Part shown: positions 1 through 45,693 of the stretch, piece after piece
Layout of the letters: every line of letters starts with the position of its first letter
Position numbering within the stretch: the first letter of the stretch is position 1
Virus record (IMG/VR): IMGVR_UViG_3300046170_000199
Span: 1-45,693 of that record
Length of the DNA stretch: 45,693 nucleotides
Source of the DNA: a virus
Reading direction: 5' to 3' (one strand)
Made by a program: the position numbers and the translations under genes
Notes under the pieces: generated by a model
What the model was told of the DNA's origin: nothing
Seen by the model: only the letters and a program-made list of their open reading frames with translations
Databases searched by the model: none

Positions 1-2284
1 TAGTAGAAGTAACTCTTAGAACTGCACCATTGTCAGCAGAATCAAATCCTGTCAATGTTAATGTTTGACCCGAACCTGAAGATTGTGGTGAACCACCAAA
101 GTCTTCTATGTTTAGAAGGTCTCCTTGTGCATAACCTGTTGCAGCTTCTATAACTGCAATTGTAAAGTTATCAGTATTCTTTGCACCGAATACACCATTT
201 GAACCAGTTGATAACTGGACTTCGTTAGATGCAACAGTTACAACTTCTTGTCTTCTTACTTGAATAGACTCTGCAGTATGTGATGATATCCAATCTCTCG
301 GCCATGATGATATTGCAGCAGTTTGGTCTTGGTCAAAGATTCTGACTCTTCGTCTTGTTGCATTTCCACTAAATGCAGTTGAACCATTACCTGTTAATGT
401 TAAACTTAAATCATCGGTAACTGATGCAACAACATTCTCATTACCTGCTTGGTCGACAATGATATCACCTTCTTTTAATTCAGACAAGTACTTAGTTCCA
501 AAACCAGTTACTCCAGTACCACCTGTAGTCATAGTTAAAGAACCTGTTAGTGTTTTGTCCGAATCTGCAACTAAGTCTGCAGTGAATATTTCTCTGTTTG
601 TGTTTTTTGCTGTTTGTGTAATTGACCTTGCACGGTCAACATTGTAAGACCTAACTGCAGTTACTGTTGTTGTACCTGAAGTTACACCTTCTGTTGTTAT
701 TGAATTCCCAATCACAAATGTTCCTACAACATCATGTACAAACAATTCAGCACCATCAGTGTGTGATACGATTGCAGTTGCACCACTACTAGAAACAACT
801 CTATCTCCAGTACTAAATGTTCCACTTAATGTACCACTAATTCTAGTGAACATTTTGATGTCAAACATATACAAGTTAAATACGGATGCATTTGTGTAAA
901 CATCACCTGAATCTGAACCACTGTCCAAATCAATGTTTCTTACTCTTGCAGTTCCAATTTGTAATGTTGTTGGTTTTGTACCTGCTGAAGATATAGATGT
1001 GTTCCATAATTCACATGGTGCAAATGGAGACATTGCATCGTCTCCTGCTTCATTACCAAATTCGGGTAATGAATGAATGTTCTTAACTTTTAATTTATTT
1101 CCTAATCTGATAGGTGTATTTGCATTATCTAAAGAAACTGTAGTTCTTGCCTTTGAGAAAGGAATTGTTGTAGTTCCAACTTTATCAATCTCATAACCTT
1201 TAACATATGCTTTGCCTGGCGATACTTGCATTACAAATTGACTTTCATCTCCACCTTGGGAAGATGCATAAAAACCTCTATTAGTACTATCGTCTAAATG
1301 TTCTCTTAAACTATGTGTAAATTGGTTTACAACAAAATCACCATTTGCATCGAATGTTCTTCTAGCAAGTGTGTTTTCTATTTCATTGTACATTGGTCTA
1401 TTGACTTCTAATTCAATAATACCATTGTTAACTCTCATTGTTTCAACAAAGTCTGAGTCATCAGTAGTAGTAAGTGCATACTTACTTAATGTTAATGCAA
1501 TTGATAATCTATCACCACCTGGCGCATTCTCATTAGTAGTTCCTGTTGCATTATCATTTAATGAATCATCTGTTGCTGAATTGATTGCAGATTCAACAAT
1601 AGTTAAACCAACTCTATATGAAGGTCTCCCACTATACTTTTCTAGTATTAACTCTTGTGCAGGAACTTTAATAAAGAATCCTCTTATGAATACAACACCT
1701 TCTGATATATTTGCAATAGATGCTAGTCCATTAACACTATTGATTGTTGTTTCTGTTCCAACTGTAAACTCATTATAGTTAGTTGTATTAAGTGCAACAA
1801 CACCATCTCCATCTACAGTTACTTCCTGCAACTCTTCTGCAGAACTGAATGTGAATGAGTTTGATGTGTCTGTTCCTTGTGATTGGTATTTAACAAATAG
1901 TGTTAAAGAATCGTCTGTAGTTTCTGCAGATGAAGTTATAACCTTTGCAACAACTCCTGTTGTTTTACCTTTAAGAAATTTTCCGTGGAATGATTGTCTA
2001 TAAGTTTCTGCATTTGTATCACCTAGTGAATTTGGATTTGCAGAGTCAACTTTAACATAGTATAATTCCATGTTAATATCAGTCTGAGCTCCTTGAACAA
2101 TAGAACCCTCTTTAAACATATGACCACCAAATCTTTCAATCTGATTTTGTAATATAGATTGTGATTGGATTAATTCTCTAGATTGTAGAGCCCTACCTGC
2201 ACGGTATAATACCTTGTGAAAATTTTTATCTTCACTGTAATCATCGTAATATGGGGATACATTTAAATCAGTTTTTTCAGCCAT
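1..2284 (-). CDS. Large virion structural protein (DUF4815-like, baseplate/fibre), 3' end beyond window
   Basis: The reading frame opens at the ATG at 2284 (preceded by AGGAAA) and stays open for 761 codons to the left edge, so the C-terminus is missing. The N-terminus, MAEKTDLNVSPYYDDYSEDK followed by a segment rich in R-E-L-I-Q-S-Q-S-I-L-Q-N-Q-I-E-R-F-G, matches what I know of the DUF4815 family of marine T4-like phage structural proteins. The rest is Ser/Thr/Gly-rich beta-type sequence, typical of tail or baseplate appendages. It follows the gp8-like gene, the place T4 uses for gp9/gp10. Coding is certain; the baseplate or fibre role is inferred from family and position. A weak late-type box (TATAAACA on the minus strand, 2297-2304) lies just upstream. 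Confidence 0.8.
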   Translation of the reverse strand, partial: MAEKTDLNVSPYYDDYSEDKNFHKVLYRAGRALQSRELIQSQSILQNQIERFGGHMFKEGSIVQGAQTDINMELYYVKVDSANPNSLGDTNAETYRQSFHGKFLKGKTTGVVAKVITSSAETTDDSLTLFVKYQSQGTDTSNSFTFSSAEELQEVTVDGDGVVALNTTNYNEFTVGTETTINSVNGLASIANISEGVVFIRGFFIKVPAQELILEKYSGRPSYRVGLTIVESAINSATDDSLNDNATGTTNENAPGGDRLSIALTLSKYALTTTDDSDFVETMRVNNGIIELEVNRPMYNEIENTLARRTFDANGDFVVNQFTHSLREHLDDSTNRGFYASSQGGDESQFVMQVSPGKAYVKGYEIDKVGTTTIPFSKARTTVSLDNANTPIRLGNKLKVKNIHSLPEFGNEAGDDAMSPFAPCELWNTSISSAGTKPTTLQIGTARVRNIDLDSGSDSGDVYTNASVFNLYMFDIKMFTRISGTLSGTFSTGDRVVSSSGATAIVSHTDGAELFVHDVVGTFVIGNSITTEGVTSGTTTVTAVRSYNVDRARSITQTAKNTNREIFTADLVADSDKTLTGSLTMTTGGTGVTGFGTKYLSELKEGDIIVDQAGNENVVASVTDDLSLTLTGNGSTAFSGNATRRRVRIFDQDQTAAISSWPRDWISSHTAESIQVRRQEVVTVASNEVQLSTGSNGVFGAKNTDNFTIAVIEAATGYAQGDLLNIEDFGGSPQSSGSGQTLTLTGFDSADNGAVLRVTST

Positions 2285-2316
2285 AGTTTCCTAACTTGTT
2301 TATAATATTGAATGTA

Positions 2317-2332
2317 GAGGGGTTGACCCCTC
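2317..2332 (-). other. Short GC hairpin between two structural genes
   Basis: GAGGGG and CCCCTC form a perfect 6-bp stem with a 4-base loop in the gap between the gp8-like stop (2337) and the next start (2284). There is no T-run after it on the minus strand, so it is not a classical terminator. It may stabilise or process the late mRNA. Confidence 0.45.
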
Positions 2333-2336
2333 ATGA

Positions 2337-3797
2337 TTACATTTCAATGATTAATTTAATATCTTCTATTTGGTCTGCAGCTCTTGTTACTGCACCTCTA
2401 TTCTCAACATACATCACTTGACCTGAATATTTTTCAACTTCAGGGAAAGAAGCATCGACTGCTGAGATAGTTCCTATTGTTGTATTACCAACATATACAG
2501 TGTTTGAACTAACAAAGTTTACATATCCACCCTCACTATTTGCTTGAGGAATATGAGATACGACATTACCAGTGATTGAGATAACTCTTGATACTGCAAC
2601 TCCATTTCCGTTTGAGTTTGCATTTAAAATAATGTCATCAACACTAAGACCACTAACACTTGAAAGTGTCATTTTATGGTATGCAGCTAATGTTGGAGAT
2701 GTTGATACAGTTGTTGTACCAGCATTGAATGGGTCTTGTAAAAGTCCGATTCTTCTGAAATCATTATCTGTTGGGAAATCACCTGAACCTTCACCGAACT
2801 CTAATCTAGAGTTAACGATTACATAGTTTCCACCAAGTTCTTGGATTGGGTCTGCACCGTGTCCGATTAGTGGTGATATAATAGGTTTTGCAACCCCACC
2901 ACTACCTGAACCAATACCTGATATATTTGCAATATCAATTGATGCACGTTTGTATCCAGTTCCTGCAGCAGTTATGTTTACATGTGAAATTGCACCTGAA
3001 GATACAACCACTGTACATACACCACTTGAACCATCTCCGTCTATTGCAACTGAAGTATATGTTCCATCGTTATAACTTGAACCACCTGCTGTTACTACTA
3101 CATGGTGAATTCCTCCGTCCACTGCAGAGTTCTCAACATCCCATTGTGATGTTCCGTCATCAGAAGCAGCAGTTCCTAATGCACCCGAAGTACCATCAAT
3201 TTCTGTTTGAGCACCAATTGTTTTAACTGGTATAAAGTCGTTTGTTACAAATTTGATTGTCTCTGAAGCAGAAACAGTATACATGTATTTCCATATATAA
3301 CCACGTCCTGTAGCTGCACCTGTATCTGAAGTCTCTACTAATGCAGTTGCAGAAGTTCCAGTTGGTTTAACTGTTGAGTTAACAACAACACCTGAAGAAT
3401 TTCTTCCTGTTCTGATACACTTGTATACATGATACTCGTCTGTTATAACAAAGAATCTTGAATCGTAAAGATTGTTTGATGATGTTGCAGGAGAAGTGTT
3501 ACTTGCACTATAGTCATGTGCATACTCATCGTACTTAGTACTTCCTGTTGAGTCCCAATCATATCTTGTCAACCCATGAGATACATCTGAAGAACCAACT
3601 TTCTTCAATGCTAACATATCAGAATATGAATCTATCTCTTCTCCAACTGCATTTGCAGGTGAAGGTGGGGATGTGTCATCTGCCCATGGATATGGACGAC
3701 CTATGAATATATATGATGAAGAGGCACTCTCTCCAAAATCTTCTTTGAATTGTTTAGCATTATGGATTCTAAACTTTTCGGTAATAATTGCTGCCAT
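2337..3797 (-). CDS. 8: Baseplate wedge protein, gp8-like
   Basis: This 486-residue protein starts MAAIITEKFRIHNAKQFKED. In marine T4-like phages that N-terminus marks the gp8-type (sometimes called VrlC-like) baseplate wedge protein. A Y-I-F-I-G-R-P-Y-P-W segment follows near residues 29-38, then long Gly/Ser-rich beta sequence with repeated G-x-G-Y/SS-Y elements. T4 gp8 is 334 residues, so this version is longer. It sits after the gp7-position gene, as in T4. A GTAGGAG Shine-Dalgarno precedes the ATG and a perfect late box lies at 3826-3833. The gp8 assignment rests on the N-terminus and gene order; a general structural protein is the fallback. Confidence 0.65.
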   Translation of the reverse strand: MAAIITEKFRIHNAKQFKEDFGESASSSYIFIGRPYPWADDTSPPSPANAVGEEIDSYSDMLALKKVGSSDVSHGLTRYDWDSTGSTKYDEYAHDYSASNTSPATSSNNLYDSRFFVITDEYHVYKCIRTGRNSSGVVVNSTVKPTGTSATALVETSDTGAATGRGYIWKYMYTVSASETIKFVTNDFIPVKTIGAQTEIDGTSGALGTAASDDGTSQWDVENSAVDGGIHHVVVTAGGSSYNDGTYTSVAIDGDGSSGVCTVVVSSGAISHVNITAAGTGYKRASIDIANISGIGSGSGGVAKPIISPLIGHGADPIQELGGNYVIVNSRLEFGEGSGDFPTDNDFRRIGLLQDPFNAGTTTVSTSPTLAAYHKMTLSSVSGLSVDDIILNANSNGNGVAVSRVISITGNVVSHIPQANSEGGYVNFVSSNTVYVGNTTIGTISAVDASFPEVEKYSGQVMYVENRGAVTRAADQIEDIKLIIEM

Positions 3798-3825
3798 TTT
3801 AATCTCCTACGATTATTTGTAATAC

Positions 3826-3833
3826 TATTTATA
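3826..3833 (-). promoter_or_regulatory. T4-type late promoter box TATAAATA
   Basis: TATAAATAGTATTA reads on the minus strand 28 bases before the gp8-like start. The same extended string recurs at 10245-10252 (minus) and 15597-15604 (plus). It matches the T4 late consensus used by the gp55/gp33 RNA polymerase system; gp33 is encoded in this window. Confidence 0.75.
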
Positions 3834-3836
3834 ACA

Positions 3837-6800
3837 CTATGCAGACTTTATATATGCACTAAATGTTATATTTGTTCTTTTTCTTGCATGAGAGTCAAAT
3901 TCACTCATGTAATGATTTGGGAAATAGGTGTCTAAGTCTGAAATTCGTAGCCCTTCGGGATTTGATTCTTCACTTAACACATTTCCAGTTCCATCTTCTA
4001 ATAATAAGTCATCTGCATCAGTCTCATCTTTAAGATAATATGATATGTCATAAACTCGTTGTCCTGTAATTGTATTTAGGGTTCTATAAGTCGAACCAAA
4101 AGGCACAAAAGATGAGATACCACTTTCTGATAATCCTTCTTGCATAAATGCAGTTGAATCTTCACTTATTATTCTATCCCCATCTTCGAAGTATATGCCA
4201 CCATCAATTTGTGTGTTTCTTTCTGAAACAAAATAACCCACATGGTGAACAGGAACACTTGCATCTTCTAAGTTAATTATATCCACTCCGTCTTCTGTAA
4301 TGATTCTCTCACCTTCAGTTCCTTGGAAGTAAACATTTTCAGTTAACCTAGGTTCAAACTTCAGATAGTTTGGAATATCTTCTAATTCTATCAATGAACC
4401 ATCTTCCATAAGTAGGGTCTCTTCACCTGCTTCCCATACTTGAAATATTTTACCTTTGTTTGATGGTCTTCTCTCCGTACTTCTAACTAGATATCCATTA
4501 TCTGCAGAATCTAATGAAAGAACTGTAGGTATGCCATCATGTGAATGCATTCCGACTTGTGTTGTTCCAAGAGCATGGGACTGAATGATATTGATATTGA
4601 AATGTCTGTTTCTATGAGATGAGTCTCCATATTCAGTATAAGGTTCTGTTATTGAACCACCTGTTCTTGGGTCTGTTCCTACATTTGGAACACCTGCATC
4701 TTTTAGTTCTGCAATTGTAACTGGGTCTATTTCAGAAGATAGTGTATAAATCTCTATCTCTCTCATAGAGTTTGTGAATGGAGTTGGAACACCTAACACA
4801 GCATTTGTTGGTATAATAACTGTTGGTCTAAATCTTACTTGGTCTTCTACAGTTGTATCAATTGTATTTTTGATTGCAACCTCACCAAAGAAGATGTGTC
4901 CTGCAGGGTGAAGTAAATCCTTAACGATACCTCTCCACTTGTTAATTGACTCTCCAACCTTGACAACATATGAGTGAGTCTGATAGAATTTACCATCTTG
5001 AACTCTTGAAGCACTCGCATCTATCGTTCCATAATCTCCAACCATCTGTTCTTCGATTATACCCTCACCGTTAAATAGTCCTTGTCCATCAAACTTATTA
5101 CTCTTCAATACTTTGAATGAATCAGTAGAGTTGAATGTAACAACTTCATTTTCAAAGAAATCTCCTTCTAAAGAAGTATATGTCAAGATGTGTCTATCAA
5201 TATCATACGAAACAACCTTTGCTGTAGACCCTGATAGCACTCCTGTAAATGTTAAATCTCGTGTAAGTGTTGCACTAGGTGTACTGATAACCATTGGGTG
5301 ATGTGATGATGTTGATACAACTCCGTTTGCATCAAACATATTACCTTGGTCTTGTATGTTGATAGAAGAGATACCACCAATAGTATCCGAGAATGCATAC
5401 ATCAATGCACCTGAACCACTTGTGATATTTACTTGTGTATTGTTTCTTTCTGTCTCTGAACTTCCACCTGTAATTAATTCTAAGTTTTGGAATGCACCAG
5501 TATCCGTTGGTAGTCTTTTAACTACTAGTCTTTTATTCTTTGTATCAATACTAGAAATAATACCAGTGGCATTTGAAGTTCCACCAGTTACACTCTCTCC
5601 AACTAAGAACCCTGATAGGTCATCGAAGTAAATGTATCCGCCTGGAAATACTTTAGGTATTGAAGTGTATTGACCACCTGAAGTAATTTTAATACTCTTA
5701 ATTTCACCTGTTGCAGTTTCATGATTGATAATACTACCATCTTCATACACTATGTTATTAAACTCGGTGTATATGTTTAGTACTTGACCTGCATTTAGAG
5801 CAGACACTAAAGTTACTCTGTCATTTTTAGATGTGAACTCTGTAGTTCTAGTCATCTCTAAACCATCTACAAACACTTGTATTGCACTGTCGTTAAAAAA
5901 TACTAAGTCTCCTTTATCGTCAACTACACTTGGCCCTCCAAATACTGTTTGTCCTGAAGTTGCAGTAAACTCCCATTCGGTAACTGCTGGTTTGTTTTGG
6001 TCTTTAGTTCCTTGTTCAAGTAGAATAGTGTCGTTGATTGAACCTATGATTGCTTCTCCACCGAAACCCTGTCCACCTTCAAATATTATTAAATCACCTG
6101 CAGAATAATCATCACCTGAATTTTCAATCAGGATTTCTGTAATTCCACCCTCATGTAAACCATTGACAACTGATAGACATTCTGTAGTGTCTGTATCTGC
6201 TTTACCACCAACAATGTTTATCTTATCGTTTAATGTATATAATGAACCGAAAGGTTTTGATTTTGTTTCATATAATAGTCCGTATCCATCTTCTAATAAG
6301 ATATCTCCATTGTCATTATGTGCAACATAGGTAGAAGACCCAACTGTAATATCAGATATAATACCATTGACTGTTGCAGTAAGTGCTGTTATTCCATCTC
6401 TATCTAAAATAGTAACACTAGAACCTTTAGTAAATTCTCCTACATGATTGTTTATTATTTCTAATGAGTATAATCCTGTTTCTGAATTATCAGTATACAC
6501 ATTTTCAATAATTGCTTGTGCAACAATGGTTTTACCATCAAGTGCATATTGTGTTATCTTATCATTTGCTTCGGGTATTCCTGAAGTCATTGATATTCTC
6601 ATTCTTCTTTGTTGAGAATAAGCCTGACTCACTTACATGAATCGTCTCATTGATTGGATATCTTATCTCGGCATCTTGTGCATACAAGAGTCTCATTAAG
6701 AATTGTAATGACTCACCAGTACCTTTCTTCTTATAAAGGTCTGTTATGTTTTTAATTGTTAGACGACTATTCTGTAAAGTTGCAAGGTCAATTGATGGCA

Positions 6801-7363
6801 TGAAGTCTTTTTGGAAATACTGTAAGAACTCCTCTGTTGTTTCATCAATATCTGAATAGTCCTAATAATCTGTTGTTTGCAAGTATAGAGTTCTCTTTAT
6901 AAGAACCAACTGTTCCTGTTTGATTAGAATCTCTTCCAGTTACGAGTTCTCCTTTTGAAAACCCATTGCCAGAAACTGATTTTAGGTAAAGTACATTACC
7001 GTTGATAACTTCTACCTTTGCAACTGATTTACTTTTTGAACCAACAACATACTCCCCAATAGTAAAGGGGTCTGCACTTGCATTTCTATTTGTTGCAGTC
7101 TGTTCAAAAATAATTTTTGATGTGTCTTTATCGGGAGATGGTGAGACGGTAGCAGTTTCTAAAAAAATAGAACCCGTACCGTCTTCGTTTGCGATACCAT
7201 CTAAATCGCCCTGTTCTGTTAAAGTTAATACTTCTGCTTCTAAGAATTCAAAATATGCTTTAAGAAATGATTCAAATGCAGGTGCTTCTGACTTCAAGTA
7301 CTCGGGAAGTAATGAAGGAAGTCTGTATGAGAGTCTCTCCTTTAAAGTATGATTCTTAGACAC
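3837..7363 (-). CDS. Large baseplate wedge/structural protein at the gp7 position, reading frame broken twice
   Basis: Three consecutive frames make one protein of about 1174 residues (T4 gp7 is 1032). Residues 1-167 run from the ATG at 7363 (MSKNHTLKERLSYRLPSLLP). Near 6862 the frame moves +1 into D-Y-S-D-I-D-E-T-T-E-E-F, and near 6621 it moves +1 again into Y-S-Q-Q-R-R-M-R-I. Each fusion restores a segment order I recognise from marine phage proteins: R-L-L-D-Y-S-D-I-D, then a conserved G-T-G-E-S-L-Q-F-L-M-R-L-L-Y segment, then a Q-R-R-M-R-I-S-M-T-S-G segment. The C-terminal part carries at least five copies of an L-L/M-E-D-G-type motif (near residues 355, 980, 1010, 1050 and 1120). It lies between gp6 and the gp8-like gene. 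Taken separately, the internal pieces lack convincing starts. Confidence 0.7.
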
Positions 7364-7375
7364 TAGTTATTATCC

Positions 7376-7864
7376 TTATGTTATTGCAGGTCTTGATGCT
7401 GTTAATCCTGAATCAGCGATTACAAACCACTTAGTTCCTGACCAAAAACAAATAACTGCTTCACCAAGAGTTGAAAGAACGATTTGGTTTGAACCAGTCG
7501 CACTTGTACCCCATGAAGTTACAGTTATATTTGCAACGTATGAAGATGCAGGTTCAGTTGAAGCATAAATTACTTTTAACTGACCAACGTCTGTTCCGTT
7601 GTCTAATGTGAAAGCGACATCTGCTGATGCACCTGAAAGGTCGATTGCAGTTGCAAAAGAACTTGCAAGGTTACTTGCAGTTGCAGTCAATGTTGTGATA
7701 TCGTCAACTGCTAAGTGAGTTGGGATGTTTTCAAACATTTGACCGATAGTCATTTTCTTGTTGACGGGTGTTCCGCCTGGGTTGTCTACAATATGTAGAA
7801 GGTCATCTGCACCGATATCAGAATCTGATACTTGTGTTAATGCACTTATTTTTTTATCTGCCAT
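7376..7864 (-). CDS. Small virion structural protein with KISALT N-terminus
   Basis: This 162-residue protein starts MADKKISALTQVSDSDIGAD. The K-I-S-A-L-T beginning is common in phage tail-fibre and appendage proteins, where it marks the virion-attachment end. The remainder is Ala/Thr/Ser-rich beta-type sequence with W-S-G-T-K-W-F-V near the C-terminus. A clear TAGGAG Shine-Dalgarno lies upstream. It sits between gp6 and the large gp7-position protein, so a minor baseplate or fibre component is likely. No catalytic motif is visible. The 84-base gap to gp6 (7865-7948) holds nothing I recognise beyond the ribosome binding site. Confidence 0.6.
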   Translation of the reverse strand: MADKKISALTQVSDSDIGADDLLHIVDNPGGTPVNKKMTIGQMFENIPTHLAVDDITTLTATASNLASSFATAIDLSGASADVAFTLDNGTDVGQLKVIYASTEPASSYVANITVTSWGTSATGSNQIVLSTLGEAVICFWSGTKWFVIADSGLTASRPAIT

Positions 7865-7948
7865 TTTAGTTTACTCCTATAAAAACCAAATTAATGGGAT
7901 GCTACTCTAAGCACTGAACCTACAGTCTTAGACCACTTTATCCATAAA

Positions 7949-9820
7949 TTAATATGTTGATGTAGATGTTGAAGAATATCCAACACCTGCACTACTTTCA
8001 CCACTTGCGATGGTGTCTACTTCTGCCTTAACCGAGATATCAGAACTAGAGATATCAATTAAGATTCCTCTTGTCGCAACAACATCGTTACTGCTCGGTA
8101 TTAAGGTAAAATCAATCGTACTATCTACATTCACTGTTGAAGTTATGTTGATGGCATTGACCGATAAAAGTCCTGTAGAATAATCTACTGTACCAGCAAA
8201 ATTATCCGTATAAATTCTTGTTGCACCTGATAGATAGAATCTTCTCAAGTTTCCTGACCCATCATCGTCAAAGTATTGAATGTTGGTTGCATCACCTTGG
8301 GCATAAAATCCAGTTGTCGATGTTATCCCACCATTTTCTTTGTTGTAACCAGTTGTTGGATTATATAATCCGTTACCAGTTGTTAATGAGTATCCTATTA
8401 GTTGTGCTGCCTTTATTGCTAAACTCTTTTTCAATCTTATGTTTGTTGTATTAGAAAGAATAGAACCTTCACAATCATCAATATTTTTAATTAGATTTGA
8501 ATGTCTGAATATAGAATCAAAGTTAGTTAAGTTATCTCTATCAAAATTATTAATTGTTAACTCTACCAATGTTTCTAACTCTCCTTGTGAAAGAGTTGTT
8601 GCTCTATCGTTATATTTAAATGTTGTTGAAATAAGAACCTTGACGATTTCTGCATCTACAATAACTGGTCTTACTGTCAACATATTTAGAGAGTTCAATT
8701 TACCTTTGATTGCAGTCTTCTCTGTATCTGATAAGTAATCAGAGTTTAATGGTTTGATAGCAAGAAATACTTTACCATATTCGGGTGGATTGTTGTCTTC
8801 ACCACCCCATACTGCAACTGCATCTGCATTCGGGTAATACTCACTGACTTTTGCTTTGTAGTCATTCAGTGTTACCAGTCTGTTTTGTGAAGTGTAAAAC
8901 TTTGTTGCTTTAAATTTGATTGACTCTATACTTTCTTTTTCTGCACCACCTGTAGAAACTGAAGTTGTCGTGATAGTAGAGTCGGTATATCCATTAATAG
9001 AACTTTCTAATACAAAGTCCCTTGAACCATCACAATGAATATCATCAACTATGATATAAGTAACAGTAATAACATCACCATCAAGTAATTGTTTACCTAA
9101 TACACCATCTCCAAAATAGATTTCAACAAATGCATCTTCATTCTCTTGCACATAATATGCTTTAGAAGTTGTAGTGATATTAGATACATCTGTTGAAAGT
9201 GTATAAGTGTCTGATGTTCCAGCAGAGTTTACAGAAACATTGAGTTGTGTTCTGTCAACTCTTTCATTTGATAATACAAATTTTGGATTTGGTACTTGTC
9301 CATCAAACACAAATTGGTCTGTTGCATATGTTCCTTGTATAATAGGAACACTAGAGTAAGTGTATGTTGTTCCATTTTGTGATGGATTTATTGTATTGGG
9401 AACTACGAACTCATATGTCAATCCATCAAATACTGTAGATAGTCTAGTTCCTCTTGTCATTGCCATTTCACTAACTGTCGGGTAAGTTCCATCTGCATTT
9501 CTAACATTTTTTATTGAAACATCAACAATAGCACTAGATGCCTTTTCGGATGCAGGGACAAATCCTAAATCCTTTGCACGAGATACTACATTCTTTCTCA
9601 TTTGTGCAGAGTCTAAAAATAACTCTGACCCTGCAATGTTTGTATTGATTGCACCAATATGTGATGAGTATGCAAGAAGGTCTACTAACACTGACATGGT
9701 TGAACCCTCAAAGTCATAATCCTTTAAATGGTCTTGTCCTTGTAGATAGGATTTAAGATTATCTGCTATGTTTTCGAAATCTAAATCAGTAATGTTTATT
9801 TGTGAACTCTTAATTGCCAT
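7949..9820 (-). CDS. 6: Baseplate wedge protein gp6 (J-like)
   Basis: At 623 residues it is close to T4 gp6 (660). Its N-terminus (M-A-I-K-S-S-Q-I-N-I-T-D-L-D-F) and the order of a Y-S-S-H-I-G-A-I-N-T-N segment (about residues 50-62), F-G-D-G-V-L-G-K (about 240) and Y-Y-P-N-A-D-A-V-A-V-W-G-G-E-D (about 332-346) are typical of the gp6/baseplate-J wedge family. gp6 dimers link neighbouring wedges around the hub. The start codon touches the gp25 stop (1-base overlap at 9820), implying translational coupling. gp25-gp6 adjacency is conserved in contractile tails. Confidence 0.9.
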   Translation of the reverse strand: MAIKSSQINITDLDFENIADNLKSYLQGQDHLKDYDFEGSTMSVLVDLLAYSSHIGAINTNIAGSELFLDSAQMRKNVVSRAKDLGFVPASEKASSAIVDVSIKNVRNADGTYPTVSEMAMTRGTRLSTVFDGLTYEFVVPNTINPSQNGTTYTYSSVPIIQGTYATDQFVFDGQVPNPKFVLSNERVDRTQLNVSVNSAGTSDTYTLSTDVSNITTTSKAYYVQENEDAFVEIYFGDGVLGKQLLDGDVITVTYIIVDDIHCDGSRDFVLESSINGYTDSTITTTSVSTGGAEKESIESIKFKATKFYTSQNRLVTLNDYKAKVSEYYPNADAVAVWGGEDNNPPEYGKVFLAIKPLNSDYLSDTEKTAIKGKLNSLNMLTVRPVIVDAEIVKVLISTTFKYNDRATTLSQGELETLVELTINNFDRDNLTNFDSIFRHSNLIKNIDDCEGSILSNTTNIRLKKSLAIKAAQLIGYSLTTGNGLYNPTTGYNKENGGITSTTGFYAQGDATNIQYFDDDGSGNLRRFYLSGATRIYTDNFAGTVDYSTGLLSVNAINITSTVNVDSTIDFTLIPSSNDVVATRGILIDISSSDISVKAEVDTIASGESSAGVGYSSTSTSTY

Positions 9821-10239
9821 TATCTTGCCCTTGTTATTTTGAAATCTACTTCTTGTTTTCTTTCTGTATTTTTAATAGTGTAAAAGACTTGCATGTTAAC
9901 TGCATTTGTATCGGTATCTCCGACTCTTACTTGTATGTTGGAGATTCTAGGTTCAAATGTTTCTAACATGTCTACTATTCTTTTTTCAACCTTTCTTATC
10001 TTTCTTGCAGTATTCAATTCAAATAGTAAATCTCTTATAGAACCACCAAACCCTGGCTTGAATGGTCTCTCATAATTGTTTGTTAATATGATATTCTTAA
10101 CTGACCTCTTAACTGCTTCGACATCACTTCTAGTTGTAACATCTCCAGTTATTGGATGTGCTTTGAAAAGTAAATCCAAGTCCCTATAATTGTTTTTGGT
10201 TGCAACTACCTTTGCATTGTTTACTACATCTATTGCCAT
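9820..10239 (-). CDS. 25: Baseplate wedge protein gp25
   Basis: A 139-residue gp25/GpW-family protein (T4 gp25 is 132). Visible features are D-L-D-L-L-F near residue 21, then E-R-P-F-K-P-G-F-G-G near 57-66 and L-F-E-L-N, the conserved central part of the family containing the E-R-P-F core. gp25 contacts sheath and gp6 in the wedge and is part of the conserved contractile-machine core. The late box TATAAATA ends only five bases before the ATG and no Shine-Dalgarno is seen, so the mRNA from that promoter would be leaderless; translation could also be coupled to the upstream gene, whose stop is at 10248. Confidence 0.92.
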   Translation of the reverse strand: MAIDVVNNAKVVATKNNYRDLDLLFKAHPITGDVTTRSDVEAVKRSVKNIILTNNYERPFKPGFGGSIRDLLFELNTARKIRKVEKRIVDMLETFEPRISNIQVRVGDTDTNAVNMQVFYTIKNTERKQEVDFKITRAR

Positions 10240-10244
10240 AATAC

Positions 10245-10252
10245 TATTTATA
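10245..10252 (-). promoter_or_regulatory. Late promoter box TATAAATA directly before gp25
   Basis: TATAAATAGTATT runs straight into the gp25 ATG, leaving five bases between box and start. T4-type late transcripts start roughly at this distance, so the RNA would begin at or beside the start codon. The box overlaps the 3' end of the preceding gene. Confidence 0.7.
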
Positions 10253-11330
10253 CACTCTTAGGAACTGTTATGTCGATTGATTGAGGAAAACCTATAAGTT
10301 TTAACAAATCACAAAATGTTAAATTGATAAAATCAAATATCTTACCAAGTCCTATTGCTTTAAAGAACTTTTCTACAATTTCTGTCCACTCCAAGAGCAG
10401 TTTCTTCTTCCAGTTAATTTTAAAATCTCTAAAGTCTGAAATCATTTCGTTAATCTTATCATCTAAAGACTGAACACTTAACTCAATGTCTCCACCTGTA
10501 ATATCAGAGAGACTAAACCCTGCTATGGATAGATTTTCAAGTTTCTTTTTGATATACTCTCTATAGTCTTTAGACCCCTTACCATACTTTGCTTCTGCTT
10601 CTGCCTTCCATTGATTGATTAATGCACCTAAATCAAAATCAAATATGTCGGGTATACTTGGAAGACCTAATGCATCCCATATCTCTTTAAACTTCTTTAT
10701 GAGTTTCTCTCCTAACTTGAATAAAGAGTTAGACACCCAATCCATGATTTCACTTTTTAGATACTTCCATGTAACTTTTGCTTTCCACTCATCACATTCT
10801 ATACCAAAGTCCCCGTCAAAACATTTATACTCATCGGGAATCAATGCATAAAACTCATCTACCTTTGCACCTATTTGGTCTTTGATATCTTTTTGTTCTT
10901 CTTTAGTTAAGATTTTAAGTACGTCTATTTCTATTCCTAAGATAGTAACCTCAAAGGATACTGGAATTATATCTCCTATCAGTTCCATAATCTTCACTGG
11001 AACATAGATATGAAACTCTTGTAACATTTCTTCTACAGCTTCTCTTGCTTCTTTGCCCCAATTACGAACTTTCCCTTTCTCCCAATAAGGAGAAGCAATA
11101 TCTGCAAGTTTATCCATAAAACCTTCTACATCTTCTATGACCTTTTCTATATCCTTTTTTGCATCTTCTTCTATCTCGTCTGCATGTGTTACAAGATATA
11201 CTTTTAGTTGACTGGGTATGTCTCCAATCTTTGCAATACTATTTGTTAAGTCTGCCTTAGATGGTAGATTAATAACTGTACCATCGGGACATGGAAATGT
11301 ATTTGGTATTGTAGGTAAGGTTGTTGCCAT
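10248..11330 (-). CDS. Uncharacterised protein between gp5 and gp25, probably baseplate-associated
   Basis: This 360-residue protein is not assigned to a family by me. It is charged, Lys/Glu-rich and strongly helical, starting with T-F-P-C-P-D-G-T near residue 12 and containing C-F-D-G-D-F-G-I-E-C-D-E-W (about 174-187). It lies between the hub spike gp5 and the wedge gp25, sharing one base with gp5 at 11330. Position and coordinated overlaps argue for a virion or tail-assembly role, either as a baseplate accessory protein or an injected protein. No lysozyme or peptidase motif is evident, which matters because the gp5 here lacks the T4 lysozyme domain. Confidence 0.55.
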   Translation of the reverse strand: MATTLPTIPNTFPCPDGTVINLPSKADLTNSIAKIGDIPSQLKVYLVTHADEIEEDAKKDIEKVIEDVEGFMDKLADIASPYWEKGKVRNWGKEAREAVEEMLQEFHIYVPVKIMELIGDIIPVSFEVTILGIEIDVLKILTKEEQKDIKDQIGAKVDEFYALIPDEYKCFDGDFGIECDEWKAKVTWKYLKSEIMDWVSNSLFKLGEKLIKKFKEIWDALGLPSIPDIFDFDLGALINQWKAEAEAKYGKGSKDYREYIKKKLENLSIAGFSLSDITGGDIELSVQSLDDKINEMISDFRDFKINWKKKLLLEWTEIVEKFFKAIGLGKIFDFINLTFCDLLKLIGFPQSIDITVPKSV

Positions 11331-12334
11331 TATGAGTTCAACTTAATAACTGTACCATCTAAACTTATTTGTGGTGCAACGACTGATAGGTTTCCTGTAG
11401 ACTCTATTGCAGTTGTCTTTGCAACAGTAATCTTTGCATCTCCACCAACATCGAATGTTGCATCTCCAAGCACCTTAACATTTACTTTGCCACCGACATG
11501 CACTTCATCGTCTTTACACACTACAGTGTAATTGTCGTTTACGATTCGAGTTACCTGACTTCCATCAGGATGTATTTCATGGAATGTGCCTGAACGATGT
11601 TCTACTGCAATTCTTTCTGCATCTAGTGTATCATCAATCTCCAACACATGACCTGATTCAGATTCTAAAACTTTGTTGTAAGGATAAACTGGTTTTGCTT
11701 TTGATGGAATACCATTTGCACTACTAGTGTCTCTTGAAGTGTAATCACCCTCACCTCTTGCAAACTTGGATAGGTCTGACTCTTCTATGTATAATGGATA
11801 CTTTGGAAGTTCGGTGACTGTTGGATTTGTAATTTTAGAACCTGTTCCATCATAATTGATTTCAAGGGTTTCAGGTTTAGTTGGTGCAGTGTCTAGTGCA
11901 GTGGTTAACCCAAACCCTCTTCTTGCATCTTGTTTTGGATTCGGCCCATCAGGTGTTTCTTCATAATCTGCAACGGTTAATTCTCTTGGGTCATTAAAAC
12001 CTGTCTTAACTTTTCGTTCTATAAGTTTCTTATCAAGTCCTTCCTTATATCCTACTTGTGGAATACCTGCAGTTGAACCAAGGACTACTGGTTGTTGACA
12101 CGTATCTCCATCTCTAAAGAAACCAAATACTGTAGAACCTTCCACAAGTCCGTGTTGTGTTCCAAAACCCGATAACCCTGCAGAGGTAGTCGGTAGTAAC
12201 ACTTGAGCCCATGGAAGGTCGGGTGTAGCAATAAGTTGTTTGTTTGCTGTATGGATACCATAACAACGAACTCTGACTCTACCAATCTTTAGAGGGTCTT
12301 GTCTGTCTTCAACTATACCATAAAAAGTTTTCAT
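11330..12334 (-). CDS. 5: Baseplate hub spike gp5 (OB fold plus beta-helix, no lysozyme domain)
   Basis: A 334-residue spike protein. The N-terminus M-K-T-F-Y-G-I-V-E-D-R-Q-D-P-L-K-I-G-R-V followed by R-V-R-C-Y-G-I-H is the OB fold shared by T4 gp5, VgrG and gpV. The region from about residue 255 (H-P-D-G-S) to the end has the short-period Val/Gly pattern of the triple beta-helix needle. T4 gp5 carries a lysozyme domain between these parts; none is visible here, so penetration of the cell wall must rely on something else. It overlaps its neighbours by single bases on both sides, in the same late operon as the gp27-like hub. Confidence 0.88.
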   Translation of the reverse strand: MKTFYGIVEDRQDPLKIGRVRVRCYGIHTANKQLIATPDLPWAQVLLPTTSAGLSGFGTQHGLVEGSTVFGFFRDGDTCQQPVVLGSTAGIPQVGYKEGLDKKLIERKVKTGFNDPRELTVADYEETPDGPNPKQDARRGFGLTTALDTAPTKPETLEINYDGTGSKITNPTVTELPKYPLYIEESDLSKFARGEGDYTSRDTSSANGIPSKAKPVYPYNKVLESESGHVLEIDDTLDAERIAVEHRSGTFHEIHPDGSQVTRIVNDNYTVVCKDDEVHVGGKVNVKVLGDATFDVGGDAKITVAKTTAIESTGNLSVVAPQISLDGTVIKLNS

Positions 12335-13785
12335 TATATACTCCTAGGAATTGTGTCTGTTACTTCTGCACTTTCTATATCCATTGCATAACTTTCTTTA
12401 ACACATTCTAAATAACAAACACCTCTATTGTGAATAGGGTCTGCATTAATACATAAGTCTATTATTAAATATCTATTATCATTTAGGTTATCTTTCGTTG
12501 ATTGCTTAGACTGTTGAGATTCAGGTTCAGGTATGTTTAACCTTATGATTTGACCAACTGTCAAATCTGTTCTTAAAGGTACGGTAACAACAATACGATG
12601 TTGTTGTAGTGTTTCTAATAATCCTTTCCTTTCTAGTACTGCATTATCTCTAATAACATCTGTTTGAAATGTTTCATTGTCTGATATGTTTTCTGCATTG
12701 TCAAAGTCATGTGCATTACTACAGTCATAATACACTACACTTTCAAATGCTTTATTCATTGAGAGATGGTTTGTAAACTCTTTCGAATCTGCTGGGGTGA
12801 AATCGTCCTTTAGTACGTCTGCAGTATTTGTCTGTTCTTCAATGTTTGTTCTTATCAAAGGGAATCCTGAAACATGTTGTCCTCTTTTAAATGTTTCATC
12901 CATATCATATACAATATCAGATTCTAGTTTTCTTATAGGGTCATATACTTTCATTGATGATGCATATGCACCATTCAGAACACCTCTAAGTGTATCAAAC
13001 TGAGCTGGTTTTTCTACATGCATAATTTCAGTGTTCAGACCACTGTAATCATTAATGTCCATATCTTTAGTTTTTATATTTGCATTTCTTGGTTTATATG
13101 AGAATACTAATGGGAACTCCATTGAGAACATTGTGTCTATACTTGTAAATCTAAATCCACCGTTGATTGTCTGAAAGAAGAACATACCATTTTTCCATGA
13201 CTGTTCTCCTCCACCAACAGATGCTTCTGATACTATGTGGTCTGTAAGTTCTGCAACTGACCAATTAGGACATATGAATTGCATCTTATCAGGACTTGTC
13301 TCTTCCCACGACTCAATTTCATTTGGTTTAATGTTAACACCTTTAGGGTCTTGTAACACTTGATATAACATATCAGTATAAGAACCCCTTAAAGTTTGAC
13401 TTATTCTAGTTGTCCTTGCAGAAAACATTCTTGGGTCGCAGAACTTTAATTGATATGTTAATGTATTATTCAATGGTCTCTGTATGTTAACAACTTTATA
13501 AATTCTAAATGTCTTCTCAATCGAAAACTCATTTGAAGATAAGTCTGCAACTCCTTCTTTTTGTCTCATACGAATTGTTAAACTTTCTTGACCTGTAAAT
13601 TTAAAGTTCTTTAATAGATTGAGTCCGTCTAAAACAGAAACATCACCAGTTACAAATTTACTATAGATGGATTCATATAATCTAAGATTAATTGCTAAAT
13701 CTGTAGATAAGTCTACTGACTCCTTTTCAGAGTTGACAATAGTTAAAGACTCTAATTGAAATTCACCTGATTGAAAATTACTCAT
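12334..13785 (-). CDS. 27: Baseplate hub protein, gp27-like
   Basis: A 483-residue protein immediately before gp5 in the operon. T4 gp27 is the hub ring that holds the gp5 spike, and a neighbouring hub gene is expected here. Recognisable hub-type sequence includes S-K-F-V-T-G-D-V-S-V-L-D-G-L-N-L (about 43-58) and W-S-V-A-E-L-T-D-H-I-V (about 174-184), similar to tail hub/gpD-type proteins. The C-terminus contains V-P-L-R-T-D-L-T-V-G-Q-I-I-R-L-N-I-P, a beta-rich hub segment. It is longer than T4 gp27 (391). The assignment rests on sequence pattern and synteny. Confidence 0.75.
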   Translation of the reverse strand: MSNFQSGEFQLESLTIVNSEKESVDLSTDLAINLRLYESIYSKFVTGDVSVLDGLNLLKNFKFTGQESLTIRMRQKEGVADLSSNEFSIEKTFRIYKVVNIQRPLNNTLTYQLKFCDPRMFSARTTRISQTLRGSYTDMLYQVLQDPKGVNIKPNEIESWEETSPDKMQFICPNWSVAELTDHIVSEASVGGGEQSWKNGMFFFQTINGGFRFTSIDTMFSMEFPLVFSYKPRNANIKTKDMDINDYSGLNTEIMHVEKPAQFDTLRGVLNGAYASSMKVYDPIRKLESDIVYDMDETFKRGQHVSGFPLIRTNIEEQTNTADVLKDDFTPADSKEFTNHLSMNKAFESVVYYDCSNAHDFDNAENISDNETFQTDVIRDNAVLERKGLLETLQQHRIVVTVPLRTDLTVGQIIRLNIPEPESQQSKQSTKDNLNDNRYLIIDLCINADPIHNRGVCYLECVKESYAMDIESAEVTDTIPRSI

Positions 13786-14492
13786 TATGACATCACACGT
13801 TCAAATTCTGATACTACTCTTTTAATCCTTTCGGGTTTAATAATTTTTATGGTTCTTCTTGACTCATTCTTTGTCCACTCATCATCATAGTGGGAGACTT
13901 GATTCCAACCACTTCCACCATAATTTCTTTTGATGCCGTCTGCATTCTCATAATATGCAACATCATCTTTATGGTCTACTACAGACTGAACTGTGAATGA
14001 CTTACCACTCCTAGAACCTGTTACAACATCTCCAGTTGAGAATACACCACTAACAGTAAGTCGTTTCTCAGCACCATCAACTTCTAATACATTACCACTA
14101 TTACCTGTGTTAGATGTTATCTTTTCTCCAACAAGAAATTTAGAATCAGATGTTATGATATCAGATATTTCTGTTGCAGTAAGTGATTGACCCTCAAACA
14201 TTTCTTTTATGTAATTGTTAAATGTTTCAGAGTCCATATGCCAATCATAATAGTTTTCTAATTCATTAACTAAGAAAAATGTCCAATGTAATTGTGAGTC
14301 TCCATAGAGTTTAGATGCTATTGCATCAGGTCTTTCTCCATCTAAGATTTCATATTTTGCATATTCAATATAACTATTGACTGACTCTCTTTCTATAATA
14401 GACTTTCTAAAGAAATCCTTTATAGTAATTATCTTACCAGTGTTTAAGGTGTATTGTATTTCGGGAAAATTACTAAAATATTTATTTGACAT
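13785..14492 (-). CDS. 53: Baseplate wedge protein gp53
   Basis: A 235-residue protein with the gp53 signature near its N-terminus: an E-Y-A-K-Y-E-I-L-D-G-E-R-P-D-A-I-A-S-K-L-Y-G-type stretch (about 41-64) followed by L-H-W-T-F-F-L-V-N-E. In T4, gp53 caps the wedge and carries a LysM-like part. A Gly/Ser/Val segment (about 115-170) containing V-G-E-K-I-T-S-N-T-G-N-S-G resembles modules in the gp7-position protein of this phage. Start and stop overlap the flanking genes by single bases (TAATG). Confidence 0.85.
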   Translation of the reverse strand: MSNKYFSNFPEIQYTLNTGKIITIKDFFRKSIIERESVNSYIEYAKYEILDGERPDAIASKLYGDSQLHWTFFLVNELENYYDWHMDSETFNNYIKEMFEGQSLTATEISDIITSDSKFLVGEKITSNTGNSGNVLEVDGAEKRLTVSGVFSTGDVVTGSRSGKSFTVQSVVDHKDDVAYYENADGIKRNYGGSGWNQVSHYDDEWTKNESRRTIKIIKPERIKRVVSEFERVMS

Positions 14493-15586
14493 TATCCTCT
14501 CCCACTACCACTACTAATTTTAGGTTTTACTACATCTGCCTCATTAGAATAATCATCAACAATACTTGGCATTCCTTTAATTGATTTGTCTCCTAATGGA
14601 GAAATTTGTTGATAATTTTCTTGAGATAATATTTTGATTTCTACAAACTCTAATGACATTTTAGAAGAGATAGGTTGTCCACCCTCAAAGACTGCAAACT
14701 TTTGTCCATTGAAATGGTCTATGTCACACTTGGTACACACCATAGGTAAAAAACCATCTAAGACATTTCGTATCGGCCCTTCAAATTCTACATCAAATAT
14801 GTTTGGATAGTTAAAGAAGTTCTCTACATCATTCTCATCACTAGACCCAAAGGTATCGGGCAACATAGCAGTTCTAAATGCATACATGATTTTATTAATC
14901 TCATCTGCTTCTTCTTGACTCTTCGGCCAGAACTCGTATTCAAATGCAAAACTTCTAAATGAAACTCCTTCCAGTGTTTGTTCTTGCATAGGATTGACTG
15001 CTCTACCATCTCTAAGGTTTCCTATACCACCAGTCAATTTATTCCCTAATGCATTCATTGCCTTTGCACCCATGGCTTTGATTGCTTCACCTGTTTCTCC
15101 AATGGTCTCACCGAAACCTTCTGCTTCTCGTATCTCATTGATTGTTCTAGAACCAAATCCAAAGTCCTGTCCACTAAAAGAAACTTGTGATGTTGATGAT
15201 AATCCATCGGGAACATACAATGCAATTTCTACTCCAGTATCACCGTATATATTTTGAGCATTAGTTCCTTCTCGTTTTGCTCTAAGTCTTGTTGAGAAAA
15301 CAATATAGTTATCCAAATCATCTTTCAGTGGATACTTTAACTCTTCTAATCCTCTATCGACATCGGGATGGTCTAATTTATATTTTGCTTTGTTCCCTGC
15401 AACACTTGCTTCAAGTGTTTTCCTTCGACTCTCTAATTGTCGTTTTGCCTTTTCTGCATTTTCTCCAAGTTTATCTAATGCAGAGGTGAAGTTTTTACTA
15501 CTGAACTTACTTGCAATACCTTTGAAAGAATTGATAGCAGACTTCGCTTTATTGATTTTTGAAATTAGTTTGTCGATAGATGCCAT
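14492..15586 (-). CDS. 48: Tail tube cap protein gp48
   Basis: The length, 364 residues, equals that of T4 gp48. Typical family sequence is Y-P-L-K-D-D-L-D-N-Y-I-V-F-S-T-R (about 85-100) and, in the C-terminal half, F-E-Y-E-F-W-P-K-S followed by a P-N-I-F-D-V-E-F and C-T-K-C-D-I-D-H-F region related to the tail-tube fold. gp48 sits on the hub and starts the tail tube with gp54. It is the first gene of the leftward baseplate operon, 43 bases from the late-type box CATAAATA at 15630-15637. Confidence 0.85.
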   Translation of the reverse strand: MASIDKLISKINKAKSAINSFKGIASKFSSKNFTSALDKLGENAEKAKRQLESRRKTLEASVAGNKAKYKLDHPDVDRGLEELKYPLKDDLDNYIVFSTRLRAKREGTNAQNIYGDTGVEIALYVPDGLSSTSQVSFSGQDFGFGSRTINEIREAEGFGETIGETGEAIKAMGAKAMNALGNKLTGGIGNLRDGRAVNPMQEQTLEGVSFRSFAFEYEFWPKSQEEADEINKIMYAFRTAMLPDTFGSSDENDVENFFNYPNIFDVEFEGPIRNVLDGFLPMVCTKCDIDHFNGQKFAVFEGGQPISSKMSLEFVEIKILSQENYQQISPLGDKSIKGMPSIVDDYSNEADVVKPKISSGSGRG

Positions 15587-15596
15587 TGAGAATCTC

Positions 15597-15604
15597 TATA
15601 AATA
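15597..15604 (+). promoter_or_regulatory. Late promoter TATAAATA for the rightward tail block
   Basis: TATAAATAGTATTA on the plus strand, 30 bases before the gp4 start. It is the extended late box seen at 3826 and 10245. It lies inside the leader of the opposite transcript, so the two late promoters are divergent and overlapping. Confidence 0.75.
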
Positions 15605-15629
15605 GTATTAAATTAATTATGTACACTTC

Positions 15630-15637
15630 TATTTATG
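15630..15637 (-). promoter_or_regulatory. Late-type box CATAAATA for the leftward baseplate block
   Basis: CATAAATAGAAGT reads on the minus strand toward gp48. The same CATAAATAGAAGT string occurs on the plus strand at 16070. The box overlaps the gp4 start codon on the other strand (ATG at 15635), so the two transcripts would overlap at their 5' ends by about 15 bases. Confidence 0.6.
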
Positions 15638-16066
15638 CAACATAAGGGTAGGTTCAAACCGAAGAACTATAAAAAGTATAAAGGAGATTCTACAAAAATC
15701 TTCTATAGGTCGTCATGGGAAAGAAACTTCATGATATATTGTGATAAGTCCCCAGCAATTTTAGAATGGAATAGTGAAGAAATAGTGATTCCTTACATAT
15801 CACCACTTGATAAAAGAGTACATAGATACTTTCCCGACTTCTTTATCAAGTATAAAAGTGCAACGGGAAAGATTATGAGAGAAATAATCGAAGTCAAACC
15901 TAAAAGACAGACGATGCCACCCAAACCCCAACAAAGAAAAACTAAGAAGTATCTAAATGAGATTACCACTTATGCAGTCAACGAAGCAAAGTTCAAAGCA
16001 GCAGACCAGTATTGTAAAGATAGAAAGTATAAATTTCGTATTTTAACTGAAGACGATTTAACCTAA
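15635..16066 (+). CDS. 4: Head completion protein gp4 (PD-(D/E)XK nuclease fold)
   Basis: A 143-residue protein with the layout of T4 gp4 (also called gp50): R-S-S-W-E-R-N-F (Glu29), E-W-N-S-E-E, R-Y-F-P-D-F-F (Asp68) and I-I-E-V-K-P-K (Glu86, Lys88). These are the E...D...ExK residues of a TnsA/VRR-like nuclease fold. In T4-like phages it completes the packaged head, possibly by trimming the DNA end. It opens the rightward late block. An upstream ATG at 15620 gives only an eight-codon peptide and is not its start. Confidence 0.85.
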   Translation: MQHKGRFKPKNYKKYKGDSTKIFYRSSWERNFMIYCDKSPAILEWNSEEIVIPYISPLDKRVHRYFPDFFIKYKSATGKIMREIIEVKPKRQTMPPKPQQRKTKKYLNEITTYAVNEAKFKAADQYCKDRKYKFRILTEDDLT

Positions 16067-16069
16067 AGA

Positions 16070-16077
16070 CATAAATA
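16070..16077 (+). promoter_or_regulatory. Late-type box CATAAATA five bases before a start codon
   Basis: CATAAATAGAAGT is followed at once by the ATG at 16083. The same spacing is seen at gp25, 33787 and 40283. If used, the transcript would be leaderless. Confidence 0.5.
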
Positions 16078-16082
16078 GAAGT

Positions 16083-16673
16083 ATGGGAATCTTTACTGAC
16101 GTACTATTATCTAAACCTGCAGACATAGAGTCTAATTCCAAAGAAGGAATAGAATGGTTTAAGAAAACACTTCAGAAAATGAGTAGGTCTAAGTTAAAGA
16201 ACATAAACTTACTTAGCGAAGAAACTGAAACTGATAATGTAAGAGATGATATCATAGGACACATGTATATGTTTGTATATGATGCATTGTATAAAGACGT
16301 TCTACCGTATTACGATAGATTTCCTTTAGTGATTCCAATGGATTTTACTAACAATGGTTTTATAGGGTTGAACTTACATTACATTGCACCCAAGTACAGA
16401 GCAATACTATTGGAAGAACTCTTCACCTTAATTAGTGATGAAGAATTAGATAGTGAAACACGATTTAAATTATCGTATGGTCTAATCAGTAAAGTATCGA
16501 GGTTCAAGTATGGGAAACCTTGTGTAAAAAGATACCTAACATCCCATATTGAAGGACAACTAGAAAGAGTTCTACCCATACATTGGAGTTTGGTTTCACA
16601 ATTACCAAGTGCAAGATTTGGAAAGGGCACGAATACGTTAACAGTTTACAAAGACAGTAGGAAACAATTTTAA
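16083..16673 (+). CDS. Conserved T4-like YDRFPL-family protein, possibly gp2-like DNA end protector
   Basis: A 196-residue protein with the core L-P-Y-Y-D-R-F-P-L-V-I-P-M followed by G-F-I-G-L-N-L-H-Y (about residues 75-102). I know this motif from T4-like phage proteins encoded beside gp4, where gp2, the protector of packaged DNA ends, also lies in T4. I cannot confirm it is gp2 itself. No enzyme motif is visible. It is basic toward the C-terminus (G-K-P-C-V-K-R-Y). Its stop overlaps the next start as TAATG. Expression is late, judging from the CATAAATA box. Confidence 0.5.
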   Translation: MGIFTDVLLSKPADIESNSKEGIEWFKKTLQKMSRSKLKNINLLSEETETDNVRDDIIGHMYMFVYDALYKDVLPYYDRFPLVIPMDFTNNGFIGLNLHYIAPKYRAILLEELFTLISDEELDSETRFKLSYGLISKVSRFKYGKPCVKRYLTSHIEGQLERVLPIHWSLVSQLPSARFGKGTNTLTVYKDSRKQF

Positions 16674-17380
16674 TGGGAACATCAATAGACAAATTCAAGT
16701 TCAACTTTGACCAAGGTGCAAGAAGCAATAGATTCTCTGTTGATATTCATTGTCCTAAACTCGGTTTCTCCTTAGAGGGTATACGAGTAGAAAGTTGTTC
16801 ATTGCCAGGCAGACAATTAACAACCAATCCATGGTCTGAATATGGTGTAAGACGTAATATGGTAACTGGAGAGATATTAGAAGATGGTGGAACTATAGAG
16901 TTGACCTTCTTATGTGATTCATCATTTGAGGATAGATTTTTGATTGAATCATGGAATAGTATTATCTATGAGAATGCAGGATTACAAGAAGGTACTACAA
17001 CCCATCCTATATTTGCATACTTAGATGACTACTCGGGAACAGTTAACATAGCACAATTAAGACATAACGATAAGGAAGCACTGACATACACACTAAATGA
17101 AGCATATCCATCTGCATTTGCACCTCAAGAAATGAGTCAAGGTGAAAGTGGGATTATGAAGTTCTCATGTACTATAAGTTTTAGGAATTGGACTTCGGAA
17201 TATAAAGCAGCACCTAAGTTGTCTGCACTAAATAAAGGAAGAAGAGCATTAAGAGGTTTTGCTGATGCACTAGGAACACTTGGAAGGTACAACAAAACTG
17301 CACAGAAATTTGCAGATAGGTTGACAAGAAATGATAGTAGACTAGGTAGGTTAGCAAATCTTTTTGGTGGAAATGGTTAA
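16673..17380 (+). CDS. 54: Tail tube initiator gp54 (tail-tube fold)
   Basis: A 235-residue protein with N-terminal tail-tube features: F-K-F-N-F-D-Q-G-A-R-S-N-R-F-S-V then V-E-S-C-S-L-P-G-R-Q and N-P-W-S-E-Y-G. This pattern is shared by gp19 tube and gp54 initiator proteins. Length and position next to gp48, gp26 and the tape measure favour gp54, which starts polymerisation of the tube on the gp48 cap. A basic C-terminal tail of about 45 residues (R-R-A-L-R-G-F-A onward) is not needed for the tube fold. The alternative is gp19, but gp19 proteins are usually shorter. Confidence 0.7.
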   Translation: MGTSIDKFKFNFDQGARSNRFSVDIHCPKLGFSLEGIRVESCSLPGRQLTTNPWSEYGVRRNMVTGEILEDGGTIELTFLCDSSFEDRFLIESWNSIIYENAGLQEGTTTHPIFAYLDDYSGTVNIAQLRHNDKEALTYTLNEAYPSAFAPQEMSQGESGIMKFSCTISFRNWTSEYKAAPKLSALNKGRRALRGFADALGTLGRYNKTAQKFADRLTRNDSRLGRLANLFGGNG

Positions 17381-17399
17381 ATACAATATGGAGTAAATT

Positions 17400-18098
17400 A
17401 TGGGATTACCAATCCAAACAACACCCACATATAAATGTGTGTTGCCAAGTAGTGGAAGGGAAGTTAAGTACAGACCCTTCTTAGTTAAAGAACAAAAGAT
17501 TCTTTCAATTGCAAAAGAGAGTGAAGACCAAAAACAAATCTTTAATGCAATTAAAGACCTTATAGAAAGTGTTACATTTGGTGAAGTGTTTGTAGATGAC
17601 CTTGCAGTAATGGATTTAGAATATCTATTCCTCAAGACTCGTTCTGCATCAGTTGGTGAAACAACTACAATAAACACATCTTGTAGTGATACAAGTTGTG
17701 GAGGAAGTGTTACACTTAAAATCAATCTAGATGAGATTGAACCTAAAGGTGAACTAGCAGACAACAAGATTATGATAAATGATAATGTTGGTGTTACACT
17801 TAGACCACCTGTTGTCAAAAACATAAAGAGTTTAGGAAATGGTGAAGAAGCAGATGTAGTAGAAATTCTAACAGCATGTATTGAGTCAATATTTGATGAA
17901 GAGAATGTATACATGTCTGACGAAACATCAGATAAAGATTTATCAGAGTTTGTTGAGAGTTTGACATTTGGACAACTAGAACAACTTAGTATTTGGTTTG
18001 AGTCTTTACCAAAACTAACTTACACAACAAGTGGAGCTTGTGAAGTTTGTAGAAAAGAGACTACGAGAACACTAGAGGGATTACAGAGTTTTTTTTAA
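17400..18098 (+). CDS. 26: Baseplate hub/tape-measure chaperone gp26, zero-frame product
   Basis: A 232-residue protein of the gp26 family (T4 gp26 is 208). N-terminal V-L-P-S-S-G-R-E-V-K-Y-R-P-F-L-V-K-E-Q (about 14-32) and D-L-E-Y-L-F-L-K-T-R (about 76-85) are typical. Two Cys pairs (C-S-D-T-S-C near 98 and C-E-V-C near 217) could bind zinc. The C-terminus ends L-E-G-L-Q-S-F-F directly on a run of eight T bases. gp26 acts in hub assembly and is upstream of the tape measure, the position of tail chaperone G in other phages. A -1 slip on the T-run would join it to gp51. Confidence 0.85.
   Translation: MGLPIQTTPTYKCVLPSSGREVKYRPFLVKEQKILSIAKESEDQKQIFNAIKDLIESVTFGEVFVDDLAVMDLEYLFLKTRSASVGETTTINTSCSDTSCGGSVTLKINLDEIEPKGELADNKIMINDNVGVTLRPPVVKNIKSLGNGEEADVVEILTACIESIFDEENVYMSDETSDKDLSEFVESLTFGQLEQLSIWFESLPKLTYTTSGACEVCRKETTRTLEGLQSFF
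18089..18095 (+). promoter_or_regulatory. Putative -1 programmed frameshift site T_TTT_TTT
   Basis: The zero frame reads AGT TTT TTT TAA, so T_TTT_TTT is an ideal X_XXY_YYZ heptamer ending directly on the stop. In the -1 frame the sequence stays open to the stop at 18278-18280. A 6-bp hairpin (CGTGTT at 18118-18123 with AACACG at 18134-18139) lies about 22 bases downstream. This mirrors the G/GT tail-chaperone frameshift. Confidence 0.7.
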
Positions 18099-18280
18099 TA
18101 TCTCTTTCTCATGAGTCCGTGTTTAATTATTATAACACGAACTTTCAGTTAATGCAACACCACAAGTATTCATTAACAGAACTCGAAAACATGATGCCTT
18201 GGGAAAGAGAAGTATATGTCAAACTCCTTCTCAATTGGTTAGAGGAAGAAAAGGAACGACAGAAGAAACAAAAGAAATAG
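18095..18280 (+). CDS. 51: gp51-like hub assembly protein, read by -1 frameshift from gp26
   Basis: The -1 frame after the T-run encodes L-I-S-L-S-H-E-S-V-F-N-Y-Y-N-T-N-F followed by L-M-Q-H-H-K-Y-S-L-T-E-L-E and M-P-W-E-R-E-V-Y-V, ending in a charged tail (61 codons with the stop). This matches what I know as gp51 in marine T4-like phages. No start codon precedes the conserved part: the first ATG (18152, within L-M-Q-H-H) would drop the S-H-E-S and N-Y-Y segments and has no Shine-Dalgarno. A gp26-gp51 fusion made by frameshifting is therefore the better model; internal initiation at 18152 is the alternative. Confidence 0.7.
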   Translation, partial: LISLSHESVFNYYNTNFQLMQHHKYSLTELENMMPWEREVYVKLLLNWLEEEKERQKKQKK

Positions 18281-18328
18281 TACATAATGCATGAAGTGAT
18301 TTTTTAATTTATATTAGAGGATAACAAA

Positions 18329-18715
18329 ATGGCAGACGAAAAGGAATATAAAGACCAGTCTAGTAACGAGGTCGAAATTGACTTAGATAAGTATATGGCA
18401 CTTATCGAGAAACTTGATGAACAAGAAGATGTCATCAAAGAGATGAAAGAAGATGCTATCAAAGCAAAACGTGGACTAGAACCACCTAAACGAAAGTTTA
18501 TGGATTTGTTTTTAGATGACAATGACCTTAATGAAAAGGCAATTATTGGATTCATCTCATTCTTCCTAATGGTAGTGTTTGGTATGACTGACTTAGTCAC
18601 TGCACTAGTATGGGACATGGACTTAAAAGTATCAGAAACAATTTACACATCATTTGTTGTAGTAACACTTGGTGCATTCGGTATATCAGAAGCAGGAAAA
18701 GCATTCGGTAAATAG
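18329..18715 (+). CDS. Two-helix membrane protein with acidic helical N-terminus, tail block
   Basis: A 128-residue protein. Residues 1-60 are charged and helical (possible coiled coil, D-E-Q-E-D-V-I-K-E-M-K-E-D). Then come two hydrophobic segments, I-I-G-F-I-S-F-F-L-M-V-V-F-G-M (about 71-90) and Y-T-S-F-V-V-V-T-L-G-A-F-G-I (about 105-120). TTAGAGGA is a fair Shine-Dalgarno. In T4 the gene between the hub chaperones and the tape measure encodes gp28, a membrane-associated hub-tip protein. The two-helix architecture also fits a holin. I cannot decide between these and see no direct homology. Confidence 0.6.
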   Translation: MADEKEYKDQSSNEVEIDLDKYMALIEKLDEQEDVIKEMKEDAIKAKRGLEPPKRKFMDLFLDDNDLNEKAIIGFISFFLMVVFGMTDLVTALVWDMDLKVSETIYTSFVVVTLGAFGISEAGKAFGK

Positions 18716-18724
18716 GAAACATAA

Positions 18725-20644
18725 ATGGCAGTCGAAAAAGAACTTTCTAAACTAGTTAATAATCTAAACAAAACTAATAGACAATTAGTTGAGTCTAGAA
18801 AAGCATTAGGTAAGGAAGCACAAAAAGAACTTGCAACACAAATCAGTGAACAAAAGACTGAGTTCTCTTCATTTCTCGCAAGTAGAAAAATGAAGAAAGC
18901 AGAATTGAATTTTGATAAAACAAAACTCGAAGATGCACAAAGAATACATGAAGCAAATCTCAAAATGCAAGAGAATGCCATTAAGAATGACCCTGCTCTG
19001 AAATCTATGAAGTTAGAAGAAGACCGAATTAGAGAAGAACTTAGACTAAATGAACAAAGTTCCAACAATGCAAAAAAGAGAGAAAGACTTAATAAAGAAC
19101 TTAATGAGAATATTAAAGAGCAATCAAGCCAAAGACAAACAGTAGAGGGTAAGTTTTCAAATGTTGTCAATCAAAGTTCAGAAAATCTTGAGTCTGCAAC
19201 CAAAGAGTATACAGATGTTTTAAAAGAAGCAGGTGAAAGTCAAGCTTTCAATAAGTTTACAGGTGGTATTAAAACACTTACGGGTGGATTAGTTGACATT
19301 GCACCAATCTTTGATGATGTATTAAAATATGCAAATGCAATTAAAGATGTAACTACGAGTATAATAGAATTTACTGGTAATCTTGGTGGCACGTTTGAAG
19401 GTATTGATAGGGTATTTGGTCAAGACACTACAAACGAGATGAGAAAGGGACTTCAAAACGGATTTAAGAACCTATTTAGTGATATGTTTACGGTTCTTGG
19501 TGCTGGGTTGGTAAGATTCAGTACAGTTTTCGGTGCATTCTTTTCAAGTGTTGGACTTGTCTTTTCAACATTACTATCGGGTGATGCTGAGATGTTAGGT
19601 GTTGTATTTAAAAACATGTTCAAAAAATTCGGTGATTTAGTCAAATTTATACTTTCAGGTTTTACTAAACTAATTCTTGCACCATTCCAGTTGTTGACAA
19701 GAGCTGTTGGGTTCATGGTAAACAGTCTCTTGATTCCAATCGTAACAGGTTTAACTGCAATTCTAAAAACTATATTAACGGGTGTTTTGTTAGCACTTAG
19801 AACAGCAGTCGTTGCACTTGTAGGTGCAATTGCAGGTTTAGGAGCCCCGTTCCTCATAATAGCAGCTGCTGTTGCACTTCTTGGAATTGCAATAATTCTA
19901 TCTTGGGAGTACTTAAAAGAAAAATTCTATGCCTTTACAGATAAGATGAAAGAGATAGGTACAAAGATAGGTGACTTTGCTAGTAATATGGGTGACAAGA
20001 TTATGGAGTCTTTTCAGAAAGCTATTGATAAAGTAAAAGACCTCGGTGGAAGATTGGGGAGAAGGATTCTAAAATTCTTTGGATTTGGAGGTGATGAAGA
20101 AATCGACACATCTGTAAAAAAAGAAGGTGAAGAATACGTTCCTATGACTAAAGAAGAACGAATGAAATACATGGAAAATGATTACAAGGTAACTGGCGAA
20201 GGTGTTGGATATAATCCCGAAGAAGGCACCGTTGATATGGAGGCACTTGCAACTGGTAGTTTTACAAAACAGATGTTACAAGACCTTTTAGATACTGACA
20301 ATCTAACAGATGATTCTCGTTCAGCAATAGAACTAGAAATGAGACGTGAAAAATATAATACTGATATCCTTACAAGATTAGAAGCTTCCATGGAGGGTCT
20401 AGTATGGGATAAAGACTCTATGACATATATGTCTGCAATGGACTATGCCATGAGAACTCCTAATACTGGTGGTGAGATTGAAGATAGAACTATAGAGTTA
20501 AATGAAGCTGAAAAACAAAGTGGTGGGAATGTAAATACTCTTATTAAGGGTGGAGATACTGTATCATCAAGTACTACATTTATACCACCTTCAGGCAATC
20601 CAAGAAATAATGAACCTTCTGCAGCAAGAGGTGCTGGTGGTTAA
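18725..20644 (+). CDS. 29: Tail tape measure protein, gp29-like
   Basis: A 639-residue protein, near the T4 gp29 length (590). The first 170 residues are charged, heptad-like helix. A hydrophobic stretch at about 325-395 (I-V-T-G-L-T-A-I-L-K-T-I-L-T-G and A-L-V-G-A-I-A-G-L-G-A) provides the membrane-active segments typical of tape measures, which enter the host envelope during injection. The C-terminus is disordered and Gly/Ser/Asn-rich. It follows the gp26/gp51 chaperone pair as expected. It converges on a minus-strand gene; the two stop codons share bases at 20641-20644. Confidence 0.85.
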   Translation: MAVEKELSKLVNNLNKTNRQLVESRKALGKEAQKELATQISEQKTEFSSFLASRKMKKAELNFDKTKLEDAQRIHEANLKMQENAIKNDPALKSMKLEEDRIREELRLNEQSSNNAKKRERLNKELNENIKEQSSQRQTVEGKFSNVVNQSSENLESATKEYTDVLKEAGESQAFNKFTGGIKTLTGGLVDIAPIFDDVLKYANAIKDVTTSIIEFTGNLGGTFEGIDRVFGQDTTNEMRKGLQNGFKNLFSDMFTVLGAGLVRFSTVFGAFFSSVGLVFSTLLSGDAEMLGVVFKNMFKKFGDLVKFILSGFTKLILAPFQLLTRAVGFMVNSLLIPIVTGLTAILKTILTGVLLALRTAVVALVGAIAGLGAPFLIIAAAVALLGIAIILSWEYLKEKFYAFTDKMKEIGTKIGDFASNMGDKIMESFQKAIDKVKDLGGRLGRRILKFFGFGGDEEIDTSVKKEGEEYVPMTKEERMKYMENDYKVTGEGVGYNPEEGTVDMEALATGSFTKQMLQDLLDTDNLTDDSRSAIELEMRREKYNTDILTRLEASMEGLVWDKDSMTYMSAMDYAMRTPNTGGEIEDRTIELNEAEKQSGGNVNTLIKGGDTVSSSTTFIPPSGNPRNNEPSAARGAGG

Positions 20645-20859
20645 ATTCTTGGCCCTTCTAGGATATCAAACTTAGTAATCTTTTTTCTATTGTATTTTGT
20701 TTTGTCCGAATGGACTTGTGATGCACCATGACTTGGTGTCTCTTTTCTAACTTTAACATCGGGTTTCTTTTTGCCAAAGATTTTCTCCCAATTATCAGAG
20801 TATAGTTCCTCGTTTGAGTTCCGTCTTTTTGAACCCTTGCCACCGTGCCATTGTTTCAT
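20641..20859 (-). CDS. Small basic conserved phage protein (HGGKGSKRR)
   Basis: A 72-residue, Lys-rich protein beginning [14 protein letters not shown] recognise the W-H-G-G-K-G-S motif from small hypothetical proteins of marine phages, but no function is known to me. It is downstream of and overlaps the bS21 gene by four bases (20856-20859), so the two are co-transcribed and probably coupled. A nucleic-acid or ribosome-binding role is possible given the charge and neighbour, but that is inference. Confidence 0.65.
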
Positions 20860-21092
20860 CTAATTTTTCTATAGTTTGCATTTTGTCGTTTCTTAAGGTC
20901 TAGTTTTTTCCTTCTCTTTAAATCTTGATTCTTTTGATTCTTAGTATCGTTAGGTTTCTCGTGATACTTTCTATCTCTGACCTCTTGAACGATTCCAGCA
21001 TTATCACAATCCTTTTTAAATCTACGGATTAATCTATCGAATGGTTCTTCTTGTCTGTTCTTTGGATTTATTCTTGGTTTTACACTTGGCAT
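20856..21092 (-). CDS. rpsU: Ribosomal protein bS21 homologue
   Basis: A 78-residue protein with the bS21 core: [18 protein letters not shown] then a run of K/R-rich helix ([11 protein letters not shown]). In bacteria bS21 sits on the 30S platform beside the anti-Shine-Dalgarno and helps mRNA binding. Phage copies are known from pelagic phages and are thought to bias host ribosomes. The start has no Shine-Dalgarno: the leader is an A/T run (AATAATAATAGTAATGATAATG). An in-frame ATG two codons upstream (21098) is an alternative start. Confidence 0.9.
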
Positions 21093-21115
21093 ATTATCAT
21101 TACTATTATTATTTT

Positions 21116-21279
21116 AAAAAAGTGTTAAGTCACCCCACGCCTTACAGCATTCCCGTTCTTAACCGATTGACCCGCTTGTATTTGCCGTCAACCTTTCCCT
21201 TACTAAGTACCCCCTTATTTCCACGGTCTTAGTGAATGTACCAACTTTATCACTTATATTCATAATCAAGAATTGGTAC
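21116..21279 (-). ncRNA. Multi-hairpin RNA element between gp32 and bS21, ending in a T-run
   Basis: The 199-base gap holds four successive inverted repeats on the minus strand: GTACCAA/TTGGTAC (21279-21238), ACTAAG/CTTAGT (21233-21202), TTGAC/GTCAA (21191-21167) and GTTAAG/CTTAAC (21163-21124), followed three bases later by six Ts. The last may terminate the gp32 message; the whole looks like a structured RNA or bS21 leader. I tested by eye for a tRNA and did not find one. The element class is unknown. Confidence 0.5.
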
Positions 21280-21291
21280 ACCCCAATCTAA

Positions 21292-22185
21292 TTAACTATT
21301 TTCGTTAGCTAGATTTTTAAAGTAATCCATTGCATCATCTTCTTCCTGTGGGGTTGAAGTTTCTGCAGTAGGGACTACTGGTTCGTCTGCAACTGATTCA
21401 GTGTTCACGTTAGACCATGGCACTTCTTCCATATCTTGTGATACTGATTCTGCTGTAGATGTAGATGCACTACCGAGAACTCTTTCAAGTTTCTCTTTTA
21501 GTTCCTCGTAAGTTTTAAACTCACTTGGTGCAATAACATCTGACAATGAATGTACTTGACCAAACACTTGGTTTAGTTTTGCTTCATCATCAAATAATGG
21601 TGCAACTGAATCAAATTCAGATTTGTCGTAGTTCCAGTAACCATCAACTTTTCTGATTTTAATTTTAAAGTTTGCACCTTCATCTCTTAAGTCAAAAGGA
21701 TTAATTGCTTTCTCATCTTCAAATGCAGGTGAGATTGCTTCCTTAAGTGCTTCAAAGATTTTTTTACCGTATCTATATTTAAATACTTTACCTTCGTTGT
21801 CGGGATTTTTAGGGTCTGAAACAACATAGACATTTGACACATAATGTAAACGTCTTTTCTGTTTACGTGCTATCTCTTTGTTTGCCTCAATTCCTGTATT
21901 CCACAACTGGGTGTTGTATTCAGACACTGGGTCTTGTTTATTAAGAGTCGTTAAAGACTTCTCAATATACCAACCACCTGGCCCTTGGAATCCATGGTCG
22001 AAGTATGATACCCAAGGCATCTCTTCTCCATCGGGAGTAGGTAAAAAACGAACCACTGCATAACCATTACCAGTTTTATCCAGTTCGGGTTTCCACATTG
22101 TTTCATCTGTGTAGGATTTTTTTGCACCATCAGATGGTGAAGCTGTTTCCATTGCAGCTCTTAGTTTATCTAAACTACTTGACAT
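21292..22185 (-). CDS. 32: Single-stranded DNA-binding protein gp32
   Basis: A 297-residue protein (T4 gp32 is 301). Core sequence Y-A-V-V-R-F-L-P-T-P-D-G-E-E (about 43-56), W-V-S-Y-F-D-H-G-F (about 58-66) and a K-Q-K-R-R-L-H-Y-V-S-N-V-Y-V-V (about 108-122) DNA-binding OB region are characteristic of marine gp32. The C-terminal tail is acidic (E-E-D-D-A-M-D-Y-F), the protein-interaction tail of SSBs. gp32 coats single-stranded DNA and recruits gp59. A strong AGGAG precedes the start, inside a leader shared almost verbatim with the GHKL ATPase gene at 42708. Confidence 0.93.
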   Translation of the reverse strand: MSSSLDKLRAAMETASPSDGAKKSYTDETMWKPELDKTGNGYAVVRFLPTPDGEEMPWVSYFDHGFQGPGGWYIEKSLTTLNKQDPVSEYNTQLWNTGIEANKEIARKQKRRLHYVSNVYVVSDPKNPDNEGKVFKYRYGKKIFEALKEAISPAFEDEKAINPFDLRDEGANFKIKIRKVDGYWNYDKSEFDSVAPLFDDEAKLNQVFGQVHSLSDVIAPSEFKTYEELKEKLERVLGSASTSTAESVSQDMEEVPWSNVNTESVADEPVVPTAETSTPQEEDDAMDYFKNLANENS

Positions 22186-22217
22186 TGTATTCTCCTATTT
22201 TATCGTACAATTATATC
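22186..22217 (-). promoter_or_regulatory. gp32 leader with conserved TATAAT-AGGAG block
   Basis: ATATAATTGTACGATAAAATAGGAGA precedes the gp32 ATG. The same block with only a single difference over its first 25 bases precedes the GHKL ATPase gene (42709-42743). It contains a TATAAT (22210-22215) but no recognisable -35, as expected of an activator-dependent middle promoter, or it may be a translational operator. Confidence 0.45.
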
Positions 22218-22222
22218 GCATC

Positions 22223-22930
22223 TTATATTTCGGACTCTAGACCTTGACCTAGAATCCACCTTTCACTACTTTCATAGTAACAGAGTTCATTATACAGAAT
22301 TTTATCCTCTATGTCTAGAGGGTTTTTCCAATATACTGAACATTTTTCATAATACTTTAAAAGTGCTATGAACTGACTCCTTTGTGCATTTAACACATTA
22401 GAGTCGGTATTGTATTTATGCATATAGTTAGAACTACCTGCATAAATGTTTTCAAAACTATCTGATTCAAGTGCATCAAAACCGATAAGATTAATTCTAT
22501 CGTATCCGTTCTGCATTGCAAAACCTAAAGCAGACATTCCTGTAAATAAATTTTTTAATAATGGGTCATTGTATGTTACTATTGTTTCGGGTCTAATCAA
22601 TCCTAAGAATTGTGTAGACTCATCATCTCCCTGTATAATGAAATGAGTGTCGTCTTCTTTGACACTTACATCTGCATTGTTGAATGTAGGAACAAGCATC
22701 TGCATCATTTCAATTGGTAGTGGGTCTATGTCTGCAAATGCAACCATGTTACCTCTATAGTATTCTGATTCAACTATTTCTTTTTGTACTGGCATGTCAA
22801 CTGCAAAGACAATATCACATTCCTTAGTATCACGGTAAATTGCATTACACCCCCACACGTCATGTGTGATAGTAGAGACATCTATATCTTTTCTACTTGG
22901 GCCATTCCCAAGAATAGTTACTTCTGACAT
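22223..22930 (-). CDS. LGNGPS-motif protein (DUF115/glycosyltransferase-like fold)
   Basis: A 235-residue protein starting M-S-E-V-T-I-L-G-N-G-P-S-R-K-D-I-D. The I-L-G-N-G-P-S motif followed by C-N-A-I-Y and F-A-V-D (about 28-45) is seen in DUF115/MAF-type and sialyltransferase-like enzymes that bind a nucleotide sugar or phosphate in a Rossmann-type site. A second block, G-M-S-A-L-G-F-A-M-Q-N-G and I-N-L-I-G-F-D-A (about 130-152), supports this. It is inserted between gp32 and gp59 and overlaps gp59 by 13 bases. The substrate is unknown. A glycan-modifying role is inference; the fold call is moderate. Confidence 0.55.
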   Translation of the reverse strand: MSEVTILGNGPSRKDIDVSTITHDVWGCNAIYRDTKECDIVFAVDMPVQKEIVESEYYRGNMVAFADIDPLPIEMMQMLVPTFNNADVSVKEDDTHFIIQGDDESTQFLGLIRPETIVTYNDPLLKNLFTGMSALGFAMQNGYDRINLIGFDALESDSFENIYAGSSNYMHKYNTDSNVLNAQRSQFIALLKYYEKCSVYWKNPLDIEDKILYNELCYYESSERWILGQGLESEI

Positions 22931-23511
22931 AGTTCTAATAATTTGTTTTTGTATTTTGTTTGGTCATAAGAGAGAAATGACTTATACTTATTAATCTTAA
23001 TATGCACTTCGGGATACACTACGTGTTCCGTTATGAGTCTCTCCCAATCTTTAGTGAATCCTATTATCTCATCCATAATACATAGTGTCTCTAAGGATAT
23101 TTCTTTTCCTAAAAACCTTTTAAGAAGAATAGGGTGCTGTCCTTTCTTAACTTCTAACACTTGATTGATATTCTTCTTTAGAAGTAAATCAGACACTTCG
23201 GTTTCAAACATATATCCTAGTTTCTGATTTCGTTTCTTCCATTCCTTGTAAATCTTATTACACTCTTCATCCAACAAGTCTCCTGCCCAACTATCTTTTA
23301 GAGATAGGTTTGCTATATAGAAATCTTGTAGTTCTTGTTTATGTGTTTTAAAGAGTTTACCGAAATGGTATTTGTCTTTTCGTTTGAGGAATGAGTTGAT
23401 GTCACTCTTTACTTTACCGTTATACTTTACAAAGTCATAACCCTTAGAATAGAAGTGTAACTTTATTCCAAGATAAAGAGTGTATGCATCATATCCCTCA
23501 CGACTCGTCAT
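22918..23511 (-). CDS. 59: Helicase loader gp59
   Basis: At 197 residues it is close to T4 gp59 (217). Matching segments are Y-T-L-Y-L-G-I-K-L-H (about 10-19), Y-D-F-V-K-Y-N-G-K-V (about 25-34), R-K-D-K-Y-H-F-G-K-L (about 44-53) and D-S-W-A-G-D-L (about 73-79), in the same order as in T4. gp59 binds forked DNA and gp32 and loads the gp41 helicase. The gene is near gp32 and gp33 as in T4. Its start touches the stop of the 99-residue upstream protein. Confidence 0.88.
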   Translation of the reverse strand: MTSREGYDAYTLYLGIKLHFYSKGYDFVKYNGKVKSDINSFLKRKDKYHFGKLFKTHKQELQDFYIANLSLKDSWAGDLLDEECNKIYKEWKKRNQKLGYMFETEVSDLLLKKNINQVLEVKKGQHPILLKRFLGKEISLETLCIMDEIIGFTKDWERLITEHVVYPEVHIKINKYKSFLSYDQTKYKNKLLELCQK

Positions 23512-23810
23512 TAAGTAATGATTTTCTTTTCTGCAGGTGCTTGAATTAAAGGTTCACCTTTAACTGCACTTGTATGTGCCTCTGCAATCTTCTCACTTGA
23601 AGGAACTACAAAGACGTATGTTGAGAATGTCATTGATGGAGGATTCTCTTCTCCAGTTACAGCAACACCCTTAGAGAAACCCATTCCACCTTGTGGAGAG
23701 TTTACAATCATTTTAGGGTTTGCAATAGTAAGTCCATTATCATCAGAGACAAACTCTCCAACATATTCACCACTCATTGCTACTACTGATACTATATCAC
23801 CTTTTTTCAT
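23511..23810 (-). CDS. Conserved small beta-type protein between gp33 and gp59
   Basis: A 99-residue protein beginning M-K-K-G-D-I-V-S-V-V-A-M-S-G-E-Y-V-G-E-F, which looks like a small beta-barrel (KOW/Sm-like) opening. The rest contains an S-P-Q-G-G-M-G-F turn and a charged, Pro/Ala-rich tail. The position matches that of a conserved hypothetical of T4-like marine phages. In T4 the equivalent gap holds dsbA and rnh, but I see no DsbA helix-turn-helix here. Function unknown; co-expression with replication and late-transcription genes is the only clue. Confidence 0.55.
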   Translation of the reverse strand: MKKGDIVSVVAMSGEYVGEFVSDDNGLTIANPKMIVNSPQGGMGFSKGVAVTGEENPPSMTFSTYVFVVPSSEKIAEAHTSAVKGEPLIQAPAEKKIIT

Positions 23811-23818
23811 AATTTTTC

Positions 23819-24055
23819 CTATTTTTCAAAGAACCTATTAATAGTTCCTTTTGTTGATGTACCTCTATTTACCATATTGAGTCCAGTTGCTTCTGCTTCT
23901 AGTTTCTCTTTTAGAGGTTGAGATATTAACCTCTTTGCAGACTCGGGTTCTAAATTATTGTTTTCACAAACTCTAACTATTGCACCCATTACATCTGTAC
24001 CCTTCCTAAGTAAAAGTTTTTCTACTTGTTCAGTGAATTCCTTTCTTGATATCAT
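23819..24055 (-). CDS. 33: Late transcription coactivator gp33
   Basis: A 78-residue protein of the small marine gp33 type: M-I-S-R-K-E-F-T-E-Q-V-E-K-L, then V-C-E-N-N-N-L-E-P-E-S-A and L-K-E-K-L-E-A-E-A-T-G-L-N. gp33 bridges RNA polymerase and the sliding clamp at TATAAATA late promoters, several of which are found here. The position beside gp59/gp32 agrees with T4-like gene order. The T4 protein is longer (112). Confidence 0.75.
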   Translation of the reverse strand: MISRKEFTEQVEKLLLRKGTDVMGAIVRVCENNNLEPESAKRLISQPLKEKLEAEATGLNMVNRGTSTKGTINRFFEK

Positions 24056-24056
24056 A

Positions 24057-24521
24057 TTAAAACCTTGTGTTGTATCTGTTATCGGGGTCTACTTCGTCTG
24101 CAATTAAAGGCAGTCCAAAGAAGTGTTCACAATCCCATGAGTCATAGTTGTTTTCCCATAACCAGTCATGTCCTTCTTCTTCAAGTAGTTCTTGCATTTC
24201 GTCTTCGTCTGCATCACTACCTTCTGCAAGGTGGATATAATAGTCACGTCCACACTCGTCAAATGATTCTAAAAATTCATTCTCTTCGAACTCACATGGC
24301 TCCATGTCACCAGTTGCATCTTCTGAAAGATATGCTTCTAGTTGTTCCTTCTCTTCCTCGTTAGTAATCTTAACGATATATGCACCACTTCTCCATAGTG
24401 CTTCTATGACTACTCTATCTTCGTTGTCATTGTTCTTAAACACTTCACGTTCAGTGTAAGACTTTTTAAACTTCGGGTAGATATGATATTCTTTTCCTAC
24501 TTCAATCATCTTAAAATCCAC
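24057..24521 (-). CDS. Acidic hypothetical protein
   Basis: A 154-residue protein with a very acidic middle (E-E-N-E-F-L-E-S-F-D-E and D-A-D-E-D-E-M-Q-E-L-L-E-E-E, about 78-120) and an aromatic stretch H-D-W-L-W-E-N-N-Y-D-S-W. No family recognised. Such acidic proteins in phages sometimes mimic DNA, but nothing here proves it. It overlaps the upstream 101-residue protein by 11 bases and precedes gp33 by one base. Confidence 0.55.
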   Translation of the reverse strand: MDFKMIEVGKEYHIYPKFKKSYTEREVFKNNDNEDRVVIEALWRSGAYIVKITNEEEKEQLEAYLSEDATGDMEPCEFEENEFLESFDECGRDYYIHLAEGSDADEDEMQELLEEEGHDWLWENNYDSWDCEHFFGLPLIADEVDPDNRYNTRF

Positions 24522-24816
24522 TCTCTAAGTTGTCTCTCCAATCTCTAACGATACTATAGTATGCATAGTAAGTTGGACTAGTGTCATGAACCCCAAGACC
24601 ACCATCTGCATAAGGTGTTTCTAGATATTCGATAAGGTGGTCTGCTTGGACTAACAGTTCTTCTGTTACATCCTCTCCACTGTCAATTCCAAGATACTCA
24701 CATAGTGTATCATATGCATTATCATATGCTTGTGATTCTATCCACTCGTCACCTTTAGAAATTATCTTATTCCAATTGTAATCTCCGTTTAAATTAAATT
24801 CTTTTGTTTCTGCCAT
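24511..24816 (-). CDS. Acidic hypothetical protein
   Basis: A 101-residue, acidic, Tyr/Trp-rich protein (W-I-E-S-Q-A-Y-D-N-A-Y-D-T-L-C-E-Y-L-G). No motif or signal peptide. It lies between the exonuclease and the acidic 154-residue protein, overlapping the latter, so the three are probably one transcription unit. Function unknown. Confidence 0.55.
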   Translation of the reverse strand: MAETKEFNLNGDYNWNKIISKGDEWIESQAYDNAYDTLCEYLGIDSGEDVTEELLVQADHLIEYLETPYADGGLGVHDTSPTYYAYYSIVRDWRDNLESGF

Positions 24817-24818
24817 TT

Positions 24819-25487
24819 TTATACTCCATGTAAATTTGCATAACGCTGTCTTAGTTTATATAACTTATCGACATATTCTCTAGGGTCTGCCTCAAAGACT
24901 TGAACCCCACCTCCATCAACAGCAACAACTGCCACTATTGAATCAATAACTTCTCCAGTAAGTTCCTCAACCATAATTGCATATGCAGTCATTTGATGAA
25001 ACCATGGGTCTGCCATGTACTCTTCTTTGTACTTTGCACTTGTCTTAAAGTCAATAATACAAAGTTCGTTATCCCAAACACCAACACAATCTACTTGTCC
25101 TGCCATTTGTAATGAATCACTCCACATTCCTGCTTCAAGTGCAATAGGTGTAATATCATCTAACACTGGTTGCACTGCATTGAACATTGATTCGTCTAAG
25201 ATATTTTCAAAGACTAACTCCTCTTCTTGTCTTAGGTATTGTTCAAATAAGGAATGCATTTTAGTTCCTCGTCTTGCTGCTACAGATGAGATTTTATTTG
25301 CTTCTTCAGCACCTACTCGTTCTCTCCATAACTTAATGTGGTCTCTTGTAAGTAAACCAGTAACAGTTGTTACACTTGGATACCTTTGACCTTCGGGTGT
25401 TTCATAGAATCTTCTACCGTCTTCTTGTACACGAGTCATTGATTCCTGTAATTGCTCTAGGTCTCCTAGTGTGATTTGATTATCCAT
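24819..25487 (-). CDS. RecB/Cas4-like PD-(D/E)XK exonuclease
   Basis: A 222-residue nuclease. Motifs in order are A-A-R-R-G-T-K-M-H (His78), L-E-A-G-M-W-S (Glu118), A-G-Q-V-D-C-V-G (Asp133), L-C-I-I-D-F-K-T-S (Asp146, Lys148) and the H-Q-M-T-A-Y-A motif (about 164-170). This is the full H-E-D-DxK-Q-Y signature of RecB/Cas4-like exonucleases. I see no four-Cys iron-sulfur cluster, unlike Cas4. Similar enzymes are common in marine T4-like phages and are thought to process DNA ends in recombination or host DNA breakdown. Confidence 0.85.
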   Translation of the reverse strand: MDNQITLGDLEQLQESMTRVQEDGRRFYETPEGQRYPSVTTVTGLLTRDHIKLWRERVGAEEANKISSVAARRGTKMHSLFEQYLRQEEELVFENILDESMFNAVQPVLDDITPIALEAGMWSDSLQMAGQVDCVGVWDNELCIIDFKTSAKYKEEYMADPWFHQMTAYAIMVEELTGEVIDSIVAVVAVDGGGVQVFEADPREYVDKLYKLRQRYANLHGV

Positions 25488-25495
25488 AATTTATT

Positions 25496-25804
25496 TTACT
25501 TCTTTCTTGACTGAATGTCTAGATGTTTTTTGACGATTTCTTTTGTCTTTACTTCTTTGACTCCACGTTGTCTATGTCTGTCCATAGGCGAGCCAGGGTT
25601 TGCAGATGCAATTTTGTTCAACACTTCCTTCATACCTTCATCTGTTTTTACTCTGTCTCCATGTCCACCTACGGTCATAGGAGCTCCAAGTATTTGTTGT
25701 TTAAGGTGTGGGTTATTTAATCTGAAATCTTCGAGGTCTCTCCAAGACATAATGTGTTCTGTTATCTCACCAGTTTCAGTATTTAAAAAATCATATGTTG
25801 GCAT
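25496..25804 (-). CDS. Small conserved phage protein (MPTYDFLNTETGE)
   Basis: The start at 25804 (M-P-T-Y-D-F-L-N-T-E-T-G-E) is chosen over the longer frame beginning at 25867 because the upstream codons lie inside another gene and the stop/start pair TAATG links the two. The 102-residue protein begins like the FmdB family of zinc-ribbon regulators but lacks the four cysteines. It ends very basic (K-E-V-K-T-K-E-I-V-K-K-H). Function unknown; it precedes the exonuclease by eight bases. Confidence 0.65.
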   Translation of the reverse strand: MPTYDFLNTETGEITEHIMSWRDLEDFRLNNPHLKQQILGAPMTVGGHGDRVKTDEGMKEVLNKIASANPGSPMDRHRQRGVKEVKTKEIVKKHLDIQSRKK

Positions 25805-25983
25805 TATATACTTCTCGACTTTATGTGGGACTCTACAATCTCTATGACTTTCTTTTCGGAATACCAAAGACCATTGAACATTGATTCAGTTCCGTCTTCC
25901 CATTGAACGTGATATCTCTTGTAACCGAATGGTCTATCTGAAAAGATTCTAATATCACCATAACTCTCAACCAACATTCTCAT
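25804..25983 (-). CDS. Small hypothetical protein (59 aa)
   Basis: A 59-residue gene, M-R-M-L-V-E-S-Y-G-D-I-R-I-F-S-D-R-P-F-G at its start, with Y-H-V-Q-W-E-D-G-T-E-S-M-F-N-G in the middle. The start is ATGA-coupled to the upstream gene (25980-25983) and the stop is TAATG-coupled to the downstream gene. These overlaps and the fill of a 176-base gap support it as real. No family recognised. Confidence 0.7.
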   Translation of the reverse strand: MRMLVESYGDIRIFSDRPFGYKRYHVQWEDGTESMFNGLWYSEKKVIEIVESHIKSRSI

Positions 25984-26522
25984 ACTGCACTCATAAAACT
26001 GGGGACTGGTCTATCAGTCCATACTGCAAAACCTTTCTTGTAGTTTGCATAGTATTTATGGTATGCAGAGATAGAGTCATTTTGAACTTTGACATCTTCA
26101 GGCATACACTGGGGTGGTTCTGAATAAGAACCTAGTGTAATGTTATTAGGTATCTGATTAAGTAAGTCTCTGAGTTTTGTATCAGTCAAGTGTACTTTAT
26201 CATAACGATAAGTGTATTCGTCACATAGTGCAGTAAACATATCGTATGCATACTGATACTGGATTGCATTCTCTCTGACCCAACGTGTAGAAGGGTGGTT
26301 GATGTGTGATGCTTTGTATAGAACACCATCCATGTTAGAGTTGTCTAGTCTCCATCTTTGAATCCTACGACCACTGGATGCATCGGTATATTGTTTACCA
26401 TCTAACATACGATGAGCAGTAGATAACATTTGTGCATACTCGATAATCATCTTAACGACATGTTTGTCACAATGCATTTCTGCAGATTGTACTGGGTCTT
26501 TGTGTAAGTAAAATAAATTCAT
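25980..26522 (-). CDS. Conserved phage protein of unknown function (HCDKHVVK motif)
   Basis: A 180-residue protein starting M-N-L-F-Y-L-H-K-D-P, with E-M-H-C-D-K-H-V-V-K-M-I-I-E-Y-A-Q (about 15-31) and N-H-P-S-T-R-W-V-R-E-N (about 75-85). I recall this family in marine phages without a known function. The conserved His and Cys suggest a metal or active site. It is coupled to both neighbours by ATGA overlaps. Confidence 0.65.
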   Translation of the reverse strand: MNLFYLHKDPVQSAEMHCDKHVVKMIIEYAQMLSTAHRMLDGKQYTDASSGRRIQRWRLDNSNMDGVLYKASHINHPSTRWVRENAIQYQYAYDMFTALCDEYTYRYDKVHLTDTKLRDLLNQIPNNITLGSYSEPPQCMPEDVKVQNDSISAYHKYYANYKKGFAVWTDRPVPSFMSAV

Positions 26523-26803
26523 AGTTGTTTAATCTCCGATAAGAACTCTTCGACATTCTTCCACGTCAAGTGTCCGATAACATCATCAGTTATACCACTA
26601 GTATAACACAACTCACCTGTGCTGTCTATAGAGTAATCTAAAACTGCAAGTTCCCATAAACCATTCTGTCCACCATAACTTCCGTCATGTTTAACAACAC
26701 TAGCACCATAGTTATTTGGGAATGCATATTTGTGTTGCACTCCATTCATAACGTAACTTGTATCCTTAAGATACTCTCTAAATTTTTCTACTGTATCATA
26801 CAT
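26519..26803 (-). CDS. Hypothetical protein
   Basis: A 94-residue protein with an N-terminal helix (M-Y-D-T-V-E-K-F-R-E-Y-L) and a Gly/Tyr-rich centre (H-D-G-S-Y-G-G-Q-N-G-L-W-E). A GGAG Shine-Dalgarno precedes the start. It overlaps the next gene by four bases. No recognised family. Confidence 0.55.
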   Translation of the reverse strand: MYDTVEKFREYLKDTSYVMNGVQHKYAFPNNYGASVVKHDGSYGGQNGLWELAVLDYSIDSTGELCYTSGITDDVIGHLTWKNVEEFLSEIKQL

Positions 26804-26812
26804 AATTTTCTC

Positions 26813-27328
26813 CTACTTATAAAATATGTGGTCTGTTATTCTAACAGTCTCGTTTAATGAATCTGCCCAATATGGGGTTACACTTATTGCATGGTAGTGT
26901 GTTGCACCTTCAGTGATATCACCGTATGCACCTTGCACTACATTCCTTGCAATGTTAAGTGAAGATAACCACGTTGGACTATCCACTGGGTCGTCTGACT
27001 TACCGTCACAAAACCAACTGAATTGACACATGTTTCTCACTGGAACTTCTTTACCTTTCCAGTTTGTTTTCCACTTTGCTTGATACACTACACCACATGC
27101 AGTTGTTGGATAGTTAGGATGTTGCATTCTATTCAACACTACTTGTGTCACTGCAACTTTACCTGCAAGTGGTTGATTACCTGCTTCAAAATAAATATTT
27201 TGTGCAAGACAATAAATTTCATTGTTTGCATCTGAAGCTTGCACCTTCATTGTCAATGCACCAGTTAGAAAACCTAGTGTTGCACCTAATACCAAATAAT
27301 AGTATCTCATTTTTAACTCAGCTCTCAT
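26813..27328 (-). CDS. SleB-type cell wall hydrolase (endolysin) with membrane anchor/signal
   Basis: A 171-residue lysin candidate. A hydrophobic N-terminal segment (Y-L-V-L-G-A-T-L-G-F-L-T-G-A-L, about 11-25) followed by V-Q-A-S-D looks like a signal-anchor or cleavable signal. Then comes the Hydrolase_2/SleB core: I-Y-F-E-A-G-N-Q-P-L-A-G-K with Glu48 as the likely catalytic residue, V-V-L-N-R-M, and C-Q-F-S-W-F-C-D-G-K. This family cuts peptidoglycan. The start overlaps the upstream small membrane protein (ATGA at 27325-27328), consistent with a lysis cassette using the Sec/SAR route. Confidence 0.82.
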   Translation of the reverse strand: MRAELKMRYYYLVLGATLGFLTGALTMKVQASDANNEIYCLAQNIYFEAGNQPLAGKVAVTQVVLNRMQHPNYPTTACGVVYQAKWKTNWKGKEVPVRNMCQFSWFCDGKSDDPVDSPTWLSSLNIARNVVQGAYGDITEGATHYHAISVTPYWADSLNETVRITDHIFYK

Positions 27329-27474
27329 GTGTTATCTCCGTCTTGATATTTTACATCATCCTTATTAAACACCTTTCTCTCCCATGGGAAAGGTTTGTTT
27401 AAATGTAATCCTACAAATACCATACTAAACATAATAACACATAACAGTGTCCCTCCTAAGAATCCTAGTTCCAT
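27325..27474 (-). CDS. Small single-span membrane protein next to the endolysin
   Basis: Starting at 27474 gives 49 residues: M-E-L-G-F-L-G-G-T-L-L-C-V-I-M-F-S-M-V-F-V-G as one membrane span and a charged tail ending D-G-D-N-T. I prefer this ATG to one at 27507 because it follows the upstream stop by one base. It is coupled to the SleB gene. It could be a spanin- or holin-like lysis partner, by position only. Confidence 0.55.
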   Translation of the reverse strand: MELGFLGGTLLCVIMFSMVFVGLHLNKPFPWERKVFNKDDVKYQDGDNT

Positions 27475-27475
27475 A

Positions 27476-27679
27476 TTAATACCCACTCGTTGTGTGAGCA
27501 TATGCATCGGGACAATTCACGATACCACATATGCATACACCTTCGACTTCCTCTTCAACAGGAGCAAAGTCCATAGGGTTGGTTGTTCCATACTGAGCAA
27601 GATTCAATACATCTTCTGCATTCAACTTACCACCTGTTTGTTGTGCAAGTAGTTTTGCACTTTCTAAATTAAGCGACAT
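27476..27679 (-). CDS. Small protein with C-terminal CxCxxxxxC motif
   Basis: The ATG at 27679 is chosen because GGAG lies six bases before it; upstream ATGs at 27691 and 27703 overlap more of the previous gene. The 67-residue product starts M-S-L-N-L-E-S-A-K-L-L-A and ends C-I-C-G-I-V-N-C-P-D-A, a possible metal-binding end. Function unknown. Confidence 0.5.
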   Translation of the reverse strand: MSLNLESAKLLAQQTGGKLNAEDVLNLAQYGTTNPMDFAPVEEEVEGVCICGIVNCPDAYAHTTSGY

Positions 27680-28058
27680 TTCTTTCTCCATTATAATTTT
27701 CACCGTTTCTATTAAAGTTGTCGAGTATCATATCAACAACATCTGTTGCATTGTAGGATGTTCCACCCACATGCCATCTGTAATCTTCAGTAGGAATTCT
27801 ACCGTCCTTCCAGTTGTAAATTGTTACAGTCTCATACTCCCAATCATCATAATCAATCTCATCGATGTTGTTTGCATCATACCATTTTGAATCTATAACC
27901 CACTCACAATTAACTTTGTCATTAGGGTTGGCACTAGTGAAGGTTGGTGGCCCTAACACTGCACATAACCTATCGTAGGTTGTAATCTTGTATCCCTTTA
28001 GGGATGTACCACCCGATGTCATATCGGGACTTAGAACTTCGTAATCTTTTATTATCAT
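27669..28058 (-). CDS. Hypothetical acidic protein
   Basis: A 129-residue protein, M-I-I-K-D-Y-E-V-L-S-P-D at its start, rich in Asp, Asn and Tyr, with C-E-W-V-I-D-S-K-W-Y and T-V-T-I-Y-N-W-K-D-G (about 79-88). I think related proteins occur in other marine phages near small early genes, with no known function. It overlaps the following gene by 11 bases and sits one base from the preceding stop. Confidence 0.55.
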   Translation of the reverse strand: MIIKDYEVLSPDMTSGGTSLKGYKITTYDRLCAVLGPPTFTSANPNDKVNCEWVIDSKWYDANNIDEIDYDDWEYETVTIYNWKDGRIPTEDYRWHVGGTSYNATDVVDMILDNFNRNGENYNGERNVA

Positions 28059-28059
28059 A

Positions 28060-28464
28060 TTATGCTACCTCTAAATTATTTTGTCTTTTTTGTTCATTCT
28101 TTATTTCGGAAATAAGGTCTTCTTCCGTACCTCTCCATGTTGGATGGTCGGGAGTATTGAAAGGTGAATCAATCACTTCAATATTAGTGATGTAATCAAA
28201 CGAACCATTCAGTCCGTTATATCTGTTGACGTGTTTCATAACAAGAGCAGCAACAGATGCCTCCGTAAGAGAAGGTGAATTGTAATAAGAGTGTTCACCC
28301 TCACCAAATGCATCTTCCTCAAAGACCAGTTTGTCCACATGGAATCCAACAGTATACTGGGAGCCACCTTTGAACTTGTGAAAGTTGTCTCCATACTCTT
28401 CAAGATTTTGTGTATCAATTACATACCATCTTGCAGTTCCATCTTTGATTCTATCTAAACTCAT
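28060..28464 (-). CDS. Hypothetical protein, first gene of an early operon
   Basis: A 134-residue acidic protein (M-S-L-D-R-I-K-D-G-T-A-R-W). It has a good AAGGAGATA ribosome site and follows the early promoter at 28492-28521 by 27 bases, so it heads the leftward unit that runs on into the lysis and exonuclease genes. A central E-A-S-V-A-A-L-V-M-K-H-V helix is visible; no known domain. Confidence 0.6.
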   Translation of the reverse strand: MSLDRIKDGTARWYVIDTQNLEEYGDNFHKFKGGSQYTVGFHVDKLVFEEDAFGEGEHSYYNSPSLTEASVAALVMKHVNRYNGLNGSFDYITNIEVIDSPFNTPDHPTWRGTEEDLISEIKNEQKRQNNLEVA

Positions 28465-28491
28465 ATTATCTCCTTTTTATATTATACACAT

Positions 28492-28521
28492 AGTGTAACA
28501 AAAAGTAGGGGGCATTGTCAA
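28492..28521 (-). promoter_or_regulatory. Sigma70-type early promoter, TTGACA-18-TACACT
   Basis: TTGACA (28521-28516) and TACACT (28497-28492) are separated by 18 bases. The spacer ATGCCCCCTACTTTTTGT resembles those at 29184, 29598 and 43956. The -35 box lies in the loop of a terminator hairpin (28499-28528). Confidence 0.8.
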
Positions 28522-28528
28522 CCCCTAC
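28499..28528 (-). terminator. Rho-independent terminator overlapping the next promoter
   Basis: GTAGGGG and CCCCTAC form a 7-bp stem with a 10-base loop, followed by TTTTTG on the minus strand. It begins in the stop codon region of the 133-residue gene. The loop carries the TTGACA of the early promoter, so transcription stops and restarts within 30 bases. Confidence 0.7.
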
Positions 28529-28926
28529 CCTCTTAAGTAATCTGGCCCATATAATCTCATTGAATGAGGTGGTATATCATACCCATCAAATAAGTTTCCT
28601 CTTGGTTGATTGATAGCAGGAGTTTTCCATCCTGCAGACTTTAGGACATCACCACTTTCAAACTTAACATTACCTTTGGTAAACTCTAAGATGTTAATGA
28701 ATCCCCAACAAGATGCTGGTCGACCATTCTCTACTGAATAAACACGAATGTATTTCTTTCCAATTGAAAAGTCGTGGGTTGTTTCACCACGAGTGTGTTC
28801 CCATTTCTCATGCATTGCAGTAGTCAAGTCTTCACATAGTTTCTCAACTGCAGTACATAGTTTGTCTGCTTTTTCTAATGCATCTTGTTCTGCATTCACT
28901 TCATTTACTAGTTCTTTTAATTTCAT
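28525..28926 (-). CDS. Hypothetical protein
   Basis: A 133-residue protein with a helical N-terminus (L-V-N-E-V-N-A-E-Q-D-A-L-E-K-A-D-K-L) and a C-terminal beta part containing K-Y-I-R-V-Y-S-V-E-N-G-R-P-A-S-C-W-G-F-I-N. The start overlaps the upstream coiled-coil gene by four bases (28923-28926). A terminator follows immediately. Function unknown. Confidence 0.6.
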   Translation of the reverse strand: MKLKELVNEVNAEQDALEKADKLCTAVEKLCEDLTTAMHEKWEHTRGETTHDFSIGKKYIRVYSVENGRPASCWGFINILEFTKGNVKFESGDVLKSAGWKTPAINQPRGNLFDGYDIPPHSMRLYGPDYLRG

Positions 28927-29174
28927 ATTGTCTCCTTTAGAAATTTGGTTAGTTTATTTTGTTTTCTGATTAGTTGTTGTTCTGTAGTCTTAAGTTCTTT
29001 TTGTGTTCTTAAGATACAAACACTAGAAGACCAGTCTTCACCCACACTGGTTTCAGATTTCATTTCTTCTAGTCTTTCTTTCTCTGACCTTATCTGACTC
29101 TGTAAGCAATGTATATCAGTCTCTAGGTTGATTCGTTTGATTCTTAGTTCTTGTTGTTTATCTTGTTTTGTCAT
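28923..29174 (-). CDS. Coiled-coil protein from a near-leaderless early message
   Basis: Starting at 29174 gives 83 residues (M-T-K-Q-D-K-Q-Q-E-L-R-I-K-R). A longer frame from 29213 would run through the promoter and is rejected. The sequence is heptad-like and charged throughout (E-T-D-I-H-C-L-Q-S-Q-I-R-S-E-K-E). The -10 box TATACT ends nine bases before this ATG and there is no Shine-Dalgarno, so translation is probably leaderless. Function unknown. Confidence 0.6.
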   Translation of the reverse strand: MTKQDKQQELRIKRINLETDIHCLQSQIRSEKERLEEMKSETSVGEDWSSSVCILRTQKELKTTEQQLIRKQNKLTKFLKETI

Positions 29175-29183
29175 TATATACAT

Positions 29184-29213
29184 AGTATACAAAAAAGTGG
29201 TGGGCATTGTCAA
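29184..29213 (-). promoter_or_regulatory. Sigma70-type early promoter, TTGACA-18-TATACT
   Basis: TTGACA (29213-29208), an 18-base spacer ATGCCCACCACTTTTTTG and TATACT (29189-29184). Downstream ATGTATATAATGACAAA closely resembles the sequence after the 43737 promoter. Confidence 0.85.
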
Positions 29214-29225
29214 GGCTTTGGTAAA

Positions 29226-29301
29226 ATAAAAAAGAGGGATGGGAACTCAAACAAACATCGTGTTTGAAATTGTAGATTTTGTTTCTATCGTTCCCTGTCC
29301 C
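29226..29301 (-). terminator. Large terminator hairpin after the 82-residue gene
   Basis: On the minus strand GGGACAGGGAAC (29301-29290) pairs with GTTCCCATCCC (29246-29236), 10 pairs with a small internal loop, and the loop holds a further AAACA-CGA-TGTTT hairpin. A T-run follows (29233-29228). It may terminate or be the 3' end of a small RNA. Confidence 0.65.
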
Positions 29302-29320
29302 GTCTCCGAGTCTTGCAACC

Positions 29321-29569
29321 CTAAACTTTTGAATCCAAATCCTTTGCTAGGTATTTGAGTACTGCTTTCCTTTCCATTGGGGATAAGTCTTTATGTGATT
29401 TGAACTTACTCCATGTAGTTCCAAAGGAAACAAACTTGTTCCCTGCAGTTACGGCTGCATTCCATAGTTCTAAAGATTCCTCATCCTTACCGTTGTATAG
29501 TTCATTGTTTTCACATAGTGTAATTAGTTTTCTTCCTAAGTTCACATATGCTTGTTCTTGTAAATTCAC
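29321..29569 (-). CDS. Small hypothetical early protein
   Basis: An 82-residue, helical protein (M-N-L-Q-E-Q-A-Y-V-N-L-G-R-K-L) with S-F-G-T-T-W-S-K-F-K in the middle. It has a strong AAAGGAG site and its own early promoter at 29598-29627, and ends before a strong terminator, making a one-gene early unit. No family recognised; single-gene early units often encode host-takeover proteins, but that is inference. Confidence 0.6.
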   Translation of the reverse strand: MNLQEQAYVNLGRKLITLCENNELYNGKDEESLELWNAAVTAGNKFVSFGTTWSKFKSHKDLSPMERKAVLKYLAKDLDSKV

Positions 29570-29597
29570 AATTTTCTCCTTTGTTGTTTAAGAGTCT

Positions 29598-29627
29598 ATT
29601 GTACAAAAAAGTGGAGGGGATTGTAAA
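29598..29627 (-). promoter_or_regulatory. Sigma70-type early promoter, TTTACA-18-TACAAT
   Basis: TTTACA (29627-29622), 18-base spacer ATCCCCTCCACTTTTTTG and TACAAT (29603-29598). The spacer is almost identical to that of the 43956 promoter. Confidence 0.8.
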
Positions 29628-29633
29628 GGGGTT

Positions 29634-29883
29634 TTATAAACTATCTTGTAATGAGTTTAATTCTTCTATTTTCTTTTGTAGGATTGCAGTTCTATTCGGC
29701 CAATAGATATAATCCTTATCCTGAATCTCTCATTAGGTTTTCTAATAAGGGTCTGATAAAGTTATCCATCTTATTGACTACTTCCGTTGCAGAAGTAGTC
29801 TTCTCTATTATCTTTGTGTCAACGGATGCAAGTTCATCTGCATCCATCGCTGTAAAACCGAAGTCGTTGTATTCTATACTCAT
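29634..29883 (-). CDS. Conserved small phage protein (IYWPNR), frame broken near its middle
   Basis: The ATG at 29883 opens M-S-I-E-Y-N-D-F-G-F-T-A, and the zero frame stops at 29716. A +1 move between about 29717 and 29730 joins it to K-D-Y-I-Y-W-P-N-R-T and a helical end, stopping at 29634 (82 residues). Marine T4-like phages carry a small conserved protein with exactly this order (F-G-F-T-A ... K-D-Y-I-x-W-P-N-R). Removing one T in GATTCAGG restores it. An upstream start at 29955 overlaps the SDR gene and is unlikely. Confidence 0.7.
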
Positions 29884-29887
29884 AGTA

Positions 29888-30469
29888 TTATTTAGTAAAC
29901 CTATCCATGTCTCTAAGTGTTTCTTTATCACTCTGAACACTTTGGTAGTTTGCATGTGCTTGTAGTGTCACGTCTGCAATCTCATAGTCGGGATAGGACG
30001 TAATCAGTTTGTAGATAAGTCCAGCAACGTCTTGGTGTTTGACACTAGGTAGATTCTCATCGTTGAGAAGACCTAAATTGATTGTGGTCATTTTATATCT
30101 CTTCTTAGAATTGTATTGTAGATTGTTTGCAAGGTGATTGAGTTGTGCTTTCTCACTTGCATACATATAACCTTTTGATATGTTTGGTTGACTTGCACGA
30201 CTGGAGATATTGATAATGTATTTTGTCTTCTCACCTTCCCATGCTTCATGAGCAATTGATAGAATCTTTGCTTGGTCTTCATGTGCAAGATTGATTAGAA
30301 CATCAGCAGGTTCATAACCACCGAATACCCAACAGTTTCTTCCATTCATTGTAATGTCTTCACATCTGATTGGGTCTACTCTAAAGGTGTTCCCTATATG
30401 TGGTGTTGCTTCTAGTGTGTCTTTAATTATCTTTGCAAGACCACTACTTCCTGTTATTGCTACTCTCAT
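29888..30469 (-). CDS. Short SDR/epimerase-like NAD(P)-binding protein
   Basis: A 193-residue protein starting M-R-V-A-I-T-G-S-S-G-L-A, a shortened Rossmann glycine motif. N-I-S-S-R-A-S (about 91-97) and Y-M-Y-A-S-E-K-A (about 105-112) match the Ser and Y-x-x-x-K elements of short-chain dehydrogenases. It is shorter than usual (about 250). It is the last of a run with the 2OG oxygenase and radical SAM genes, starting after a three-base gap. The substrate is unknown; a sugar or peptide modification pathway is possible. Confidence 0.65.
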   Translation of the reverse strand: MRVAITGSSGLAKIIKDTLEATPHIGNTFRVDPIRCEDITMNGRNCWVFGGYEPADVLINLAHEDQAKILSIAHEAWEGEKTKYIINISSRASQPNISKGYMYASEKAQLNHLANNLQYNSKKRYKMTTINLGLLNDENLPSVKHQDVAGLIYKLITSYPDYEIADVTLQAHANYQSVQSDKETLRDMDRFTK

Positions 30470-30472
30470 AAT

Positions 30473-31015
30473 TTACCAAGTCCTTTTTGAATCCTCGATG
30501 TGATAATCTTCCATCCAGTTAATATTAATGTTCACTCTAATGTTTTCATCTGTACAACCAACAGCACGATGTCTCTGATTTCCTTCAAACAAAATTAAAG
30601 AGTTTTCAATTGATTCAAGTTTTGTCCCATCATCAAATTCTGTATATCCATTGTTAGTGTTTATACCTAGAATTGCTGTATGATGTGGATAATCTAAATC
30701 TATATGATAACTACTCTTAGGGTAATTATCTTCACCCACTCTCACTTGTCTAGGATAACAATTTATCTTAATACGAATAAGTTTAGACATAGGTAGTCTA
30801 CTTATAATTGGAATACCTACCTTCTCTAGTAAAGGAACATCACATTGTTTTCTCTCGGCATGAAATACATCCCCACTGAAATGAAACCCACATGTATCTG
30901 CACCATCAGTTAATGCATTTCTATATGACCACATCATATCTCCTTCCATTAGGAAAGACTGTATGTCGGAAAATACATCCCTAGGTAAAAAATTATTTAT
31001 TCTTTGATGATTCAT
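30473..31015 (-). CDS. 2OG-Fe(II) oxygenase
   Basis: A 180-residue protein with the oxygenase triad in a cupin-like C-terminal half: H-I-D (His104, Asp106), N-Q-R-H-R (His149) and N-I-R-V-N (Arg160 for 2-oxoglutarate). R-I-K-I-N-C-Y-P-R (about 81-89) gives the strand before the first motif. Related hydroxylases are common in marine T4-like phages. It overlaps the radical SAM gene by 23 bases, so the two are coupled and may act on one target. A good TAAGGAG site precedes it. Confidence 0.72.
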   Translation of the reverse strand: MNHQRINNFLPRDVFSDIQSFLMEGDMMWSYRNALTDGADTCGFHFSGDVFHAERKQCDVPLLEKVGIPIISRLPMSKLIRIKINCYPRQVRVGEDNYPKSSYHIDLDYPHHTAILGINTNNGYTEFDDGTKLESIENSLILFEGNQRHRAVGCTDENIRVNININWMEDYHIEDSKRTW

Positions 31016-31916
31016 AATACTCCTTAACTATATCAAACGATGGTTTGCCAAACAGTGAACCATCTACACTACACTTATTACACGGGGACATACTTCTATC
31101 TCCCTTCATAAGTTTCTTTCTAATCTTATTCATAGGTTTAGAGAACCACACATCATGTAAAGACATGGATAACAAATTACCTACGACATGTTCTCTGCCC
31201 CAATCATTGGAACAGAACAATACATCACCATTCCAATCTACAAACATTTTATAGAAAGGGTAATGGCATGGTTTACCTTTTAGGTTTTCTACAGTGTCGT
31301 CTTCAACACCAACCCAGTCAACGACACCACTTCTATTATTTAGTATGAGTCCATGCTTCTCAAAATCACCCCAGTGCATTCTGTATCTGTATCTATCTTC
31401 ATGCACTCTTGCATCTGCCATCATAGTGTCGAAGTGTTCCATCTGATGTATACCATCGTAAAGATTGATATACAACAAATCCAATCCACTCTTGTACAAT
31501 CCGTTAGTGTAATCTATATCTAACTTATCTCCATTAGTGTTACACTCTAGTGTTGCATAAGGTAAGTTATATCTAAACACCTTTACAATTTCTCTAAAGT
31601 TAGGATTCAGTAAGTTCTCACCAAACCCACTAAAGGATATCTTACCTCTGAATTGATTCTCTGCAAGTTCCTCAGCAATCGTTGTTGCACCTTTAACTGT
31701 TAAGTGTAAGTTTCTGTTGGGAAATACTTTAGGGTCATGTCGTGGGCAAAACACACATGTTCTATTACAGAGTTCTGTTGTGTTTATCTCTACAGTGAGA
31801 ATAGAGTCCAGTGGACTACGACCCTTTACATTATCCCAGTGTTTCTTTTCTTGTTCTCTACGATGTTCTAAGAAGTCATATTGGTCTACTGCAGTGATTG
31901 GAATATTACGAGACAT
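30993..31916 (-). CDS. Radical SAM protein with SPASM-like C-terminal cluster domain
   Basis: The start at 31916 (M-S-R-N-I-P-I-T-A-V) is preferred; an ATG four codons earlier is possible. Motif C-N-R-T-C-V-F-C (Cys54, 58, 61 counted from the earlier ATG) binds the 4Fe-4S cluster, followed by F-S-G-F-G-E (about 99-104) and C-N-T-N-G. The C-terminal domain has Cys221, C-S-N-D-W (Cys239) and C-N-K-C (Cys283, 286), as in SPASM peptide-modifying or small-molecule enzymes. Length about 307. It is coupled to the oxygenase. No precursor peptide is obvious nearby. Confidence 0.85.
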   Translation of the reverse strand: MSRNIPITAVDQYDFLEHRREQEKKHWDNVKGRSPLDSILTVEINTTELCNRTCVFCPRHDPKVFPNRNLHLTVKGATTIAEELAENQFRGKISFSGFGENLLNPNFREIVKVFRYNLPYATLECNTNGDKLDIDYTNGLYKSGLDLLYINLYDGIHQMEHFDTMMADARVHEDRYRYRMHWGDFEKHGLILNNRSGVVDWVGVEDDTVENLKGKPCHYPFYKMFVDWNGDVLFCSNDWGREHVVGNLLSMSLHDVWFSKPMNKIRKKLMKGDRSMSPCNKCSVDGSLFGKPSFDIVKEYYESSKNK

Positions 31917-32355
31917 TACAAACCACATGACGTTCTATTTTTTCTGTTGCTCTGACTAAAGAATAAGTAATGTTATCTCCTACATTAAAATTTTCTGCAA
32001 AGTATTTTGGAACACAAATAAATCTACTATCATCATGCATATCTAGTTCTTTTGATTTAGGGAATCCTTTTGGTTTATATAAGTATGACTTTAGTATGAT
32101 ACTTTCTGTTGAGTCGTGTTTCATGTCATGGCATGAAAAGAAAAGGGTATGACCTTTTTTTGAAAGATGTACTTCATTAATGTCATACTGAAATCCTAAA
32201 CGGATTGAGTACTCAACTGGAAAATCAAATCGTAAGACATCTTCAGTGATGTCTTTCAGTTCTTCCTCGTGTAATGCTGAAACTTCTTCAAGTCTAAGTT
32301 CTCTAACAATAGATTCCTTAGAAGTATCCGCCGTCTCTCCTATCCTCGTTACCAT
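31906..32355 (-). CDS. Hypothetical protein
   Basis: A 149-residue protein, acidic in the first third (E-E-V-S-A-L-H-E-E-E-L-K-D-I-T-E-D-V) and beta-type after that (H-T-L-F-F-S-C-H-D-M-K-H-D). It overlaps the acidic protein upstream by 38 bases and the radical SAM start downstream by 11, so a later start is possible but none is convincing. No family recognised. Confidence 0.5.
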   Translation of the reverse strand: MVTRIGETADTSKESIVRELRLEEVSALHEEELKDITEDVLRFDFPVEYSIRLGFQYDINEVHLSKKGHTLFFSCHDMKHDSTESIILKSYLYKPKGFPKSKELDMHDDSRFICVPKYFAENFNVGDNITYSLVRATEKIERHVVCNVS

Positions 32356-33787
32356 TGTCTAAGTCTTCCTCTGTTGAACTTACAAATTCGTTTCCTTCAG
32401 TTAATGATTCAATCAATGCATTTGCTTGTGATTCATATGTATCAATCATTACAGACTTAGTATCAGTAGGGTTTACTGAAAAACTTAGTTTCTCTGCAGA
32501 CTTTTCTATTTGTGCTTTAGTCATTTTTTCTAAATCATTACGATTAGGAATTACAACTTCTTCAAACTCTTCTTCTGCTTCTAAATCTTCATAGTTCTCT
32601 ATGGTTTTGATTTGGTCTTGTTTAATTACAACATCATTCTCACCAAGTACTGGTTGTTCATATCCAACATCAAGTGTAGGCTCTTCTATTACAGGTTCAT
32701 CTACTTCAGCAAATGATTGATTGAATTGTTCTTCATCAATCAAGTCTTGTTCGAATTGGTCTAATACATCTACCTCATCAACTTTTGCTTTTATGTTAGG
32801 AGTGTTTCCTACTATTCCTGTAATGTTAGGTGCATTACCTCCAGTCACAAAAGGTGGTGGTGTAGGTGCAACTTCATTTACTATTGTTGGTGGAACTTCA
32901 TCTGTTAAATCCATTTCGTCTGCATCTGCAACTTCGTTAACTCTCTCTACTTCATCTAAGAATGCTTCTGTTGATTCACCACTGATGATTGCATCTTCGT
33001 TAACTGGTTCTACTGGAAGTTCTATTGTTTGTGTCACTTCATCTTCAACAAACTCTGAGAATGATTTCTTTACCTCATCAACTTTCTCTACGAAGTCTTC
33101 GTCTGTTGAGATGGGTGCTATTGTTGTCTCTACCTTAGTATGAGATTGTGGTGTGTCCAAAGGGATATAAGGTTCTTGTGTTGGTTCAGTAACAGGATTC
33201 AACATCCTTGCCATTTTAAATGCACTACTCGTTGTTTTCGGTGCAGGAGTTGGTGCAGGTGTGTCTGCAATGATTTGGTCAACTCTCTGTTGTTCTGTTT
33301 CAGTTAGAGGTGTTGTAGACTCTCCACTTGGTAAACCAATAACTCCGTCTCCATCTAAGTCAATTGAAAGTCCTGCTTTTGCAAGTGCCTCTTCCATAAC
33401 CTTAAGTCTGTCTTGAGTTCTTTTACGAAGTAATCTTTCGTCTGCAGTCTTAACTCTTTCTGCCTCCATTGCTTTTGCAATGTCTTCTTGTTGTTTAATG
33501 ATTTCTTCTTGTTGAAGAACTTGCATTCTCTCTTGTGCCATTTTCATTGCACCATTGTAGTCGATGATACCTTTGTTGACCTCTTCTCTAATAGTGATGA
33601 TTGCATCTAACTCTTCAATTTTAAACATACCTTTTTCAAGACCACGAGTCACCGTAGCAAGTGTTGCTTGTGCTGTTGCAGGTTTAAGTGGAATGGAATA
33701 GTTTTCCATTCTTTGTGCTAGTAGTTCTAACTCGGTAGGTTGTACCTGTTCGGTTTCGAATGTGTTGGGGTTATCAGTTGTTGCCAT
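32318..33787 (-). CDS. Large acidic, disordered protein with a Ca-loop and SAP-like helix pair
   Basis: A 489-residue protein. Residues 60-135 are a charged coiled coil. D-L-D-G-D-G-V-I-G (143-151) is an EF-hand-like calcium loop. Residues 150-410 are Pro/Glu/Asp/Val-rich and probably disordered. N-D-L-E-K-M-T-K-A-Q-I-E (about 415-430) resembles a SAP/HeH nucleic-acid-binding helix pair. A GATAAATA late box lies five bases before the ATG, so it is probably late and virion-related. Proteins like this occur in marine phages as unassigned structural or scaffold-like proteins. Function not known. Confidence 0.65.
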   Translation of the reverse strand: MATTDNPNTFETEQVQPTELELLAQRMENYSIPLKPATAQATLATVTRGLEKGMFKIEELDAIITIREEVNKGIIDYNGAMKMAQERMQVLQQEEIIKQQEDIAKAMEAERVKTADERLLRKRTQDRLKVMEEALAKAGLSIDLDGDGVIGLPSGESTTPLTETEQQRVDQIIADTPAPTPAPKTTSSAFKMARMLNPVTEPTQEPYIPLDTPQSHTKVETTIAPISTDEDFVEKVDEVKKSFSEFVEDEVTQTIELPVEPVNEDAIISGESTEAFLDEVERVNEVADADEMDLTDEVPPTIVNEVAPTPPPFVTGGNAPNITGIVGNTPNIKAKVDEVDVLDQFEQDLIDEEQFNQSFAEVDEPVIEEPTLDVGYEQPVLGENDVVIKQDQIKTIENYEDLEAEEEFEEVVIPNRNDLEKMTKAQIEKSAEKLSFSVNPTDTKSVMIDTYESQANALIESLTEGNEFVSSTEEDLDNGNEDRRDGGYF

Positions 33788-33902
33788 AATATTATTTATC
33801 CTAAAAATCCATGGAGAGGTGTTAGACTAGAAAGTTGTTTACTGAAGTTTAAATTAACTTCCCTTAAAATATATATAGTCTCAAACCTCTGTAAGTATTT
33901 AT
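33788..33902 (-). promoter_or_regulatory. Intergenic region with late box and palindromes
   Basis: GATAAATA (33800-33793) is followed by five bases and the ATG at 33787. Upstream is the hairpin GAAGTT-TAAATT-AACTTC (33844-33861) and a longer imperfect pair (GAGGTGTTAGACT near 33815 with AGTCTCAAACCTC near 33888), which may end the message of the AT-hook protein gene. Confidence 0.5.
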
Positions 33903-34421
33903 CTAAATGTTTAACTCGGGAAATGCCTTTTTAACAATTTCTTTAGTAATGTTTTTAAAGGGATTTTTTCCATCTTTTACTAAGTCAATCAATTCTGCTT
34001 CCTTAGAAGGAATACCTTCCAGCATTCCAATCCACATGTTCTCTCTTTTGAGCATAGGGATTTGTTCTGTAACAAAGTACTTGAATAATTTAAATTCAAA
34101 CTTTAAACTTGTTTCAGTTAAATCTGATGCAGGGGCATCATTCTTACCAAAAGGTGTTTTACCTTCGGGTAGTGTTGACTGTATTGCGTCATTATGTATC
34201 CACTGAAGAACTGGCATTACTGCACCGTTTCTTGCATTGAATACTTGGAGTCCTTGCACTGCAAGGTCTTCTGACTCTTGTGCAACAAGGTCTGCCTGAC
34301 ATAGTATTTCATATACGTCTGCATTCATTGTTAAGTTTTGTCTTTCAGTAATCAATTCCATTACTGGTTTATTAGGGGCTCCCTTTGGTCTGCCTCTTCC
34401 TCTTTTCTTTACTTCTGTCAT
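33903..34421 (-). CDS. AT-hook-containing conserved phage protein
   Basis: A 172-residue protein whose N-terminus, K-K-R-G-R-G-R-P-K-G-A-P-N-K-P (5-19), is a classic AT-hook for minor-groove DNA binding. The remainder is helical with F-K-L-F-K-Y-F-V-T-E-Q-I-P-M-L-K-R-E-N (about 110-128). It overlaps RNase H by four bases. A DNA-binding or regulatory role is inferred from the hook only. The family is known to me from marine phages without a function. Confidence 0.65.
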   Translation of the reverse strand: MTEVKKRGRGRPKGAPNKPVMELITERQNLTMNADVYEILCQADLVAQESEDLAVQGLQVFNARNGAVMPVLQWIHNDAIQSTLPEGKTPFGKNDAPASDLTETSLKFEFKLFKYFVTEQIPMLKRENMWIGMLEGIPSKEAELIDLVKDGKNPFKNITKEIVKKAFPELNI

Positions 34422-35254
34422 AATGTAAAATCCTCTACATGATTTAATAACTCATTTAACCTATGAACTCTTAGATAGTCAAACACTTTACCCTTTACTG
34501 GTTCTGCCTTTGAATACTCTTCTAAGATGTTATCCTCTATGTTTTGAGGAATGAACTCTAGGTCAATCAGAGTTTGGTTTCTTAAATAGTTCCTATAGTA
34601 TTTATCGTCTTTTTGAATCGTCATTCTGAGATATGATTCTTTAACTGGTTTTCTTAACGGTGTCTGTCTAATACCTTCTGATATACAATCATCGTTAGAT
34701 AGAATGTTTGGTATGCCATCTGACTTGTCTCCAGTTAATATGTGTTCCTTAAGGAATCTGTCGGGGTCTTCACAATGTATAAGTTTATTTACATTAGGAC
34801 TCCACTGTTTCACATAGTCATACTTGTGTAGTTGTTGAAAGTCTTTATCTCCACTTACAATCATAACTGGTTCAGTTGCATGTTTGACTAGGATAGCAAT
34901 GATATCATCTGCCTCACATTGTTCGACATACATGTACTTGTAAGGGAAGTTATCTCTAATCTCATCCTTAACAACTTGAAGTGTCTCAAACAGTTTGCCC
35001 CAATCCAAATCTGAATCGTCTCTTGTTTTCTTTCTGTTTGCTTTATACAATGGATAGAAGTCTTTCCTCCATGTATGTGATGCATCAGTACAGAGAACTA
35101 TCTGTCCATACTCGGGTGAGTATTTCTTCTGATACATTCTTACAGAGTTGAGTATCATGTGTCTTAGCATATCTTCTGATACTTCTCCTTTGTTCATTTT
35201 CAATTGCATCATAAGACCTGCAATTATGGTTTGGGTAAAATCTATAAGTATCAT
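34418..35254 (-). CDS. rnh: RNase H (T4 Rnh, FEN-type 5' nuclease)
   Basis: A 278-residue flap-nuclease-family protein (T4 RNase H is 305). Acidic motifs in order: I-D-F-T near Asp5, C-T-D-A-S-H-T-W-R (Asp57) with K-A-N-R-K, C-E-A-D-D (113-117), S-G-D-K-D-F (134-139) and G-D-K-S-D-G-I-P-N (175-183). This enzyme removes RNA primers and flaps during lagging-strand synthesis, with gp32 and gp59 from the other cluster. Overlaps with both neighbours are four bases. Confidence 0.9.
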   Translation of the reverse strand: MILIDFTQTIIAGLMMQLKMNKGEVSEDMLRHMILNSVRMYQKKYSPEYGQIVLCTDASHTWRKDFYPLYKANRKKTRDDSDLDWGKLFETLQVVKDEIRDNFPYKYMYVEQCEADDIIAILVKHATEPVMIVSGDKDFQQLHKYDYVKQWSPNVNKLIHCEDPDRFLKEHILTGDKSDGIPNILSNDDCISEGIRQTPLRKPVKESYLRMTIQKDDKYYRNYLRNQTLIDLEFIPQNIEDNILEEYSKAEPVKGKVFDYLRVHRLNELLNHVEDFTL

Positions 35255-35967
35255 CTAATCACTTTTATTAATAATGTATTTTTGGTAAGCAAATCATTTC
35301 CGTCTTTTAACTTGGAACGAGGAATCTCATCTAGAAATCCTCTTGCAATTATATTACCACCTTTGTATATTCTATCAAGTAACTTGATATCTGTCAAGGT
35401 CTTTTCTTCACATACATCGTAATCGATAATACGAGAACCTTTAACTGATAGACCACCGTAAGTTTCAAACTTAGTAAACTTCTGTGAAGCAATGTTATAA
35501 GTGAACAATGTCTTTGCACGAATGATTTCTTCGGGGTCAATAGAATGGTACTTACCGTGTTGTTTTAAGTATGGTAGTTTACTTACTATCTGTTTTGGCG
35601 ACCTAGGTTTTGGAGGTTTACGAACTACCACTGTAGTGTCAATGTATTCCTGTATCCCTTTGTCGATACTTTCTAAGAACTTTAAAAACTTTTTCTTGTT
35701 GGTCTTAGATAGAAACTCATATGCTTCTTCTAACTGTTCACAACCTTCTTCGTTTTTGACTTCAAAGATAATGTCATCTACTTGTCCTTTCATAAAGGCA
35801 ATAACCTTTGGTGAATAGTCAAGTCGTTTCAAATGTTTCAACATATTAAATTCTGAACCGTAAGGTAAATCTAACCATGCATCAATTTCGTATTCAATTT
35901 CTCCAAATGCAGATAAAGCCTTATTCTGCATTCTGTCTCTTATAGATATTTTATTTGTTTGTGTCAT
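35251..35967 (-). CDS. Conserved phage protein, early and near-leaderless
   Basis: A 238-residue basic protein with Y-S-P-K-V-I-A-F-M-K-G-Q (about 51-62), a linker V-V-R-K-P-P-K-P-R-S-P-K and a C-terminal region containing T-Y-G-G-L-S-V-K-G-S-R-I-I. It precedes RNase H with a four-base overlap. The early promoter -10 (35975-35980) is only seven bases before the ATG, and no Shine-Dalgarno fits. I have seen similar proteins in marine T4-like phages with no known role; a DNA or primase-associated function is plausible from its place next to RNase H. Confidence 0.65.
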   Translation of the reverse strand: MTQTNKISIRDRMQNKALSAFGEIEYEIDAWLDLPYGSEFNMLKHLKRLDYSPKVIAFMKGQVDDIIFEVKNEEGCEQLEEAYEFLSKTNKKKFLKFLESIDKGIQEYIDTTVVVRKPPKPRSPKQIVSKLPYLKQHGKYHSIDPEEIIRAKTLFTYNIASQKFTKFETYGGLSVKGSRIIDYDVCEEKTLTDIKLLDRIYKGGNIIARGFLDEIPRSKLKDGNDLLTKNTLLIKVIR

Positions 35968-35974
35968 GATGAAG

Positions 35975-36004
35975 AGTATACTATTAAATGGTAGGCATTG
36001 TCAA
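35975..36004 (-). promoter_or_regulatory. Sigma70-type early promoter, TTGACA-18-TATACT
   Basis: TTGACA (36004-35999), 18 bases (ATGCCTACCATTTAATAG), TATACT (35980-35975). The -35 overlaps the 3' end of the upstream gene. The ATG at 35967 would be at or within a base or two of the transcription start. Confidence 0.82.
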
Positions 36005-37408
36005 GTTACTTTTTTCTCGAAGTCGTGTAATTCTTTTGTTTCAATAAAATCAGTGACCACAAAATTCCTTGATGGATTGACCATTACATTTGCTCTCTTC
36101 ATAAATCTCTGATTCATTAAACACTTAGTGGTCTTATCAGTTCTATCATCTAAGATGAACTCTGCATCCTCATAGTCATTACCATTGAATGAAACTCTGA
36201 AGTGTATCATAGGTCTCTCAAACACTTTAGGCGTTAACAGCACCTCTTTCAAACTTAACCATCTTAACTAGGTCATGTACAAATTTATGTCCGTTCTCTT
36301 CCCAGTGAACTTTCTTTCCTCTGACTTCAAACTTCTCTGCATGTAAAGAACACTTAGCACTGTTACCTGTATCAAAGTTTGCAACAACTCTTCCTACACC
36401 TTCAATGTATATCTGTTCAAACTTACCAATTTGTGTTGGAGTCCGTCTCCAGTTTGCACGGTCTTCATAATATTCTATAACTGTCTTTGCAACATTGATA
36501 CCTGTTGCTTCTTCAAATCCATCCGTGCCAGGCGAACTGTTTACTTCTAAACAATAGGGTGTTCCATCTTTGTCTAAAATAAAATCTACTGCAGTCCAGT
36601 CTCCGTTGACTGACTTATGTGCATCTATACTTAGTTTGATTTCTTCTTTACTTAACTTATAAGGTTTGCCTTCTGCACCTTGTGATATGTTAGAACGGAA
36701 GTCTCCCTTAATCTGCATACGTTTCATTGCACCGATAATCTCACCACCAAGAACTTGAACACGAACATCACCATCTGACTCAATGAACTGTTGAACGATA
36801 AACTCTACATCGGGGTCTAACTTATATAACATAGCGACCAATGCATTAAGTGACCTTTCTGATTCTATAAACATCACACCAACACCCTTAGACCCTCTAA
36901 GTGTTTTTAATATGAAAGGATACTCAAGGTCAATACTTTCAATGGACTCTTGTAGTGTGTCCTTAGAACGAACCAACGCACTCCTAGGTTGAGTCACCCC
37001 AACTTCTCTAAGTTTAATTGAACTCCAGTATTTGTCTGCACACATCATAACTGTTTCACGGTTGTTGACACATGGGACATTCATCTTCTCTAATTGGGAA
37101 ACTAAATCCATGTATGAATCTTTACTTGCTGCAGAACCACGAATAATTGCAATTACGTTTTCATCTATTACCCACTCTATATCTGAACCATGATTAGAAA
37201 TAGTAGTAGTGTCTTTGTCTTTATTGATAACTGCATCTTCAATGTGAGCAATGTAACAGTCTAGTCCTTTCTTCTTACACTCTTCTTGTAATCTTCCTGC
37301 AGTGATAAATGGTTTCTTTATCTTGCTATCATTCTTTGCAGAGATAACCAGTAACCGTATTGGTTTCTGTTCCTTTCTTGCTTCTGTTATTTCGTTAAAC
37401 GATTTCAT
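36001..37408 (-). CDS. RimK-like ATP-grasp ligase fused to retropepsin-like domain, frame broken in the protease part
   Basis: Residues 1-310 are a RimK-type ATP-grasp ligase: L-K-T-L-R-G-S-K-G-V-G-V (about 167-178) and L-E-V-N-S-S-P-G (287-294). From residue 335 a retropepsin-like (RimB-type) domain begins with the active-site A-N-F-D-T-G-N-S-A. The zero frame ends at 36227, inside that domain. A +1 move at 36229 continues K-V-F-E-R-P-M-I-H-F-R-V, then D-D-R-T and F-M-K-R-A-N-V-M-V-N-P-S, ending at 36001 (468 residues). The two parts of one protease domain lie in different frames, so the unfused pieces are unlikely to fold. ATP-grasp enzymes of this kind add amino acids such as glutamate to proteins or peptides. 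Confidence 0.8.
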
Positions 37409-37789
37409 CTGATATCTTTTCCAATTGCTATTTGTTGTAACTCTAGTGGAGTCAACTGTTTCTTATGTAGTGCAACGAAGTGTTCAGCATCAATCACCAC
37501 TAATGGTTTACTTCTGTTTCTCTTAATCACAACTAAGGGTTCGTACTTACCACAATTACTTTCTGCTTGTTCATATGCTTTCCATACGTTCACTGCTTCT
37601 TGGTTCTTGCACTCAACACTGTAAGGGAATCTCTCTCGTCGACTCTCTTCCCATTATAATGTCCTCACCTTGTGAACCCATAGGTCTCGACTCTATGTCT
37701 TCCTCATGGAGGTCAAGGGTGTCTACCATTAACTTGGCAAACCACTGTTGAAGTTTTCTACCTTTAGCTTTTGCTGACGAGGTCTTCAT
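37405..37789 (-). CDS. VRR/HJR-like PD-(D/E)XK nuclease, frame broken near residue 47
   Basis: The start at 37789 gives M-K-T-S-S-A-K-A-K-G-R-K-L-Q-Q-W, then R-P-M-G-S-Q-G-E-D-I-I-M-G. A +1 move near 37651 continues E-E-S-R-R-E-R-F-P-Y-S-V-E-C-K-N-Q, and K-R-N-R-S-K-P-L-V-V-I-D follows. The joined 127 residues reproduce a family I know in phages, with the A-K-x-K-G-R start, G-E-D and V-E-C-K-N catalytic elements and E-Q-A-E. The zero frame alone stops at 37613 before the catalytic E-C-K. Removing one G of GGG (37650-37652) restores it. It overlaps the ligase and the Fe-S gene. Confidence 0.75.
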
Positions 37790-38097
37790 TAAACTGTATA
37801 CTCACTCCACATCCACAAGAAGATTCTTCCTTCGGATTTATTATTTTAAAAAACTCATTGAGACCTTCTTGTACCCAGTCTAAAGTAGAACCACTCAAGT
37901 AGGGGATAGACTCTTTATCTAACACTACACTAAACTTTCCGTAACTTACAAGTTTATCTGATATGTTAATAAAGTCTGAAGTGTCTTCTATAAAATATTC
38001 ATACCCAGCACAACCACCACCCTTAACTCCGAAGTCTAATAAAAGACACGTTCTTTTTAAGGAGTTGTTGTATTGCTGAGTCGGTTACTTCTACCAT
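37764..38097 (-). CDS. A-type iron-sulfur carrier (IscA/ErpA-like), +1 frame break at a CUU codon
   Basis: The ATG at 38097 gives M-V-E-V-T-D-S-A-I-Q-Q-L-L-K-K-N-V-S-F-I then R-L, and the zero frame stops at 38023. Skipping the C at 38031 gives R-L-G-V-K-G-G-G-C-A-G-Y-E-Y, the standard first-Cys block of A-type carriers. The end has S-C-G-C-G-V-S, the second pair of Cys ligands. Total 110 residues, as usual for the family. Iron-sulfur carriers pass clusters to apo-enzymes; the radical SAM protein and other Fe-S users could be clients. The start lies five bases from the carbamoyltransferase stop (38102). Confidence 0.8.
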
Positions 38098-38101
38098 ATA
38101 A

Positions 38102-38698
38102 CTATTTAGTTAATTCCTTTAATTTAATTGCATCATATGGAATATGAATGTCTTGGTCTTCGGGGACATAAAGAAAATTAATATCTGAACGGTTGCATGT
38201 ATCGATTGCATCATAGATAGTTTCGACTAATGCCTCACCACCTAAATTGAATGATGTGTTAAAGACAACAGGAACACCGTTAGTCTCATACATCTTTTTA
38301 ATGAGATTGTAATAGTTCTTGTTCTGTTCTTCAGTAACCGTTTGGATTCTACATGTTCCATCTGCATGAACGATACTTGGAATCTTTTCATATGCAAGAG
38401 GTTTACCTTGTATTGCAAAAGACATCCATGGGGATTCCTTTAACTGTAGCATTTCAAAATACTCATGTGCATGTTCTAACATAACACTACCTGCAAAAGG
38501 TCTATACTCTTCTCTTTTCTTCACCTCGTTAACAATTTGTTTTGCACGAAGATTAGTTGGGTCAAAGAGTATGGAACGATTACCTAATGCACGTGGGCCC
38601 CATTCTCCTTTACCTTGGAAGATTGCAACTATCTGTTTCTCTTCGATTAATAGTCTGACACACTCATCCATGTCTCTAATGATTTCGGTTACTTTCAT
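38102..38698 (-). CDS. Carbamoyltransferase, C-terminal half (NodU/TobZ family)
   Basis: 198 residues from the ATG at 38698, which overlaps the stop of the N-terminal gene as ATGA; AGGAG lies nine bases upstream. Key sequence is A-I-F-Q-G-K-G-E-W-G-P-R-A-L-G-N-R-S-I-L (about 25-44) and E-Y-R-P-F-A (68-73), the carbamoyltransferase C-terminal domain, then V-V-F-N-T-S-F-N (about 145-152). Joined with the upstream half it makes about 600 residues, the normal length for single-chain enzymes. A GTG six bases earlier is also possible. Confidence 0.85.
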   Translation of the reverse strand: MKVTEIIRDMDECVRLLIEEKQIVAIFQGKGEWGPRALGNRSILFDPTNLRAKQIVNEVKKREEYRPFAGSVMLEHAHEYFEMLQLKESPWMSFAIQGKPLAYEKIPSIVHADGTCRIQTVTEEQNKNYYNLIKKMYETNGVPVVFNTSFNLGGEALVETIYDAIDTCNRSDINFLYVPEDQDIHIPYDAIKLKELTK

Positions 38699-39900
38699 GT
38701 CCACACACTCCTTTTAACATAATTAGATGAAGGACTCACATAGTTCTCGTCCTGTTGTATTATATGCATTGCACTTAGTGCTACACCTATTGAAGTACCA
38801 CCGTCATGACAACAGGGTTCTACATAAAAATTAACATCGGGAAATCTCTGTAAGTACTTGTAGTTGTTAGTACAGTTTAAACTATACCCACCACTCAGAA
38901 TAATATTTTTATTAGTAGGGTCTAAGTCTAATGCCCTCTGAATTGTTTTACATGAATTTTCAAATGTTTCAAGTTCAAGTTTTTGTGAAATAGTAAACTT
39001 ATTAAATTCTTTACTCTCACCTCTACCATAAGAGGCCATCCCCATAACTTTACCTGCTGCTCGACCATGGTCGTCTGTACCTAGTGTCTGACTCATATTC
39101 GAGAACATCATTCCACTGGACGGTCTTGATGTAAAGACTACCTCTGCACCATCGATGTCTTCAGTGGTCTCTACCTCTGTCTGACAACAATCACTTAGTT
39201 GATTGGGTAGTGCATAGTTAAGGTCGTCAATGACTCTATAGTTTGACATGACTTGATGTTTAAGAGTAGGGACACCTTTTTCTATTTTATAGATAGACTC
39301 GATTTCTTGGTAGCCAGGATGTGTATCAAAATATGACTGAGCTCCACCACCATCCCACACTACACACATTGCATCTTCTACTTGGTCTTGTTCGTATGCA
39401 AAGTATCCTGCACTCCAAGCATGATATTCATGATGAAGGTTTCTATCAAAGTGATAGGATTGATTGTTTGAATAATGTGAGTTCATTAAAAGATTAATGA
39501 TATCATCATCTACACTCGTCTTAGGAATATTATAACTGAACTCCTCATACTTCTCTGCAAGTTCGTTAAGTCTATCGATGGTAAGAGTTGTTGCTTTGAT
39601 GTCTTTGAGAAATCTTTCTACCCATTCACTCTTCCATATATTATCCGTCTCTTCAGATAAATGATAAGCAATCTCTCTACGGTCATAGGATGCAAATGCA
39701 ACCGAGTCGATTAATTCATCACTCCCTAAGTTATATCTCTCCATTGTAAGGAGACCACGATATTTTTCTAATATTGCTTTGTTGGGGTCATAGTACTTTT
39801 CTCTGACACACCTTTCCTCTTCATAGAGATTGAGTATTTTACCATCTACTAATTCTGACACGGATGTGTCATGTGAAATATTCACTCCAATTATTCTCAT
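38695..39900 (-). CDS. Carbamoyltransferase, N-terminal Kae1-like half
   Basis: 401 residues with I-S-H-D-T-S-V-S (His10, Asp11), H-H-E-Y-H-A-W-S-A (156-164), W-D-G-G-G (182-186), A-A-G-K-V-M-G-M-A-S-Y-G (281-292) and L-S-G-G-Y-S-L-N-C (335-343). These are the metal and nucleotide sites of NodU/CmcH/TobZ carbamoyltransferases, which use carbamoyl phosphate and ATP to make O-carbamoyl groups on sugars or other hydroxyls. The gene ends just where the linker to the C-terminal domain lies. The pair probably forms one enzyme. Target unknown: host surface sugar, DNA base or metabolite. Confidence 0.87.
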   Translation of the reverse strand: MRIIGVNISHDTSVSELVDGKILNLYEEERCVREKYYDPNKAILEKYRGLLTMERYNLGSDELIDSVAFASYDRREIAYHLSEETDNIWKSEWVERFLKDIKATTLTIDRLNELAEKYEEFSYNIPKTSVDDDIINLLMNSHYSNNQSYHFDRNLHHEYHAWSAGYFAYEQDQVEDAMCVVWDGGGAQSYFDTHPGYQEIESIYKIEKGVPTLKHQVMSNYRVIDDLNYALPNQLSDCCQTEVETTEDIDGAEVVFTSRPSSGMMFSNMSQTLGTDDHGRAAGKVMGMASYGRGESKEFNKFTISQKLELETFENSCKTIQRALDLDPTNKNIILSGGYSLNCTNNYKYLQRFPDVNFYVEPCCHDGGTSIGVALSAMHIIQQDENYVSPSSNYVKRSVWT

Positions 39901-39915
39901 AATATATTCCTATTA

Positions 39916-40101
39916 TTATTTGTTGTTTATGTCTTTATTTATTTGTTTGTAATGTGTTAATAAATCCAGTGGAGTAAATAATTTATCATCCATGAATTGT
40001 TCAACCATACTTTTACGACCTGCTCTGAACCCACTATACCATACGGATACGACCAATGCAAATATAAATCCAATGTGTACTAATATTAATTGAGTACTCA
40101 T
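39916..40101 (-). CDS. Small single-span membrane protein
   Basis: 61 residues with a hydrophobic N-terminal helix (L-V-H-I-G-F-I-F-A-L-V-V-S-V-W-Y, about 7-22), G-F-R-A-G-R-K-S-M and a polar tail. ATGA overlap with the next small membrane gene (40098-40101). Together with three further membrane proteins it forms a cluster of unknown role, possibly superinfection exclusion or envelope remodelling. Confidence 0.6.
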   Translation of the reverse strand: MSTQLILVHIGFIFALVVSVWYSGFRAGRKSMVEQFMDDKLFTPLDLLTHYKQINKDINNK

Positions 40102-40283
40102 ACAATATAATCCTCGGGTTTTTCTTCAACCTTCTTTTTATTGCTTCTCAGTGCATTGAGAGTCCACTCACTGCATTCATGCTTCTTCCACTGGTAATGA
40201 AGTGTAATAAACAAAACACCCCATAGACCTAACGAGAAGATGTATTTAAATAAAGTCCAAGGTAATAAAATTAATTCTAACAT
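40098..40283 (-). CDS. Small single-span membrane protein from a putative leaderless late message
   Basis: 61 residues, L-L-P-W-T-L-F-K-Y-I-F-S-L-G-L-W-G-V as the membrane segment and a charged tail. The box GATAAATA (40296-40289) is followed by GAAGT and the ATG, the same arrangement as at 16070 and 10245. No Shine-Dalgarno. Confidence 0.6.
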   Translation of the reverse strand: MLELILLPWTLFKYIFSLGLWGVLFITLHYQWKKHECSEWTLNALRSNKKKVEEKPEDYIV

Positions 40284-40288
40284 ACTTC

Positions 40289-40296
40289 TATTTATC
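40289..40296 (-). promoter_or_regulatory. Late-type box GATAAATA, five bases from the ATG
   Basis: GATAAATAGAAGT then ATG at 40283. It differs in one base from CATAAATAGAAGT at 16070 and at 15630 (minus). Confidence 0.5.
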
Positions 40297-40561
40297 CTGT
40301 AATTAAAGTCCGTAATAAAAATAATAGACCCACACCGTTTAATAGGATGAGAGCTCTGTCATTCCACATCAGAGACACAACCAACCAAAGTGCTACACCT
40401 ATAAACGAAAGACCTAAGTCCCAGTCTTGGTATCCCTCTACACCTCTTAGGGACATAGAAGACAACACAAAAACAGATGCAACCCATTTGATATACCAGT
40501 CTTTGGTATACAGAGGAGTCTCACTGGTTATCTCATATCGGTTCTCGTCTTTATCTGCCAT
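40292..40561 (-). CDS. Membrane protein, DUF6552-like
   Basis: An 89-residue protein with W-Y-I-K-W-V-A-S-V-F-V-L-S-S (about 22-35), L-S-F-I-G-V-A-L-W-L-V-V-S-L-M-W (about 51-66) and N-D-R-A-L-I-L-L-N (about 67-75), giving three short membrane segments. The W-Y-I-K-W and N-D-R-A-L-I-x-L-N pattern is one I associate with a small membrane family of marine phages (DUF6552-like). Function unknown. Confidence 0.6.
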   Translation of the reverse strand: MADKDENRYEITSETPLYTKDWYIKWVASVFVLSSMSLRGVEGYQDWDLGLSFIGVALWLVVSLMWNDRALILLNGVGLLFLLRTLITG

Positions 40562-40769
40562 TGAACCACCTTCTTATGGTATAGACCCTAGTATATGCAA
40601 CAAAGGTCATAGCAACCGTTATAGACGTTCCTATGGCCACTGAATTACTCATATCTAGTACATCAATACAGATATACAATCCAAATAGATTCAGTGGGTA
40701 GTTAATTAATAATCCAGTCCCTACAGTGGTTGCAGTTTCTTTATGAATTGCTCTTGATTTAGGACTCAT
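40551..40769 (-). CDS. Membrane protein, DUF7220-like
   Basis: 72 residues: M-S-P-K-S-R-A-I-H-K-E-T, a membrane helix (T-G-L-L-I-N-Y-P-L-N-L-F-G-L-Y), then S-V-A-I-G-T-S-I-T-V-A-M-T-F-V and R-R-W-F-N-G-R. The S-R-x-x-x-x-E-T start and Y-x-x-R-R-W-F-N end match the DUF7220 type found in many phages. Role unknown. Four-base overlap with the upstream gene. Confidence 0.65.
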   Translation of the reverse strand: MSPKSRAIHKETATTVGTGLLINYPLNLFGLYICIDVLDMSNSVAIGTSITVAMTFVAYTRVYTIRRWFNGR

Positions 40770-41026
40770 ACTTTTACTACTCCGTGGTTCTTTTTGATTG
40801 CATACTTACTATCGGTAGGAACTCTACGAGTCTCTAAGACCTCTGTCATGTAATCAATAAACATTTGACCACCTTTATATCTAGGAGGTGGATAAAGATT
40901 GTCTTCGTTAGCCATAAAGAATATACACATCTTTGCAACATCCTCAAATGCAACTGCACGACCATTATATAATAATATTTTATCCTTCTCGGATTTATTC
41001 CCTTGTATTATTTCAAATTTACTCAT
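40766..41026 (-). CDS. Small hypothetical protein coupled to the GHKL ATPase gene
   Basis: 86 residues (M-S-K-F-E-I-I-Q-G-N-K-S-E-K-D), with F-F-M-A-N-E-D-N-L-Y-P-P-P-R-Y-K-G-G (about 36-53) and a basic end. Its start overlaps the ATPase stop as ATGA (41023-41026), so the two are expressed together and may act together. No family recognised. Confidence 0.6.
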   Translation of the reverse strand: MSKFEIIQGNKSEKDKILLYNGRAVAFEDVAKMCIFFMANEDNLYPPPRYKGGQMFIDYMTEVLETRRVPTDSKYAIKKNHGVVKV

Positions 41027-42708
41027 ACAATATAATCCTCATGTCGGTACAACTCAATAAAGTTAGTATCACTTTTGTCATCTCCTGTATACAAAGCAGT
41101 CTTCGTCATAACAGTGAAAGAGACTGCTTTACCTAATCTATCTTCATTCATTCTTTTGTTATAATGTTTACATGCATTGTCTCTGAAGTGTGGAGTAATC
41201 TCACCAACCAATAAAACCATGTGGTGTTCATAGTTAAGAGCATAAGACATAGAGATTGCTTGGTCTAAGTCGTCAATTACAACTCTTTTTAATTTATTTT
41301 CTCCTACAAGAGGAATCTCCCCTTCAATTTTTAAATCTAAAGCACGGGGTTCTGAATTAGACACTTGACAACGTACTATGTCTTTGTCTTTGAGATAACT
41401 TGGTTTACAATCCATTATGGTTGAAATCAAACCTCTTGCATTATTGGCTTCACTATTTGTACCGTAAACGATAGTCTCTCTAATCTTTTCGGTTTCTTTG
41501 TCTTCCTCTTTGTCTTCACCGTGAGTGAATCTTGCTTTTTGTGCAGGTTTCTTCATCCAATTGGCTATCTTTTCATTAAAATCAGCATACACATGAGGGC
41601 CCATACCCTTTGATTTGACTTGGTCGAAGGGAATTTGTTCTTCCCATGTGTCTGCATAGAAAACAAACACCATAAAGTTCATTAATTCGGGATTCGAAGT
41701 ACGATTGGTGTCGTCTATGATATATGAGTGTAGTATTCTACCACTTTTAGTGGCAATATGAACAGTAGGTTTGTTGTCTGCAGCTTTGTCACCATTGGGA
41801 GTCCAACCATGCATTGCAGGCTCATTATTTCTATGAGCTTGAATTAATTTTTCGTTAGTTGAATCGTCCTCGGTTCTAAAACAGGATTTTTTATAACACT
41901 TAAGTTTCAGTTTTGCATTATGTTGACCCATAAGAAATGTCTCCTTCTCAAACGGAAGTTGTTCTAAACTATTAGGTGCAATGATTTGTTTCCCATCAAT
42001 GGTTGTGACAAAGGGGTGATATGCAGGAGTTAAGTCTTCAGAAGACGTTCTACCCTTTGGAGTCGTGTTTGTGACTGTAATATCAGCCAAAGACTTACCT
42101 TCCATCATCTTCATAGATAATTGTTGTTTAATCTTATTCAAATTAAATACTTTCTCACCTTTCCAATCCCCTGCGTACATACCTAACCTCTTACATGAGA
42201 ACACAAAGGTTGGAATATACCCACAATCACGTTTATATTCTTTATCATATTCAGACTTCGTCATAGTATACACCTTGACACTAGCGGACTCTATGCTTGA
42301 ATATCCGAACATACCCGTACCCATAGACCCATCATACTCCCATACACCTTTGTAATAGGACTTACCGTCTCTACTTGTGAATGCAATAGATTTAGGAAGA
42401 CCAATGAGATAAGGAATACCCTTTGACCCACCTATACCAAAGACACCAGTGGAGTTGGGTGTTGCACCTTGGACTTCCTTATGGTTTAAAAAGTCATTGA
42501 TAAAGGTATCGTATTCCATACCCAGTCCATCATCACTGACGGTTATAGTGTTAGGGGTTAAATCAAAGAATACTTGGTTTGCTTTCTCTACGTTATCGTA
42601 CCACTCATCTAATATCATTTGTGGTGGTGGTGTAAATGAATTTTTATTTCGAAGTAAAGCAGAAAGTTCTTTCTTCGGTATACTGACGGTTTCTTTTATT
42701 TTTGGCAT
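41023..42708 (-). CDS. Orphan GHKL (Bergerat-fold) ATPase
   Basis: A 561-residue protein. N-box D-E-W-Y-D-N-V-E-K-A (Glu35, Asn39), G1 box S-D-D-G-L-G-M (58-64) and G2 box G-V-F-G-I-G-G-S-K-G (88-97) make a complete ATP site of the Hsp90/gyrase/MutL/MORC superfamily. The C-terminal 450 residues have no domain I know; a charged stretch (K-E-E-D-K-E-T-E-K, about 402-412) separates two parts. It is not T4 topoisomerase gp39 by any block I can see. It is probably an early or middle gene, since it shares the gp32 leader block and has a promoter at 43078-43106 with a long leader. Confidence 0.75.
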   Translation of the reverse strand: MPKIKETVSIPKKELSALLRNKNSFTPPPQMILDEWYDNVEKANQVFFDLTPNTITVSDDGLGMEYDTFINDFLNHKEVQGATPNSTGVFGIGGSKGIPYLIGLPKSIAFTSRDGKSYYKGVWEYDGSMGTGMFGYSSIESASVKVYTMTKSEYDKEYKRDCGYIPTFVFSCKRLGMYAGDWKGEKVFNLNKIKQQLSMKMMEGKSLADITVTNTTPKGRTSSEDLTPAYHPFVTTIDGKQIIAPNSLEQLPFEKETFLMGQHNAKLKLKCYKKSCFRTEDDSTNEKLIQAHRNNEPAMHGWTPNGDKAADNKPTVHIATKSGRILHSYIIDDTNRTSNPELMNFMVFVFYADTWEEQIPFDQVKSKGMGPHVYADFNEKIANWMKKPAQKARFTHGEDKEEDKETEKIRETIVYGTNSEANNARGLISTIMDCKPSYLKDKDIVRCQVSNSEPRALDLKIEGEIPLVGENKLKRVVIDDLDQAISMSYALNYEHHMVLLVGEITPHFRDNACKHYNKRMNEDRLGKAVSFTVMTKTALYTGDDKSDTNFIELYRHEDYIV

Positions 42709-42746
42709 TGTATTAGTCTCCTATTTTATCTTACAATTATATTATA
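42709..42746 (-). promoter_or_regulatory. Leader block shared with gp32
   Basis: ATATAATTGTAAGATAAAATAGGAG precedes the ATPase ATG, nearly identical to the gp32 leader (22186-22217). Contains TATAAT (42741-42736) without a -35. Confidence 0.45.
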
Positions 42747-43077
42747 TCATATTTCTTGGAAAAAAGGTATACCCTTTTTAATACCCAAAAAAAAAATTTT
42801 CGATGGGTACTTATATTCCTTTGAGAAACATTTAGGGTGGGGGTTTAGTCGCCATCCAAATATCTCTAGGAGTCCCTCAGTACTGTTCTAAGGCACTCAG
42901 AGAACGACCCCCTGTCAACACACTAAGATACCTCTAAGGTACTCTTAGAACGTCTCTAAGGCGCTCTCTCAAATCGGGGTGGGTCTCTCTCATGCCCACA
43001 CGACCTTCTCAGTAGATAACTCTAGGGACTCACTTGATTCATAACGAATGTCCTTCCCTAGTCGGACTTATACATCT
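42747..43077 (-). other. Non-coding region with hairpins and repeats, leader of the ATPase gene
   Basis: No reading frame of note. It contains three copies of a T-C-T-A-A-G-G-y-r-C-T-C unit (near 42888, 42933 and 42954), small hairpins CTAAG/CTTAG (42934-42948) and GTTCT/AGAAC (42885-42905), and an A10 run near 42787. It would form a leader of about 360 bases from the 43078-43106 promoter. Confidence 0.55.
42930..42951. repeat. 22-bp inverted repeat, left copy
   Basis: ACCTCTAAGGTACTCTTAGA plus AC. The reverse complement of 44033-44054 matches 21 of 22 bases. The pair encloses the small-gene cluster 43104-43706 and both early promoters. Confidence 0.7.
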
Positions 43078-43106
43078 ATTATACTATAGAGGAGGGTCTT
43101 TGTCTA
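43078..43106 (-). promoter_or_regulatory. Sigma70-type promoter TAGACA-17-TATAAT
   Basis: TAGACA (43106-43101), 17 bases, TATAAT (43083-43078). It starts in the stop codon of the 73-residue gene and points to the leader of the GHKL ATPase gene. Confidence 0.65.
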
Positions 43107-43325
43107 GTGGAATTTCCTTTTATTTCCATTAATTACTATGTAATCTATCTGAATCTGACCGATAATCTTTATACCCGTCCTCCTATGTACTAGAGCGCAC
43201 ATACTCTCCCATGCACTGTTGATGTCTCCCTGTTTAAGGGTCGCTAACACCATCTCTTGGTTGGTTAAGTCTATGTCCACTGGATAACCTGTGGATAAGT
43301 GAGTACCCATAAGACCATTTAACAT
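43104..43325 (-). CDS. Small hypothetical protein
   Basis: 73 residues (M-L-N-G-L-M-G-T-H-L-S-T-G-Y-P). A-W-E-S-M-C-A-L-V-H-R-R-T-G and a beta-type end I-Q-I-D-Y-I-V-I-N-G are visible. It overlaps the previous 56-residue gene by seven bases, the last of a three-gene overlapping set. No known family. Confidence 0.6.
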   Translation of the reverse strand: MLNGLMGTHLSTGYPVDIDLTNQEMVLATLKQGDINSAWESMCALVHRRTGIKIIGQIQIDYIVINGNKRKFH

Positions 43326-43489
43326 AGTACCTCCTCTATTATATCATTAATCTCTACCTGTGTATAGTCATCATGTTCCCATTCAATGACATGTTTCTCG
43401 AACTTACTAACATAACTCTTTGCAGAAGACAATCTATCACATTCAATATCTTTGATTTGATAGGGGTGGGGGTTATACACTCTAGTCAT
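43319..43489 (-). CDS. Small hypothetical protein (56 aa)
   Basis: 56 residues: M-T-R-V-Y-N-P-H-P-Y-Q-I-K-D-I-E-C, then a charged helix ending I-E-E-V-L-C. It overlaps the genes before and after by eight and seven bases, and AAGGTGA precedes the start. The overlaps are the main reason to regard it as real. Confidence 0.6.
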   Translation of the reverse strand: MTRVYNPHPYQIKDIECDRLSSAKSYVSKFEKHVIEWEHDDYTQVEINDIIEEVLC

Positions 43490-43706
43490 TATACGTCACC
43501 TTCACATTGTTAATACCATTCTTTTGGACAGCATGATGATACGCCTTCCTTGCATCCTTTCTCATTATCATAGAGGATACACTATAGAACCTATCGTTAA
43601 CACATACATTATGATACCACTCCGATAACCAATGCGAATACAAATGACCGACATCCCCTGTAGGAAGTCAGCGTCCAATAGTCCAAGTTTCTTTAAGTTG
43701 TTTCAT
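43482..43706 (-). pseudogene. Small early gene with an in-frame TGA after 12 codons
   Basis: A strong GGAGAC site precedes the ATG at 43706. The frame gives M-K-Q-L-K-E-T-W-T-I-G-R, then TGA (43670-43668), then stays open for 61 further codons (L-P-T-G-D-V-G-H-L-Y-S-H-W-L ...) to TAG at 43482, overlapping the next gene. The open part looks coding (W-Y-H-N-V-C-V-N-D-R-F-Y). It may be a nonsense mutation, sequence error or a readthrough gene; UGA followed by C is a leaky context. Confidence 0.55.
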
Positions 43707-43736
43707 AATGTCTCCTTTGTTTGTCATTATGTACAT

Positions 43737-43766
43737 AGTATAACCTTTTATGACTAGCATTGTCAA
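43737..43766 (-). promoter_or_regulatory. Sigma70-type early promoter TTGACA-18-TATACT
   Basis: TTGACA (43766-43761), 18 bases, TATACT (43742-43737). It drives the small-gene set 43706 to 43104. Confidence 0.82.
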
Positions 43767-43781
43767 GGCCCATATACAACT

Positions 43782-43816
43782 AATCCGAGAGGGTTCTTAT
43801 GTTTCATTCTCGGATT
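43782..43816 (-). other. 9-bp perfect hairpin between two early promoters
   Basis: AATCCGAGA (43782-43790) pairs with TCTCGGATT (43808-43816), loop 17 bases. On the plus strand TTT follows, on the minus strand no T-run follows. With the 43956 promoter it could bound a short RNA of about 170 bases. Confidence 0.6.
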
Positions 43817-43955
43817 TTTGTGTTCTTAGTCTTACTCTAGTAGTAATGAAGGGAAGAACAATAACTAAGACGCCTCTCTTGTCTCCTCTCTCCACCCCAT
43901 GGTCTCAGGCATTTAGGGGATTTTCCTGTTACTCTCGTCAATTCATCATGGTTCT

Positions 43956-43985
43956 ATAATACCAAAAAGTGGAGGGGATTGTCAA
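43956..43985 (-). promoter_or_regulatory. Sigma70-type early promoter TTGACA-18-TATTAT
   Basis: TTGACA (43985-43980), 18 bases ATCCCCTCCACTTTTTGG, TATTAT (43961-43956). No gene longer than about 15 codons follows before the 43782 hairpin. Confidence 0.8.
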
Positions 43986-44277
43986 GGCACTATAAACCTT
44001 GTAGCTGGCGGGGTTCTCGGAGGGTCTCTCCAGTTCTTAGAGTACCTTAGAGGTTCTCAGAGGGGTCTCGGAAAGGTTGTAGCCGTAGGGGTTTCAGAGG
44101 GGTTGACTCCGAATAAAATAGGTGGTTAGGGTCTCCGAACATCAGCACCTAATCAGAGAAATTCCATGCATTCTCAATACCTGCCGAATACCAATATAAT
44201 TACACACTTCTGCACACTTCCACACACATTATATTCACAAGCACCATGAGACCCTCAGAATTATATTCCAAACCCCC
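43986..44277. other. Non-coding GC-richer repeat region
   Basis: No gene seen. It has repeats of G-G-T-y-T-C-G-G-A/G-A-G-G-G (44012-44075), the direct repeat GGGTTTCAGAG (about 44089 and 44287) and the right copy of the 22-bp inverted repeat (44033-44054). Possible origin or regulatory region. Confidence 0.45.
44033..44054. repeat. 22-bp inverted repeat, right copy
   Basis: GTTCTTAGAGTACCTTAGAG plus GT; partner of 42930-42951, one mismatch. Confidence 0.7.
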
Positions 44278-44306
44278 TAGTCATAAGGGTTTCAGAGTGT
44301 TATAAT
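44278..44306 (+). promoter_or_regulatory. Putative promoter TAGTCA-17-TATAAT
   Basis: A perfect TATAAT (44301-44306) with a weak -35 (TAGTCA, 44278-44283) at 17 bases, only six bases before the ATG at 44313. Confidence 0.5.
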
Positions 44307-44312
44307 AGGTTT

Positions 44313-44724
44313 ATGTTAACAGATGCAAGTAGTGCTAACACCTCGGGTAAGGTAATGGAGGAGGAATTAAGGTTGTTTCTCAATACCAAATGATATATCT
44401 TACAAACATGCAAAGACCGATGGTATTGATTTTATCATAGAAACACCTAAGTCTACCTTATTTGTTGATTGTAAGAATCAGAATAGTATGGGAAGTGCTG
44501 AAGAGAAGTTACCACACACCGTATGGAAGTATTGGCGTAAGTACGGATACAAAGAAGTGTACATTATCAGAGGTTCTCATATACCACATAAAACAATCTA
44601 TGAACACTTAGAATGGTATCCCTTCACTACACATATAGTGACTATGGATGAATTCATTGCACTTCTTAAAGACCAACCTCTACACCAAGGTATCTACGAA
44701 CACTTCACTCCTTTTAAAGGGTAA
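44313..44724 (+). CDS. PD-(D/E)XK-type nuclease, frame broken near residue 23
   Basis: The zero frame from 44313 gives M-L-T-D-A-S-S-A-N-T-S-G-K-V-M-E-E-E-L-R-L-F-L and stops at 44393. A +1 move at 44382-44383 continues I-P-N-D-I-S-Y-K-H-A-K-T-D-G-I-D-F-I and F-V-D-C-K-N-Q, then W-K-Y-W-R-K-Y-G-Y-K-E-V-Y (136 residues). G-K-x-x-E, D-G-I-D-F and V-D-C-K form the nuclease motif set (E...D...DxK). Removing one A of AA restores the frame. The only rightward gene at this end. Its 3' end overlaps the opposite gene by 45 bases. Confidence 0.7.
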
Positions 44725-45321
44725 TATACGATATTTTAGATACTCATTGGGTATGGTATCGAATGCTTCTTTGAGATGTACGTCCATTGCAAGACTTATT
44801 CGTGGTTTCTTATACATATTACGTCTCACACCATGCATAAGTAAGCATCCAATCACATGGAGTTCTCCTCTTACATTCTGTGTCTTACCAGTGTCATCAT
44901 AGTGTGTATACGAGGGTTCTTCACCGTCTATGAACGCATTCATAGCATAAAAGTGTTGCATTCCCGATTGTCTCTCTTCGTCTTCTATGTCATGACCGTG
45001 ATTGTGAGTTAATAGGTCTTCCCCGTGTCGTAGTATGTTCCCCCAGCATTGGATTCTTATTTCGTCTTCGTGTTGGAATTCGGGTAATTGGAAGATGCGT
45101 TTGGGTATATTCAGTGGTCTGATGTCGGGGTGTTGTAACCAGTTATAGACTTGGTGTTGTTTGGTGAGTCCCTTATAGACGGACTTAGAGGTGTTCTTTA
45201 TCTCTAATATCTTATGCTCGTCTCGTGTGAGTATGTACCCTATGTGTTTGCATTCGTCCTCAGTAAAGAAGTTTGGGTATCTTACGTGAGAATAGTGGTC
45301 GATTACTCTTTGTGTATCCAT
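44680..45321 (-). CDS. Putative 2OG-Fe(II) oxygenase
   Basis: 213 residues with C-W-G-N-I-L-R-H-G (92-100), H-N-H-G-H-D (106-111) as likely iron ligands, G-E-L-H-V-I-G-C-L (152-160), M-H-G-V (162-165) with the distal His163, and P-R-I-S-L-A-M-D (173-180) with the oxoglutarate Arg174. This layout resembles the 2OG-Fe(II)_5 type found in marine phages. The substrate is not known. The start lies in the 3' part of the right-edge gene (19-base gap). Convergent overlap with the nuclease gene at its 3' end. Confidence 0.68.
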   Translation of the reverse strand: MDTQRVIDHYSHVRYPNFFTEDECKHIGYILTRDEHKILEIKNTSKSVYKGLTKQHQVYNWLQHPDIRPLNIPKRIFQLPEFQHEDEIRIQCWGNILRHGEDLLTHNHGHDIEDEERQSGMQHFYAMNAFIDGEEPSYTHYDDTGKTQNVRGELHVIGCLLMHGVRRNMYKKPRISLAMDVHLKEAFDTIPNEYLKYRILPFKRSEVFVDTLV

Positions 45322-45336
45322 GTTCTGAAGTAGAGG

Positions 45337-45693
45337 TCAGCCCCTTGTGTCGTTGTTAGTGTCTTCGTCTTGGGTGTCTGCATAGATGAAACGTGATTGT
45401 TCTGATATGTCTCTCCATTCGTGGTCATAGGATATATAATCAGCATCCATGTCTTCTTCATTGGGGATTGACCATTCTTGTGGGAATAACATTTGACATT
45501 GTCTTCCCATTCTTGTATCAGTCTTTGATTGGATTCTTTGTTGTTGATATAGTAGATTCCGAACTCTCCACATCCTGTAGGTAATACCACTCCTTTAAAG
45601 GTGTCTTCGATGTACTTTTGGACTCCTTCTTTGGTGTCTCCGTAGGTGTTAATCAGTTCGACTGGGTTTGCTTTGAATTTTTCGTATATCTCA
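45337..45693 (-). CDS. Partial phage protein at right edge, with a -1 frame break
   Basis: The frame enters at the right edge (E-I-Y-E-K-F-K-A-N-P-V-E) and continues G-V-V-L-P-T-G-C-G-E-F-G-I-Y-Y-I-N-N-K-E-S. Near 45490-45497 the coding signal passes to the -1 frame: M-L-F-P-Q-E-W-S-I-P-N-E-E-D and W-R-D-I-S-E-Q-S-R-F-I-Y-A-D, ending T-R-G at 45337. Adding one A to GTCAAATG would give a continuous protein. The 5' part is outside the window. No family assigned. Confidence 0.6.

Follow-up and report, generated by a model that had tools for sequence, protein, structure and literature searches.

Genes 26 and 51 of a marine T4-like phage as a probable frameshifted tail assembly chaperone gene

Introduction

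According to a 2016 review (PMC5009743), frameshifting of the G-T type, as in gpG/gpGT of phage lambda, is conserved among phages with long tails 'except T4'. Tail assembly chaperones (TAC) of T4-like phages were reportedly identified by Vladimirov, Gautam & Davidson (2022; doi 10.1016/j.virol.2021.11.003). In the passages of later papers that cite that work, some T4-like phages are said to encode the short and the long form in two genes rather than by frameshifting (PMC10274946), and poly-T slippery signals are mentioned in the TAC-N genes of T4-like phages (PMC12846349). A review of T4 counts gp26 and gp51 among the chaperones of hub assembly, notes that the finished particle lacks gp51 and also cites genetic work that places gp26 in the hub (PMC3004832). 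Cyanophage gp51 has about 20% of the length of T4 gp51, the first ~200 residues being missing, and in a 2010 comparison gp51 was listed as absent from phage Aeh1 (PMC3037559).

Here we describe the gp26-gp51 locus of an uncultured marine relative of T4, in which gp26 is <60% identical to that of any phage record searched. The whole stretch of DNA analysed, 45,693 nt long, is referred to as the window. The phage records examined either present gp26 and gp51 as two distinct hub proteins or omit gp51, and the joined product appears in no annotated one. From sequence comparison, we propose with a probability of about 0.87 that gp26 and gp51 form a single recoded gene, from which −1 ribosomal frameshifting yields a pair of tail assembly chaperones in the manner of gpG/gpGT.

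Results

The gp26-gp51 junction in the window

The original prediction held that gp26 ends on T_TTT_TTT with the stop codon directly behind it and that the −1 frame is open into gp51, and both statements were borne out (Table 1). The 3′ end of gp26 reads AGT TTT TTT TAA, with eight Ts at 18089-18096, and the −1 frame is open from TTA (18095) to TAG (18278-18280). The 61 residues encoded there (LISLSHESVFNYYNTNFQLMQHHKYSLTELENMMPWEREVYVKLLLNWLEEEKERQKKQKK) matched PHROG_634, 'baseplate hub assembly catalyst', with an E of 1.3e-27, and a Pfam search with gp51 gave no real match; the predicted gp26-gp51 fusion has 293 aa. A stop immediately after the heptamer is typical of the clade of the window, most relatives carrying one extra sense codon. 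The idea that the run of eight Ts is a sequencing slip specific to this contig was refuted, as the same run is found in contigs L001-L025.

Table 1. Features of the gp26-gp51 region (positions in the window)
Feature	Position	Strand	Basis
Tail tube-type protein (gp19/gp54-like)	16673..17380	+	PHROG_45 tail tube, E 3.8e-23
gp26, putative short form (TAC-N), 232 aa	17400..18098	+	PF12322 T4_baseplate, E 4.7e-52; PHROG_150, E 6.6e-56; hhalign of marine gp26 profile against T4 gp26, E 3.6e-24
Shine-Dalgarno-like AGAGGG, ~11 nt 5′ of the slip codons, candidate upstream stimulator	18074..18079	+	GAG bias; anti-Shine-Dalgarno pairing
Slippery heptamer T_TTT_TTT	18089..18095	+	T_TTT_TTN in 46/48 non-redundant gp26 genes
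gp51, putative TAC-C domain, −1 frame, reached only through the shift	18095..18280	+	PHROG_634; homology to T4 gp51 203-244; third-position bias
TAA, zero-frame stop	18096..18098	+	Read from the sequence
Stem-loop	18113..18144	+	Stems 18113-18116/18141-18144 and 18118-18123/18134-18139; compensatory pairs; low energy
128-aa ORF between gp51 and tape measure gene	18329..18715	+	No significant family match
Tape measure protein	18725..20644	+	Top PHROG hits: tail length tape measure families, E 2.9e-9

Conservation of the slippery heptamer

The gp26 sample comprised 80 viral-contig loci, 14 named phage records and the window (95 in total), from which a redundancy cut at <80% identity left 48 gp26 genes with pairwise identities of 17-76% (median 36%). 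In all 80 contig loci, an in-frame T run was located just 5′ of the stop and the −1 frame was open beyond it. Alignment of the junction in other T4-like phages, the check suggested with the original prediction, revealed a conserved slippery run, with T_TTT_TTN in frame and 0-2 codons away from the stop in 46 of the 48 non-redundant genes, compared with six occurrences at the 10,926 other codon positions of these genes. Given the amino acids and the codon use of each gene, the choice of slippery codons had a combined P of about 1e-22, and Phe at the slip site was encoded by TTT in 46/46 cases vs. 330/479 elsewhere (p 1.5e-7), values whose strength is overstated because related sequences were treated as independent. 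When three distant gp26 sequences were used as queries, each scan recovered only two loci.

The two exceptions among the 48 genes were Serratia phage phiMAM1 (L091) and Vibrio phage K474 (L092), which have gp26 and a gp51-like −1 frame but no heptamer, K474 having an overlapping TAATG. Another slip site or reinitiation may be in use in these two phages.

Coding constraint and start codons of gp51

In the clade of the window, the differences at −1-frame codon positions 1, 2 and 3 numbered 748, 326 and 2251, respectively; as judged from the sequences, the −1 frame is under protein-coding constraint. The statement that gp51 lacks a start before its conserved part also held in the window, where no ATG was found 5′ of this part and the sole candidate, GTG 18119, is located inside the conserved segment without a Shine-Dalgarno match. 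A conserved, normal ATG with a Shine-Dalgarno sequence in homologues, which had been named as evidence against the frameshift, was not what the 46 genes revealed: no ATG, GTG or TTG preceded the conserved gp51 motif in 19 of them, only GTG or TTG in 15 and an ATG in 12, at scattered positions.

In four loci (L085, L087, L090 and L093), the gp26 stop is part of a TAATG or TGATG, which places a −1-frame ATG beside an intact heptamer, and two routes to gp51 may coexist there.

Signals flanking the heptamer

Upstream of the heptamer, the Glu codon of the conserved LEG motif was GAG in 22/35 cases vs. 251/970 elsewhere (p 7e-6). The GAGG/GGAGG element also paired more strongly with the anti-Shine-Dalgarno sequence than synonymous recodings did (Wilcoxon p 5.7e-5). 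Preference for GGG at the Gly codon of this element was not significant.

Downstream, the anticipated hairpin was indeed present (Table 1). Among 15 aligned sequences from around the clade of the window, three of its pairs were changed on both sides, all at −1-frame third positions, and pairing was kept in 88% of cells vs. 41-53% when the structure was slid. The stem in the window begins 17 nt past the heptamer, which is farther than usual for a stimulator. Compared with synonymous recodings, the stretch 3′ of the heptamer had an excess of stability (mean z −1.7; p<=0.05 in 20/46 genes), which was concentrated in the initial ~50 nt of gp51 and faded beyond them. No hairpin register shared by all lineages emerged when one was sought, the stem-loops of other lineages being located elsewhere within this same stretch. 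A dnaX-like signal of three parts (Shine-Dalgarno-like element, U_UUU_UUN and stem-loop) may have been selected across T4-like phages, with a stem-loop that shifts in position and sequence between lineages, a proposal to which we give even odds.

Gene order

The genes in the window are arranged as tail tube, gp26, gp51, 128-aa ORF and tape measure. The pair had been placed just before the tape measure gene; its position between the tail tube and tape measure genes was confirmed, but the 128-aa ORF intervenes. This ORF has hydrophobic stretches that by eye resemble two membrane helices, and comparison with the similarly placed ORFs of phiN3 and S-SKS1 gave no match.

Relation to T4 gp26 and gp51

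The marine gp26 profile matched not only T4 gp26 (Table 1) but also residues 4-198 of T4 gp51 (E 8.7e-11). In further profile comparisons, T4 gp26 matched the N-domain of T4 gp51 (E 1.2e-15), and marine gp51 matched T4 gp51 residues 203-244 (E 3.3e-7). According to these homologies, T4 gp51 is composed of a gp26-like domain and a gp51 domain, and T4 gp26 is thus the counterpart of the short form and T4 gp51 that of the long form, encoded by two genes. In the T4 record (L082 3803-5229), genes 26 and 51 are located back-to-back on opposite strands and are paralogous over about 200 residues. In Aeromonas phage Aeh1 (L110 2501-2617), an unannotated gp51 domain was detected in the −1 frame after T_TTT_TTC. 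The reading of T4 as a two-gene version agrees with the short cyanophage gp51 and the missing Aeh1 gp51 of PMC3037559.

An AlphaFold model of gp26 had a pLDDT of 85. A PDB fold search with it gave no match at E <= 0.001 and very low TM-scores, a search that bears on fold kinship and not on the frameshift or the role of the protein. The viral fold search returned gp26 relatives and a T4-type 'hub assembly catalyst' of Acinetobacter phage ZZ1 (E 8.2e-5).

Discussion

The proposal of a −1 frameshift pair is supported by the conservation of the heptamer codons, the constraint on the −1 frame, the absence of a conserved start in gp51 and the flanking signals. Most ribosomes would stop at the TAA to yield gp26 (232 aa, TAC-N), and a fraction would slip back one base on U_UUU_UUU to yield gp26-gp51 (293 aa, TAC-NC), probably aided by the upstream Shine-Dalgarno-like element and the downstream stem-loop as putative stimulators. 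If the parallel with lambda gpG/gpGT holds, the tape measure protein would be coated by gp26, and tail tube subunits would be recruited by the extra gp51 domain. The occurrence and efficiency of the shift, the part of each stimulator and the binding by the chaperones are what we infer here. That gp26 and gp26-gp51 are tape measure chaperones, as originally predicted, is the most likely reading, to which gene order and the short/long paralogy of T4 gp26 and gp51 lend support.

Several records annotate gp51 as a gene of its own, and ribosomes that have terminated at the gp26 stop could reinitiate at a gp51 start codon, which in the window would be GTG 18119, to make a separate protein. Some of the 12/46 ATGs before the conserved motif overlap the stop as TAATG or TGATG, in line with such a route. 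However, the 19 genes without any candidate start, the scattered positions of the others and the rarity of Shine-Dalgarno matches argue against it; a start of its own would also leave the codon constraint on the heptamer unexplained, and in T4 gp51 the domain is fused to a gp26-like part. We consider an independent start very improbable. Slippage of the RNA polymerase on the eight Ts, instead of the ribosome, appears marginally less probable still. It is possible in the clade of the window, where the run is that long, but unlikely at the junctions with only six Ts, which make up 32/48 of the non-redundant set and still keep the codon phase and the flanking signals.

A further explanation accepts both forms but regards them as structural or catalytic proteins of the hub rather than chaperones of the tape measure protein, as in the historical annotation and the genetic work on T4 gp26 cited in PMC3004832. 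This is improbable, though less so than the two former explanations: the same paper also counts both proteins among the assembly chaperones and states that the particle lacks gp51, and the gene order and the short/long pairing match those of known chaperone loci.

The preferred reading, one recoded chaperone gene, would if adopted correct several hundred T4-like records (618 with gp26 and 570 with gp51). It would account for a cyanophage gp51 of ~20% of the T4 length and for the gp51 'missing' in Aeh1, and it offers a clear test of why T4 uses two genes. The abstract of the 2022 study by Vladimirov, Gautam and Davidson reportedly names genes 26 and 51 and states that several groups of T4-like phages have retained frameshifting. 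The core idea is already published for T4-like phages, and because that model precedes ours, the pair in the window is to be taken as a further case of a known frameshifted chaperone system. What is added here is the detail of the recoding signals and the unannotated gp51 of Aeh1.

Among the described systems close to that of the window are these published T4-like chaperones, with which, as they are described in papers citing the 2022 work, it shares the predicted short/long pair and the poly-T slippery signal. The domains of T4 gp26 and gp51 are homologous to those of the window, but in T4 they are encoded by two separate, divergent genes that need no frameshift. The TAC locus of Vandenendeviridae and Andersonviridae, with an invariant GTTTTT and an open −1 frame before the tape measure gene (PMC12846349), resembles that of the window in motif and gene position, although these are other phage families. 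Finally, in lambda gpG/gpGT, as is proposed for the window, the −1 shift takes place close to the 3′ end of the first of the two genes, and both loci are situated between the genes for the tail tube and the tape measure protein; they differ in gene order by the 128-aa ORF that the window has 5′ of its tape measure gene.
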